This document shows, in pieces, positions 1 through 64,000 of a stretch of 64,000 bases of DNA. Position 1 is the first letter of the stretch. Each line of letters begins with the position of its first letter. The DNA is from Rhizoclosmatium globosum (taxonomy: Eukaryota > Chytridiomycota > Chytridiomycetes > Chytridiales > Chytriomycetaceae): assembly GCA_002104985.1 (NCBI GenBank), contig MCGO01000062.1, positions 62,001 to 126,000 on the forward strand, written 5' to 3'. A model generated the notes under the pieces. The model ran no database searches. It was not told the DNA's origin and saw nothing but the letters and a program-made list of their open reading frames with translations. The position numbers were made by a program, and so were the translations under genes.

Positions 1-1217
1 ACATCAAGAACCCGAACGAGTTTCGGCCGTTTAGTGTCAGTGTGTATAGTGCACGGTTGGAGAGGTTTCGGCAGCAGTGGCTTTTGTATGATGTCATGTG
101 TGCGGAGAGTATTGTTGGGGCTTTTGATAATTGTTTGTTTAGTGTGCATAAGTGGAAGAATGAGGGGACTGGTGGGGCTGGGGATGCTATTGGGGATGGG
201 AATGTTGCTGGTGCGATGGCGAATGAAGGAGCTGGAAAGGATTTGGGAGCTGAGATGGTTTGTTATTTGACTCGTTCTGTATCGAACAGCTAACCCATTG
301 ACATACAGTCCCATTTGAAAATCAACAACTTGCCAATCGATCACATTTCCACGGGTGTTACGGGCCCCTTCTCATGGATCACATCTGGAACGATTGATAT
401 TGACTTCCACTTCCTCTTCCCCAAGTCAACACCTCTTCCCACGGACCAACTGTTTGCTCAAATCCGTCAAGAATTCGAAGGCGTAAAATATATTGCCATG
501 GATAAACTTGAAAAGATTAAGGAGCGACACCACTCCAACGACCCTGTCACAACAAAGAAAACTGCCACCTCTGATTACCAAGACGAATACCAAACAGCCC
601 TCCGCCAGAAAATACATCAACTCACCGAGCCCAAAACCGTAACCTCGCCACGAACCGGAACCCAATACATTGAAACCGACGCCGAAACCGAAGAATCAAA
701 AGCCATAATCGAAACCTACAGTCCCCGCGAATACCCCTCCCGCTACACAACCACCTCCCCACCCCCCACAGAAAAACTCGCCTCCCAAAAACCCCAAATC
801 AACAAATCAGGCGCCCCACAACTCCTCTTCATGCACTGGGCCATCTCCCTAAACGACCTGCGCGCCTCCGTCCCCCTCTCCACCCCCGAAATCGGATACA
901 TGTCAAACGCCCTCATCCGGCCCATCGTCGGATACATGAACGCCCACCGCGTCCGTATCCCCATAACATTCGAAACCCGTCTCCCGCTCGAAAACTTCAA
1001 CGGATCATGGGACTTTTTCTCCGCGGGGGTTGTGGATGTTGTCGCGGAGGAGATTGGACGCGCGTTGACGTTGCTTGTGTTGGATGAACGGGAACGCACG
1101 CGGCAGTTGAAGAGGATTGGGTTGTGGAGTATACAGAATGCGACGAGGGGTGTTATGGAGGTTGTGGATTTTGTGAGAGGGGTGGAGATATCGCAGCAGA
1201 GTCGTGGGTATATGTGA
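1..1217 (+). CDS. MDM31: Mdm31/Mdm32-family mitochondrial inner-membrane protein, C-terminal part (5' end outside window)
   Basis: The family shapes mitochondria and supports lipid transfer from the inner membrane. Two exons are visible, 1-257 (frame of position 3) and 309-1217, joined by a 51-bp GT-AG intron (258-308) at a codon boundary. Recognised family blocks are ERFRQQWLLYDVMCAESIVG with FDNCLFSVHK at the start, ISTGVTGPFSWITSG just after the intron, and near the end IGYMSNALIRPIVGYMNAHR and LDERERTRQLKRIGLWSIQN. A variable, charged, proline-rich stretch lies between these blocks, as is usual in the family. The stop is at 1215-1217. The upstream exons with the transit peptide and first membrane segment are missing. 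Family assignment is good; the choice between Mdm31 and Mdm32 is not certain. Confidence 0.82.
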
Positions 1218-1377
1218 GACACGCTTGTTGTTTTTGGGGGTTGTGTGAACGTGAATAAATGCATAGATGTTAAGTTGATTGTTGGCTGTGTTTGTTATGT
1301 ACTAGGAAGTGGAGAATGGTGTCTTTCTACAGATGAGATCGATTATATGTTAATATTTACCACACAATTCACCAGCT

Positions 1378-1451
1378 GCCTTCTTAGCTCAGTTGGTCAG
1401 ATCGCCTGCCTAGTAAGCAGGAGGCCACCAGTTCAAATCTGGTAGAAGGCA
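1378..1451 (+). tRNA. tRNA-Thr (AGT)
   Basis: This is a 74-nt cloverleaf. The acceptor GCCTTCT pairs with AGAAGGC, discriminator A. The anticodon stem CCTGC/GCAGG holds the loop CTAGTAA (anticodon AGT), and the T loop is TTCAAAT. The D stem has one mismatch. The same sequence occurs at 4101 (+), 23847 (-) and 45246 (-). Confidence 0.93.
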
Positions 1452-1642
1452 CGTTTTGCCCCAGAGTTGTATGTTTGGACTGTAAGGTGTGGGAGTTGGA
1501 GTCAGGAAGCTTTCCAAACAGGTTTTCATTCTAATTCAGCAATTTATCATTACTCTAGATAATGAAAGAAATAGCATCAGCTATTTTTGGCAACACAGCT
1601 TAAATCTTTGTTTTTTCCACTTTGAAGCCAACCCACTAAACC

Positions 1643-3817
1643 ATGTCACAATATTCAGTTTGTCAAGTTCAACGAAGTCCACTGAGAATATCTCTCGAAT
1701 TAAATGCATCCGATATACGAAATACTTCAGAGAAACGGCAACGGGTTCGACGTAGTTCTCGTCTGTCAAGTTCTGGAGTGGAAGATGTTCAACGTCTGGA
1801 CCCTGGCAGTCCTTCTTTCGCTTCGACTGTACCGTCACTCTCGAATACAAGTGCGAATGTTCGTGTAAGGACCTGCACGGGCTGTAGAAGAAAGCTCGAT
1901 TGTTTACGTTACAATCAACATGGCCTTGTAATCAGCTCTTCTTCTGGGCGTTATCACTGGTAACATACTCCAACCCTTGCCATCTTATCGAATAGTAACC
2001 TTCTCGCAGGCCTTGTGTCCCAGATCCAGTTCTCAAAACCATCAAAAACGAACAGAACCTGGCTGGTTTGAAACAACTTTCAGCAGCAGCGCAGTTTATT
2101 GTATCAAGAGCATTAGTTCGCGGATCTGTCAATGTGAGCTATCACTCAAAACAATGTCACATCGACTCACAACTTCATTCAGATTCAACCCACCTTCAGC
2201 ACAACTCAAAACGCATCAATATCATCAACAATTACACTTCCAAGGTTTCTTTATCAGGCACCCATCCAAGACCCCTCCGACGACCTCCCTCCACTTCCCG
2301 ATATCCTCCTCTTTCACACTCCAATCTGCTCAACGAAAGCCACAAATCAACGGATACTCCAACGCAAAAAACTCCTATCACATATTAAATCCGGACCGGT
2401 ATTTTCATCTGAAAATGACGACTCCATGGATGCATCATATCTGTCTGACGCGTCCACAATCTCTGATATATCAGATTCGTCTGCGATTGATTCTGGCCTT
2501 TCAGAATGTGAATACTATTCGTCGTCAGAGGAGGAGACGAAAATTATAGGGTGTGTCGAATTGAACGGACCGTTGAAGAGAACCTTGTTTGCGCGCAGTG
2601 TAAAGAGGTTGGAGAAACTAATGAATCGCGTAAAAGAGGAAGAGAGTAAGTCTCGTTATCGTCGACTGGTAAGGAGGCGAGAAAGGACTCATGGGAAATT
2701 ACGAGTGCCAAAAGTATCTGGGCTTGATTCCTCAAAGACTGACTCTGATATTTCTGAGTGTGAATACGTTTCATCTGCAGAAGAGAACGAGAATGCCGAA
2801 GCACGGTATAAATCGGACGGCTTGAATGACGAGAACTCATTTGTAGACTCGTTAGAAAATTCAGAGATTCAGAAAGACGTGACAACAGAGGATGAAGGAG
2901 CAATAAGCAAAAGACGCATGACACATGAATTACCAGTGCCGACTATGTCCTTGTTGAATATCTCTATCATGGCTGACTCTGATATATCTGAATGCGAATA
3001 CTATGCTTCATCCGAGGAAGATGAACATCATGGCACATCATCATCAAAGATCCACACAAATATTCCAAGTGTCTCAGCAGTTGATTCTGACCTGTTTGAA
3101 TCGGAAGTTGAGAAGGATGTTGAATTTTTCATCAATCCCTCACTGAGAAGCGATGTTGAACAAAGCAATTTAATCGTGCAGAAAAATCTATGGAGGGACG
3201 TTGTTATCGAAGATGAGAGGCAGCCAACAACACCCGAATCTGAATCCGAACTTTCCGAATGTGAATACGTGTCATCGTCTGCAGATGAAGAGACAGAATG
3301 TAAAATAAGAACACAGCTGAAAGTTCATTCTATCAATTTGAGCAGGGATGAACGAAGTAGCGTTCGGCAACGACAGCAATACTTTACACCCGACGAATCA
3401 CCAGAACCCGATGTTTCTAACGCCTCATTAGACGAATCAGATATCTCTGAATGTGAATACGTGTCGTCCTCTGAAGAAGACTGCGTTTCTGTCGAGAAAC
3501 TAAAAGAGAACGCAGGTGTAAACGTCAAGAGAAGGAAAACATATGTTCCTACGCGCTTGGTGATTGAACTTAAGCAACCGGCTCGGACGACCAGAAGACT
3601 GAGACAGCAAGAAACAACCCCTGATGAATCACCCGTCTTGTCACGTCCTGGCCTTGACTCTGACATTTCTGCTAAAGATGGGTACACGTTTGAAAGGTTC
3701 TTGACCGGAGATACGAATGCCGCCAAGAGACGGAAAACTGTGAACAAAATTGCGCCGAAAATTGAGGAGAGAGTTGTTAGGAGTAGTAGACGGTTGAATG
3801 CGGAAAGTAATCGCTGA
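1643..3817 (+). CDS. Unknown acidic-repeat protein with an N-terminal cysteine cluster (691 aa)
   Basis: I do not recognise this family. Three exons keep one frame: 1643-1959, 2010-2133 and 2183-3817, with GT-AG introns of 50 and 49 bp. The N-terminal part has a basic RVRRSSR stretch, then a Cys cluster of the form CxxCRRKLDC followed by GRYHWPC. That cluster spans the first intron and looks like a small zinc-binding motif. A hydrophobic stretch (LKQLSAAAQFIVSRALVRGS) follows. The rest is acidic and carries at least five copies of a short motif, core SDISECEYVSSSEED, roughly 60-80 residues apart, each followed by basic clusters (RRKT, RRLR). The motifs would suit casein kinase 2 phosphorylation; that is inference. 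The gene lies between two identical tRNA-Thr genes. A chromatin or transcription role is possible but unproven. Confidence 0.68.
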
Positions 3818-4100
3818 GAGGTCTGATCGGTTTTAAATTGCAGCAAGAGCTTTGTCTTTTCATAGAAGAAAGAATGGAACCAATAAAGGAATTAATATCC
3901 TTTGATATGGAAAGAAATTCTGTTGGCGTGTATTTTGATTGATTTTGGTCAGATTTCCCTTAAATCAACAAAATAACGCAGACAGCGCCGGGCAATTATT
4001 GATAATTAATCTCTCATCATGTTCTTTCAGAATTGTTATTCCGGATATTCTGGAGTAACATCCATGTGTATAAAGATATTATCCACAGTCCTAAATAACT

Positions 4101-4174
4101 GCCTTCTTAGCTCAGTTGGTCAGATCGCCTGCCTAGTAAGCAGGAGGCCACCAGTTCAAATCTGGTAGAAGGCA
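4101..4174 (+). tRNA. tRNA-Thr (AGT)
   Basis: The sequence is identical over 74 nt to the copy at 1378. The anticodon loop is CTAGTAA and the acceptor pair is GCCTTCT/AGAAGGC. Confidence 0.93.
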
Positions 4175-4538
4175 GCCATTTTGTTTTCTGGGGGTGGTTG
4201 TTGATGTTGGGTGAAGAATTGGGGAAGTATTCAACAATTGTTATTCGTTCCCGTTTTGTAAATATATTTAGCATTGTTCAAAGTAGGAGCAATCCTTGAA
4301 TCAGTTTAGGTTTCTAATTATATTTAGGAGTCCTCGTCAACTTCGCCCACAATTAATGAACAAAGTCTTGAATGCGACTCATCGTTGCTGGACTCCCAAT
4401 TTGTTGCAACGAAAGCATTTAAATGAGTGTGAAATATTCGAATCAATTGTTTGGATGATTGGTGATTTGGTGATGGCAACCAACAACCCACCAACAGCCA
4501 ACCTCCTTCTCTCCAAAACGGTTTCAAAACTGTGTAGC
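4175..4538. other. Intergenic, no gene seen
   Basis: AT-rich spacer between tRNA-Thr and tRNA-Pro. The open frame that runs through here also crosses the tRNA-Pro gene on the other strand and shows no protein-like pattern. Confidence 0.6.
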
Positions 4539-4610
4539 GGGCCTCACGGGGAATTGAACCCCGGACCTCTCGCACCCAAAGCGAGAATCATACTACTAGA
4601 CCATAAGGCC
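4539..4610 (-). tRNA. tRNA-Pro (TGG)
   Basis: 72-nt cloverleaf on the minus strand. The acceptor GGCCTTA pairs with TGAGGCC and the anticodon stem CTCGC/GCGAG holds loop TTTGGGT (anticodon TGG). The T arm is GGGG-TTCAATT-CCCC. A second copy lies at 44967 on the plus strand. Confidence 0.93.
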
Positions 4611-5238
4611 GCTGTGAAGGGTGAAGAATGTTCACAATATATACTGCACAACTCAACTGCTACCTGCTGCTTCTACGAGGGGATAAATGGCTGCTACTTT
4701 TTATTGTATGAATGCCTGCCCATAGTCTATGTTTATTCTTATGCTGTAACGGACGTGGAAAAACGTTGTGGGAGAAACAAGTGTTTCTTTAAAATGCCAT
4801 CCATATACACACATTATCAATCAGCTCTACGTTCTCATACGATTCGTGAGAGTTTTCTGATTGTGAATACGATTTTCCAACTCCAACTAGCGCATTTTAT
4901 TATACAAGTAATCGAAAACCAGGTAGGACCGTTGGTGACAATCCCGGACGCATGTCATTCAAATTAAGGCATAGAAATCTTGTTTTCTCGCATTAAGTTT
5001 TGGCAATCACGAATTGTGTCCATGGAATTGTGAGGCTTGCTGAGGTTCAATGTAAGTCTTCCTCATGATGCTGAAATCGCTTGATGATCCCAACTCCAGT
5101 AGTGCGACCGTGACTTAACTTAATTATCATTTTGCAAAGGAACATTTGGTGTTCAGCAATAACGAATAAATACATATTGATGTTCAACAAATCACATAGC
5201 CACAGTTGTTACGCCCTATCCTGAAATCTATCTTGAAA
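4611..5238. other. Intergenic, no gene seen
   Basis: 628 bp of AT-rich DNA between tRNA-Pro and the protease gene. It presumably carries the protease promoter; I see no convincing ORF or RNA. Confidence 0.5.
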
Positions 5239-6628
5239 ATGCATGTACTTCCTCTCATTACACTTGTTGCTATGTCTATACCTCGCACGACAGCGGCAGC
5301 ACCAACTCCAGTCGACACAGCGCTTCGATTCGACATCAATCTTAGCAGGCAAAGCCCACCCTTAGAACACGTTGGTGCCCTCTCCCGCCTTGCCAGCAAA
5401 GTTTCCGATGGAGAACTCTGTCTGGATGCACTTTGCAAGGGAAACGACCACAGCTACCTATATGCGGACTTGTACGTTGGAGGCAGCAAAACACCAACCA
5501 AAGTAATTCTCGACACCGGATCTTCTGACACTTGGGTCACCGGATCAACATGTCACAGCTCCGTCCAAGACGCAAAAGATGGAGCTTGTGAGCCAAACGA
5601 AGCTGGGTCCGTTACAGTAACCCCAACCAAGTTTAACTCTACTGGTAAGACGGCCAAAACAATATACGGACAGCGCGATAAAATAAGCGTTGATTACGCT
5701 ATATACAAGACTTCTATCAAGTTTGGAAGTGCAGAGGTATCCAATTTCCCTGTGGGTGTGGTATACCAAATGTCAGGAGAAGTCACAGTTCGGGGAGTCC
5801 TTGGACTCGGATTCAACTCTCTTTCAAAGATTGAGCAGGCTTTCAAAGGTACCGAGAATGCAAATTTCTTGGATGCATTGACGGTTTCACGATTTGGGAT
5901 CTACGTATCGCCGTCGGATCCAACAAAGGGGCAAGTGAACTTTGGGTACTTCAACGATAAGAAGTATGGAGTTCCTGGACGTGAGTTGCAGTGGTTTCCA
6001 GTGATTCCTGTGAACGGGCAGTATGGTCATTGGATCATTGATTCTTCCCAAATGGTAACGAAAAACCAATCAATCATGGGCCTAAGCTAACGTAAAATTG
6101 TATCAGATTATTTCAACAATTGACTATACAAGAACAGAGAGATTCCTTTCATACACGTCAGAGTCCAAAGTAGTTCAGGGAAAGACATTGGTTGATTCTG
6201 GGTCTCCATTGTTGACGTTCACGCGTAATGCAGCAGACGTAATCAACGGATGGTACAACGCCACGTACATTGAAAAGTTGAATCAATATCGCATTCCATG
6301 TGAAGGTGGTCGCTCGTTGATCTTGTCTCTTACAATAAAAAGCGGCGAACCAAGAGTTGAATACACGATTCCATATTCATCTTTGGTTTCAAAATTGGAT
6401 TCAGGGGAGTGTTATTCCCTCATTATGAATGGCGCTGAAGACCTTGGGATGAGCTGTTTTGGATCGCCATTCCATCAGATTGCGCACGACTTCATCACAT
6501 TGGCTGTGACGGAAGGGAAACCCAAGGAATTTGAGAAAAAACTGCATATCTTAATATGCCTTCCACATCCATACAATATCAATTGCCTCTACACTGCCAT
6601 ACCATTCTTGAGACTGTTCAGCTTTTGA
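5239..6628 (+). CDS. Secreted pepsin-type aspartic protease
   Basis: An A1-family endopeptidase, expected to be secreted or vacuolar. Two exons, 5239-6054 and 6107-6628, flank a 52-bp GT-AG intron at a codon boundary. The ATG at 5239 opens a signal peptide (hydrophobic LPLITLVAMSI, then a TTAAA-type cleavage region). Both catalytic aspartates are visible: VILDTGSSDTWV in exon 1 and LVDSGSPLLTF in exon 2. A glycine-rich flap-region block, RGVLGLGFNSL, lies between them. The C-terminal end is odd: after the CFGSPF block the sequence lacks the usual closing lobe motif and runs as a charged then hydrophobic tail. This tail overlaps the 3' end of the convergent methyltransferase gene by 78 bp. The stop could be mis-assigned, for example through a missed intron. 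Confidence 0.83.
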
Positions 6629-7554
6629 TACAACCTCCCACCTCCAACCAGCCCGTTTTACATCCCGCCACCAAAACGACGTCACATCACTCCAACGTCT
6701 TTCAAATGCCATCAAAAACAAGGTGGGTGACCGTCTTGGACACAAATCATTCATAGTCTTGATAAGAATATCGAAATTTTGTAACTCGTAAACAACGTCT
6801 GTTGCAATTACTAAATGCACCCATGGAAGAGCTAAATTTGGTTCCACGCTTGCCTGAAGATCTTCGCAATCGCTTGATGAGCCCCACTCCAAAGGTGCGA
6901 CCGTAACTAAAAATGAGAGGAAGTTATAATTCAAGTATCGTATGGGGGTTAATATTTACTTGGAGGATCATTCGCAAGCACTGATGTATCTGGTCAAAGT
7001 CAGTACGAGACAGAGATTACAAATCAGCTTACCAAAGTTCATTGCAATCGTGTCTTGAAGTACTTTGATTTCATCTTTCATGTCAGTCATTATGACTTTT
7101 ACGTTCAAAGGTGGTGACATGGCGGCTCCATAATCTCCAAGGCACTTTGCAGCCAAAATTCCAAGGGCACCACAACCACTGCCTATCTCTACGATACGAA
7201 AGAGAGACGGAGGATTCGCAAATCTGAATTGAAGGTGTGAGAGAAGGCGAGGATTAATGTTGAACAAACGAACCGACTGCAGCACTTGTTCAGAACACTC
7301 TCACCATGAATGGCCAAGTATCCACAAAGAACTGTCGCAGCATCCCACAAACAGTTGACTGTTTCAAGGCGCTGTACGACAATGCCATGTACTGGGTTGG
7401 GTCCCAACGAGTCAATTTGCAATGTATCCGCATCGTCTGCTGTTACGAACGGAACGAATGCGCCATGTATGGTTGGGACCCAGAGATGAAGAGGGCTTTG
7501 AAAGCGAGTGTACGTCGGCAAAAGGTTGCGTCTCCAGCTTGGGATGCCACTCAT
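6551..7554 (-). CDS. METTL21-like (class I) protein lysine methyltransferase, with one apparent frame break
   Basis: S-adenosylmethionine-dependent methyltransferase of the METTL21/FAM86 type. The first part reads VNCLWDAATVLCGYLA, the usual W/A-A-L helix before the SAM site. Motif I follows as LFRIVEIGSGCGALG. After a 126-bp GT-AG intron (6907-7032) come the post-I block VTVAPLEWG and the motif HLVIATDVVYE. The frame must change near 7285-7305: the first block ends around YLAIHGESVL in one frame and EQVLQSVRLF continues in another. A GT/AG pair there would make a 20-bp intron, too short to be real. A longer alternative (to the AG near 7193) would delete the strand leading into motif I. A one-base deletion, real or an assembly error, is simplest. 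The ATG at 7554 is a tentative start. Confidence 0.62.
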
Positions 7555-7726
7555 TTCAGCCGTGAAAAAAAAGGAATTTGGTAACCGCACACTGACAGTT
7601 AGTGTCTGGAACCAAGACGGTATGTGAGACTTTGGGGATAGTTTTGATTTGAGAAAGCCCTCAAACTTTTGATTAAATGCACTAGACTGCACAGAAAAGG
7701 ACAAGCCAGTATCAGCTGAAAAAGAT

Positions 7727-9558
7727 TCATTCTTTATCTTTCGGCAATACACGAGACGATTTTCTTGAAAGTGAAAACTTCGCTTCATTCCCAGGAATGA
7801 CCACTGTGTTCCTCACATCTCCTGCGGACCTTCTCTTCTCAACCACCGTTGTATATCCACCGGGTCCGTTCGAGAACTTAGCAAACTCATGGTTCTCTTT
7901 AATGGCTACTGCGAATCGCTCTACCATCTCGAAGAACATGACATGGATTTCCCCTAATTCACTGAGAAAGCTAGTTTTACCATATCCCCCGCTTTCAGTG
8001 ATTGGTTTGAATTTGAAGTTGGATGCCTTTTGTGTTGTGGATTTATGTTAGATTTGGCTCTTACAGGAAATAAGAGCAGTGATTACCATTTCGAGATATG
8101 TAGCTAACTTTTGCATAGGCCTTGTGATTTGCAGGTACGTGAAAACAACTCCAAGCAGCATAACAAAGACAAAGAGTCCGATGCCAATGACGATAATTTG
8201 ACTCAGTTTCGTTGACAGTGTGGTTTCCAATCGATCTAGTATGACATCATAATCTCCTTGGTAATCAGATTTCAGAGCACCGCTTATGATAATCATTTTT
8301 CGCTTGGTAACAGAGAGTTGGGCATACATATTTCCAATTTCATAGTGTGCTGAAGGACCTAGACTCGCATACGTTTGGTTTGGCTGCAGAATTGTTGACA
8401 AGTAGTTTGATATTTGGACCAAAATTGGTGTCGTACAATTCACTAGGCTCTTTAGTATTTGAGTCGTTGAGTTCCCTAAAGTCTCATTGAACGATGACAC
8501 AGTCATAACACCAGTCCCCGTCATGATAAACTACCACACGTAATTGTCAGCGTTGCATTGTCAAAAGTATTTCACAAACCATGAATGAGTGTGGCGTCGG
8601 TTTATACCCTGCCACATACGAAGCCATATTCATGTATGTCAAATCAACGCCAACAACACCCACAAACGTCCCATTTCGTGTGTACAGCGGTAACCCAGCC
8701 CCAACACCTGTATAGTTCGCACCTGCAACAAAATACGGACTCGTCCATTGCACAACTGGATTCTCTTGGGACTGTTTCATCGCCTCTACATAAAACGGTC
8801 GTGTTTTATAATCGAGGGTTAAGGAATCAAGCGGTGATGAAGTATTGATGGCGTTCCAAACAGTGAAGTCTAAGACTTTGTATCGAACCAAAGTGTTTCG
8901 TGATACTTTCCTGGCAACTAAGATGGGGTTTGTTGAGTTTACGGGGAATAGCAGTGTGCATAAGCGACAGCCGGTTGTTTCTTCGTTCAGGACGAGACCG
9001 ACGCGATTGGGCGTATCTCCGCGTATAAGTAGGAAGGAGGTATCGACAAATCCCATGAATATCGAGTCGATTTTTTGATTTCGTTGCTCCTTTTTAATAG
9101 TTTAAAGGTACAACACTTGAATGTGAAGTAACATTTGATGCCTTACAATCATTCTAAAGTAATCATACACGTCGTCAATGGAGTATGGATCCACATATCC
9201 ATTAAAAATCGCGAGCTGGAAGTTGTTGATGGTTTCTTCAAAGTAAGAAAGCCATGTATCTACTTCTGTCGCCGCCATTTTGTTTGCATCATATTGGATT
9301 GTTGACACGAGGTTGGATGATATGTCTCTTCCAGTTTGCACACTTAGTGAGTTTGAGGTACGGGTGTTGTTCACGGAAAGAAGGAGAGGAACAAGGAGGA
9401 CAACCAGTGCCTGTATTACTGTTACGGAAGAATATGAGGAACAAGGTACATACAACGACAAATGTTTGGATCACGACAACGAATAGAATAGATATGGAAC
9501 ATTTTGGTCGGGTAATTTTTGATGCTGTCGCGGAAGACGATGTAGACGGTCGTTGCAT
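7727..9558 (-). CDS. dCache-type membrane sensor protein (540 aa)
   Basis: Five exons restore one frame: 9558-9454, 9410-9147, 9089-8580, 8530-8087, 8026-7727 (GT-AG introns of 43, 57, 49 and 60 bp). The layout is that of a double-Cache receptor: a short cytosolic N-terminus, a membrane segment at about residues 20-50 (ILFVVVIQTFVVALVVLLVP), an extracellular region, and a second membrane segment at about 405-428 (IIVIGIGLFVFVMLLGVVFT). The extracellular part has typical Cache patterns: YKTRPFYVEAMKQ, WTSPYFVAGANYTGVGAGLP and GVVGVDLTYMNMA. The residues after the second segment resemble a HAMP linker (ITRPMQKLATYLEM). About 110 cytosolic residues then end at a stop with no kinase, cyclase or methyl-accepting domain. 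A ligand-sensing role is likely; the output partner is unknown. Confidence 0.72.
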
Positions 9559-9739
9559 ACTTTGGTAAATCTTTGGCAATCTGTAGAAATCTGCTGAAAC
9601 GAAAGAGTGTATGTGCAAAAATTAAGAAAGACTGAGTATGGTAAGGTTTTGATTCCCAACGTTTTGAGGGCGTCCTTAAATTACTGTATACAATATTATA
9701 AGATAGAAAAGCAGAGCTTTAACAGCTCGCACATACAGG

Positions 9740-9762
9740 TATTCGAACCACTGGTTCGAATA
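9740..9762. repeat. 23-bp perfect palindrome
   Basis: TATTCGAACCA, one central C, then TGGTTCGAATA. It lies just past the stop of the small minus-strand gene. It contains inverted TTCGAA units, similar in look to heat-shock elements and to the tRNA B-box core, but its role is unknown. Confidence 0.6.
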
Positions 9763-9767
9763 GTTTC

Positions 9768-10108
9768 TCAGAGAAAAGCAATAAACGTTTCATCTTCAAT
9801 TTCATTCTTCTCGATGTCCTGGACTATTTCCGCTGTCCAACGCCATGTTTGAAGTGGAGCAGTTGAAAGATTTGATCGGAGTGCACGATTGAAGGCTTGA
9901 GCAAAGTGATCTGGACCTGGCTTGCTCGGTCTGGCTCCTGCAAATTAAACCGTTGTATTACTGTTATTTGAGCAAAGTAATAGAGCGCTTTTTCGCGTTT
10001 TAACTTTTGTTTAAGAGCTGGAAGTTTAAATAATTGAATAAATCAGATAAACTATTTTATTATATGACTAATACCAATTTCGCGCTCACTATCTTTCCAA
10101 CAAGTCAT
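9768..10108 (-). CDS. Small unknown protein (67 aa), two exons
   Basis: Found by joining exon 10108-10075 to exon 9937-9768 across a 137-bp GT-AG intron (9938-10074). The product starts MTCWKDSEREIG, continues with PSKPGPDHFAQAFNRALRSN and PLQTWRWTAEIVQD, and ends with an acidic tail and FIAFL before the stop. The residue pattern (many Trp, Arg, Glu, helical periodicity) and the exact frame across the splice make it look like a genuine compact protein. I cannot name a family. It is transcribed towards the dCache gene and away from the RMI2-like gene. The alternative is a chance spliced ORF. Confidence 0.5.
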
Positions 10109-10331
10109 TACACGTGGTTCTAGTGCGTTGGGGGAGAAGGTACCGTTAGATCAAAGTCGTCATTGATGACAGAGCGAGTTTTGCCCATTACTCAACACAC
10201 TCACCCAAAATCACTAAAAGCTCGCGCCAGCGGGCTCCAACTCGTACCTTGTCGAAGCCTGCCTCTGCTCGCTATTAAAAGTTCCCCCCGAATGCCCTGA
10301 TAGTTCAGCCTAAGGCCATGGGACTTAAAGT

Positions 10332-10841
10332 TTATTTGTTCGGGATCGGATAATAGACGCGTTCATGAATCCCACACACTTCAATAGCCCACTTGCTTGA
10401 TGCATTAACATCGTTGCTTTTATCGAGCACACGAGTATCCAGACCAGTAATTGCAAATGTTTCGCCCTCGTAATCATACACAACACGACCAATCACAGCC
10501 ACTTCAGCACCAAGTTTTACAAATGGAAACAGGCGATTCAAGTCAGGAATATCGACACGGATTAAACCGGCTGTTGGGGGTAATGCTTCAGATGGAAAGG
10601 CGGGTGCTGATGCATCATCCAGATGAAACGAGGATGAGGTTATTGCTGTTACAGTACCCTGTTGCACTGTGGGATAAGTAAAGCTTGAAAGAAGGTTCAA
10701 GGCGGTGCAGCGAACCTGAATCCAAATGCGAGAGAAGCTAAAACCAGCAAATAGAAACTCGGACCCTCCATCAGAAGCCGTTGATTCCGCCAGTGATGAC
10801 TGATACAGTTGCGATAGAAAGAACTTGCGAGCAACAGACAT
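10332..10841 (-). CDS. RMI2: RMI2-like OB-fold protein (169 aa)
   Basis: Probable small OB-fold subunit of the RecQ helicase-topoisomerase III complex that dissolves Holliday junctions. It is a single exon with a clean ATG at 10841. The resemblance to RMI2 lies in the order of blocks: an early strand FSRIWIQVRCTALN, like the family's VWMQG block; a central strand pair ending LGAEVAVIGRVVYDYEGE; and the closing block SSKWAIEVCGIHERV, which matches the MWELEV-type end of RMI2. The length suits the family. No catalytic residues are expected. The assignment rests on pattern similarity only; another OB-fold protein is possible. Confidence 0.55.
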   Translation of the reverse strand: MSVARKFFLSQLYQSSLAESTASDGGSEFLFAGFSFSRIWIQVRCTALNLLSSFTYPTVQQGTVTAITSSSFHLDDASAPAFPSEALPPTAGLIRVDIPDLNRLFPFVKLGAEVAVIGRVVYDYEGETFAITGLDTRVLDKSNDVNASSKWAIEVCGIHERVYYPIPNK

Positions 10842-10906
10842 TATTAAGTGATAAATAAATGATTAAAGGACAAAAGTAACAGAGAAAGAAACATTTGGAA
10901 AACCGA

Positions 10907-11680
10907 ATGGCCACCACAACAGCACCGCTTTCCATCCAAGAAAAGATTGTGAAGGGAAAAGACTTGAAAGAAGAGGGAAATGCTGCGTTTAAAGCTGCGG
11001 GAACTGATGAAGCAAAGCTGAGAGGAGCAATGAAGAAGTATCACGAGGTCTTCCTTCCCTTGCCTTATCCTTGCACTAATGCCTTGTAAACTAGTCAATC
11101 AACTACATGAGTGGCCTTGATCAGTCCCAGTATGCTTCAATGATGCCTGGTGCCCCTGCAAAGAAGGTCTCTGAAGCTGAGAAGAAGGAGATCAACGATG
11201 TAAGCTTAACTACTCCATTTTATTGAGTATTCACGGATTCTTATGCATTCAATTAGACCCTTGTCGCTTGCTACAACAATCTGGCTGGTGCGTTGCCCCT
11301 TTTGATCCACAGATTCCCTAATCCCCACCTTGAACCTACCACTTACAACACTCTATTCACTGACATGATTATATTAAACAGCATGCCAAATTAAACTCTC
11401 AAACTGGCCTCGTGTCGTTGCTTCCGCGAATCAAGTCCTCAAACTAACTCCCACCAACGCGAAAGCCCTTTACCGTCGTGGAATGGCGTACCGTGAACTC
11501 AATGAACTTGCAAAAGCTGAATCCGATTTGACGAAAGCAGATGAACTTGCGCCAGGGGATAATGGTGTCAAGTTGGAGTTGGCGAAACTCAAGAAGAGAT
11601 ATGCAGAGTATGACAAGAAGCAAAAGAAGGAATGGGCTGGATTGTTTGACAGAATGGCAAAGAATGAGGAGAAGGAATAA
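10907..11680 (+). CDS. TPR-repeat protein (191 aa)
   Basis: Four exons: 10907-11047, 11095-11199, 11257-11287 and 11382-11680, with introns of 47, 57 and 94 bp, all GT-AG and frame-preserving. The TPR helices are clear: KDLKEEGNAAFKAA at the start, NNLAACQIKLSNWPRVVASA across the third intron, then NAKALYRRGMAYRELNELAK, which has the classic ALYRRGxAY signature. A basic, Lys-rich C-terminal helix follows. Proteins of this shape include TTC9 and the TPR halves of immunophilins, which bind Hsp90/Hsp70 tails. That partner is inferred, and no isomerase domain is present. The gene is divergent from the RMI2-like gene, with starts 65 bp apart, so they may share a promoter. Confidence 0.78.
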
Positions 11681-11738
11681 GGTCGCTTTTGTAAATCATT
11701 GTTTTGAGAGTATTATTAGGTAGCCATTCGTAATTCAT

Positions 11739-14369
11739 TCAGAATTGAACCGAACACATCTTTCCCTTCAACCCAATGCCGACTTCACAAACATTCTCCA
11801 AATCAACAAATCTCTTTGCATCCTTCTTTTCGCGAATTAACTCAAATGCTTGTCTTGCAACAACATCCACGTCCTCTGTCTCCCTCGCATTCTTGAATTC
11901 AAGAATTATTCCAAGTGAATCCCGTGGCAAATGCTGTTGCGGTCGCAGTAAAACACCAAACCGTCCATCTTCGTCGTTTGACTCGATATCGTACCCAGTA
12001 TCACGTCCTAGAACCATAATCCCAAGTACGAAAGTGTTATAAAAAGCTTGAGTCGTCTGAACAACGCTGGATCCATCGCCATCAAAGAACGAGAAACTGC
12101 TCTCAAAAACTTCAGAAAGTAATCTGGTAAACTCCAGAATATCTCCACAAATCAGGTGTTCCACAATACTTTGAAACGAATAACGCGGATTCACGTTTGG
12201 TAAAACCCAATCTAGCCATTCAATTGATATTTCCATGTTTGGAATGTAGAATGTCCCGTCCTTTAGCATGGCCAAGTAACCTGCAAAGTACAAGAGTGTC
12301 CAGATGTCTTCGTCCTCAGGCTTTGGCAGCGACAAGTTATACCTTAGATTGTCATTGACGCGGAGATAAATTCCTATTGGGTTCTGACTGATTCTATGAC
12401 CAAGAAGCATTGATAAGTTTTCCTTGAAACGATGGCCTCTGGATGCAATAAGAGGGATTATTCTTGCCGTGCTACCTGATTCCACCCAATAGTTTTGTAT
12501 GATTCCTCCAAAACTAGAGCATAAACACATAATCGACCACGGATTAAATAACGCCAGAGCATTCGCCGATTCATATCCACAGTACCACGATTTCACAGCT
12601 TGAATATCCATTTTTGGTTGATGCACTTTCAACAACATGTCCACTTCTTGACTCGTGAATCCAAATTTATCAGAAAACGTGTAGTCTTTAAATGTATATA
12701 TCATAGTGTCGCTGAGTAGGTCGGACTTGGCTACATGAGTGATACCAACCAGAACAGCCTTGTAAATGTTTAAGCCATTATCCTATTAAAAATCAGTAAA
12801 ATTAGAAAAGGAAAATAAAGTACCTTCAATAGCATGGAAAACATTGAGTGAAAGAAAAGGCTAGCATCCTCATAAAATTCTTGAGGATGAGCAGATTGTA
12901 ATGGGGTATCATATTCGTCCACCAAAACGACACACTGTTGGCCGTGGTGCCGTTCGGTCAACTGCTGCAGACACATATTAAGTTCAACCATATCAAGAGT
13001 TTTGTCTTTCTTGCAAATTCGATCAAAGTATTGGCTCAATTCCCGTACCGGTCCAGCTCAACTTGAAAAGAGTAAGAAGAAAGAAGGAAAAAGAGAGGGG
13101 ATTTGGAATATGGATAATAAAAAGCGCGAAAAATAGAAACAATTAGCTCCTTCTGTAAACTGGAATGTTTGAGAGTGTGTTGGTAGTGTGTTGGTTGGAT
13201 TCACTCCGTTCAGTGTGAGCTTGATGACTCCTTAACACAATACAAGCGTAAAATTCGAGAATATATATGTTTATTGCAATAGAACATGTCGTTTATTATG
13301 ACTTTGTCAGCTGATGTTAGAACTTGAAAAAGTAGGATTAATCGAGAATCTGCCGCAAGAACGGTACAGTTTGCGAAGTAGCCACTGAAAAGATAAGGCG
13401 TGTGAGTAATTTTAAACTGGCTGAAATACTATTTGTAGTCGTATTCGGTGCAGTTCCAGAGTGGCGCGAGGGTCCTGAACAATGTAAGGAGAACCGTGAA
13501 GTTCAGGCCTATTCTGAGAATATGAGTGTGTTTGAATAAATAAATGTAGCATTTCCGTAGCTTTTGGTAGCTTTTGGAGCGATATCCATGACTACAGTCA
13601 TTGGGATTGTGCTTGAGCCACAACTCAATGCCGTAACTTCAGTTCTTTCTCAAACCTTCTCAAAATTTAATAAGATGTTCGAAACGTATTTATTAAGCTA
13701 TACACAAATTTCGAGAAGCGTCGGTGAAGTGGAGCGGTCACAGTTGCTGGGTGTTTTCTCATTGGTTGACCTAGTAACAAAATTGTGGAACAATCTGATT
13801 GGTCTACCTATTTTGGTCTGGTATGGTGATTGAGCCAAAGTATTTCTTCTCACAATCGTCAAGAGAAGAGCTATCCAAAAGATAGTAGAATTTGTATACG
13901 TTCGAGCAAGCAGCCCGCGGATTTGATTTAGCATATGACTCCACGTTCTTGCTCTGATATCCTGGGAAACAACAATTATTCACAGGTCTCACGAAACGTC
14001 AATACCACACTCTACCTTCAAGTCCAAATAAACAACAGGATACCGTCCAAAGTGTCCATTCCGTCCAAACAGATCCGGTCGATGCCTTTCAATCAACAAG
14101 TCCTGAAAGTAGACTCGATTCAATGGACTGTCTTCCAAGTCAAAGAATGTTTTGAGCATGGACAAGTTGAGGGACTTTCCGAATCGGCGGGGTCGCAGAA
14201 TGAGGCTGGCAACTGATGCATTGTCAATGACTTCTGCAATCAAAAGAGACTTGTCGACGAATGTGCGTCGTTCTTGAGAAATGACTGGGAACGATGAGTC
14301 TCCCACAGTTGGCCTCAATCCAAAGCGTATGTTCACTGGTGTGGGTGGTGGTGTGCAAGCGGTTTCCAT
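11739..14369 (-). pseudogene. Broken AAA-ATPase-like / PD-(D/E)XK gene
   Basis: The intact relatives (AAA-ATPase-like domain followed by a DUF1703-type nuclease fold) are fungal and bacterial accessory proteins of uncertain role. Visible parts: exon 14369-14016 with the Walker A region LILRPRRFGKSLNLSMLKTF; exon from 13961 with DIRARTWSHMLNQIRGLLAR; then a frame change near 13878 to YLLDSSSLDDCEKKYF. About 0.77 kb of unrelated DNA follows. The frame resumes at about 13045 with ELSQYFDRICKK, Walker B QQCVVLVDEYDTPL, a 46-bp intron near 12780-12826, then DKFGFTSQEVDMLL. The C-terminal nuclease motif GIILEFKNARE is intact and the stop is at 11739. The frame change plus the insertion indicate a dead gene, although the 3' half (from 13045) stays fully open. 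Confidence 0.7.
13046..13815. other. About 0.77-kb insertion inside the AAA-ATPase pseudogene
   Basis: The boundaries are approximate, set where the ATPase-like frame stops on each side. I see no terminal inverted repeats and no clear target duplication. On the minus strand a possible spliced frame exists: LNFTVLLTLFRTLAPLWNC joins across a 45-bp GT-AG intron (GTATTT...TTTCAG) to GYFANCTVLAADSRL. It could be a small gene or mobile-element debris. Nothing here is recognised. Confidence 0.35.
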
Positions 14370-14511
14370 ATTCCAACAAAAAACAAAGGATGGAATCAAA
14401 TCATCAGAATATAAAACTGTTTCATAAGTTGCGAAACAGAAGCTATTCTAGTAGAGTCGTTATTCGTGGAAACTTGTCACAGGTGTAAATCTCTGAAAAG
14501 GAAGCGAGAAT

Positions 14512-17500
14512 ATGCTCACACCACCGCAGCTTCCCGCTCTTCCACCATCCAAAGAGACCCTAGATGATATCATCGCAGCACTTCCACCAGCCCGCTGTGT
14601 TCCACCAACCCTTCGCCCTTTAATCGTTGTGGTTGGTCGCGTTCCAGGTGCAGGAACTTCAACAATCGCTAAAAGCATGGCAACAGCCGCAAACTGCGAA
14701 CTTGCATCTCCAGATTCAGTCATCTCAGCAACAATATTCAATGGCCTCGAGTTGGACATGAACAGTCCCAAAAAAGAAGAAGGCGAAGAAGGAGACGAGA
14801 ATACAGAGAAACCAGTCGACGAAGAAACCGATCAACCCCCGGAACCGTCTTCCCGTCGCGCGACAATTAAAGTCGCAAACACGTTCGAAAAGGGAACGTT
14901 TGAGGGTTTATTGGCTGGAAAGGAAATCGACTCGCAAAAGTTTTTGGAGGGATACAAGATTTTGTGTTTATCAAATGACGCACAGCATAAAGGAATCGTG
15001 ATTGATGGCTTGCCTTTCACGTCTCCTTGGAATCAACTCGAAACTGAAGCTACGGACGTGTCGACTCCTACGTACAAGTATAAGGACTTGGAGACGTTAG
15101 CATCGATTCTGGATTCGAAGCCACATAATTTTAGACTTGTTTTGGTGGATCTTATGATGGGACACGTGGATTTGAAGGAGCGACGGGGAAGACAGTGGAT
15201 TGACCCTGTCACTGGTTTATTGTATCCCGGAGGACAAGTGGAATATTCCAAGCGAAGACGCGCTGAAGGATGGGTCGAAGGATTGGATTCTGAAATGGAA
15301 GCGGTCTTGATTGATGAAGACAAGACTTGGAATTTTGATGTCGAAGATCAAAAGAAAAAGAAGGTTTGTTAAAAGTGCTTTTATTATTATGATAACTCAT
15401 TTGTGCTCAAGCCTGTGGGCGAAGATGGTGAAGAAGAGGAGGAGCCGCAGGAGGAAGAGGAGGCTGAAGAAGGAGATGATGGAGAAGAAGGCGACGATGA
15501 AGAGGGCAGTAAGAAGAAGAAGCCAAAGATTCCAGAAAATAAGTCCCGTTTCAACTTGTCCAACAAGAATGTGTGGCCAATTTTACCTAAAGAAATTCTT
15601 GACAGGTGAAATTATCGATTTATGCATATGAAGCTTAAAAAAAATTACAGACTCCTCAAACGTCCCGAAGATATGCCAGATCTCATCGATCGAGAATTCG
15701 AAGCCTACGAAGCTCGACAATCCGAGATTGCAAAATTAAAGGCAAAGTACTTTGATGAACTTCACACCATCAAGCTTGATGCCTCAGAGCATCCCGACAT
15801 TCTTCTCAAGTGTGCCATGAACAAGCTTGGTACTCTCGGATTCAATCTCTTGGAACGTACACCAATGAGTAAACGCCTAGAAATCGCTCCAGGAACTTTT
15901 ACTGGTGATTCAAAATGATGTCGAATAACAACGTAACTAACTATTCCATGTAAAAAGGAATGACTCAGCAAGACATTTACACATACTTGAACGCGCTTGA
16001 ACTCGAAACAAACGAGCCACCTCGCGAAGAAAGTAGTTGGGGCAGATTCTGTCCAGTACAGTTCTACGAAACAGGAACACTCGTTCACAGCGGTTTCGAA
16101 AACCCGATTTCGTATCGTGGATGTTTCTTTTTCCTCAGTGATCAAGAAAGCATGGAAAAGTTCCAAGCGAACCCAGACAAGTATCTGGAAACACCGCCAA
16201 CTCTCAAAGGTGCTAAGTTGTGTGTTCTTGGTGGGCCTTTCACCGGAAAAACTGCTCAATCAAAGATGCTTGCCAAGATTTACAACTTGAAGTATATTAG
16301 CGTGGACGAGATGTTGGATGAATGGGATCACGATCCAAATCAACGGGAGTTGAAAAAACGTGTTCCTATGTATGCCGAAATCGTGAAGAGATGCAAGAAG
16401 GGACTCTCTATTGCTCCTGAGATGATGATTGAGCTGATTAAGATGGCATTAAAGGACCAACCATCAGCGGATTTGACAAGAAAGAGTGGGACAAAAGATC
16501 CTTCTGGTTGGGTGATTGATGGATTCCCACGTACTTTGGATGAAGCGAGGGCATTAGTTCAGGCTGGTCTTGCACCAGAATACATAGTCCTCTTGAAAAA
16601 TGGTAAGTGTCTGATAATGTTGGTAGAAATGAGATAATGTCGATACTTCGAAACAGATATCAACGAAGAAAGAGTCCGAATGAGATCAAAAGCTCAACTA
16701 GCCGACTCAAAGTCCGGAAAGCCTTGGGTCCAAAAGCCAAAGACAGTCGACCTCACCCCACATCCACCATCTCAGCCGAAACCCAATGGTTCCCACACCC
16801 GTCTTGCTTCCAACAGCAGACTTAGTTCAAGCCATCGATTGTCCTCAGTTCATCGTTTAGTTACTCCTGGTGGAAGATTTAAGTCCCCACCCAAGAAAAC
16901 TCCTCCCCGCGGACACGGCAGAGCAACCGTCAGTCAGCATCGAACTTCCATATCCCAACGACGACCAAGCAATCTGCCGCCACCCACTTCCCTCATCGAA
17001 AAGAAAAAGACCTTTGATGAATACGAAATGCCAGCAATGCCGATCCTGATGTTCCCTTACTTTGACAACCTCTTCAACGGATTCCGCGAGGAACTAGCTG
17101 AAATCGTGAAGCTTCTCGAACTCAAAACCAAGATTGTTGAAACAGGTGCTGAACAATCGATTCCAACGATTTTGGCAATCATTCAAACTGCAATCGACCC
17201 TTTCTTGCCAAAGGCTCAAGAATTGACGGAGAAGCAGCTTCAAGAGTTGCCAGCTATTTTGGAGATGGGAAGCACGAAAGATTATTGTCCATTTGCTTTG
17301 AGACAAGTGAACATTTTGCAGAAAGGGAACCCGAATATCGCTGTTAAATATATGGTCAGTTTATCAACAGCCATAGCTTATCAATAACCAATATTTTAGG
17401 GACAAGTGTACTACTTGTGCAGTGATGAGGCAAGATATGCATTCCTCATGGAACCACACAACTTCGTCTCAACCCAGCACTTAATGGTTCCTCCACCTCC

Positions 17501-20166
17501 TCGCTTTTTCTTCCTCGGTCCCACAGGTGCAGGTAAATCCGTATGTATGAAAGCATTGGAAAAGTGGGGAGCTCCCATCGTCCGTTTCCAGGACTATGTC
17601 TTTGAATTTGCTGCAACAGCAGAACAATCAGTCAAAGAAGAAATCGAATATATGATGAAAGAAAACGCTGGCCTCTTATCTCCTATTATTGTTGAGGATA
17701 TCATCACAAGTTTGTTCAAGAAGGAGCCATATGCCTCAAAAGGATTTTTGTTGGAAGGGTTCCCACGTACAAAGGTGGAGGCTGAAGTTGTTGTAAAGCA
17801 TAACCTCTATGTGGATGCTGTTGTGGTGTTGCGTATCGACGCTGAGGTTGCCGCACACCGGATGATGTCGGAACGCAAGAAGGAGTTGAAAGCGAAACGC
17901 GATGCGGCGAAAAAAACATATCAAAGTGCGAAGAGCGACAAGAATTTTACAGCTCTCGAATCAGTGTTAAAGGAAATTAAAAACCTGGAAGAACATGAAA
18001 GCGAGATTTTAGACACTTTCTTGGATATGTACGCATCTCGTTTCATTACCTCCTTTGACTAACCATCTATTAGTGTTGATAAAGACAATATGCGAATTGG
18101 AGACGCTACAAGCACATTTGAAAGTTCTTGGACAGTTCCTATTATTGAAATCGACTGCAACAAATGTATCCGCCCTGTCCTTGGAAGCTTAAAACGAAAC
18201 TGTACTCAGTTTTTTGAAAACGTAAGCATAGCTTATTGACCTAACCTTTCCGTTTAACTCTATTGCAGAGACGCAGTCTGCTTTGTAACGCCATCAAGAT
18301 TGAATACCGCGATGCAGAGCTCCTCATGAGACTCGGTGTCAAGAACTACAGCAAGTTCGGAAACTTGTGCCCTGTTTCCTTGAAAATAAACTCATCAGTT
18401 CTTCGACGCCTCACAGGAACGAAACCAGTTCTCTATAGAGACTGCATCTACTACTTGAGAAACGAAGAAAACCGCGATGAATTCATTGCAAATATTCACG
18501 AGTACATCAACCAGCCGCCTCCACAAACTGTAGTACGTCCTCAGATTTGCATTGTTGGAAGACCAAAGGCAGGCAAATCTGTTGCAGCGGAGAGAATCGC
18601 GAAAGAATACGATATGGTGTATTTGACGATTCCCATAATCATCAACAGTATCCTTCAAGGAAAAGAGCATTTGCAACTTGCATACAAGATCCAGGAGACT
18701 CTTACATCTGGCTTGGAACTGCCCGATGAGATTGTGAATGAAGCTGTTTTGTTGGTAACATCAAGAGCCGTTTGTCAAGTTCGGGGATGGGTTCTTGATG
18801 GTTATCCACAAACAATTGAGCAAGCTAAAGCTTTGGAGAAGATGGGTCTTGTTCCGCATGTGGTTTTCAACCTGAATATTTCTGAGGAAGATATGTTCTC
18901 TCGTGCCGATTATGACTTAAAGATGGATATCAAGTAAGTTCTTTTTGCATTGTAAAAGGTTAAACTGAAAAATTACATAGGTTAAAAACACCACATTTGA
19001 ACTACCCGTCCATAATGCAAACGCGAAACGATATTTACACAACGAATTTGTCTCCACTCAAAGCATTATATCAAGTAAAATACGCAAACTGGATGGAAAT
19101 CGACGGCACCAAATCGAAATGGTTCCTCAAGGAAGCTATTGCCCATCATCTCGAATCCGAGACAAAACGACGTCAGAATTACACGGACTTGAAAACAAAA
19201 GGATTAGCCGCTCCGTTGAATGACATTAGTATCAGTGTTGAATTTGTCGAGCATCATTTGAGCAAGTTTGGAGAGTACTGCGGAGTACGGCTTTTGAATG
19301 AAGGCGAACTTGTGAGAGGCCCGGCTCCTTCCACGAAATTTACCGCCGAGTATCAGGTAATTTTATTAAAAATGAGAGAATCTTTTTTTGATTTGTATGC
19401 TATTCAGGGCCGATTCTACAGAATGGCTGGGGAAGATGAACTCAGAATCTTTCTACAAAACCCAGCAAAGTATGCGTATGGGCCTGAACTACCCGAAACC
19501 TTGCCACAGAGAAGAGATGCATCTGCTCTTGTGTTCCCAAGACAACTTGAGCTGCAAGGTTACTGCCCAGTAACGTTCGGAGACGGTCCTCCAGGGTTAG
19601 TCATGATTTCATTCATTTGTATTCGAGGGTGTAACAAACGTGTTTGTAGATTCGAAAGCATCCTCCCCGGGGACCCAAACTTGATCGTCGAGTACGAAGG
19701 AAAGCTGTACTCCTTCACAACAGAAGAAACCCTAGAAAAGTTTATGAAAACTCCGTGGGACTACGTAAACCTCGAACTCCCCAAAAAACTTCCCCCGAAA
19801 CTCGTCAACATCAATATCGGACAGCTTCCCCTGATTGGATACTTGGAGCAGTCCGTTGCTCGCGCGTTGATGGACTCTTTGACGGATGTTGGGAAGTTTA
19901 GGCCAAAGTATCCGTACAAGAGTTTGACAAAGTCTGCAGCTGATTATGTTGGATTGTTTTTGCAAGCTACTAATCCGAAAGCCAAGGAATGGATGCAGGA
20001 GGCAAAAGCGAAGGAGTTGGGGAAATTCAGGGAGCATTGTGACTTGTTGTATGATATTGCAGAGCTTTCGCGTGGTGCTGATTCGAATTTCGCGTTCATT
20101 CCGAAGGAGGAGAGACCACTTGGGTTGGATGAGAAGTTGAATAGGTTCTTTGCGTTAAAGTCTTGA
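14512..20166 (+). CDS. AK9: Adenylate kinase 9-like protein with four kinase-like modules (1,721 aa)
   Basis: AK9 proteins interconvert nucleoside mono-, di- and triphosphates and are found in cilia and flagella. Eleven exons give one frame: 14512-15363, 15412-15605, 15651-15904, 15958-16602, 16657-17354, 17400-18028, 18074-18221, 18269-18933, 18981-19356, 19408-19595, 19650-20166. Four P-loop regions are visible: GRVPGAGTS (about residue 46), GGPFTGKT (about 523), GPTGAGKS (about 922) and GRPKAGKS (about 1233). The first lacks the P-loop lysine. Lid-like blocks WVIDGFPRTLDEA, FLLEGFPRTKVEA and WVLDGYPQTIEQA follow modules 2-4. Between modules are repeated blocks of the form CPV...SYRGCFFFLSDQESMEKF..NPDKY, typical of AK9. 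An acidic Glu/Lys linker is in exon 2. The exon 9-10 intron is 51 bp without a stop and could be retained. The gene suits a zoosporic fungus. Confidence 0.9.
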
Positions 20167-20268
20167 GTCGCATTTTATTTGTTGCCATCATAATAAATTG
20201 ACTTCAGTTCTTATTTTGTTTATGCTGACAATTTATTCCTCGCAAACAACATCAAAACCACATTCGAC

Positions 20269-21216
20269 ATGGCGACCACAGCATCCACATCTGAAGCTAC
20301 GCGAAAGAATAGGTATGATGACATTCATATAGTTCTCTCATCTGCTCGCCTCACTTATACATTTACTTCTTACAGTGTGTTAGTCAAAGTGGGCATGGTT
20401 GGCGACTCCCAGATCGGAAAAACATCGCTAATGGTCAAATACGTCGAAGGATCATTTGATGAAGACTACATTCAAACACTTGGTCAGTATCAATTTATTA
20501 TTCGAAGACTTAAGACTCGCTGATAAAGGTAGACAGGTGTGAACTTCATGGAAAAGACAATATCAATCAGAAACACGGAGATAACCTTCAGTATCTGGGA
20601 TTTAGGAGGTTGGTTTCGACTCAAAAGAGGGGTTTAGAGTTTGACAGGTTCATCTTTGCTACAGGTCAACGAGAATTCGTCAATATGTTACCCCTGGTCA
20701 GCAACGACGCTGTAGCAATTCTTTTCATGTTTGATCTATCAAGAAAACATACCCTGAATAGCATCAAAGAGTGGTACAGGCAAGCGCGTGGGTTCAACAA
20801 GGTAATAACTAGCTATTCCCCGTCTAAATCCACGGAACTCACATTCATAATGTTAGACTGCTATTCCCTTTCTTATTGGTACCAAGTATGATCATTTCGC
20901 TGGACTTCCCAGACACGAACAGGAGGAAATCACAAATCAGGTGTGGTGTTTTATATCAAAGGAAGCGAAGAACTCAACTCATGAATTTCAGGCTCGTAAA
21001 TTCGCAAAAGCCATGAAAGCCTCTCTTATTTTTTGCAGGTAGGAACTAAATGATTCGACTTCTGACAGACACAAGGCAGTAACTAATTTCTCCAATAGCT
21101 CCTCTCACTCTATCAATGTTCAAAAAATCTTTAAAATCGTTCTGGCCAAAGTATTCGACTTGAGATGCACGATTCCTTGTATCGATGAGATTGGAGCACC
21201 CATTCTGGAATATTGA
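20269..21216 (+). CDS. SPG1: Spg1/Tem1-like small GTPase
   Basis: Ras-superfamily switch of the septation initiation/mitotic exit network, expected at spindle poles. Seven exons: 20269-20312, 20376-20482, 20537-20608, 20665-20801, 20857-20940, 20992-21038, 21099-21216. GTPase motifs in order: G1 [15 protein letters not shown]2 region [15 protein letters not shown] (Spg1-type); G3 [12 protein letters not shown], where the usual DTAGQ is DLGGQ as in Spg1; G4 GTKYD; G5-like SSSHSIN. The product ends with a short tail and no C-terminal CAAX cysteine, as in Spg1, so it should not be prenylated. The first ATG is at 20269. Confidence 0.88.
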
Positions 21217-21588
21217 AGACTAATGGCATGGTTCGTGTATTTGAGGCTCTATTGAATGGATAAATAAATGCGTAATTCTGAGGGAATATTAGTTTAGAGA
21301 ATGTAGCCGGAATGAGAGAAGATGCGGGAGCTTTTGATCCTTTCTTTGATTTGTTTCCGAAACATCCCGATGGTCAGACCTGTTTTGGCAGCCACAACCA
21401 AGTCCCAACTAACCCGTTCGTTTGAATCAGCTTCCAATCACCAGAATCGCCGGTCTCGCTCGACGTGCATCGTCTCTCGCGTTGAAGGGACCGTCCAAGA
21501 GAGGGATGGTTCGTACACTCCTATGCATCTACTTGACATTCGATCTGAATAACCTGACATTAAACCACAGATCCTTCCTCTTTCTTCA
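21217..21588. other. Intergenic / 5' UTR of the E2 gene
   Basis: 372 bp. It likely holds the E2 promoter and possibly a leader exon ending before GTACAC at about 21510 and spliced at 21570. Frames here do not join the E2 frame, so no coding exon is proposed. Confidence 0.45.
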
Positions 21589-23635
21589 ATGGCCTTTGCT
21601 CCAGCGACACAGCCATCCTTCCAACGACTGGCTACACCCGCCCGATGCTTCCACTCGTCTCCTCCAACCCACAAAAAGGTTCCGTTCCTTCTTGCGGATA
21701 TCGGAGAAGGTATCACTGAATGCGAAGTTATCCAGTGGTGAGTAGCTACCGTTAGGACCCCAGCAGTGAATCTAACGCGCTTGCAACAACAGGTTTGTCA
21801 AGGAGGGTGACCGTATCGAACAGTTCACAAAAATCTGTGAGGTTCAGAGTGATAAAGCATCAGTCGAAATCACGTCGCGTTATGATGGAGTTGTTGGAAA
21901 GTTGTATTACCAAAAGGGAGATATGGCCAGAGTCGGAGCTCCTTTGGTTGATATTGAAACTGAAGAGGAAGGCGGAGCAGCAGTTGTTGAGGCTCCTGCG
22001 CCTGTGAAAGCAGCTCCAGCTCCAGTCGCCGCTAAACCTGTGTCTGTTCCTGGTGGGAAGAAGAAGGTTCCATTCTTGCTGGCTGACATTGGAGAAGGTA
22101 TTACAGAATGTGAATTAATTCAATGGTGAGTGGCAAATGTTTCTGAATGAATGCATTTCGACAATCTAATTACCTCTGTCACAGGTTTGTGAAAGAAGGC
22201 GACCAAATTGAACAATTCACCAAGATCTGTGAAGTTCAAAGTGACAAAGCGTCTGTTGAAATTACCTCTCGATATGATGGAGTTGTCGGAAAGCTGTACT
22301 ACAAGCAAGGAGATATGGCCCGTGTTGGTACTCCCCTGGTCGACATTGAAATGGAAGATGCGTCTTCCTCTGCTGTTTCAGAGTCTGCTGCCGAATCTTC
22401 TACTACTCCAGTTGCCTCTGAGCCAGAAGTTGTCAACCACGGTGAAATCTTTGCAACCGCGGGCGTTCACCGTGTCGCCCGTGAAAACGGAGTAAATCTG
22501 GCTCACGTCAAAGGAACCGGCAAAAACGGTAGAATCACCAACGAAGACGTCCTCAACTTCAAAGCTAATGCCCTCTCTTCCCCAACTACAGGGAAAGGGG
22601 CTGCTGGAGCAAAAGCGGACGTTCTCGCAACTCCTGCCGTTCGCCACTTTGCCAAAGAGCAAGGTGTTGATCTGTCTCTCGTGAAAGGAACAGGAAAAGA
22701 AGGACGCATCACAAAGGAAGATGTCCTTGCCTTCAAATCCCAACCTGCACCAACCACAACCACTGTCGCCCCAACACCACAACCAGCCGCCAAACCAACA
22801 ACCGCCACAACACCTTCCAATCCAGCCACAGCCTACATCATCCACCACACAATCCCCCCAAGAAACAATCAAACCATTAACCGCAATCCAAAAAGCAATG
22901 TTCAAACAAATGACAAAATCCCTCGCAATCCCCACTTTGGATACGCAGACATAGTACACCTAGACGCCGCCATCTCCTTCCGAAACGCACTCAACAAGCA
23001 TCTGGCAGGGTCCCCGTACAAGGGTGTTTCGAAGTCACGTTCATGCCTATTTTCATGAAGGCGTTGAGTCTTGCTTTGGTCGAGTATCCGCTTTTGAATG
23101 CCAAGGTATGGAGGACGGGACGGATGTGAAGCTTGTTTATCGTGGGGCGCATAACATTGGGGTTGCTATGGATACGAATGTTGGGTGAGTTTTTTTTTTC
23201 TGTTTTTGTCGAGATTATAAGGTGTGCTAATTGTATGCAGTTTGATTGTTCCGAATGTCAAGAACGTGCAGGACAAATCGATTCTTGATATCGCGGTTGA
23301 GTTGGATAGGTTGAAGGAGGCTGCCAAGAAGGGATTGAGTACCGCGGATTTGGCTGGAGGAACTATTACCTCTCGAACATTGGAACCATTGGTGGAAACT
23401 GGATGCACCTGTCTGTGTTACATCTGAAGTTTGTATCGGTGCGTTGGGTAAGACAGAACGGGTTCCTCGGTTTGAGGTTGTGAATGGCGTTGAGACTGTT
23501 GTTGGGAAGAGTTTGATGCCTGTTTCATGGAACGCTGATCACCGTGTCGTTGACGGAGCTACCATGGCACGATTCGTGCAAGTGTGGAAAAAGTATTTGG
23601 AGAACCCAGAGTTGATTGGTGCTGTTACCAAGTAG
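21589..23635 (+). pseudogene. DBT: Branched-chain keto acid dehydrogenase E2 (DBT)-like gene, doubled lipoyl domains, frame-broken catalytic domain
   Basis: DBT is the acyltransferase core of mitochondrial BCKDH. The ATG at 21589 opens a mitochondrial presequence (RCFHSSPPTHKK), then lipoyl domain 1. Exons 21589-21737, 21793-22125 and 22185 onward are spliced exactly. Two nearly identical lipoyl domains carry the lipoylated lysine in [19 protein letters not shown], the DBT type. Two E3-binding domains follow ([12 protein letters not shown] and [12 protein letters not shown], each ending in NGRIT or EGRIT then EDVL). The catalytic domain is recognisable ([63 protein letters not shown] with the active-site His) but crosses frames at about 22940, 23030, 23103, 23365 and 23405. 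An intron lies at 23185-23240. Five single-base-type breaks suggest a pseudogene or a locally poor assembly; the motifs themselves are well kept. Confidence 0.75.
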
Positions 23636-23846
23636 AAAGTTTCTCTCTATTTCCCTTTCCTTTCGGATATGAATAAAATCCGCTGACTTCAAAAACTCAT
23701 GAGGCCAATAGTTGATCGTGGGGGCCTCTCTGGAGCAAAATACACTTCCAACCGGTTTAAACAGACAGCCCGTGCAAAGTATATAATATCAGATGAAAAA
23801 GGGAAGGAGTTTTCAGTACAAATTCAAACAAAATTTTGGCAAAATG

Positions 23847-23920
23847 TGCCTTCTACCAGATTTGAACTGGTGGCCTCCTGCTTACTAGGCAGGCGATCTA
23901 ACCAACTGAGCTAAGAAGGC
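23847..23920 (-). tRNA. tRNA-Thr (AGT)
   Basis: The reverse complement matches the copies at 1378 and 4101 over 74 nt (anticodon loop CTAGTAA). Its upstream flank (to about 24140) is shared with other copies. Confidence 0.93.
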
Positions 23921-24137
23921 AGCTGGAAAGTGAGGGGAAAGTGCCAGTAGGAAAGCAAAGACCTTATCATCTGGCGATAGTCTTCAAATTCACCTCACGC
24001 TTTTAATTGCACACATATACATAATTCATTAAGGAGGGTTTGTCCCTTTCTTGAACACGGAGAGCCTTTCAAGGTGTTGGAATTGAAGTCAGTGTAGTGA
24101 TAGGTAAATACCAGAAAACAGTCACTTCACAGATTGT
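23921..24137. repeat. tRNA-Thr-linked dispersed repeat, copy 1
   Basis: This flank begins GCTGGAAAGTGAGGGGAAAG, followed by a block with CCAGTAGGAAAGCAAAG and later CCCTTTCTTGAACACGG. Related, diverged sequence lies at 45320-45400 (beside another tRNA-Thr) and at about 26945-27145 (beside a tRNA remnant). Confidence 0.65.
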
Positions 24138-24168
24138 GAGGCGATCTAACCAACTGAGCTAAGAAGGC
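24138..24168 (-). pseudogene. tRNA-Thr 5'-half fragment
   Basis: The minus strand reads GCCTTCTTAGCTCAGTTGG and continues through the D arm of tRNA-Thr, then stops matching. It is a truncated copy without an anticodon arm. Confidence 0.7.
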
Positions 24169-24663
24169 ACTTATTCTTCGTGAATAATATAAGGTTGCTA
24201 AACGTTATTACAATAAATCTCTTCTTTAATTCTAATCCCTGTTGTAAAATATAGAGAAAACGTATAGTGCAAAGCTATACCGTCAGTTCTTTTCTGCATT
24301 TAGCAAATGATTCCACAGATCACCAGTTACACACTTACCAGTTACACACTTGCTGTGGGTACACATGGAAATAGACACCTGGAACTCACCAAGTTTCGCA
24401 ACTTTTGTGTCTGAAACAATTTCCATTGTTCGGTTTGATTTTTTAACAGAATAATGTTAATGAGGTGGTTGGTATCGTTGCTTTCTCACCAGCGTTTATG
24501 CTCCTCATCCATCCACGAATACTTTCCAACAAAGACAAGCTATGGTATTAGAACTATTTCTAATTTATTTCGTAAAGGGCAGTTGGACGCAATAACCCAA
24601 TCGCCTTTACTCCGTGAAGAATGCAGCACAAAAGGCGGATTTTACCAAATTTTGGGCAAAACA

Positions 24664-24732
24664 TGCCTTTCACCGATTTAAACTGGTGGCCTGTTGCTTG
24701 CACGACCTAACCAATTGAGCAAAAAGAACGCT
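24664..24732 (-). pseudogene. Decayed tRNA-Thr copy
   Basis: The reverse complement keeps the outline of tRNA-Thr (GCTCAATTGGTTAGG...CAGGCCACCAGTTTAAATC) but with an altered acceptor and a broken anticodon arm. It lies in segmental duplication copy 1; the equivalent in copy 2 is at about 49329-49386. Confidence 0.6.
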
Positions 24733-25002
24733 CGTTTATACATTCTTGGTGTTATTGTATTGGAGCTTGAAAACTGCACGAGAATTACCGGAACGTTTCG
24801 GTCGTTTAATTATATCATGTATGAATTCTTCTTCGTTCAAAAACTTAACCTGTTATAATTCTTTCCTACGAAGAACATAAATTTTAAGTAGGCAAGAATA
24901 CTCGTCCTTTAATTCTAAATCATATTTGAACAGTTGTAAAACATAGAGAGAGTGTATAGCACAAGAGTCACAAAACTATACCAGCAGTTCCTGTAGCTAA
25001 AT

Positions 25003-26163
25003 TTAGCAAGTGATTCCACAGATGGACTTGACTTCTCCAACACAAACACTGTCCCAAGAAGTAGAACCACAGTAGCTGTCCTGAGCAATAATTTGACCAA
25101 CACAAGAGTCGCAAGAGGATCTCAAAGCAACACCAGTCACACACTTGCTGTGGGCACAAGTGGTAGCAGCAGTAGTGGTCTTGACAGCAGCAGTCGTCGT
25201 CTTGACAACAGCAGCAGTGGTGGTAGTCTTCTTAACAACAGCAGTGGTAGTAGTCTTAGGCTTTGGACCACTCGCCACACAAGAGTTAGCAGAGTTGGAC
25301 CAGATTGTCTGAACGACATAGGTGACTCCGTCTCCACCAACAGTAGTTCCTTGCTGAGCGTTACAGATGTCTCCAATCTCACCATTGGTGTTGTCGTACC
25401 ATGCAAGTGGCGATCCAGTAGTAGTGGCGACACCAACAGCGGCATCGGTGGCGGCTTCAGCGAGTTCGTGGGACGCGACGGAGAACATGTTGTTGACTTC
25501 AGATGGGTCGCTTCCACATCCACCGGCACAGGAACCTCCTTGGTCTGGCATGACACCGTAGTAGAGGTACTTGGTACCAACGTTAAGGGAGGAAATGTCA
25601 ATAGTTCCGTGGTAGGCACAGAATACGGAGCATGAAGCACCTCCGCCCTGGGTGATGCTGATTCCTGGGGCAAAGTGGATTGGGTAGTAAGTGTTGGCAG
25701 TTGGCTTGATTTGTCCAGTTTGGATCAAGTTGGTGAGGAATGGTTGGATGTCGTTGACATCGTCCAAGGTGGAAAGAGTGGCTGGGACAGAGAATCCTGG
25801 AACAGCGGAACCGCGGTAGACGTTGTATTGAGCCATGACGTCGTACCACGAAGACTGAGTAACTCCAGCGTAGAATGCGTTGGTTTCGGACTGGTAGTTT
25901 GCGTTACCGTAGAAGATTGGGTGGACTTCGACTGTTTGGAATCGTCTCAGTGAAACTTGTTATAAAGAGGAATCAAGAAGAATACCATTTGAAATAACAG
26001 GTCCTCCATAGTTTGTCAAGTGGGCGGATGCAGCTGCGAGGTTCAATGCTTCGTGCTTCTTGACACCGTTCTTCAAGTGCCAAGAAACGCTGTGTGGGAG
26101 AGGCTGGCTGGTTGGAGCGGCAGCAACGAGAGTGGCAGCAGTCAAGACAAGGGACAAGAGCAT
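25003..26163 (-). CDS. Secreted HELxE-motif (zincin-like) protein with Thr-rich linker and Cys-rich C-terminal domain, copy 1 (368 aa)
   Basis: Two exons, 26163-25986 and 25931-25003, with a 54-bp GT-AG intron. A signal peptide (MLLSLVLTAATLVAAAPTS) leads a domain with YGGPVISNVEVHPIFYGNAN, then NAFYAGVTQSSWYDVMAQYN, then the protease-like signature VASHELAEAATDAAVG with WYDNTNGEIGDICN. HELAE resembles HExxH but lacks the second His, so catalysis is uncertain. A Thr/Ala/Val/Lys-rich linker (likely O-glycosylated) follows, then a small domain with paired cysteines (CAHSKC...CDSCV...YCGSTSWDSVC...C). It should be extracellular, perhaps wall-associated or degradative. Copy 2 at 49583 differs at about six residues over the protein. 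Confidence 0.8.
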
Positions 26164-26231
26164 TTGGAAGTGAGTTTGGTTAGAATGTTTTGATTCTGAG
26201 TAGTAGCGAGAGAAGGAAAGTACCTCACGGG

Positions 26232-26237
26232 TTTTAT
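26232..26237 (-). promoter_or_regulatory. Likely TATA box of secreted-protein gene, copy 1
   Basis: The minus strand reads GGTATAAAAC, 69-74 bp before the ATG at 26163. It is conserved at the same place in copy 2. Confidence 0.5.
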
Positions 26238-26483
26238 ACCTTCCACTTGGTGGCGCTCGTTTGCTTGGGAAATCATGCGCTCAAAATGGGTCTCGTGGGC
26301 TTTGTAACCAACGTGACCCTGAACACCTGGAATTTTCAAATGAGTTTCTCGCCAACAGAGTGTGGTTGACACTGTCAGCTTCGCCTCCGATTTACGACAG
26401 TCAAAGTTCCAACTTGCGAATTTCTCAACTGACACACGTTGTTGGATGATTATCGTTGAGGCTTACATTCCATTCGAAGATCT

Positions 26484-27221
26484 GCCAAGAAACGAATAAC
26501 CGAATTTTGTTGCAGTGGCGTTCATGCTTGGAACCCTTTTGAAACCAACGTATACCTTTGCGTCAATTACACCCTCATCTATGCTCCGGAATGCAAACCC
26601 TAAGCGTCGACGAGACAATATTCTGGTTCCAACTTCTTTCAAATTCATAACACGGTTATGGAGAGAAGAAACTTGAATTGTGTCAGATTGTGGTCATAAA
26701 GAATATTGTTCTGAATCTGGTGTTAGAATTGGATCGACCCGATTACTTCAATGAAGGTAAAGCGAGTGTGTGAAGTATTGGGAAGCAGCAGTTTGTTGCC
26801 ACTGCCTGTACTAAAACGCTACGTTACCTATAGTTGTAAAGATTTAGAATACAATATTAAAACCCCTTTTGATTAGAGTATTATAATTATTCACCTTCCC
26901 TCATCACTCCTCAACACAATCTAACCAATTTAACTAAAAAAGCAAATAAAAGTTTTGGGAAAAGTGCCAATAGGAAAGCAATAACACAATCCTCTGGTCA
27001 ACCAAAATCATTTCACTTCATAAGGCATTGCGCACATGATTACCAAGGAACGTTTGACCCTTTCTTGACCACAGAGCCTTTGGGGATTTAAGTCAGTCCA
27101 GTGACAGAGACGTAAATACAAGGAAATAGGCACTTCACAGACAAGCATCCCGTCATTTTATTGAAAGAGTTTGTAAACTATAACGAGATCAGAATGAGAA
27201 GTGCAAATAGAGATGTTTGTT
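26484..27221. other. Intergenic with tRNA-linked repeat debris
   Basis: An open frame on the minus strand at 26648-26463 (61 aa, ATG start) is of unknown meaning. 26918-26942 resembles a decayed tRNA-Thr 5' part, and 26945-27145 is a diverged copy of the tRNA-Thr flank repeat seen at 23921. Otherwise I see nothing. Confidence 0.45.
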
Positions 27222-27611
27222 TTATGCCATGATGAAAGTGATAGCAGCTGCTGCCAAAGAGAATGTGGCGCTGGTACCAAAACTAGCAACCTTTGTAGTG
27301 GAAGGGGCAGTGGAAGCGGCTGTAGCAGCAGCATTCGAAGTAGTGGCAGCTGTAGCAGAGGCAGTTGCCACCACAGTTGCACCCACAGTTTGAGTGTCCG
27401 TAGCACCAGTTGCTCCACTGACACCCGCCACAGAGTACTGGCACGTTCCAGCGACATCAGGCATGTTCAAGGGACGCACACAGACAAGACCCGCAGCACA
27501 AGTGTTTGGATTGAGGAGGTTTCCGCCACATCGCCCATTGAGACCTGACACGCTTGAGTCCTGGCAGAATCCGAGTGATGCGATGGCAAGGAGGACGATT
27601 GCTGATTTCAT
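27222..27611 (-). CDS. Small secreted Cys-rich, probably GPI-anchored protein (129 aa)
   Basis: Single exon, ATG at 27611. A signal peptide (SAIVLLAIASLGFCQDS) is followed by a compact cysteine module, GRCGGNLLNPNTCAAGLVC with a later VAGTCQYS. A long Ala/Thr/Ser-rich stretch follows, and the end is hydrophobic (FSLAAAAITFIMA) with small residues before it, as expected for a GPI-attachment signal. A cell-surface or wall protein is likely. The cysteine module is of a type common in secreted fungal proteins; I cannot give it a function. Confidence 0.72.
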   Translation of the reverse strand: MKSAIVLLAIASLGFCQDSSVSGLNGRCGGNLLNPNTCAAGLVCVRPLNMPDVAGTCQYSVAGVSGATGATDTQTVGATVVATASATAATTSNAAATAASTAPSTTKVASFGTSATFSLAAAAITFIMA

Positions 27612-27839
27612 ATTGTGTTTCTTGGGTTGTTTTCGAGGTTTCGTTGTGAACTTAAGAAGTGTCTTGGCGTTCGAAATGAAAGAACATCAAACATGTGATC
27701 AACCAGCTGGTCGCGTGATCTGCGCCACCAACCTAAACGATTTATTTGTAGAAAGATGCTTGATTCATTTTGTTATGACCAGAGCATCACAGGCAAATGC
27801 CGCACCCAAATTATTGTAATTGACATACTTCCTTCAAAT

Positions 27840-30800
27840 ATGGTCCCAAGACCGTGGAACTATCCACTCCTTCATCTTTGTTTTATTGGAGTGATTTTAA
27901 TTGGATTCTCCTACACGACACTACGAAGGCACTTGATATCGTAAGTGTTTACAGTGTTTAAGATTTGGTCATGATTCATTTTGCAAAGTGACCCCTGGCT
28001 ATTCACTGTTAGGACGGGCGACTTGTGTGGCAGGCACTGGAAGTGTTTCGTTGTGAAAAAGCGAAGAACGGGATCACGTGTGCAATCCACGGACGGACGG
28101 GAGTGGTCGGAAGCGTAGTTCCGTTCAGTCCCGGTCCGGAATCTCCACGCAACCCCGACACGCTCACCTCAATGTCGCTTATCACACTTCCAACTACGTA
28201 CCTCCTGCTTGGGTAAGTTAGTCGGTTCTGTAGTGGAATGGTGAGGGAGTGGGTGCGGACTAACCTGTCGACAGATCACTCGGAGAAGACTTCTCCGTCG
28301 TAACACCCCCCTGTGACGACAGGGTAGGTTGCAGTCACGTGTGAAGTGATAAGAGTGTCGGACTAGATTGAGTGCGTATAATAAGCCCAGAGGTGCCGGC
28401 ACGCGCGTGACACGCGTCCCCCCTGTGACAAGACTATACTGGAGACACAGAAGCTTTTTACAAGCATAAGGCTAAACATTTAATTCACCAGAATAGAGTG
28501 CGAGCTTGAAGAATTGAACTTCATAAATGTTTATTTAATCACTAAACCTTGTGTATCTGACTCTAAGTGCTTTAAACTTATAATCAGGGTCAACATCAGA
28601 TAACTTACACATTCCCATCATACCACATAACCTGTAGTGTTGGGGAGCAGGCAGAGCCTTAGTAAGTACATCAGCAACCATCAACTCAGTGGGGCAGTAA
28701 ACCAGAGAAACATTGCTGTTTTCAATATGTTCACGTACAAAATGAGCCTTGACCTCCATGTGCTTAACACGGGCATGGTTGATGGGGTTGGATGCAATAG
28801 CAATTGTAGACTGATTGTCTTGATCAATTACTGTAGAACCAGGCAACTTGAAACCAAGTTCTTGCAAGAATAGACGCATCCAAAGGGCTTCTTTAACTGC
28901 TTCAACGAGGGCATAGAGCTCGGATTCAGTAGAAGACAAAGCAGTAGTTGACTGCTTCTTGGAGTACCAGGCAACTGGACCTCCGAAAGCCATCATCACA
29001 TACGCAGAGCGAGACTTACGATCAGTCTCTTGTGCAAAACTTGAATCAGCAGCAGCATGTGGAGCCAATCCTTCTGGCAGTTCCATATCAAGTGGTCGGT
29101 CAGTCCTTACTCGAGACTCTTCAGAAGAGTAGACAGTTAGGTCACCAGAAGCACTTGCCTTGAAAAGAATTCCCCAATCATAAGTTCTACGAAGATAGCG
29201 TAAAACTCGAATCAGCGCATCATAGTCATGCTGAGTGGTGGAGGAACGTTGAAACTGAGCCAGAGTGTTCACAGCGCATATGAGGTCTGGTCTGGTCATA
29301 CAACTCAAATAAATCAACTTGGCAATAATTGAACAGTATTTGCGTTGTCCTTCTGCAGAAATGGGAGGGCTACTTGGGTCATGATTCCAAGTGGTGGCCA
29401 TTGGAGTATCAGCCCAATTGTTGGAGTCCAGATCCCAAATATCGTATTCTTTCAGCAGAGCATGAGCATATTGAGGTTGTCCTATCCATATTCCCGCTTT
29501 GGTGCGTTCAACTTGGATCTTGAGAATCCATTTGGCTTGGCCAAGGTCAGAAATCTCAAACTCAGACTTAATAAGCTCCTTGATTTGGTCAATCACAGCT
29601 TGGTCCTTACAAGCAATGAGGATATCATCAACATAGAATAGAATGATGACAAGTTGACCAGTGGTTGGATCAATCTTCATGAAGACACAGGAATCAGTTT
29701 TCAACTGTTGGAAACCAATTTTCACAAAGAAATCGCGTAGTCTCTTATACCATTGGCGTCCAGCTTGGCGAAGGCCATAGAGTGCTTTCTTGAGCTCGGC
29801 AAAGAGAGGTCTACCTTCAGAGTCTTTTTCAGTGAACCCTGGGGGAAGATGCATGTAGTTTGGATGGTCCAAGTCACCATACAAAAATGCAGTCTTGATA
29901 TCAAGTTGCGAAATGTTGAGGTTAAATGCGGCGCTTAACGCGATGAGAACACGGATTGCCTTGATCTTGACTGTTGGCGAATGAGTTTCGTCAAAGTCAT
30001 CATAAGGGGTTTGACCACAGCCGACTGCAACAAGACGGGCTTTGAAGCGAGTGATGAATCCTTCAGGATCAGTCTTGTATGCGTAAACCCACTTTGATTT
30101 GATGGGTTTGCGACCTTCAGGCAAAAGAGAAGTGGTGTAAACTTCGCGGTTCATTAGACTCTCAATTTCACAAAGCATTGCACGTTGAAAGTAGGCAGCA
30201 AAGCGTCCTTCCATAGCTTCACGAACTGACTTAGGAACAGGTGGAGCATTGGAAACATGAATACGTTCAGTTGGTACATCAGAGGGAGCAGCTTTGGACC
30301 AATCAAAGTGAAGTTCTGGTCGGCGGGCGGCGTTGATGCGAGATCTTTCTTTCTCCAACTCTTCCATCTGAGAACTCATAAAGCTATCCATTTCGACACG
30401 AGCATGTTCGGCGCGGCGGCGGAGTTTACTGAATTTCTTGCCAGTTGATTTGGCAGCACGTTCAACTCGGTGTTGAAGCCTAATGTATGTAGTACTTGCA
30501 CGAACCACAGTAGTTATAGCTTCAAGTGCGCGGCGGCTCAATGCAGCTTCAAAGTCTGGATCAGATAGGGTTGCTGGTTCTTCTTCATCATTGGACTCAG
30601 CAGGTTTGGTGCCAGGGCTTGAGGCTTCAGAGTCAGATGCTGAATCTGAGTCTGACATAAGGACTTGACCTTCCTTGAAAAGGTGTTGCATATAAGATAT
30701 GAATTCATCTAAATCACTGGTACCAAGGGAAATAGACGACTTGGAAACCTTTGCTCGGAGACGACGTGGCTTTTGTGGAGGTTCACTCGAAGACTCGCGG

Positions 30801-33800
30801 CTACGTGGTCGCTTTCGCAGGCTTCGACCAGGCTCTTGGAGGAGACGAGAAATATCCTCACGTTCTCTGGCAAGGCGAGGGCCATCGATTAAAGGTCCCG
30901 AAAATAATGGGCTGGAACTGTCAGCAGAATCTATAGGAAAACATAAAGAATGTTACATTTTGCTTGGCGTATTGAGGAATACTAACCATGGGCCATAGAT
31001 TCGCCAACAGGCTGGACTTTAGAGAATAGCTTCTCAAGACTTGCCTCATCGTCAGTCATGATAGTATCATCTAAAGATTTGTATGATTGTTAAATAAGAA
31101 TTTGAAGGAATTATGATAGTGTACGGCTATTCACCTTCATCTTCCAAAGAAACTGCCTCAACATCCCCTTTATACGTCATCTCAGACTTGGAAAGTGTAG
31201 TAGCATCAGTGTCCCAACCAGACTCTGGAGTGTCAGATTCGGAGTCAACAAGTGCTTCAGGTACCTTGAAACCATCATCTGGTATGTCAATGAAGTAGTC
31301 GAAAACTTCATCTTCAACCGGAGTCACTGGCATTGATGTCTGCATGGCATCAGCATGGGCCTTGACAAACGGATTTACCACTGTTGGATCAAAGGTCTTT
31401 CCAAGAAAGATGGTGGGGCACCAGCGAACGTGAAATACTTCAACTGGCTTTTGAAGGCGATAGTTCCAAACAATCATGATAGTACGCGACTTGTATGCAA
31501 GAAAGGCAACGGGCTCTGCTTTGATCATTCTACCAACGCGTTTGGTCCGTAGTTTCTTTTCAACTGGCGTATATCCCAACGTACCCATGGAAATGAAGTA
31601 ACTGTAAATAGTTGTTACTCTCCAGAATTGAGTATAAAGAATGTTTGAAAGACTCACTTGTAGTATGGTTGTACCTTGGTGATACGTTCATACGGTGACT
31701 TCGCGCGTACTCCATTTTTAGGAGCGGCGGTTACGAGTGAATTAATGACAAAGACTGCAAGTTGAATTGCAAAGCAGTAGAAATCCTTTGGGAACAAGGA
31801 TGTCAGCAATTCCAATTCAGCTCTGTCGCGGTAGATTCCAAGAGGGCGTTCGACCAAACTAAATTCTTGAGTGTAAGCTGGTGCAAGTCGGAGCTCCACT
31901 TCAACATCAGAATGGGAGAGGCACCAAGTTTCCATCCACTTGGTATCAAGTTCACCTCTGTCGCCTCCAATTACAAGAATCTGATACCCATACTTGAGCT
32001 CTAAAGTGTTCAGAAAACGAGTGAATCGGATGGTAAACTCTGCTTTTGACTTGAGCGGTAGAATCCACATATATTTGGTGTATCGGCATTGGATGAATGC
32101 TATATACCTGTAACCACGAATAGTGCGAAAACCAATTGGATAAAGGTCTTCGTATATGTGGCTTAACATGTGAATTGGCCTGTCTGATGGGCCATCAAGC
32201 TTACGGGTGGTTCGTTTCCTGTGTGCTACGGCAGGACAAGCAGGACAGATTTTCTTGTCTCGCTCAAAGTTGTAGGTGATTCCTGCAGAGTCCAATGTTT
32301 GACGCATAGTACGGTCGTTGCAATGGGCAAGGACTTGGTGCCATTCTAACCAAGTTTTGCGATCCAGAGCAGGAATGGACTTTGCAGGTGCAGCGAATTT
32401 GGATTCGTCATAACCAAGGTCAATGTAGTAAAGATCGCCGACTCGTGCTCCAATTTCCAAGACTTGACGCGTTTGATTGAGCTTCAAGCGTACCTTGTTC
32501 TGAGTGAACTCAATGGTATCTTTTGAGTCACGTAACAAGTGGGAAATTGACACAAGCATGTCTGTAAGCTGAGGGACATGAAGAGCGCCTTCAATCAGTC
32601 TCTCAGGGTTACTGAACATTCGGATGGTACCAGTACCGACTATTGGGATCTTGTTTTCGTTGGCCATATATACGAATTCATCTTCAACTGGCTGGTAGGT
32701 CCCAGGAACAAAGTGTTCTAAACAAGGAGTCATAATCAAGGAAGCACCAGAATCAATCAAAGAACGGATACGTTTATTGAAAACATTCAATCCACGTGTA
32801 ACAAAAATCCGCTTTGACAACTCATTAAAATCGTGCCACTTGTCAACTTCATCGACTTGAAGAAGCGTTGAGCCTCTCTGGATTCTACTTGCCCGCGAGC
32901 TTACGGACTTGCTTCTCAACGTCCTTGTTAGATTTTGAAGTCTGGGCAATGAAGTGTAAGAACCATCGTCGGAATCATATTCGTCCATAGACTCAGAGTC
33001 ACTGGAGGATTCAGCAAGAGCAGGCATATCAAAATCAGAATCGGAGGGGGAGGAATCGACCAAATCGGCATTTTCACTCACCTTCAGAATCGATCTGAGA
33101 GCCTTCTTGTCAATCTTGACGTCTTTCTCGTCATCACTGGCACTGTCGGAGTAGTAGTCTGTTTCATACTCGGTGTCAGCAGCATTCGCACGCTTCTTGC
33201 GACGGTTGTTTCGGTCAGAGTCAGAAGCGTCGCGAGCAGAACGGTGGCGCTTGTCAGTTTTTCTTCTGTCACGGTCTTGGGAACTTGAAGAAGGACCAGA
33301 GTTTGAGGTAGGGGAAGACTGGGTGGTCTTAGATTTCTCTAAGCGTTGGGTCAGATCAACAGCCTCTCCTTTCTCAATCAGACTGGCAGCAAAACGACAA
33401 TGGCGAAGGAGATGTGTTGGACCTCTGGTTGATTGATGGAGGCGACACGTATTGTTGAGATTGGCTTTGTATCCGTTGTTAGAAAGCCAAGTCTCAAGCT
33501 CCTTGAACTTTGACACCGTTGGTGAAGATTCAGTTCTCCCCTATGGTTTGATGTTAGTTATTTATCAAAACCAATAGTTGGAGATAATGATGACTTACAG
33601 CATTTGCTCTGATATTCTTGTCAGACTTGTCAGATGGGTCAGAAAGGTTGCGAGCATTGGTCAAAGTGCTTGTCAACTTGGTGATAAGAGCTTCCATATT
33701 TGGAAACAACTTGTAACCGTCTTTCTCGATATCAAGTCGGATTCCAATGAAGCGGCTTCCAAGGACCGAACTTGGATCTGGCATGTTCTTGTGGACAAGG

Positions 33801-35171
33801 GCCAGAGTGAGGACAAGAGAGAAGATATCGGCAGCCTTTTCCGCATCAGTGTCATTGAACTGGAAATGCTGGAAAACAGCCTTGATTTGCTGCAGACCTT
33901 GGGAAGACTTCTTGAGCTTTTCGACAAAAGCTTCCCACTTCTCCAAACTGTTCCGATGCTCCTTCGACAGTCCAGACTGCATGAGGTTGTTCAAGAACGT
34001 GGTGAAGTTCATCTATATGATGAAAAGTCGATTAGTCATCATTACAAAGTCGAATTTGAAATGGATAAGGCAAAAGGGGAAGACGTAAAATAGTCACTCA
34101 CCCCAACCCGGTCGTCTTGTTGGAAAACAGATCGCGCAGCAGCGAATGCATTCAAAAGAGTTGGGTTGGCCTTGAACGTTGGGTCCTCCTGAATCTCTTT
34201 CCACTTGATGGAAGAGAACTGCTGGGAGTAGTCACGGAGGGCAGCGGCTTGACCATCAATAAACTTGCGATGTTGTTCCTTTCGCTTGTTGTTGATGTCA
34301 TCGACTTCCTTTTGGTGTTTCAGAGCGGCATCAACTAATGCGTTGTGATTGAGTTGATTCGTCTGGAAAACAGCCAGATCCGACGGCTTGTCGCTCTCCA
34401 TGGTTACTTCGTAAGGCTGCCCACCATTCTCGGAGTTGACCGTCTTTTTCACCATTATAGGTTTGGGAGCGGTTGTGGGAGCGAAGATCTCGTAGGAGGC
34501 GAGCACAAGCGTGGATTGGAGGTCGGGATTGACGAGAGACGGGTAGAGTTGCCTGATGTAGGCCTCGTTCTCATCAAGCGACGTGGACACCATGTGTGGA
34601 GCAAAAGCATCCACAGGCTTGGGGCGGTGGACGTCGGTAGTGTTTACAGTAGACTTGCTTGACCCAGTCATTAACGGCGTAGTTGTGTTAGGACGGGCGA
34701 CTTGTGTGGCAGGCACTGGAAGTGTTTCGTTGTGAAAAAGCGAAGAACGGGATCACGTGTGCAATCCACGGACGGACGGGAGTGGTCGGAAGCGTAGTTC
34801 CGTTCAGTCCCGGTCCGGAATCTCCACGCAACCCCGACACGCTCACCTCAATGTCGCTTATCACACTTCCAACTACGTACCTCCTGCTTGGGTAAGTTAG
34901 TCGGTTCTGTAGTGGAATGGTGAGGGAGTGGGTGCGGACTAACCTGTCGACAGATCACTCGGAGAAGACTTCTCCGTCGTAACATTCACTGACTGAAAAC
35001 AGTACAATTGCGGAAACAGCGATTTCTATATCAAAATCAAATGTCATAACGCATTACACTACTTTGAACTGGAGCACGTACCTTCTCACTCCAAATTTTA
35101 GAGGGAGAGGCAAATCTTCCATTGACATGGCCGTTGAAAACTGCCTGAACCATTTGGATACTTTTACTTAA
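27840..35171 (+). CDS. Small membrane protein gene interrupted by the Copia element in its intron (89 aa proposed)
   Basis: Exon 1 is 27840-27940 and exon 2 is 35003-35171. The donor GTAAGT at 27941 and an acceptor AAACAG ending at 35002 would define a 79-bp intron once the element and one target duplication are removed. The joined frame is open from ATG to TAA. Exon 1 encodes a short N-terminus and one membrane segment (LLHLCFIGVILIGFSYTTL), exon 2 a polar region with NWS as a potential N-glycosylation site. The sequence is not recognised, and further 3' exons are possible. If the model is right, splicing must now remove about 7 kb; otherwise the gene is inactivated. Confidence 0.4.
28007..28305 (-). 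repeat. 3' LTR of the Copia element
   Basis: Begins TGTTAGGACGGG and ends CGTCGTAACA on the plus strand. By eye it is identical throughout to 34686-34984. Confidence 0.95.
28306..28314 (-). promoter_or_regulatory. Polypurine tract candidate of the Copia element
   Basis: On the minus strand CACAGGGGG abuts the 3' LTR, the position needed for plus-strand priming. Confidence 0.6.
28535..34671 (-). CDS. Copia Gag-Pol polyprotein, six exons (1,937 aa)
   Basis: Exons: 34671-34102, 34012-33599, 33540-31658, 31601-31135, 31070-30987, 30930-28535. The five introns are 89, 58, 56, 64 and 56 bp, all GT-AG, in phases 0, 0, 2, 1, 1; each holds an in-frame stop. Joined length is 5,814 nt, an exact multiple of three. 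Gag occupies the first two exons and the start of the third, with a knuckle-like CRLHQ...HLLRHC motif. Protease: LIDSGASLIMTP. Pre-integrase: WLEWHQVLAHC then ICPAC. Integrase core: VIGGDRGELDT with a later SLVERPLG. Reverse transcriptase: KSKWVYAYKTDPEGFITRFK then ILFYVDDILIACKD. RNase H: ALSSTESELYALVEAVKEAL and VKHMEVKAHFVREH. No disabling mutation was seen. The start is the ATG at 34671, only 14 nt after the LTR. Confidence 0.93.
34686..34984 (-). repeat. 5' LTR of the Copia element
   Basis: 299 bp, by eye identical to 28007-28305. On the coding strand it ends CCTAACA, and the gag ATG follows after 14 nt. Confidence 0.95.
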
Positions 35172-36095
35172 CTCCTGGAAAATAATATGATGAGCACTTC
35201 AAGCCGCAGTTCCTTTCCAATGCTGAGATGACGTGAAACACCATTGAGTCTGGACAGAAGAATAGAGATCTTTGTGCGTGTCTTCCTCCTCCAAGTCATC
35301 ACTTGCCAAACCCACATTGCGAAAAAAGCCTCCAAAGAATTCCTTGTAAAGATGGCATTGGTGCAGGAAGTTGTGGTGTTTGTTTTTTTTTCCTGATGTT
35401 TAAATAAAACAAGTGAAGAACCAATCATACTTATGCAGGTTTGCAAATTCAGTGTTGTACAACCTGTGCTTCAAGAACAAAGGTTTGACGTCTGCCTGAC
35501 TTTACCCTCAATCCTCAATCTCCAAACACAAACCCTGTCATCTTATTCACCTCAAGTCCACCCATGCGTTTTAAAAGACTCTCCAAGTCTCGTTGAACTG
35601 GAGACAGTAAGAGCCGTCAGGAAGCAGATGAACCCAACTTTCACACCATCAAGACGAGTGTTCGGAAACAGTTGGAATCTCTTGCAATGGCATGCAGAAC
35701 AATACTTGCTTGCGCTGTCCGAAGCAGGCACTCAAATTCCGAAGCCCATGGAACATGGTGATTTCCAATGTGCGTCACTGAATCTCTTAGAACAGGGAAC
35801 CAACAGTCAGGAATGCAATTTTGTCTTTCCACTCTCTTTGAAAGTGGGAGCATGATTATTTGGAACGTGTCATGTAGTTACTTTTGACTTTGATATGGTC
35901 CTGTTTTTAACTGCCTACTTGCATCAATTTTCAATTGTTTCTATATCAGGGTGACCTATGTTGTTCTAACACGTTTGCCCATAAAATATTTAGCCAATAT
36001 TCAGGGGACAAAACACAAAATAGTATAAACAAGGTCACCACACACAGTCCACCAGATTTATTTAACTCCAGCACCACCACCAAAAACATCCCCCT
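35172..36095. other. Region with competing unassigned open frames
   Basis: A minus-strand frame ending near 35193 reads protein-like (CHLYKEFFGGFFRNVGLASD). A plus-strand frame is open at 35433-35855, and a minus-strand frame near 35755 starts MFHGLRNLSACFGQ. I cannot choose between them. 35860-36095 is AT-rich and then CA-rich and holds no clear gene. Confidence 0.3.
35433..35855 (+). CDS. Uncertain ORF (140 aa)
   Basis: ATG to TGA open frame, with NSWNLLQWHAEQYLLALSEA in its middle. No recognised motif and no signal peptide. It begins right after a CTTATGCAG acceptor-like site, so it may instead be part of a spliced gene, or non-coding. Confidence 0.25.
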   Translation: MQVCKFSVVQPVLQEQRFDVCLTLPSILNLQTQTLSSYSPQVHPCVLKDSPSLVELETVRAVRKQMNPTFTPSRRVFGNSWNLLQWHAEQYLLALSEAGTQIPKPMEHGDFQCASLNLLEQGTNSQECNFVFPLSLKVGA

Positions 36096-37604
36096 TCACA
36101 TACCCCCTCCTCCGTCCCGGCACCTCAAAACCCCCCTCCCCAACCACTCCCCCACCTTCCCCCCTTCAAAAACCTTCACCTCCCCAACCGAAACAACAAC
36201 ATTCACAGAAACCCCACCCGCCCCAATCACAGGCACCTCCACCTGCACAGGAACCCCCGGCGGCATCCTCGTCCCCAAAAAGTCCCGTATCCTCGTCGAC
36301 TGCACGTCTCCAAACAAGTTCAGGCACGTGAGGAGGGGTACAAGGGATGTGAGTGTTATCTGCGGGGTTTTGTTTGTGATTTGGAGGGTTGGGGGAGGTG
36401 GAGGAGGGGATGATGATATCCATGAGAAGAGGGAGGAAGATGGGGGTGGAGGTGGAGGTGGGGTGTTGGATCGTGCATCCATAATGTTGCTTGGATTTGT
36501 TTTGTGGTGGTTTTTAGGAGGTGTGGGCGTCCGATTTGGAGGGTTGGGTGGAGGGAGGGGGTGTGGAATTGGGATGGTGTGAATGTGTGGGGTTCGGGTG
36601 GGGTTAAGGAGGGTCTGTATTGTTTGGAGGTTTCGAGGGGGTTTGTATTTGATGTGTCTGTTGATGTTGCCCATGTGTCTGATTGGTGTTGATGGGTTGG
36701 GTATGGGGGTACGTGCAGGTGTTCTTCACGTGTACGAGTTTCCACCGAGATTCCTTCGATAACCCATACACTTGCATCGAATCCATTCACTGTCTCAACC
36801 CTATCCGTCTTGAACAAAACTCCATCCTGCACTTTCCTAACCTTCGCCTTTGAAACATCCACATGTGGCGGAGAAACCAAAGGCGTATTCAACAGAATAT
36901 TCACTTCCTCCTGCAACTCCTCCTCCGTCAAGACATCCTCTCCGTCCTTCACCCTTGGAACAACCTGCTGCACAACCCGTCGATCATGATCCACAAGCAC
37001 AACCCTCTTCCCATCATCCACGCACAAAATCGAAACATTCCCACGAACCCAACTCAAACTCTCAAACCCAACCAACGTCGAATCAATCCTGACGTTCCGC
37101 CCATGTTTCCGTATCGTGATTGTGTCAGATGGACAAAGTGGTTGAATAAACGGCAGCCACGTCGTAAACCGCCAATGCAGCGTCAAAGAAAAGTCTGGCA
37201 ACGACAACTATTTCCACAGAATTAGTATACACACACACGCGATGCACCACAAATCACAGTAGAATCACCTCATGCAGAGCCTCAACCAACAACGACCCAC
37301 GTGTCTCCCACCACCCAACCATCTCCCTCCTCCAATGCACCAACACCATCGCAACAACGTCTCTTTCACCGACACTAGCCGCTTCCTGCAGCGGACTCCA
37401 TCCATCCTTCGTTCGAAGTGTGGATGAAACCAACGGATGATCGAGAAGGACTTTAATGCATTCTTTGTGGTTGAGGGCAATTGCGAGTGACAAGAGAGAA
37501 TGACCACGGATTTGGGTTGTGAATGTCGATGGTTTTGCAGAGGAAATGTGTGTTTTGAGGGTGGTTGCGGAGTTTGAAATTATGAGTGAGAAGGCTTCTT
37601 CCAT
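36096..37604 (-). CDS. ANKRD13-like ankyrin protein, with one apparent frame break
   Basis: ANKRD13 proteins bind ubiquitinated cargo at endosomes. Exon 1 (37604-37269) has ankyrin helices: HSLLSLAIALNHKECIKVLL then KDGWSPLQEAASVGERDVV. After a 61-bp GT-AG intron, exon 2 from 37207 gives the GPCR-chaperone block: LTLHWRFTTWLPFIQPLCPS, DTITIRKHGRNVRIDSTLVG, FESLSWVRGN, later KVQDGVLFKTDRVETVNGFD and IGRPHLLKTTTKQIQATLWM. The conserved continuation LVPLLTCLNLFGD, FLGTRMPPGVPVQVEVPVIG lies in another frame. The switch falls in a CCACCT-rich tract near 36425-36480 that has no GT donor. The frame ends at 36096 without recognisable ubiquitin-interacting motifs. A slippage-prone tract makes either a real indel or an assembly error plausible. 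Confidence 0.68.
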
Positions 37605-37756
37605 GTTTGGGTGCCTGTTGATGTGAAGTGAGGTTGCTCTAAGAGGAAGCGGAAGGATTGCAGTGAATGTAAGAGTTCTATATATTATTTTTGTTACTCC
37701 AAATCTTTTGTTTCATCCCTTTGACACTCTATCCAACCCAAATCCAAGTCTAACCC

Positions 37757-38738
37757 ATGTGGCTCAGTGATACTCAGAGTGTGTACCTACTCGATTTGAT
37801 AACCTTATCACCATCAACATGCACCCTGTCTCCCCTGTTTCTACTCTCTCTTTCAATGTCTAACTCAACAATCCCAACCCAGAAATCGGTGTCGGTCTCA
37901 CCGTCTTTGGTCTCTTTTTTATGCTTTTGGGTGTATTGATGCTCTTTGACAGTGGACTTCTTGCCATCGGAAATGTACGTGCTGTGTTTGGTCTCTGGTT
38001 GGAACTTGTAACTCAACATCAACAAACTAGATCATGTTCCTCGCCGGTCTCTTTCTTCTTATTGGTATCCAAAAGACATATGCCTTCTTTGCTCGGCCGC
38101 AGAAACTGAGAGGGACTTTGTGTTTCTTTGGCGGTATTTTGTTGGTTTTTGTGAGGTGGCCGGTTGTTGGAATGGGTGTGGAAGTGTTTGGGTTTGTGAA
38201 TCTGTTTGGGTGAGTTTTGCATTGCTGTTTGAAGGGGCTTGTGCTTGTACCTGGAGGACTGATCGGGGGTGTTGTTTCATGACTTCAGATGTTGATGCAC
38301 GTGGAGGTTTGGGATGGATCAAGATACATTCGAGTGATTCGTAATGAAAGTTTCAGTGGATAATGAAGCACAGGGAGGCTGGCAGGTTGTGGACAGGGAT
38401 ACAGATGGAATCGATAGCAAAGCGGTGAATCGGCAGCAACAGCAGACATCATCAAATTCCGGGAAATAATTATATTGAGATCGAATAGAGGAAACAAGGC
38501 CGGGAGGAATGGAATGGATGCTTCACGATGCCTCTTGTTTACAGCGTTTTAACAACAAACTTCAGGGACTTCTTCCCAGTTGTAGTCAGTTTCATGCGGA
38601 AGCTACCAATAATTGGTCCTATTTTGAATACACCTGGAGTGAGCAAGGTTAGTATTCCTCTTTTGTGGCTAAACGGAGCAACTAACATTGTAATCAAAGG
38701 TTGTGGACATGATATCAGGCAAGAAGCTTCCTGTGTAA
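37757..38738 (+). CDS. GOT1: Got1-family Golgi transport protein
   Basis: Small tetraspan membrane protein of ER-Golgi traffic. Five exons: 37757-37778, 37883-37974, 38031-38219, 38566-38647, 38700-38738. The product starts MWLSDTQKIGVGLTVFGLFF, the family's hallmark start, followed by GVLMLFDSGLLAIGN and IMFLAGLFLLIGIQKTYAFF. Then come LRGTLCFFGGILLVFVRWPV and VFGFVNLFG, joined by a 346-bp intron to GDFFPVVVSFMRKLPIIGPI and a short tail VVDMISGKKLPV. The frame across all four introns is exact. The third intron is unusually long for this window, but I see nothing coding in it. Confidence 0.9.
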
Positions 38739-38841
38739 AGAAAATGGGAGTTGTAGAACAAAATAGTATGATGAGGAATGTTGAGTAAATCCAAAATAAA
38801 CACTTTCAAATCAAATACGAATCCAAAAGCACCACCAACCA

Positions 38842-41800
38842 TGTTTACAGGCGACTTCAAAGCCAAGAAGGGCGTGAGTGACCACCCTCAACCACAAACA
38901 CAAATACCAAATACCAAACAAAACACAAAACCAGATCTCACTCGGCGGCGCATCAAAAGCCGTGGACAAGGCGGCGCTGCTCAGAAAGGCGCAGGCAGAC
39001 AGACTCGCCCGAGAACAAGAAAAGAAAAGAGAAACTTCGGCGGCTCGAATTCAGGCGTTTTTAAGAGGGAGAAATGATGTTGGAAATCGGAGGATGAAAG
39101 AGAGGGAGGCCTTTGGTGCTAAAACTACTACCAGTACAACCTCAAGTATCTACGCTGATACACGATCCCTCCTGTTCTTCTGCAATCCACCAACAAACAA
39201 AAATGACTTGTATGCTCTGGTAAACTGTGTAGCATGTTTAAACAACAAGGACATCCTTCAATCGTTAAACAAACAAGACGCGTGGTTCATTGTTACCTTC
39301 CCAAACCTTCTCATCTTATGCATCAAATCAGCTAATTCATCCGATAAAGCTGCGAATGAGTTGAGTCAACCTCTTGTATCTTCCTTTTCAAACCTCTGAT
39401 ACCTTACAAAACCACAGAACCCTCCTCACATTCGTTCTAACCGTCCTCCAAGACCCAACACTTTCAACTTCATCCCTCCCATCAACACTCATCGCAAAAA
39501 ACATCATCCTCACCCTGCAAACCCTCATAACAACTACCCCCTCCCCATCAGAAACCCCCTTCAAAATAACAACAACCCTCCTCTCCTTAGTCCCACCATT
39601 CCACTCAACACTCCTCCAAACCTCTCGCTTCCTATCCACACCCTCTCTCTCCTCAAAATGCCCTACACACTTCCTCACAACATTCCCTCTCGCCCAAACC
39701 CTCGATTTCATCGCATCCTCAAATCCAACAACGATCTTCTCGGAGACACATACACGTGCATACGTTCTTTCGAATCTTGTCGGGTTTTTGGATACGCTTT
39801 TGGTGAAGAGAGAAGGCGGTGACCTTGTACATGTGATGCTTGTAATGATTTATGGGTTGATGGATTCGTTTCCTGTTGGGTACTTTGCACGGGTGTCTGA
39901 TCCGAATTTGATGGATGATTTGGAGGATGATGAAGATGATGAGGATGAGGATGACGGTGGGGATTCGATGGATGTGGATAGGAAAAGTGTTGGGGACGGT
40001 GGGGCGACTAGAAAGAGTCGATTTGAGTCGATGGATTCGTTGGATGGTGGGACGAGGAGTGTATTGGGGATGTTGGTGGATGTTGGGTTTTTGAAGAGAG
40101 TTGTGGAGTGGGCGTGTCGGTTTAGTTTAGATGGTGGTGAGGTGGATGCGTTGGATGATGTGCTTCGCTTCGTGGTTTTGTTGGTATACCATTGGCCGAC
40201 AAAGAAGTCAAGTGTGTTGGGGGCTGTTGGGTTCAGAAAGTCCTTGTTGGTTACGAAAGTTGTGCAAAAACTTAAGGAAGGGAGGTTGTGGGGTTTATCG
40301 GAGGTAAGAAGTGGGTGGGGTGGGTTGTTGAGTGAACGCAGTCTGGAAAAGGAGTGGTGGCTTGTTGTTGGGTTGGCTGAGGTGTTGGCGCTTGAGGTGC
40401 AGATTTTGAGTGATAAGGAGGTTGAAGAGTTGAGGGACCCTGTTACCTTAGCAGATGTTGTGCAGTTCTCTGGAGTGTTACGGGTGAGTGTCATTTTGAG
40501 TTGTTCTCTAACCATAGACCTTTGCAGAATGTGCTGTTCCATATGTATTGGACAAACACTGTAGATTTTACACCGCGCACATCAACTGCCATCCTTCCCA
40601 AGTATACATCTCAAATTACGGACACATTCACAATGCTTCTCGACCAACTCTACGCCCGCGACTCACGCCGATCTTTCTGCCCGCAAGGCCACTGGCAAAT
40701 GATTTCTGACCTAGAAATGCAAACCTTCATTGAAAACGCAATCGCCGACCCCTCAATTGAAAACCCCAGCACAATCACAACCCCAACCCAAGTCAGACTC
40801 GTATCCTCCACTTCTCCCCGCCACCAAATCCTCACTAAAATGCCATACGTAATCCCCTTCGAAACACGTGCGAAAATCTTCCGCGCCTGGATCTACGGTG
40901 ATCGCATCGCATCTGGTCTCGATGACGCCCAATGGCTCCGCCCCCGCGCACGCGTCTCCATCCGTCGATCCCACATCTTCGAAGACGCTTACAAAACCCT
41001 CTCCCCACTCGGCCCCGCCCTCAAAAACCGTATCGCAATCACATTCGTATCAGCCCTCGACGGTGAAGTCGAAGCAGGTATCGACGGCGGCGGCGTCTTC
41101 AAAGAGTTCCTGAGTGAACTCTTGCGTGAAGTGTTTGGCGAGAACCGTGTCCCCCTGTTCACAACCACACCGGATCACTTGATATACCCGGCCCCACTTT
41201 CTGACGATAAAATGCATTTACGGTATATGGAGTTCTTTGGCCGCGTGTTGGGAAAGGCGTTGTATGAGGGTGTATTGATTGACGCTGAATTTGCTGGCTT
41301 CTTTTTGAGTAAATGGTTGAACCGGCAGTCGTACCTAGACGACTTGCAGACTCTCGATGCAGAGTTGTATAACGGTCTCATGTTCCTCAAAACGTATACG
41401 GGGGATGTGGAACGGGACTTGGCGTTGAATTTCACAGCTGTTGAGGAAGGGGGAAGGGTTGTTGAGATTGTTCCTGGCGGTGCTGGGATTCCTGTCACGA
41501 AGGAGAATCGGATCGCGTATATATATCGGATGGCGAATTATAAATTGAATGTGAGGATTGGGAGACCTTGTCGCGCGTTTTTTGAGGGGTTGAAGTAAGT
41601 ATTACCGGTCTGAACCGGGGTGTCTGATTCTAATCAAATGTTCTTTAATAGCACATTAATCAACGCGAAATGGCTCAAAATATTCAACCAATCCGAACTC
41701 CAACTACTCCTCGGCGGCGCAACAACACCCATCGATCTGGAAGATCTAAAGCGTAACATCACATACGGCGGAGATTTCCACGAACTGCATCCTACGATTC

Positions 41801-42139
41801 GTCTGTTTTGGGATGTCGTTGAGTCAGAGGACGTGAATGAAGAAGACAGACGCCTTCTCCTAAAGTTTGTCACATCATGTGCTCGGCCGCCGTTGCTGGG
41901 ATTCGCGGAATTGAAGCCTGGGTTTTGTATCAGGCCTAGCGGAGAGAGTGAGGATCGGTTACGTGAGTTGTTCTTTTCTACTTGGTTCGTTTGTCCGTGA
42001 ATTAACCCCAGGATTTTAATCAGCTTCTGCGTCAACGTGTGTGAATATGCTCAAGTTACCGGAATACAAGACGAGGGAGATGTTGCGGAGCAAGCTGTTG
42101 TATGCTGTACGAAGTAACGCTGGTTTTGAATTGAGTTGA
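38842..42139 (+). CDS. HUL5: UBE3C/Hul5-like HECT E3 ubiquitin ligase
   Basis: Hul5/UBE3C extends ubiquitin chains at the proteasome. Six exons: 38842-38874, 38935-39359, 39418-40483, 40528-41594, 41652-41962, 42024-42139. The start [11 protein letters not shown] joins [20 protein letters not shown] and an IQ-like helix [10 protein letters not shown], as in UBE3C. An acidic low-complexity run ([14 protein letters not shown]) follows mid-protein. The HECT domain begins around [20 protein letters not shown], has [40 protein letters not shown], then [20 protein letters not shown] and [18 protein letters not shown]. It ends with the active-site block [14 protein letters not shown], Cys intact. 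The N-terminal third is more diverged than the HECT domain. Confidence 0.9.
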
Positions 42140-42421
42140 ATGTCTATATGCCTATACAAACAAGAAAGTGATTGTCAAAACCATTAAAAAACCCGGATTT
42201 AAAAACGAGGGAAAAAGTTCATTTATGCTTGATTACTGTTTGGAACCCTTTGAAACAGTGGCAGAATCTGGGCAACAATGACTGGCAAATTGTGCACGAT
42301 AGATGCTGATTGTACATATCTTTTGAACATTTAATTTGGTTTTGTGCAAACTCCGATCTCCACAGCAAAAGCTCAACCTCAAAAACCGTCCAAGAAACAT
42401 CATCAAGAAAGAATCACTGAA

Positions 42422-43839
42422 ATGACCACTGTACCTGCGATCATTCTAGCTACCGTGCTACTCATAATAGCATACATCCACTACCGCATCCAGTCCTTCT
42501 TGGAAACCAACAAACTCCACTTCCTCAACGCCCCCGAATCTCTCATCGCAACTCGAAACAAGTCCTCTTCTCCGAAACCCGATTCCCCAGTCTACTTAGT
42601 CATTGGCGGATCAGGCAACCTCGGCAAACTGACAGTCCGCCAGCTTCTTGAACTTGGCCGAACAGTCCGAGTCTTTGACCTCCAGAATGCCTGGACACAT
42701 GAGCCCCGTGTTGGTTTTATTCAAGGAGATATTACAAAGGCTGGTGACGTTGAGAAGGCGTTGGAGGGTGCGGGTGTGACGCATGTGATTCATCATGCCA
42801 GTTTGGTTGTTATTGGGGCGTATGATCATGAGGTGTTGAAGAGAGGGAATGTCGATGGAACGAGGAATGTTATGGAGGCGGTGTATAAGGTGCGTTTGGT
42901 TCGTTCAATGATTCTCGTTATTGAATGCGACACGAGTGTCAGACGTCCTCTGTAGTATCTGTCGTTTACACTTCGTCTGTCTGCCAATATGGATACAACT
43001 CGGACCCACAGATGGAAACTCTTCCTCCGCTCACAAAAGTGGAGCATTTTCATCCATATTTCCGTTCGAAGGTCAAGCATTCAATTTTTGAAGTCAGGAC
43101 AATAACTTCCTTCACAAAAGGCAATTGCAGAAGATTATGTCCTCGCGTGTAACTCTCCCGCAGTTCGAACTGCTGCGATTAGAGCTGCTGCTGTTTTGGT
43201 GAGCCTTGGTAAAACTAAAATTCATTACGTACACCTCACAATCGACAATAGGGACAGAATTTTGACATGATAAGACATATGATGGATCCTAATACACCGC
43301 TGCTTATGGTGAAAGGAAGCAAAGAAGGTTTTGTTCATTCTGAGGATTTGGCACGCGCACATATTCTTCTTGTGGACGCTTTGGCAGATCCTGATAGGTC
43401 GGAGAAATCCTCTGGAAAGCCGTACATGTAAGTTATTGTTTCGTGTTAAATTTCCTAGTTGACATAATATCACTTCGTCTGCAGGATATCCGGTTGCTCA
43501 GATGCCGACAGTGTTTCGAGTAAAACATTGTACACGGACATCTATCGCACACTTAATCCAGGAAAGAATCCGAAAATCATTGACAACTATTTCCTCATCA
43601 GATTAATCTCGACCATTGCGGATATTGGTCAGATTGCACAGGTTTTTGGAAAGTCACCCCTAGACTTTGGACAGGTCATGAAGTTTCATCGAGGGAATTT
43701 GTATTACACTTTCATGGATGTTATTGTTCGGAAGGAGGAGAAAGCTGCGTGGAAAACCTTTGGATATGAACCAGCGTTCACGGTTGCCACAGCCGTTGCA
43801 ACCATGGCACCGAGGCAAAAGTCTATCTCTGAGGACTGA
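42422..43839 (+). CDS. 3-beta-HSD / sterol-4-alpha-carboxylate 3-dehydrogenase-like (NSDHL/Erg26 family)
   Basis: NAD(P)-dependent extended SDR acting on sterol or similar substrates at the ER. Five exons: 42422-42899, 42953-43071, 43121-43198, 43252-43427, 43485-43839. An N-terminal membrane anchor (AIILATVLLIIAYIHYRI) precedes the Rossmann motif LVIGGSGNLGKLTVRQLLE. A VFDL strand end, DITKAGDVEKALEGAG and VIHHASLVV follow, as in the 3-beta-HSD family. The catalytic region has SVVYTSSVCQYG and, across an intron, Y-F-R-S-K with AIAEDYVLACN, giving YxxxK. KGSKEGFVHSEDLARAHILL and PYMISGCS match the family's later blocks. Whether it is the true Erg26 or a paralogue cannot be told from one locus. 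Confidence 0.8.
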
Positions 43840-43986
43840 TCTAATTCGGTTTTGTTTAGTAAACTTTGTTTTCTCTTTCTCCATCATCGTATTCCACGTT
43901 GCACCAATACAGCTTTTCAATTGGCCGCTCGAACTGATTTAACCTTTAATTTGATTCCTAATCAAAACGTGTAAAGCTGGTAGGTG

Positions 43987-44838
43987 ATGCAAGCAACCCA
44001 TCATCCAAAAATGAGTTCCAAATACCAACTTCTTGCTCTGGACCTTGATGGCACAACCCTGTCACCAGACGGAAGCATCTCACCACGTGTGCAATTAGCG
44101 GTAAAACGAGTGCTTGAAAGCGGGTGTCACGTGTCGCTGTGCACGGGCCGATCGACGGCAACAACTCTTCCAATCGAAACGCAGCTTGGTCTTTCGACGC
44201 CCCTTCCGCTTGTCACGTTCAACGGCGCCGTTGGAGTCGCCACGGATCGAGTCGAACTCTTCCGCGAAACCCTGACTCAAAACCAGGTCGACGCTGCGCT
44301 TTCTGTCGCTGCCTCGCTCGATCTGGCCGTAAACTACTACGACGCAAATCGAATCAAATGCATCACTTCAAACGAGGCTCAGGCGGCGCTGGCGGAGCGG
44401 TACCGGAAACTGACAAACTGCGATTACGACTTTTCAATCACGTCGTTTGAAGGCCTTCCACTGCCTCCGAAACTGATTCTCTTGACACTCGATCCTGCTT
44501 CCCTAATGGCAGTGCTCAAGGAAAAGGTTCCAGGCGTGGGTCTCGTGCAAGACTCGTACTTTGTTGAATGTCTTCCTGCTGGCGTTACAAAGGGATTTGG
44601 ATTTGAAAAGCTTTGTGCTGCTCTCAAAGTTCCACTCAAAAATACTGTTGCGTTTGGTGATGGTTTCAATGATGTCGAGTTTTTGCAAGCGGCTGGACTT
44701 GGTGTGGCAATGAAGAATGCACGAGATGTTCTCAAAGAAGCTGCTGATAAGGTGACAGAGTTTACGAATGCAGAAGATGGCCTTGCCGTTGAGTTGGAGA
44801 AAATGTTGGAGCAGGGTCTTTTCGGTACTACGCAATAA
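43987..44838 (+). CDS. Cof-type HAD-superfamily phosphatase
   Basis: Haloacid-dehalogenase-like hydrolase, probably acting on sugar or nucleotide phosphates. Single exon. Motif I is LLALDLDGTTLSPDG (DxDGT nucleophile), motif II VSLCTGRST, a conserved Lys lies in PAGVTKGFGFEKL, and motif IV is VAFGDGFNDVEFLQAAGLGV. The C2-type cap lies between. There are two in-frame ATGs, at 43987 and 44011; the second sits just before the fold begins and may be the main start. The gene has no introns and looks somewhat richer in G+C than its neighbours, so an old bacterial origin is possible but not shown. Confidence 0.85.
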   Translation: MQATHHPKMSSKYQLLALDLDGTTLSPDGSISPRVQLAVKRVLESGCHVSLCTGRSTATTLPIETQLGLSTPLPLVTFNGAVGVATDRVELFRETLTQNQVDAALSVAASLDLAVNYYDANRIKCITSNEAQAALAERYRKLTNCDYDFSITSFEGLPLPPKLILLTLDPASLMAVLKEKVPGVGLVQDSYFVECLPAGVTKGFGFEKLCAALKVPLKNTVAFGDGFNDVEFLQAAGLGVAMKNARDVLKEAADKVTEFTNAEDGLAVELEKMLEQGLFGTTQ

Positions 44839-44966
44839 ACTAGTCATCTACTTTATGATGAATGCGTCACTTCGTGGTTCAACTATTGTCAAATAATTAG
44901 GCATTGTTAAATTGATTTTTTATATAATCATAATATTATGCTACCTGTTTTTTTATATTTATCAGC

Positions 44967-45038
44967 GGCCTTATGGTCTAGTAGTATGATTCTCGCTTTG
45001 GGTGCGAGAGGTCCGGGGTTCAATTCCCCGTGAGGCCC
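44967..45038 (+). tRNA. tRNA-Pro (TGG)
   Basis: 72 nt, same sequence as the minus-strand copy at 4539. Anticodon loop TTTGGGT, acceptor pair GGCCTTA/TGAGGCC. Confidence 0.93.
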
Positions 45039-45245
45039 GCTAAACCGTTTTGAATAGTTTTAGAAGAGCAGGGTGGTGTGGTTGTTGTGTTGGGTTGTGA
45101 TGAAAGCGCATAATACGTAACTCACGTCCTCAGTATTACCAGAGCCCTATTTGTTCAATTCGCCATGTGTTTGTTCACTGCGAACGAGTAGGAACCAAAG
45201 TGAAACACTTTTGAAACAAAATTCATAGTAACGCGGAGCAAAATG

Positions 45246-45319
45246 TGCCTTCTACCAGATTTGAACTGGTGGCCTCCTGCTTACTAGGCAGGCGATCTAA
45301 CCAACTGAGCTAAGAAGGC
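45246..45319 (-). tRNA. tRNA-Thr (AGT)
   Basis: Fourth intact copy, same 74-nt sequence. Its upstream flank (45320-45400) matches that of the copy at 23847. Confidence 0.93.
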
Positions 45320-45623
45320 AGCTGGAAACAATGGGGAAAGTACCAATAGGAAAGCAAAGTCAAGTTCTCTGGCCATGGCAAAAGTCTTGTAAACCTTTCA
45401 ACATACCTTATTTACGCCGATGGCTAGAACAGTTTCAGCTTGTTGCAGTTTGTATCGCTAGACCCACTGGTAGTCGAGGGGTTGTATAAATGTATAATAA
45501 ATACATCCTCTCTTTTGACAACTCCGACGCTCCTCTGCTCTGTTTCTTTATCTGTTTTTATGTAAAAGATTTACACTGTTAACAATTTCTTTCGGCAGAA
45601 CCGGGATACTTACTTGAAAACTC
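45320..45623. other. Intergenic with tRNA-linked repeat
   Basis: 45320-45400 is a diverged copy of the flank repeat at 23921 (shared AATGGGGAAAG and AGGAAAGCAAAG blocks). The rest is AT-rich and holds no gene I can see. Confidence 0.5.
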
Positions 45624-46716
45624 ATGTCAAACGAAACAAACTCCGCCACGTTGGTTCCAACACCAACCCCCGTGACTATTTTCATCACCGGCGCGTACTG
45701 TCAGCTAAGCCTCGTTGGAATCTTTGTAGCAAGTTGAGGTTTTTTCTCCCCTGCTTTCTTTGTTTTTTTCCCAAGATGTAATGAGATTGACACAACACAC
45801 GATTCCAGCTCCAAGGATCCTCGCTGTTCTTCGCGAAAAGAAGGGGTCACTGTTTCTGTGGACTGTTTTGAACGGTTTCAATTGTGCTGTTGTGTTGAAC
45901 GCGGTTGGGACGATGTGGGTTCTGTCTGCTTCTGAAAAATCTTGTGCGGCGGCAAACGTTTTGCAGTCTTTTGGGTTTCATACGTTTATGATTTTATTTG
46001 GTTAGTATTACCTAGTGGCTGGTACTGGCGCTCATGAACCTCTGCAGATTTTTTTATGCTATACAAATCGTGGGCGGTTACGGAATTCAACGCGTTCTAC
46101 GGGGCAATTTCGGCTATTCTAACATTGTATCGTTTTGTTTGGGCCGTAATAGACGTGTGTTGGTCGCAAGGGCAATGGAACCAAAATAACTGTTGGGTCT
46201 TCGCGAATCCCACTTCAAATTTGCAATATACTCTTGCTGATGTTTTGACTGATAGTGTTGCAACTATTGGCGCTGTTGTGATGTTTGTCAAGAACTATGG
46301 AAACATACAGATGTTGGAAGGCCATTCGTTATGGTTTCTTATTGCTAGAGAGAATGTTTTACGAACGACGATTATTTTATCAATTGATCTATATTACTTG
46401 TACACCATATTCGTGCCCTTAGGTGTGAGTGAATGGATGATATTGAGTGCTGCGCAGAATTTGGTGTATTCTGCTTTGATGAATGTCGAACTGGTTTGGA
46501 GTGAGTTTTGCTTTGGGGTCATCACCTTCAACCCTCACCGACCGTTCCACAGAAGACGTAAGAGACAGTCAAAGCAGTCAAAACAGCCGATTGAAACGAT
46601 TCTCTTCCGCAACCCAATATTCGGGAGATCTCAACACCGTTATTCCAAAGTCAAAATCCGAAACCCGACTTTCAGTTCTACAAACCATCACCATAAACAC
46701 ATCTCAAACTCTATAG
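45624..46716 (+). CDS. Multi-TM membrane protein, unknown family (316 aa)
   Basis: Four exons: 45624-45732, 45776-46000, 46048-46500, 46553-46716, with introns of 43, 47 and 52 bp, all frame-preserving. The N-terminus is short and polar with potential N-glycosylation (NETNSAT), then about seven hydrophobic segments follow, for example PVTIFITGAYCQLSLVGIFV, FLWTVLNGFNCAVVLNAVGT, FYGAISAILTLYRFVWAVID, VATIGAVVMFVKNY and TTIILSIDLYYLYTIFVPLG. Paired Cys/Trp residues (DVCWSQGQWNQNNCWVF) sit in an outer loop. The tail is Ser/Lys-rich and cytosolic (DVRDSQSSQNSRLKRFSS). The shape suits a seven-TM receptor-like protein; no family is recognised. Confidence 0.68.
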
Positions 46717-46757
46717 ATACATTATACAGTTTTTAATAAGTACTCCAAAAAATCAAC

Positions 46758-48979
46758 TCAACTTCCGAAATAAAAACTCAATCGGATTTTCTTGTCTTTA
46801 CATACCATCACAACATCACCTTCCAGAAGTTCATGTTGCTTCCCTTTTCCAACCTTGACGCCATTCACCCACGTTCCATTCGCACTTAGGTCTTCCACGA
46901 CTACGGTCTTGTCCTCTTTCTGGAATATCTTGCAGTGCATTGAACTGATCCATTGGTGATCCAAGATGATGGAGCATTCGGGAAGGCGGCCGATCGTTAT
47001 TACGGGTATCAGTGGGTTCGTTTTGCGTTCCATGAAGAAGTCCTTTGTTTTGGGTTCCAAATCAAAGGATGGGCTTGGAGCAGGAGATGGACCTGGAGTG
47101 TTAACGGTCCTGGGTTTCTTGGGAAGTGGCTGTTTAAATATTGGTGTTGGTGGAGCTGTTGTAGAACTTGGAACCGTTGAAGAGTGTGTGCTGTCAGCAA
47201 CAATCGTGGTAGGAGAACTGTCGACATCTATTTTCCGCTTATTTCCCTGAACAGTGACAGGAAGTGAAGATGGCCCAAGTTTGAACTGTACTATCACTGC
47301 AGGGCGATCGGCATTTGGAGGAGCCAATTCAATCATGTCCCCGTCACGTATTTTTGTGGGACCAGTCACGAGAGTCGCATTTACTCTCGTTTTTTGTTTG
47401 CTGGTCACTATTAAAGTTGGTCGATCTTTGGAGTCTGCGAATGAAATAGAGCAGTGGTTGTTTGAAATTCGAAGGTCGGTGAGAATGATATCGCTGGCTG
47501 GTTCAGAAAGAATTAAGTTCATATTGTCAATCCAAGTAGCCGTTTCGGTACTCACTTCCAGACCTGCCTATCTTGGTTATAACTGATTTCAATTCGAAAA
47601 TTTCTTGCTTTTCTCCTTGCAACACCAAATGAGCATAGACGCGATTAAACCATGCGTGCGCTTCAATGTCTTCCAGTTTAATTCGTTGCGCAGGATCCAG
47701 CGCCATCAATTGGCGAATCAAATCTTTTGCTGAGGGTGAAACGGTTGCCCACGAAGGAGCGCTCCAATCTACGTCACCGTTCTTGACTTTCTGGTATAAC
47801 TCAGGCTCACTTTGAGCGTTCTGGTAAGGTGTGTCTCCGCAAGAGAGCAAGAAAAAGAGAATCACACCAATGCTATAGACGTCCACGCGGCTGTCATATG
47901 GTTTCCCGAGTATCACTTCAGGCGCCAAGTATGCTGGTGTCCCACACATTGTATTGAGTGCGTTTCCAGCCGAAGTTCCTTTTGCGATTCCAAAGTCGGC
48001 GAGTTTCAGAACATCTCCGTCGGCGACAAGAAAGTTGTCAGGTTTTAAATCACGATGAGTTATTCCCTTTGTTTTGAGATACTGATGGAGCGTGTAAGCG
48101 AATGAATCTGTTCAAAGCAGGTTTACCTTCAAGACATGCACCATTTGCAAGAATAGTCCGCGCACTGTCTCCTCATCCAACGGCCCTCTCGTCTTCAACA
48201 ACTTCAAAAGGTCTCCACCAGGTAAAAGCTCCATAACAATCCGCAATTTATCACCTTCATCAAACGCCTCCTCAAACCCAACAATATTCACATGCGGCTG
48301 CACTTTCGCCAGAATCTCAACCTCACGATCCAGCGCCGCAAGAACTTTACTCTGAAACATGAATTTGGTTTTATCGATAATCTTTACTGCAAACTTCTTC
48401 CCCGTTTCTTTCTGAATCGCGAGATGGACGATTGAAAAGTTCCCGCGGCCCACGAATTGCTGGGTATCGTACTTTTTCTCGTATTCTGTTTGTGGGACAA
48501 TATCGTTTGATGAGCCAGTTACTTGATGAAACATGAGCTTTGATTTCGCTTGGCCAAGTGTTATCACAGCTCCATGTGTAAGGAGAGTCCGCTTGCCGGT
48601 CCCAAGTAGTTTCCCATCAATGTACTGTTCAGGAGAGTTAGGAGAGGCTCAGTAGAGGTTAGGTGATACGCACAGTTCCATTCACTGAGAGATCTTCAAT
48701 CATAACGCATTCCCCTTCATTCAGAACCCTGTAAATACGCAAGTGCTATAGCTGAATCAGTTGAAAGATACAGATATCAGCGACAAATACCTTCTTTGAG
48801 ATACTTGTTCCCGCAACCTCAACATCAGACCCAGAGCCTTCCCGCCCAACAACGATCTCTGGCTTACTACTGTCCAACGGTATTGGTGCGCTTCCATCAA
48901 GAAAGATTAAACGCCCCCAGAGCTGCGACTCGTCTTCCTCTTCAACGAATGCTTCAACTGGTTGCGTAGCGTCATCCAT
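46758..48979 (-). CDS. Rad53/Chk2-like checkpoint kinase with three FHA domains (674 aa)
   Basis: Ser/Thr kinase of the DNA-damage checkpoint type. Five exons: 48979-48791, 48745-48674, 48624-48127, 48081-47556, 47497-46758. FHA1 (about residues 20-115): IVVGREGSGSDVEV, SISKKHLRIY, EDLSVNGT. Kinase (about 140-400): FVGRGNFSIVHLAI, FAVKIIDKTKF, THRDLKPDNFLVADG, LADFGIAKG, CGTPAYLAPEVILGKPYDSR. FHA2 (about 425-500): ITKIGRSGTSDIILTD, RISNNHCSI. FHA3 (about 595 to end): ITIGRLPECSIILD, WISSMHCKIF, EDLSANGTWVNG. A Pro/Ser/Thr-rich linker with Lys-Arg clusters separates FHA2 and FHA3. Rad53 has one FHA on each side of the kinase, so the third is extra. Orthology to Rad53, Chk2 or Dun1 is not settled. 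Confidence 0.85.
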
Positions 48980-49582
48980 TCCAAAAATCGATAAATAAAG
49001 AGTAAAAAGGGATTGTACATAAGCATGGAAATAGATAACCGGAAATCGCTGAGGTCCACAACTTCTGCGCCTGAAACAATTTCCATTATTCGATTTGTTT
49101 TAAACATATAATGTTGATGAGGTACTTTCTCACCAGCGTTTATGTTCCTCACCCATCTACGAATGCTTTCTAATAAAGACAAGCTACGGTATGAGAAACT
49201 TGTTTCTAATTTCAGTCGGACGCAATAACCCAATGGATTTGAAATAAATTTACGCTCCTTCGCCTTCACTCCAGATCCCCTCTCTCCAAACAGCATAAAA
49301 CGCGGATTTAACCACATTTTAGCAAACGTGCCTTCAACCAATTTAACTTGTGGCGTGTTGCTTACACGATCTAACCAATTGAGCAAGGTTATATATTATA
49401 TAATATTCTTCGTTCCAAAACTTAACCTTTTCTAATTCTTTCCTAAGAAGAAGAACTTAAATTTTAAGTAGGCAAGAATACTCGTCCTTTAATTCTAAAT
49501 CATATTTGAACAGTTGTAAAACATAGAGAGAGTGTATAGCACAAGAGTCACAAAACTATACTTGCAGTTCCTTTAGCTAAAT
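48980..49582. other. Intergenic, 5' part of segmental duplication copy 2
   Basis: From about 49021 this is a diverged copy of 24361-25002, including a decayed tRNA-Thr at about 49329-49386 (minus). No gene seen. Confidence 0.6.
49329..49386 (-). pseudogene. Decayed tRNA-Thr copy
   Basis: The reverse complement resembles tRNA-Thr (GCTCAATTGGTTAGATCG...) with a damaged anticodon arm. It is the counterpart of 24664-24732. Confidence 0.55.
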
Positions 49583-50743
49583 TTAGCAAGTGATTCCACA
49601 GATGGACTTGACTTCTCCAACGCAAATACTGTCCCAAGAAGAGGATCCACAGTAACTGTCCTGAGCAATAATTTGACCAACACAAGAGTCGCAAGAGGAT
49701 CTCAAAGCAACACCAGTCACACACTTGCTGTGGGCACAAGTGGTAGCGGCAGTAGTGGTCTTGACAGCAGCAGTCGTAGTTTTGACAACAGCAGCAGTGG
49801 TGGTTGTCTTCTTAACAACAGCAGTGGTAGTAGTCTTAGGGGCTGGACCACTCGCGACACAAGCGTTGGCAGAGTTAGACCAGATTGTTTGAATAACATA
49901 GGTAACACCATCTCCACCAACAGTAGTTCCTTGCTGAGCGTTACAGATGTCTCCAATCTCACCATTGGTGTTGTCGTACCATGCAAGTGGCGATCCAGTG
50001 GTAGTGGCGACACCAACAGCGGCATCGGTAGCAGCTTCAGCGAGTTCGTGGGACGCGACGGAGAACATGTTGTTGACTTCAGATGGGTCGCTTCCACATC
50101 CACCGGCACAGGAACCTCCTTGGTCTGGCATGACACCGTAGTAGAGGTACTTGGTACCAACGTTAAGGGAGGAAATGTCAATAGTTCCGTGGTAGGCACA
50201 GAATACGGAGCAAGAAGCACCTCCGCCCTGGGTGATGCTGATTCCTGGGGCAAAGTGGATTGGGTAGTAAGTGTTGGCAGTTGGCTTGATTTGTCCAGTT
50301 TGGATCAAGTTGGTAAGGAATGGTTGGATGTCGTTGACGTCGTCCAAAGTCGAAAGAGTGGCTGGGACAGAGAATCCTGGAACAGCAGAACCGCGGTAGA
50401 CGTTGTATTGAGCCATAACATCGTACCACGAAGATTGAGTAACTCCAGCATAGAATGCGTTGGTTTCGGATTGGTAGTTTGCGTTACCATAGAAGATTGG
50501 GTGGACTTCGACTGTTTTGAATCGTCTCAGTGAAACTTGTTATAAAGAGGAATCAAGAAGAATACCATTTGAAATGACAGGTCCTCCATAGTTTGTCAAG
50601 TGGGCGGATGCAGCAGCGAGGTTCAATGCTTCGTGCTTCTTGACACCGTTTTTCAAGTGCCAAGAAACGCTGTGTGGGAGAGGCTGGCTGGTTGGAGCGG
50701 CAGCAACAAGAGTGGAAGCAGTCAAGACAAGGGACAAGAGCAT
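49583..50743 (-). CDS. Secreted HELxE-motif (zincin-like) protein, copy 2 (368 aa)
   Basis: Exons 50743-50566 and 50511-49583 with a 54-bp intron at the same place as in copy 1. Domain order is the same: signal peptide (MLLSLVLTASTLVAAAPTS), the YGGPVISN/VEVHPIFYG domain with VASHELAEAATDAAVG, the Thr-rich linker and the six-plus-cysteine C-terminal domain. Differences from copy 1 are few and mostly conservative (Val/Ile, Ser/Ala and Lys/Ala around the end of the main domain; Thr/Ser and Val/Ile in the Cys-rich domain). Other base changes are largely synonymous, so both copies look to be under purifying selection or gene conversion. Confidence 0.8.
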
Positions 50744-51296
50744 TTGGATGTTTGTTTGGTTAGAATGTTTTGATTCCGAGTAGTAGCGAGAGAAGGAAAG
50801 TACCTCACGGGTTTTATACCGTCCACTTGGTGGCGCTCGTTTGCTTGGGAAATCATGCGCTCAAAATGGGTCTCGTGGGCTTTGTAACCAACGTGACCCT
50901 GAACACCTGGAATTTTCAAATGAGTTTCTCACCAACAGAGTGTGGTTGACACTGTCAGCTTCGCCTCCAATTTACGACAGTCAAAGTTCCAACTTGCGAA
51001 TTTCTCAACTGACACACGTTGTTGGATGATTATCGTTGAGGCTTACATTCCATTCGAAGATCTGCCAAGAAATGGATGAGTTCCAGTGGCGTCGATGCTC
51101 AGAAACCCCTTCATTTCCTGCGAAAACCGTAAGATACCGAATTATTCTTCCATTTTCGTGCTCTTACGTGTATTTATGAATAGAAATTGTTTATACCGGG
51201 ACCCGGTTTGTATGGGACACAAAATTACATTATACTGCTCAATCAAATATGGTATAAAACGAGTATATTACTATTTGTAAAGAAAGTCCTTTTTTT
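50744..51296. other. Upstream region of copy 2, no gene seen beyond the duplication
   Basis: 50744-51070 is the duplicated promoter side. 51070-51296 is AT-rich with the 3' end of the NACHT gene beyond it. Confidence 0.5.
50812..50817 (-). promoter_or_regulatory. Likely TATA box of secreted-protein gene, copy 2
   Basis: The minus strand reads GGTATAAAAC, 69-74 bp before the ATG at 50743, as in copy 1. Confidence 0.5.
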
Positions 51297-53181
51297 TCAA
51301 ACATCAACCCCAAACCCCTTCATCTTCTCCAACACCCCATCCTCCCCAACCTCCTCCAAATAAATCCCAACAAACCCCTTATACTTCTCTGCAAAGTCCT
51401 GGAAATTGGGCGGAACAGCCCAATCCAAATCCAAATGCTTCACCCAATACTTTCTCGCGTATTCTGTATGAGCATTACACCCTGGAATCTCGTTACAATC
51501 CACGCCATGTAACCAATCGACAAGAACCATTGGCATCAAGAAAGAACGACGCGGGATTGTTTCAAGGTGAACGCTAAGGATGTCGAGGCATGATGTTGCG
51601 AATTGGTAGTTTTGTTGGCGGATGTTGATGAACATGTTTGGTCCGGGGTTGTGGTATGGGAGGACGAGGTGGTCTCGGATTAGTTTGTGGTGGATTGTGA
51701 GTGTGTTTGTGGAGTTTTCGTGGTGTTGGAGACGGATGAGGGGTTTTAGCTTAAGGTAGGTCAAGGATGTCAGTTTTTGGGATTGATGAATGAGTCTGGG
51801 AAGATTTACCTGACATGCGAGGAAGGCAAACGTCCCGAGACTTACAGCCCCGAGGATTCCTAGTGTGTTATAATCCAAAGGCTCTTTTGCAGCGAGAATC
51901 GTTCCAACAACTTGTTTGTACAAACTGATTGGAGAGTTCCAAGTCTGTTGCAAGCCATAGTTGACAACAACAGGGTATATCCCACCATTCGCTTCGAATT
52001 CCTCCGATTTTATCAAAGCAAGAGCAGACTCGGGTGTGTATCCACCATCCTGGAATACTTGGGTATAAATTCGGATACTCGCAAACAGGAACGCTTTTTC
52101 GAGTACAACCGTTTCCAACTCCTTCATTGTCGCAGTGAATTCTTGGACATGCCATATTTTCTTCATGTAGTGTTGCAGGACTTTCCTCATGTCTTCTTGT
52201 TGAAGGTATTCTGTCTGGTCGTGTACTGAGAACTCAAACGCGCCGGCTTTCGTGAAACAATTGTAAATATCGACTTCGGGTCGACCTGTGACAAGTAATT
52301 TGACGTAGGATGGAAGGTTAGGACACTGTTTGTCGATAATTTCCCATAGTACTTTTCGAGTCTTGACCGACAATTCATCCAGTGCATCAATCACGATCAA
52401 TACATTATGCTCAGGTACAGGAATCTCGTTCAACCCATTCACAACCAAAAGCGTAAAAGCGTTCACAGGATCTTCCAAAAGACTAACTTTGTTGCTCGGC
52501 GCCAAGTCTTGACTCATAATAGATTCAATGTACGTTTTAAATGCAGGTAACCGTTCACACAACTGCCACACCAATGTCCTAATAACACTTTCGGGTTGAG
52601 TTGTCCTTAAATCATCATACCGAGTGAAATAAGCGCATCCAAGAATCAAATCTTCTGGGAGATGTCTCACGACACTATAACATGAATAAGTTTTCCCTGA
52701 TTTGCCTCCGCCGTTGATCCACATGATGGGGGCGTCGTCAGGGAGGACAGCCCATTCGTACACTATATTTGCGATCCAGACTTGGGCGGTTGGAACGTAG
52801 TCTTCCTCGAATATCGTCATTTGGGATTTGAAGTCAACAGGACGCAGCCATTGCTTCAAAGTCAGGTCTCTGTTTCTGATTGGACGGCGGTATTTAATTG
52901 GTGCTGTTTTTGGGTTTTCGGTTCTTTCTGTGCGTGGTGACAGCGCTGGATTAGGAGAAGGCTGGTTGATTGTGAGGATGGTTGATGAAGTTTGATCAGT
53001 GGTTGAAATGGCGAGATTGGGTGGGAGAAGAGGCTCTGCTTCGGTTGGTGAAGAAGCCCTGGACGTGATTGAACGAAAGGCATCGAATGGGATGCAACAG
53101 ACAGCGTAGACTGCTGCTTGGACTACGAGTACTTTGTGGTAAGTGCGAGGATCGTTAAAGTGGTGGGCTCTTACAACTCAT
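51297..53181 (-). CDS. NACHT-domain (STAND/NLR-like) ATPase (613 aa)
   Basis: STAND ATPases are ligand-triggered switches, in fungi often linked to non-self recognition. The proposed first exon is just 7 nt (53181-53175, ATGAGTT), spliced by a 43-bp GTAAGA...AAAG intron to 53131-51297. This gives MSLLVVQAAVYAVCCIPFDA, a hydrophobic start, then a Pro/Ser/Thr-rich linker. NACHT motifs: Walker A INGGGKSGKTYSC (about residue 143), LILGCAYFTRYDDLRTTQPE, Walker B NVLIVIDALDEL (about 251), sensor-like YVKLLVTGRPEVDI. The winged-helix-like region follows (KEPLDYNTLGILGAVSLGTF). There is no visible C-terminal repeat array, so the sensing part is unclear. A 60-bp stop-free GTAAAT...TTAAG stretch after LACQ may be an intron. 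Confidence 0.75.
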
Positions 53182-53450
53182 TATGGGTGTTTTGATAACA
53201 ATATTCTTGCCCTGGCCAATTGCCTGACGATCTTGAGTATTATCCATGAACGAAATAGCTCGATAAGTTTAACCTGCGTGTTACTTGGATTTGAAATGAC
53301 CTTTTGTTGGGCCATTTGGATCATGCATCACCCCTTCCTTCTTCTAATTAATAAAACAATGCGGACAGGAGAATTGTATTCGAAGGCACACAATTGTTCT
53401 GGTAAAGATTCATTTCAATCCAATAATTGCCTAAACTCAACAACGCAAGA
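53182..53450. promoter_or_regulatory. Shared divergent promoter region
   Basis: 269 bp between the start codons of the NACHT gene (minus) and the 53451 gene (plus). It must carry both promoters; I saw no defined motif. Confidence 0.4.
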
Positions 53451-54296
53451 ATGTCGAAGCACGATCCACAGCCACCCACTTACAGCCTCCAGCACCAGCA
53501 GCAAGATACAGCCACCTTTTCCCCTCCTCACTATCACACAGCTGATCTTACCTTATCACTCCACTTCTCCAACCCAACTTACAACACAATCGACCTCTCC
53601 CTCCCAAATGGAACCAACTCCCTCACATTCAACCTCGGCTCGGATAACACCAACCAAACCTCTGATTTTAACGTATTCCGCCCAGACAAAGTCCAAGCCA
53701 AGAAACTGCCACCCACAATTTCCCTGATTGAATGCACACCACCAATCGAACTCAAATGGTCAACCAGCCCGGACACATGCCTCCTTCTCCGTCCATACCA
53801 AATCGCCGACACTGCCGGATTCAAAGTAGACACTTTTGTACCAGGAGCAGAAATCAACATGATCATGGAGTCTCCAAGCTTCAAAACAATCAAATCACCC
53901 TGCACGTTTACTACACCCAGAGCAAGCTACATGTGGCGTCGCGGGGGTGGAAGTCTTGGAGGACATCGCGCTGAACCGATTGTCCTTTCAACAGATATTA
54001 AAGTAGAAGACCGCCCGAAAACGCCGATTCATGCGTCGTTTCAGTTGTTTTCTGTGGAGTTTGAGGGTGGCTCGGGGGTGGTGAGTGAGGAGCGTGTTGT
54101 AGCGCAGTTTGTGTTTCAGATTAATAATGAGAGGGTTACGGGGGATTTAGTTCCTGTTGGGGCATGGAGGTCGGAGAATGAACGGGAATTGGCGGCTGCG
54201 TCTGCTCTTGTTTGTGTTGTGAGTATTCGACACAGACAGTTGATTTCGTATTTGGCGAATGGGGGAAAGTGGGTAAAGAAGTGGGGGCTGTGGTGA
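53451..54296 (+). CDS. Unknown protein, beta-rich (281 aa)
   Basis: Single exon; the ATG at 53451 follows a stop-bounded leader. The N-terminus is Gln/His/Pro-rich (MSKHDPQPPTYSLQHQQQD). Then comes a region of alternating hydrophobic residues suggesting beta strands: ADLTLSLHFSNPTYNTIDLS, LTFNLGSDN, LECTPPIELKW-like and CLLLRPYQIADTAGFKVDTF. A basic surface loop YMWRRGGGSLGG and another strand region (IHASFQLFSVEFE) follow. It ends with a helix rich in Ala and a basic tail. No signal peptide or TM. It resembles proteins of the LURP/tubby-like or arrestin type only in general strand pattern; function unknown. It is divergent from the NACHT gene. Confidence 0.62.
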   Translation: MSKHDPQPPTYSLQHQQQDTATFSPPHYHTADLTLSLHFSNPTYNTIDLSLPNGTNSLTFNLGSDNTNQTSDFNVFRPDKVQAKKLPPTISLIECTPPIELKWSTSPDTCLLLRPYQIADTAGFKVDTFVPGAEINMIMESPSFKTIKSPCTFTTPRASYMWRRGGGSLGGHRAEPIVLSTDIKVEDRPKTPIHASFQLFSVEFEGGSGVVSEERVVAQFVFQINNERVTGDLVPVGAWRSENERELAAASALVCVVSIRHRQLISYLANGGKWVKKWGLW

Positions 54297-54740
54297 ATTT
54301 AATCTGCGCTAGATATTCCAATGAAAAGGTTTATTGAGACGTTATGTTGCAGCTGATTGCAAAATAAATGAATCGGGAAAGGCCTCGTCTTCTAGTAGAA
54401 AACTGGTGCAATCTGAATGAAGGCTTCCATAGGCTTACGGCTTGGGAAACATATGATACACTGCGTGCCCTTTCGGTGCATCTTTTGTGCCTTCTTACCA
54501 ATGACAGGTTGAAGCACGCGTTGAAGGGCTACCTTGCCACGTATCAGGCACCACCGGGATCACTATACCTGTGGTGTATGTATTATTTATAGCCTATATA
54601 CGCTTAGAATGGGCCTGATTCGTTGCTCCTCTCAAGGTCACTAACCTGCTTATAAACAGAACTCAAAAGCACTAACCGGCTGGCTGAAACACACGCTCCA
54701 AAGCTAATTTGATCAATTTGCTCTTTTTCGCACTCCCCCG
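54297..54740. other. Intergenic, no convincing gene
   Basis: A 74-codon ATG frame (54368-54592) has no recognised motif and is probably chance. Confidence 0.4.
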
Positions 54741-56593
54741 ATGTCTACTATTCAGTGTGCTATCTGCACTAAACCAATGGCAAAAGTCATCACTGTTTGC
54801 GCTGCACATCGGCTTCCAATCCATTGGGCGTGAAGTAAGATAGATTCTACTGGTGCTCCTTATTGCTCTACGCCGTCGGCTCCAACATGTGCTAAATGTA
54901 ACATTTATTTTCTCATTTAATAATCCAGTTGCTCATATTCGGACATCCACTTTTTCAGCTGGCAAACCCATTGCCCCTTCCCGCCGCTTTCGAGAGTCCA
55001 CGTCGCCTCCCCGGAGACCCACTCCCACCACTGCCACTATGATAGGAGCCCCGTCCTCGTCTTCGATGCCGTCTTCATTGTCGCCTGCAGCTCCTCGCAA
55101 CAGTGACGCACCAACGATGCCAACGTCCCATGGTGAATTTTCCTGTTTTCTTTGGTAACATCGCTAATTGTTGCCTTCTATTATTTAGCGCCAAACGCGG
55201 AAGAAGCGCGCTGCAGAACGTACAAGTTCCCGGTTTTGTCGACAACCACAGCCTCGGACTGCGACGGCTGCCACAGACAAATACACTCAAAATGCCTGTT
55301 CCCAGATAACGAAAAGCGCTACTGTGGTCCCTGCCAGTTTGCAGAACCGCCGGAACCGACACTTGGTCCCTCTTCGGATGATTCAATAAAACCCCCAAAC
55401 TCAACTGGCTTGACGCTGAAACGCCCACGTGTTTCCGACAACGCCGGGCCAACCCCAAAGAAAGTAGCCCCGCCAAAAACCCTCACTGAAGCGGCAAAAC
55501 ACAAGAAAGACAAAGCGAAGTTCTTTATGAAGCTCGTAATTCAGGAGCCGGTTGTTGGGGAAGCTTTGAAGGTAGGCTGAGAATATAATTGCAGATGCTC
55601 AACTAATCGAAGCTTAAGGGCGACTTGATTCTCGCATCTCTTTCTGCCATGAATCAGAGTAATGTGGACAGAGAAACGTTGGCGCAGTTGCAAGTAAGCC
55701 ATGACCGACTTTCCCGTGAAAACAAAATGCTACGTGAACAATGCTCGGCGAATAAAAGTCAAATTGAAACGCAGGCCAAGATGATTGCGGATCTCCGAAA
55801 AATGTTGCATCGCCAAAATGCCACCTCTCCAACAAAACAATTCCGGCCTACTTTTGCCCATCAAGTTTTGTCGCCTCTTTCCCAGCTGGAAATCGGGGGA
55901 CCCTCAAGCGCCGTGACTGGTGGACCATCGAGTGCTGCGATTGAACGGAATACTGCTCTGATGACTCCAACAAAGTCCTCTACAATTGCCATTGCAGAAT
56001 TGCCATTTCCTTGGATGGGTTTTAGCAAGACTGGATTTGAAACGCCTGTCCGAGGTCAACAGTTGGGGCGCTTGTATATTGCCTATGATGACAAGTTGTT
56101 TGATTTTGCCACGGCCGAAAAAGACTCTATCCCGAATGTCTACGTTCGCCCCCTGTCTATGTATACGTACCAGGATGTGTTCGAAATGATGGTGCTCTTT
56201 GACAAGCTCAACAATATTTACGGTGCTAGATGGAGGAAAAAGAACTGCCCAACGTTTAAAGGAGCAGCACCTGATTCTTGGTGGGCGAGCCTGAAGGTGT
56301 CCTATAAAGTCACAAAGAAGCTATGTGAGAAAGACTCGTTGGAGAACGTTAACCAACGTTTGATGGAAATTGACAACCCGTCGAAAATGAAGGATGTTAT
56401 TGCGAACCTGAGGAAGGTGTCGAGAGCCGCTGCGGAAGGTCTTAACACACCTGAGACTCAAAAAGTTATGCAAGGTGACAAGGCGGCTGACCGACGCATA
56501 GCCTCTCGTTTTCGATTGGATGTTATCAAGAAGCTGCGTCAACTCAACAATTCCGATATTGCTGCTGTGTTATTGGCACTCGATGAAGATTAG
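54741..56593 (+). CDS. Cys/His zinc-finger and coiled-coil protein of unknown function (about 555 aa)
   Basis: Five exons proposed: 54741-54794, 54840-54897 (or ending 54888), 54929-55132, 55189-55571, 55619-56593. The last three are well supported; the first two are a best fit. The N-terminus has CxxC pairs (QCAICTKP, then YCSTPSAPTC). After a Ser/Pro/Thr-rich stretch a finger-like block appears: SDCDGCHRQIHSKC, LFPDNEKRYCGPCQ (C-C-H-C-C-C spacing, PHD- or ZZ-like). A basic linker, then a coiled coil (QVSHDRLSRENKMLREQC), follow. The C-terminal helical domain contains LYIAYDDKLFDFATAEKD, FEMMVLFDKLNNIYGARWRK and a final VIKKLRQLNNSDIAAVLLAL. It may bind chromatin or be derived from a mobile element; neither is shown. 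Confidence 0.58.
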
Positions 56594-57726
56594 CGTTATA
56601 GTTTATATTCTGTTGTTCGTTTTCAATCATTAAATTAGTACTTTGTTTTGCGCGACCTTTGACTTGAAGAAACACTGGCTCTCGCCAATGAGCGGACGCG
56701 AAGGAGGTGAGAGCTGTAAGGAGAATTTGGATTATTTTAGACGCTCTTTTTTCTCTCGGCCCTTAACCTAAAAAAAATCTATCAGCTCTTGCCAATGATC
56801 GTATGAGCGTATGAGAGAGTCTGTTCACAATTTCCACCGTTCGAATCCTTCCGATGGTGGTGGGTTCCCTCACTATACCCAGACGTCGTTCATGTCTGTC
56901 TGAGATGCTTCTGGATGCGTTGTTTTCTTCTGGGTATGTTTCCTTCTCCTGCCTGTTTTTCTAAGCACAAAAAGTCTGCGTTTCAAACACGTATCGTTTA
57001 TCGCAGCTTCCCTCAGGAACGCGACAGAGAGCCGCTGAGACATAATAGTCAATACAATTTATGCTTTAAGTAATTTTCCAGATTGAAACTGAATGCGGCA
57101 TTCATGAAGCTCGTCTTCCAGATCGTCTTCCATCTCCATCCATTATCTCTTCTCGTCTTCCATCTCCATTGTAACTTTCTCTGAGTAAAACTTCTTATTG
57201 ATTTCAACTCTGGATTCGAACTACGGATGTTCACAGCTGTTGGAGTACTCCCTACTGGATAGACTACGGAACTGGTTGAGAGCATAGAAGTTACAATTAA
57301 CTAATAAGGTATTAAGAGTACACATATTAACAAAGCCCAACATCACAACCATTGTCCAAAAGGGGGGGTTCGAGGGGGGTTTTTAGGGGGGAAGGAAGGG
57401 GGGGGCTCGTCCCCCCCCCTCCCCCCTAATAATAGTGGCGCCCCCTTCCATCTCCACTTTGAATGGAGATCTTCTGGAATATCTTCCGGAAAATATAGGG
57501 TAGAATGATAAAGCGGTTGGAGAAAGTAAAGTTGGGCCGAGACAAGACCCTACCAGCTCAGCACCACTAATCAAAGCAATCAGCTGATGATTTTAAAAAT
57601 TATGATACCCTGACCAATGACATGGTTGAAAAACGCGTCAAAGAGCACAAGTTGGTAACATCAGTCCTCCGCAACAACCCATCCGCCACCTCACAACACA
57701 TCAATAACTGCTAATGATCACCAAAA
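56594..57726. other. Intergenic with low-complexity DNA
   Basis: No coding pattern. Contains two similar short blocks, GGCTCTCGCCAATGAGCG (about 56688) and AGCTCTTGCCAATGATCG (about 56783), two isolated TTCGAATCC-type B-box sequences (about 56845 and, on the minus strand, about 57210) without a foldable tRNA, and the G/C hairpin at 57362-57427. Confidence 0.45.
57362..57427. repeat. G-run cluster forming a G/C hairpin
   Basis: Four G runs of 7, 6, 6 and 8 bases (57362, 57374, 57386, 57398) are followed, after CTCGT, by C runs of 9 and 6 bases. The strand could form a strong hairpin or a G-quadruplex. Confidence 0.6.
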
Positions 57727-57799
57727 CGAGCGTACCAGGGGTCGAACCTGGAATCTCTTGATTCGTAGTCAAGCGCGGTAACCATTTTGCCATACGCCC
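57727..57799 (-). tRNA. tRNA-Arg (ACG)
   Basis: 73-nt cloverleaf on the minus strand. Acceptor GGGCGTA/TACGCTC with one G-T pair, anticodon stem CTTGA/TCAAG with loop CTACGAA (anticodon ACG), and T arm CCAGG-TTCGACC-CCTGG. Only copy in the window. Confidence 0.92.
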
Positions 57800-58095
57800 A
57801 TGGGAATCTCTATCAAAACAGCTCATAGACGACATGTATAGATTACTTAAATAAACCATTCAATCAGGAACATTAATGTAATTTTTCTCCTAATTACACG
57901 CTGTAGGCTAATACACAGCGCTTGGTGTGAAGTAAAGAACAAATCAAGTGTTATACATTCCAACGACTCCCTGAACCACATTCATCTTGCCAGAAGGAAT
58001 AAAGATGTAACTGGTTTAACACTCTTTACTCATGCGACCTAACGCGTGCTTCTAAGTGTATTCTATTTATTTGACGTCAGAATCAAGTGGACAAG

Positions 58096-59758
58096 ATGAT
58101 GCGCCCACCCACGACACAGCCACGCAAAACAAAACAGCAGCTCGCCGTTGAGCTCGTCCAAAAAGAGCTTTCAGTTCTCCACGCATTAAAACAGACATCA
58201 AAAACAGTGTCGCTGAAGCCACTGATTCAACAACAACAATCGCCTCCGAAACCACCTTCGCTTCCTTCTCCAATTCGACAATCTTCTCCAGTTCGACAGT
58301 CGTCTCTTCAACAACAACACCCGAATCCATTTCAAAACCAGCAACAGCTTCGCATCCAACTAAATGACACTCAACCACAACCACAACGGAAGACCAGACC
58401 ACCTTCCATCTCAACAATGCGAAGAAGTCCCTCGCCCACTCGAACAATCGCATCAGCCACTTCACTCACTTCAACGCGTAATCAAACAACGTCACACGTG
58501 ACCCGCCACTCTTCAAAAGACTTTGTCACTGCTCTCACGCGTCCCTCGGTCACTGCAATTGCATCCACGTCGGCCACGCTGACTTCGCGAAACTTGAAAA
58601 GAGACTTTGAACTCACGGACAGGAAACTGAGGGAGGCCGATCAAAGACTCATTGAGGCGAAACGACGCATGGAAATTGACTTGAAAAGAGACTTTGAACT
58701 CACGGACAGGAAACTGAGGGAGGCCGATCAAAGACTCATTGAGGCGAAACGACGCATGGAAATTGAAAAGTTGAGATTGGATCAGGTGGCGAGGGACGAA
58801 AAGGCGCGGAGGATGAGGAAGTTGGAGATGGCGAGGATGAAAAAGAAGGTGGCGAATCAGGCGGCGTTGAATGCTTGGACAAATGTTGTTGGTGTTACTA
58901 CAGATCCAAATGAGGATGCGTTGAATGAAGAAGGTGTGTCCCTGGATTATGCGTTGGATGATTTGTTGGTGTCCCTCATGCCTTCAGAAAAGAGTCCGAA
59001 TCATCAAGTTCTTATGACTCAAAGTCCTCCTCGTGGAATGTTTGCCCTCTACAAAGACTCAAGGTCTCCTTCTCCTTCTCCTGCACGCAAATCTGGTTTG
59101 AATCCAGAAGAAGAAGATGATGACAACGGAATTTTAAAGTTGTATGGAACTTCAGGGACTGGTGTCCCGGCTGTACCGAAACCAACTCCATGGAAACTTC
59201 AAACGGATGAACAAATAACGATATTTGATCTGGCTCCGGATTATACAGGCGCCGAACATTCCTTGAAGCCTCACACTCTGACCGACGCGACCATCTCAAT
59301 AGAAAATATTCAATCAAGCAACAACCAAATTGAATCTGACGACGACGGCGCTATAATAATCAGAAACAAATCACCCTCTCCGCCACGTCCATATTCTCCT
59401 CTACGGATGCATGATACTGGAATTCAAACAAGGATATCTCAACCCACACGTCTCGTTCTTCCTTCTCGCGTGCTCACATCCATCAGGAAAGGAAGAAACC
59501 GATTCCATCGAGCGAAAAGTATTGGATCTTCAGGGATGCCTATCTTTGAACCTATTGATGCGATTCAGTTGTATGTATTCTTCTTGTTTCATATCTGCGT
59601 CTTTGTAAACTCACGCTAATTTTTTGATTCTTTCTTGTAGGATGGCTGATGAACTCTTGGAAGAAGTAATGCATGCTGTTTCCTCGGAAATCCAACTGTT
59701 TAGTGACGAGTTTGTGAAACAGTTGATGGTGACGGAAGTAATGGATCAAATGAAATAG
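58096..59758 (+). CDS. Low-complexity coiled-coil protein of unknown function
   Basis: Two exons, 58096-59570 and 59641-59758, with a 70-bp GT-AG intron. An early helix (QLAVELVQKELSVLHALKQ) is followed by a Gln/Pro/Ser-rich region. A charged coiled coil of about 80 residues then contains a 29-residue unit present twice in perfect tandem (LKRDFELTDRKLREADQRLI...) and continues KLRLDQVARDEKARRMRKLE. The second half is disordered and Ser/Pro-rich with an acidic patch (EEEDDDNG). The last exon gives a helix ADELLEEVMHAVSSEIQLFS and VKQLMVTEVMDQMK. The architecture suits a cytoskeletal, basal-body or ciliary protein, but this is inference from shape only. Confidence 0.68.
58594..58767 (+). repeat. 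Perfect 87-bp tandem duplication (two units)
   Basis: Units 58594-58680 and 58681-58767 differ only at the last codon base (Asp/Glu). The length is a multiple of three and falls in the coiled coil, so the frame is kept. Confidence 0.9.
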
Positions 59759-59799
59759 AATTAATATTATTGATATTACGACTCCCCCCTTTTTATCAT

Positions 59800-60929
59800 T
59801 TAACCCTGTTGAGAACTCAAAGTAGCCTTCCCATTAAAACTATTTCTCAGTAGAGAACGCACAGGCTCGACAATAAACGACGCCTTTTGCTCAGTATTAC
59901 TAACAGTACTCGTCATTATCGGCTCAGTCTGCGCCTGATTCGACCGCTCCTTCCTCCTCCCCCCATTATTCCTCTGACACTCCAACCGCACCTTCATAAC
60001 AAACAACGTCAAAAACGCACAATTCAAGAACGCATGCACAACAACCTGAAACACATTAATCCACTCCTCCAACCCATTCACAAGCTCCATCGCGTACGCA
60101 GCAACAGCCAGAAAACAAAACAAACACGACGCGATCCCGTGTCGCGATATCGTCCGGAACTGTCTCTGCTGCTTCCGCGAGTCTTCTCCAACGATGCTGT
60201 TGCTCTGTGTCGGCGTGCTTTGGAGGGACTTGCTGGATATGTCGGTGATATCGTCTAAGTCCTTGCGTTGTTGGAAGAGCGTCTTTGTGAACACGTATAC
60301 TAAATAAACGCAGAACGCGATTTCTCCGAGACCCCCGGCGAGTGCTAGGATCTTATCTGCTGTTATTATGATTTTTGAGATGGGCGTGCCGTCTAGGTGG
60401 AGTGCGATGATGAAGAGTGTGGCTTGTGCGAGGAACACGAAGGGAGCTAGGGTTACGATTATGGACGCTACACGGAATATTATGGGTCCGCTGTTTCGAC
60501 GGAGGATTGAGACAGAGATTGCCCAGCAGCAGTGGATGAAACTGTGTGTGTAAGATGACGTAAGATTAACATGGTGAATAGGTGGGATGCTGTGCAAGTG
60601 TACCAGATTTCGATTATCGCGGAGGAAAAGGATTCAGCAGCTTGAGGAGCGATTAAGGATACGTTGCTGTGAGTTCTGGTGATACTATAACACGCGCATA
60701 TAGACCAAATCAGGGACATTATGAACATTGTCCATAGGAGGACGTTGAACTTGTTGAATATTCTGTGGATTAGGGATGGTTCGCGTTTTGGGTTTTTGCG
60801 TTCCGTGTATGTTACGAATATGACGAAGGCTGTGGCTTCTATGAAGGCGATTACGGCCAGTGTGGCCATGGATACTATGGCGATTATGTCTTGTGGTGTT
60901 ATATCTTCGCGAAAACGTATACTGGGCAT
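59800..60929 (-). CDS. Seven-TM receptor-like protein, tandem copy A (355 aa)
   Basis: Exons 60929-60604 and 60541-59800, one 62-bp GT-AG intron in phase 2. The start MPSIRFREDITPQDIIAI leads TM1 (IVSMATLAVIAFIEATAFVI). TM2 is LLWTMFIMSLIWSICACYSI, TM3 lies around FIHCCWAISVSIL, TM4 is VASIIVTLAPFVFLAQATLF and TM5 ALAGGLGEIAFCVYLVYVF. A long inner loop holds EDSRKQQRQFRTISRHGI, then come TM6 (SCLFCFLAVAAYAMELVNGL) and TM7 (VFQVVVHAFLNCAFLTLFVM). The tail is basic and Ser/Thr-rich. The topology is that of a G-protein-coupled-type receptor, but no known GPCR class motif is evident. Closely related to the next three genes. Confidence 0.75.
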
Positions 60930-61237
60930 TTTGGATGCTGCGTACGTTTGTTCCTACTCACTGAACAGATTGACGGATACAGATTTACAGAAATTGTAAA
61001 TCCTATTTAATGAGCATTTCTATCCAATGAAACTGTTACCTTTAACTTTCTTAGTTACCTTTGGTTTCTTGCTATCTATCAGATGTTGATGCGTCAAATT
61101 TGGATGTACCGTAACTTTAAATTATCTTGCCCGAGAAATTCTGAGTGGCAAATCAAAATGAAAAGTAACAATTTTATGAAGCAGTAATGGATCACGAATA
61201 AACAATAAACTGCCTGTCAGAAATTCTTCAAACTTCT
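60930..61237. other. Intergenic between tandem receptor genes
   Basis: 308 bp, AT-rich, promoter of copy A. No ORF seen. Confidence 0.5.
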
Positions 61238-62352
61238 TCAAGAACTTGTTATAACCTTTGCATTAAAACTATTCCGTCCAAGCGTTCTCACTGGCTCTAC
61301 AGACTTTCTTTGTTCCTTACTGCACTCAGGATTCGACGTCAGCGCAATTGCAACCTGAGCAGACTTTTCACCCAAACCATTCTTTTCATTCCTTTGAAAA
61401 TCCAATCGAACTTTCATCACAAACAACGTCAAAATCGCACAATTCAGAAACCCTTGTACAGCAACTTCAAATGTATTAATCCACTCCTCCAATCCATTCA
61501 CAAGTTCCATTGAGTACACAGCCAGAGCAAGGAAACAGAAACAACACGACACAATTCCATGTCGAGATATAGTTCGAAACTGCCGCTGTTGCTTTTGCGA
61601 ATCTTCTCCCAAAACGCTTGGCGCGCTTTTCCGCGAGTCAGTAGACACTCTTTCCTCTGATGAAATATCATCAAGATCTTGACCTTGCTGATACAGAGTC
61701 TTTGTGAACGCGTATACGAGATACACACAGAACAAGACTTCACCGACACCACCCACAAAAGCAAAGATCTTATCAGCTGTGATTATGATTTTTGAATTTG
61801 AGGCTTCTTTTAATCCGACAATGAATAACGTTGCTTCACTGAAGAATACGAAGGGGGCCAGTGTGACTACAATAGATGCCGCACGGAATATAGTTGGTCC
61901 GCTGTTTCTTCGTAAGATTGAAACGGATATCGCCCAGCAGCAGTGCATGTAGCTGATTCGATGTACTTTTCATTAGAAATGCCATCATGAATACAAAAAC
62001 AAAAAAACGCGTCTAAATATACATACCAGATTTTCATCATCGCAAACGAAAAGGTTTGAACATCTTGAGGGCCAATCAAGGAGAAGTTGTTGTGAGTTCT
62101 GGTGATACTGTAACATGCACAACTGGACCATAGCCCTTCCATAGCGAACATTGTCCATAAAAGAAAGTTAAACTTGCTGAATATTCTGCGGATGAGGGAG
62201 GGTTCACGTTTCGGGTTGTTGTATTCTGAGTAAGTAACGAAAACGGCGAAGGATAAGGACTCGGCGAAGGCAATGACTGAGAGTGCGGCCATGTACACAA
62301 TAGCTATAATGTCTTGTGGAGTTATGTCTTTGCGAAAGCTTATGCTGGGCAT
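61238..62352 (-). CDS. Seven-TM receptor-like protein, tandem copy B (346 aa)
   Basis: Exons 62352-62027 and 61952-61238 with a 74-bp intron. The first exon has exactly the same length (326 nt) and phase as in copy A. The start MPSISFRKDITPQDIIAI, CACYSITRTHNNFSLIGPQ, MHCCWAISVSILRRNSGPTI and the inner-loop block EDSQKQQRQFRTISRHGIVS closely follow copy A. Seven hydrophobic segments are evident. Differences concentrate in the third inner loop and C-terminal tail. A recent duplicate of A. Confidence 0.75.
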
Positions 62353-62442
62353 CCTGTAGTTGCGAAGGTTAGGTCCTATCCACTTGTTGAGATTGACTGG
62401 TGCAGATTTACACAAATTTCAATTCCATATTTAATGTCAATT

Positions 62443-63550
62443 CTATCCAATAAAATCATTTCTTTCAACTTTCCTGGTCAACACAGGTGAAGGTGCAAAA
62501 GCAGTTTTCCTCTCTTCACTCACTTTCTGATCTTCACACCCCTTCTCTTTCTCACCGTTCTCGCTTTTTTTGTTGATCTGGATATCGATTCGCACTTTCA
62601 TGAGGAACAGGGTCAAGAGAGACATGTCGAACCATACGTACACAAGGGTTTGCAAAATGTTCACCCAGGCTGCTAGCGCTTCTATGAGTCCCAACGTGAA
62701 CGACGAAACAGCCGCAACACAGAACACGCTGGCCCAAATTCCATGCCTTGCTATTATTTTGAATTGTCGCTGTTGCTTGTACGCGTCATCTCCGAGGACG
62801 TTGTTTTGCATGTCACTTTGGTCTTCGAACGACTCTTTTAAGTCCTTTTCTTGTTTCATCAAATATTTAGTGAACATGATCATGAGATAAATGCAAAAGA
62901 ATGAAGCTGCAAAAGCACCAATCGCGGTCCAAATTCTGTTCACAGTCATCATGACGGGTATCTTTGTAATCCCTGCGATCATGTATACGATAGCTTGACC
63001 ATAGAAAATCAGAGGGGAGTACGTCACAAGTGTGGAAATAATAGCAAAACAGTGCGCAGAACTACTTCGTCGAATAATTATGTTCGAGATTGCCCATAAA
63101 CAATGCATGAAGCTGTCGTCAGCATCCATTAGTAAAACAGAATCTGTAGTGCCGCTAATCTTACCACGTCTCAACCGTCGCGGCTGCAATCGTTTGAATA
63201 GATTGAGGTACTACAGCCGCAAGGTTGTTATGAAACAAACTGATACTGTAACACGCGCAAGTGAACCAGACAAATGTCGCAAGGAACATTGCGAGGAGGA
63301 GGAGGTTATACTTGCTACACGCTTTTTTTAGAATAGATGTGTCACAGTTTGGTTTCTTGTACGCGATGTATATGGAAAATGCTGTAAAAGCGATGGCTTC
63401 AATAAGAGAGAGTATTGCGAAGACGGCTGTTGATATGACGGCTGCTTTGTCCTGTGGTGTAATGTTGGGACGCAATTCGACGCTTCTCTTGGTTTCGGCA
63501 GAGAGGGGGAGGTGAGTGTTGGTTGGTCGGCTTGAGATGAGGGAGGGCAT
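62443..63550 (-). CDS. Seven-TM receptor-like protein, tandem copy C (351 aa)
   Basis: Exons 63550-63165 and 63112-62443 with a 52-bp intron at the same site and phase as A and B. The N-terminus is longer (MPSLISSRPTNTHLPLSAET) before the shared NITPQDKAAVISTA block. FTCACYSISLFHNNLAAVVP, FMHCLWAISNIIIRRSS and GDDAYKQQRQFKIIARHGIW identify the family. It is more diverged than A and B are from each other. The ATG at 63550 was chosen because the frame upstream lacks another ATG. Confidence 0.73.
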
Positions 63551-63690
63551 TCTTTTCTTTGGTCTACAATTCAATCAAGGAATCCTTAAAATTTCTAATG
63601 CATGTTTGCTTTTGATGAAGGGTTTTCATTACTTCTCACTTGTAATTTATCACTGTATCGCTGCAAGATAATTGTTTGTTACATCAGCCA

Positions 63691-64000
63691 TCAAACATTT
63701 TCAGATTTGCCAATAAAACTAGTTGTGCGGCCCAGCGTTGTGACTCGAACTCCTGTCACAGCTGGCTCCGTCGACGTAACGGACCTTTTTTCCCCACTCA
63801 ATTGTGGCTCTCCAGATCCCACTTTATCACTATCATCATTCCCACGATTCTTTCGAACGTCTAGCTGCACCTTCATAACAAACAATATTATGAGCGCGAC
63901 ATTTAACCAAGCGTAAACAAGCATATGAAAAACGTTTTCCCATGCAGCGAATTTCTCGATGAGACCCACCACAAATGAAATAATTGCTGCACAGGTGGAA
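63691..64000 (-). CDS. Seven-TM receptor-like protein, tandem copy D (3' end only)
   Basis: The last exon's end is visible and the gene runs out of the window. It reads through the end of TM6 (TCAAIISFVVGLIEKFAAWE) and TM7 (VFHMLVYAWLNVALIILFVM), then KVQLDVRKNRGND and a Ser/Thr-rich tail ending at 63691. The order matches the ends of A to C. Confidence 0.7.
   Translation of the reverse strand, partial: STCAAIISFVVGLIEKFAAWENVFHMLVYAWLNVALIILFVMKVQLDVRKNRGNDDSDKVGSGEPQLSGEKRSVTSTEPAVTGVRVTTLGRTTSFIGKSENV

Follow-up and report, generated by a model that had tools for sequence, protein, structure and literature searches.

The gag-pol gene of a Copia retrotransposon in Rhizoclosmatium globosum is divided by five GT-AG introns, and the intron-bearing form has inserted recently at several places, has once lost a single intron exactly, and is under selection in its spliced frame. 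Introns serve as the textbook indicator that a sequence has gone through RNA; because retrotransposition takes that route, introns on the sense strand are expected to be lost, yet this element goes through RNA and retains five. We consider it likely that this is an intact, young Ty1/copia-type element in which unspliced RNA is the usual genome and spliced RNA the Gag-Pol message, with only rare leakage between the two. The element occupies 6,978 bp (34984-28007, minus strand) of the window, by which we mean the whole analysed stretch of 64,000 nt (GCA_002104985.1, contig MCGO01000062.1, positions 62,001-126,000 of the forward strand). Its features are:

34985..34989, minus strand: 5' target-site duplication GTGAA, read from the sequence
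34686..34984, minus strand: 5' LTR, 299 bp, TGTTA...TAACA, from LTR comparison
34102..34671, minus strand: exon 1, 570 nt, N-terminal Gag, 190 codons; ATG 14 nt past the LTR
34013..34101, minus strand: intron 1, 89 nt, phase 0, GTGAGT..TAG, CTAAT branch-like site, three tandem in-frame stops
33599..34012, minus strand: exon 2, 414 nt, Gag; alignable with residues 211-323 of C52
33541..33598, minus strand: intron 2, 58 nt, phase 0, GTAAGT..TAG, CTAAC branch-like site
31658..33540, minus strand: exon 3, 1883 nt, Gag end, protease (Pol_BBD, LIDSGAS), weak GAG-pre-integrase, integrase core
31602..31657, minus strand: intron 3, 56 nt, phase 2, GTGAGT..CAG; exactly missing from C394/C34
31135..31601, minus strand: exon 4, 467 nt, integrase end and linker
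31071..31134, minus strand: intron 4, 64 nt, phase 1, GTGAAT..TAG; counterpart in C388
30987..31070, minus strand: exon 5, 84 nt, phase 1-1 cassette within the integrase-RT linker
30931..30986, minus strand: intron 5, 56 nt, phase 1, GTTAGT..TAG
28535..30930, minus strand: exon 6, 2396 nt, linker, reverse transcriptase (RVT_2, YVDD), RNase H, stop
28306..28312, minus strand: purine run AGGGGGG adjoining the 3' LTR, candidate polypurine tract, read directly
28007..28305, minus strand: 3' LTR, same sequence as the 5' LTR, from LTR comparison
28002..28006, minus strand: 3' target-site duplication GTGAA, read from the sequence

An earlier note on this DNA had described a Copia element at 28535..34671; the identity holds, but the span was too narrow, and the intron phases are here corrected to 0, 0, 2, 1 and 1. 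The paired LTRs with TG..CA termini, the 5-bp target duplication, the order protease, integrase, RT, RNase H and the RVT_2-type RT all place the element in the Ty1/copia group. The two 299-bp LTRs are free of mismatches and GTGAA stands on both sides, as had been claimed; beside the 5' LTR, inspection by eye for a primer binding site revealed no evident match to a tRNA 3' end. The proposed division into six coding blocks by five introns proved exact to the base: each exon is free of internal stops in its own phase, and together they form a frame of 1,937 codons (5,814 nt, or 1,938 codons with the stop). All five introns have GT-AG ends and branch-like sites, and translation running on into any of them would reach a stop after 1 to 19 codons. 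The unspliced frame ends 19 codons inside intron 1, so that gag-pol is open only once the introns are removed, which fits an Ogre-like way of working. Of the domain set from gag to RNase H named in the earlier note, Pol_BBD in exon 3 and RVT_2 in exon 6 are supported by Pfam and gag_pre-integrs is weak; exon 1 gave no Pfam match above the cut-off. The integrase core (rve) was not called by Pfam in the window copy, and the integrase rests instead on alignment of exon 3 to residues 365-925 of C52, a related family of the same genome, which include an rve match below the curated cut-off. The protease motif LIDSGAS, the RT motif YVDD and RNase H were read directly by eye.

A splice-aware dynamic programme that was supplied with no positions found the same five introns, plus two spurious ones at the 3' end; its donor table was drawn up after these introns were known, so this is not a blind test. 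Applied to host genes, the same programme recovered actin at L042 recognisably but inexactly, and L043 and L045 gave no sensible model. Between 15 and 28 frame-keeping GT..AG pairs surround each intron, and a filter for a YAG acceptor and a donor pattern that admits the earlier note's own donors left one pair for introns 2, 4 and 5 and two for introns 1 and 3, with the original choice among the survivors at all five. Naive ORF annotation splits elements of this kind, and intact families may thus look broken.

Thirteen family copies were fetched from the genome, representing 11 independent insertions with two loci duplicated. All five introns are present in 8/11 insertions, and across the 55 intron places 52 are kept, two are struck by imprecise deletions, and one, intron 3 of C394, is precisely lost. 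Seven of the eight complete insertions have mismatch-free LTR pairs and matching target duplications that differ between insertions, which upholds the claim that the intron-bearing form itself moved lately, and repeatedly, and suggests that the RNA that is reverse-transcribed is normally unspliced. Duplicated loci aside, the only likeness between the compared flanks is 123 nt at 82% between C124 and the fragment L031; the flanks being otherwise unrelated, the family spread by integration rather than segment duplication. Full-length copies with a continuous, intron-free frame, which would have marked the segments as copy-specific, were sought among the 13 copies and none was found, C394/C34 lacking intron 3 only. 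As a genome query, intron 1 recovered 13 family places and one relic on C405, where 57 nt are kept at 84%. Intron 3 recovered 11 places, comprising all family copies except C394 and C34. An origin as introner-like insertions was rejected, since the searches with introns 1 and 3 matched family places, bar the one intron 1 relic.

The single precise loss speaks for splicing. The insertion C394, of which C34 is a duplicate, lacks intron 3 to the base, with GT and AG as the limits of the gap, and keeps introns 1, 2, 4 and 5; both LTRs are present (4/297 mismatches), flanked by the target duplication ATTCC. The match to both intron ends sets this deletion apart from the ordinary deletions in the family, such as a 33-nt one in C109 and a 443-nt one in C377. 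A separate 63-nt deletion in the C394 3' UTR is not of splice type, and a sixth intron there was discounted because the gap has neither a GT start nor an AG end. The exact absence implies that intron 3 was spliced and that such RNA was reverse-transcribed, and it shows that spliced RNA is not barred from reverse transcription. This evidence speaks for intron 3 only, and through one event; splicing of introns 1, 2, 4 and 5 is predicted from their signals, the frame and the relatives. It could be argued that C394/C34 is the ancestral state and that the remaining copies gained intron 3 later, given that the related families C61, C4, C388 and C52 all lack it. We consider such a gain improbable: C109, the most diverged copy in its exons (140 to 159 differences from each other copy over 4,310 to 5,100 sites; 5/288 mismatches between its own LTRs), has intron 3, a maximum-likelihood tree places C394, weakly, among younger copies, and at 16 polarised amino-acid sites C394 is never the sole ancestral copy (its exon 6 being included to about the first two thirds). 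The C394 state is therefore best read as loss, with a rooting that derives from divergence and one tree with weak inner support (42-57).

The same observations bear on whether the five segments are introns at all. It is common for Copia-type elements to rely on a single frame or on recoding, and the in-frame stops might be bypassed by readthrough or frameshifting, or the segments might be insertions specific to one copy. However, GT-AG ends and branch-like sites mark all five, C52 continues without an insert at the position of intron 1, and we ruled these options out on the recurrence of all five segments in 8/11 insertions and the base-exact excision of intron 3, which leaves them highly improbable. 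Purifying selection on the spliced frame is likewise supported: among 10 copies, variable sites at codon positions 1, 2 and 3 number 41, 19 and 119 of 1,938, third positions being three to six times as variable as first and second.

Variation in the introns (9/323 sites, counted by eye from the alignment) is lower than at third codon positions (119/1,938; p = 0.013, 10 copies), but with 14 splice-signal positions per intron removed the comparison is not significant (p = 0.12), and functional constraint is not claimed. Intron 1 shows no variation over its first 84 nt in 10 copies, and in C109 and C372 the matched part (positions 29-84) is unchanged. Together with the C405 relic, these hints raise the idea that an intron, most likely intron 1, carries a signal marking unspliced RNA as genome for packaging or export, so that the introns would separate genome from message. 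Retroviral packaging signals are located downstream of the main 5' splice site; even so, we regard such a signal as distinctly unlikely.

The exon-6 proteins of C61, C388, C4 and C52 are 48-54% identical to that of the window family. C61 and C388 have introns at places similar to introns 1, 4 and 5, that of intron 1 being nearly the same, and the linker introns of C4 likewise correspond in position; the integrase-RT linker holds three introns each in C61 and C4, two in C388, and two besides intron 3 in the window family, to which intron 3 is confined among the families compared. All four copies of the C61 family have the same length over a 3.5-kb intron-containing stretch. C52 has no introns, a frame of 1,938 aa, and a 221-nt LTR repeat at 100%. 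It therefore looks young, which indicates that a Copia element can succeed in this host without introns. In families C29 and C371, several frames lie ahead of the RT. P0001-P0004, relatives from metagenomes, have 54 to 270 residues ahead of the RT region that was compared, which would fit an intron further upstream, and one search of viral_contigs with one protein returned no relative.

These families inform what, if anything, the introns do. They may be passive, gained by chance, kept as most genomic RNA escapes splicing, and lost when the RNA that is copied has been spliced, a fate seen in C394 and perhaps met by all introns at once in an ancestor of C52. The intron-free C52, the restriction of intron 3 to one family and the non-significant slowing outside splice signals all favour the passive reading, whereas counterparts of introns 1, 4 and 5 in families at about 50% RT identity suggest long persistence through RNA passages, and the invariant start of intron 1 also sits uneasily with it; we give it about an even chance. 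Alternatively, splicing efficiency could set the Gag:Pol ratio, in the reverse of the arrangement in copia and BARE1, where the Gag message is the spliced one: retention of introns 3 to 5 would yield Gag-Pro-Int without RT, and retention of 1 or 2 a short Gag. A single frame without a frameshift needs another route to excess Gag, and both the early stops in every intron and the linker introns of C61, C4 and C388 would suit such a role, but C52 manages without introns, and we find it rather doubtful. The proposal that the introns form a built-in control is not supported, given C52 and the p = 0.12. Judged by sequence, partly spliced RNA could give truncated Gag.

The division of labour between unspliced and spliced RNA fares better. 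Transcription from the 5' LTR would produce a single pre-RNA, a fraction of which would be fully spliced and translated as Gag-Pro-Int-RT-RNaseH; the unspliced form, able to encode at most the N-terminal part of Gag, about 209 aa long, would be the one usually packaged and reverse-transcribed, so that introns persist. Separation of the pools may leak, the reverse transcriptase sometimes copying RNA that is spliced in part or switching between spliced and unspliced templates, as in C394/C34. The idea of an unspliced genome and a spliced message thus stands as to the usual template and the selected frame, but not as a strict exclusion of spliced RNA from copying. From the genomic sequences we infer the two RNA pools, the packaging preference and the truncated products.

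Our literature search found no five-intron Copia element, which is weak evidence of novelty as subscription papers fell mostly outside its scope; the excerpted text of a brown-alga transposon paper contains nothing on LTR elements with introns (PMC12477816). Intron-bearing LTR elements are already known (copia, BARE1, EVADE, Ogre), and what is new here is the five-intron Copia gag-pol variant. This one genome also offers a series on the division between genome and message RNA: young intron-bearing families, a copy with one intron processed, and an intron-free relative of near-equal protein length. In Drosophila copia, unspliced RNA yields Gag-Pol and one splice produces the Gag message. Ogre has one intron, whose splicing restores the polyprotein, and is of gypsy type, as is Cer1 of C. 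elegans; the window element is a Copia with five introns, two of them inside gag. According to excerpts of the cited papers, BARE is translated and replicated from separate pools of RNA (PMC3735527), and BARE1 and EVADE make Gag-Pol from unspliced RNA and a Gag message by one splice (PMC3735527, PMC12786077). As far as these accounts go, the window element resembles copia, BARE1 and EVADE in its Ty1/copia type and its predicted spliceable transcript, but differs in that its unspliced RNA cannot code for full Gag-Pol, for which five splices are needed. In the same excerpts, Ogre, a plant Ty3/gypsy element, splices between its ORFs (PMC3735527) and is named as having a functional intron (PMC12786077), and the spliced and unspliced RNAs of Cer1 do different jobs, a protein encoded by the former exporting the latter (PMC12786077); no separate export protein was seen in the window element. 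Among fungal transposons with introns, the elements under SCANR in Cryptococcus and the cryptic intron of fission yeast Tf2 illustrate, in the portions cited, that splicing matters for control (PMC5851062, PMC7175516), and slow splicing there feeds silencing, with DNA transposons among the targets (PMC7175516). The window element shares with these the possession of introns in a fungal transposon.

The gag-pol gene under study belongs to a Copia retrotransposon, which lies in the window together with the following features:

28007-34984, minus strand (34984 to 28007): Copia element of 6,978 bp
28306-28316: TCACAGGGGGG, a purine run beside the 3′ LTR of the element
28418-28428: second occurrence of TCACAGGGGGG, within the 3′ UTR, 112 nt upstream of the first
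18997-20166: host protein, its nearest named relatives from chytrids, including a partial Rhizoclosmatium hyalinum protein (88% identity, 52% of the query)
2426-3817: ORF of 463 aa containing repeats of a SDISECEYVSSSEE-like motif
1378-45319: scattered tRNA genes, four tRNA-Thr(agt) and two tRNA-Pro(tgg)

The element's 299-bp LTRs are identical and GTGAA flanks both ends, bearing out the identical LTRs and intact target site duplications described in the earlier note. Its gag-pol frame opens at an ATG 14 nt beyond the 5′ LTR and runs through six coding blocks, together 1,938 codons with the stop included, interrupted by GT-AG segments of 89, 58, 56, 64 and 56 nt (introns 1 to 5; phases 0, 0, 2, 1 and 1), all of which contain an in-frame stop on read-through. 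Near each segment lie 15 to 28 frame-keeping GT..AG pairs, only one or two of which have good splice signals; the pair proposed in the earlier note is always among these. All five introns were re-found by a splice-aware programme without positions given, which also called two spurious introns towards the 3′ end, although its donor table was written after the introns were known, making this a consistency check and not a blind test. The programme also placed short GT-AG introns in a host actin locus, in a model inexact at its ends, and returned no sensible intron model for two further actin-like loci.

Pfam identifies Pol_BBD in exon 3 (E 1.2e-11) and RVT_2 in exon 6 (E 1.7e-57); in the window copy GAG-pre-integrase gives a weak match (E 0.027), and no Pfam call is made for the integrase core (rve). 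Exon 3 can be aligned with C52, a related Copia family named, like the copies below, after its contig, over residues 365-925 of that family's continuous frame, and C52 residues 784-869, inside the aligned segment, give an rve match below the cut-off. Protease (LIDSGAS), RT (YVDD) and RNase H were identified by eye, and the order of integrase then RT is that of Copia.

The relatives of the protein at 18997-20166 make Rhizoclosmatium, a saprotrophic chytrid, the probable host; the genome searched (G000) comprises 56.9 Mb in 420 contigs. A DNA query spanning 33000-34671 gave 16 matches, and the 14 loci fetched comprise 13 family copies, the window one included, and a fragment (L031). Loci L026 and L027 have flanks 100% alike, and L028 and L029 flanks 97-99% alike; because flanks are shared, each pair represents a duplicated locus, and the 13 copies reduce to 11 independent insertions. 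The sole further flank match joins C124 and L031 (123 nt, 82%). Matching 5-bp flanks, each different, surround 10 of the 11 insertions, and the LTR pair is mismatch-free in seven; mismatches number 3/298 in C377, 4/297 in C394 and 5/288, plus 11 gap letters, in C109, and the 3′ LTR of C124 is truncated.

The earlier note asked whether all copies carry the same five introns. Eight of the 11 insertions do (window, C1, two on C376, C363, C124, C418 and C238); the exceptions are two imprecise deletions, of 33 nt across the 5′ end of intron 1 in C109 and of 443 nt across intron 2 in C377, and the insertion at the duplicated C394/C34 loci, from which intron 3 has been exactly removed. Hence 52 of 55 intron places are kept, with small length changes (intron 2 longer by 3 nt in some copies, C377 intron 4 shorter by 7 nt). 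Among individual copies, L023 (C124) carries tandem repeats, with a period of ~1.46 kb, of its 3′ terminal portion, which takes in some of exon 6, the UTR and 165 nt of LTR. In the older duplicated copy at L028 and L029, exon 3 contains a ~320-bp inversion and exon 6 is interrupted by stop codons. A decayed relic at G000:C405:12562-12618 (L041) matches intron 1 positions 8-64 at 84% (48/57) and the adjoining exon weakly, so that its intron 1 seems better preserved than the neighbouring exon.

Across 10 copies (C109 and duplicates excluded), 41 first, 19 second and 119 third codon positions are variable, each out of 1,938, and adding the decayed C109 raises these counts to 89, 48 and 149; this third-position excess indicates that the spliced frame has been in use. 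Variable codons with synonymous-only and amino-acid-changing differences number, respectively, 12 and 7 in exon 1, 9 and 1 in exon 2, 38 and 11 in exon 3, 9 and 5 in exon 4, 2 and 2 in exon 5, and 46 and 33 in exon 6. Of 323 intron sites 9 are variable, a lower share than at third codon positions (p = 0.013); with 14 signal positions per intron removed the difference has p = 0.12, and we claim no intron constraint beyond splicing.

The C394 gap coincides with intron 3 from GT to AG, base-exact, and in the alignment its position is unambiguous, as the junction lacks any base repeat by which the gap could be shifted. This copy keeps introns 1, 2, 4 and 5, both LTRs and its own target duplication (ATTCC), and its exon 6 is interrupted by ~5 kb of other DNA. 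Its 3′ UTR has a 63-nt deletion that is not splice-like, so plain deletions also happen; the intron 3 gap, matching both splice sites, is nevertheless most plausibly the product of reverse transcription after splicing, either of a partly spliced RNA or with template switching. The C394 state is most readily taken as intron loss, since intron 3 is present in C109, the most diverged copy (140 to 159 exon differences from each other copy over 4,310 to 5,100 sites, and the most diverged LTR pair among those measured). In the tree C394 sits among younger copies, at weak support (42-57), and at none of 16 polarised amino-acid sites is C394 alone ancestral, with about two thirds of its exon 6 covered.

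Related families have exon-6 proteins 52% (C61, four copies), 51% (C4), 54% (C388) and 48% (C52) identical to that of the window family. Introns were found in C61, C388 and C4 by the splice-aware programme and by eye. Intron 1 of the window family, C61 and C388 maps to C52 residue 191-192, with phases two bases apart, and is absent from C4; intron 3 occurs in the window family alone among those compared. Window exon 4 is alignable to a C388 exon right up to its end. An integrase-RT linker exon between phase-1 introns measures 84 nt in the window family, 87 nt in both C388 and C61 (partly by eye for C61) and 99 nt in C4; because linker sequence is poorly conserved, the putative correspondence of intron 5 across families depends on this flanked-exon pattern. 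The four C61-type copies keep their length over the intron-bearing stretch (3,494-3,504 versus 3,501 nt). In one C61-family locus (L033, sense 4500-4830) the integrase region shifts frame about twice with no clear introns, through decay or recoding, and locus L039 (C29) has overlapping open frames 3, 2 and 1 ahead of the RT frame, plus a ~230-nt non-open gap.

C52 (L034, C52:31000-39200) has no introns, one continuous 1,938-aa frame and a 221-nt LTR repeat at 100%. In the RT tree the window family forms a group with C61, C388, C4 and three metagenome proteins (support 83, inner order mostly weak), and this group adjoins C52, C223 and the metagenome relative P0004 (99). The tree is compatible both with a wholesale loss of introns in C52 and with their never having been present there. 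As kin of the intron-bearing clade it provides a natural control within the same genome, and it speaks against the proposal that the introns have a needed role.

In unspliced RNA the frame ends 19 codons after entering intron 1, at a stop, so no Gag-Pol can come from this RNA; in fully spliced RNA the Gag-Pol frame is open, and integrated DNA is nearly always intron-bearing. The simplest account is of two RNA pools, in which unspliced RNA would serve as genome and the message would be the spliced form, the two pools leaking only rarely. Retention of intron 3, 4 or 5 would yield Gag-Pro-Int minus RT, and could raise Gag over Pol.

The BARE paper states, in the passage cited, that splicing within Copia had until then been demonstrated only in copia and BARE (PMC3735527). 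Passages of a plant-element review list Ogre and EVADE as departures from the intron-free norm and also describe Cer1 (PMC12786077), and passages on Cryptococcus report that SCANR targets slowly spliced transposon RNA (PMC5851062, PMC7175516). The word "intron" is absent from the searched text of an ascomycete Copia survey (PMC5445492), and the passages cited here contain neither a five-intron Copia nor a processed sibling copy.
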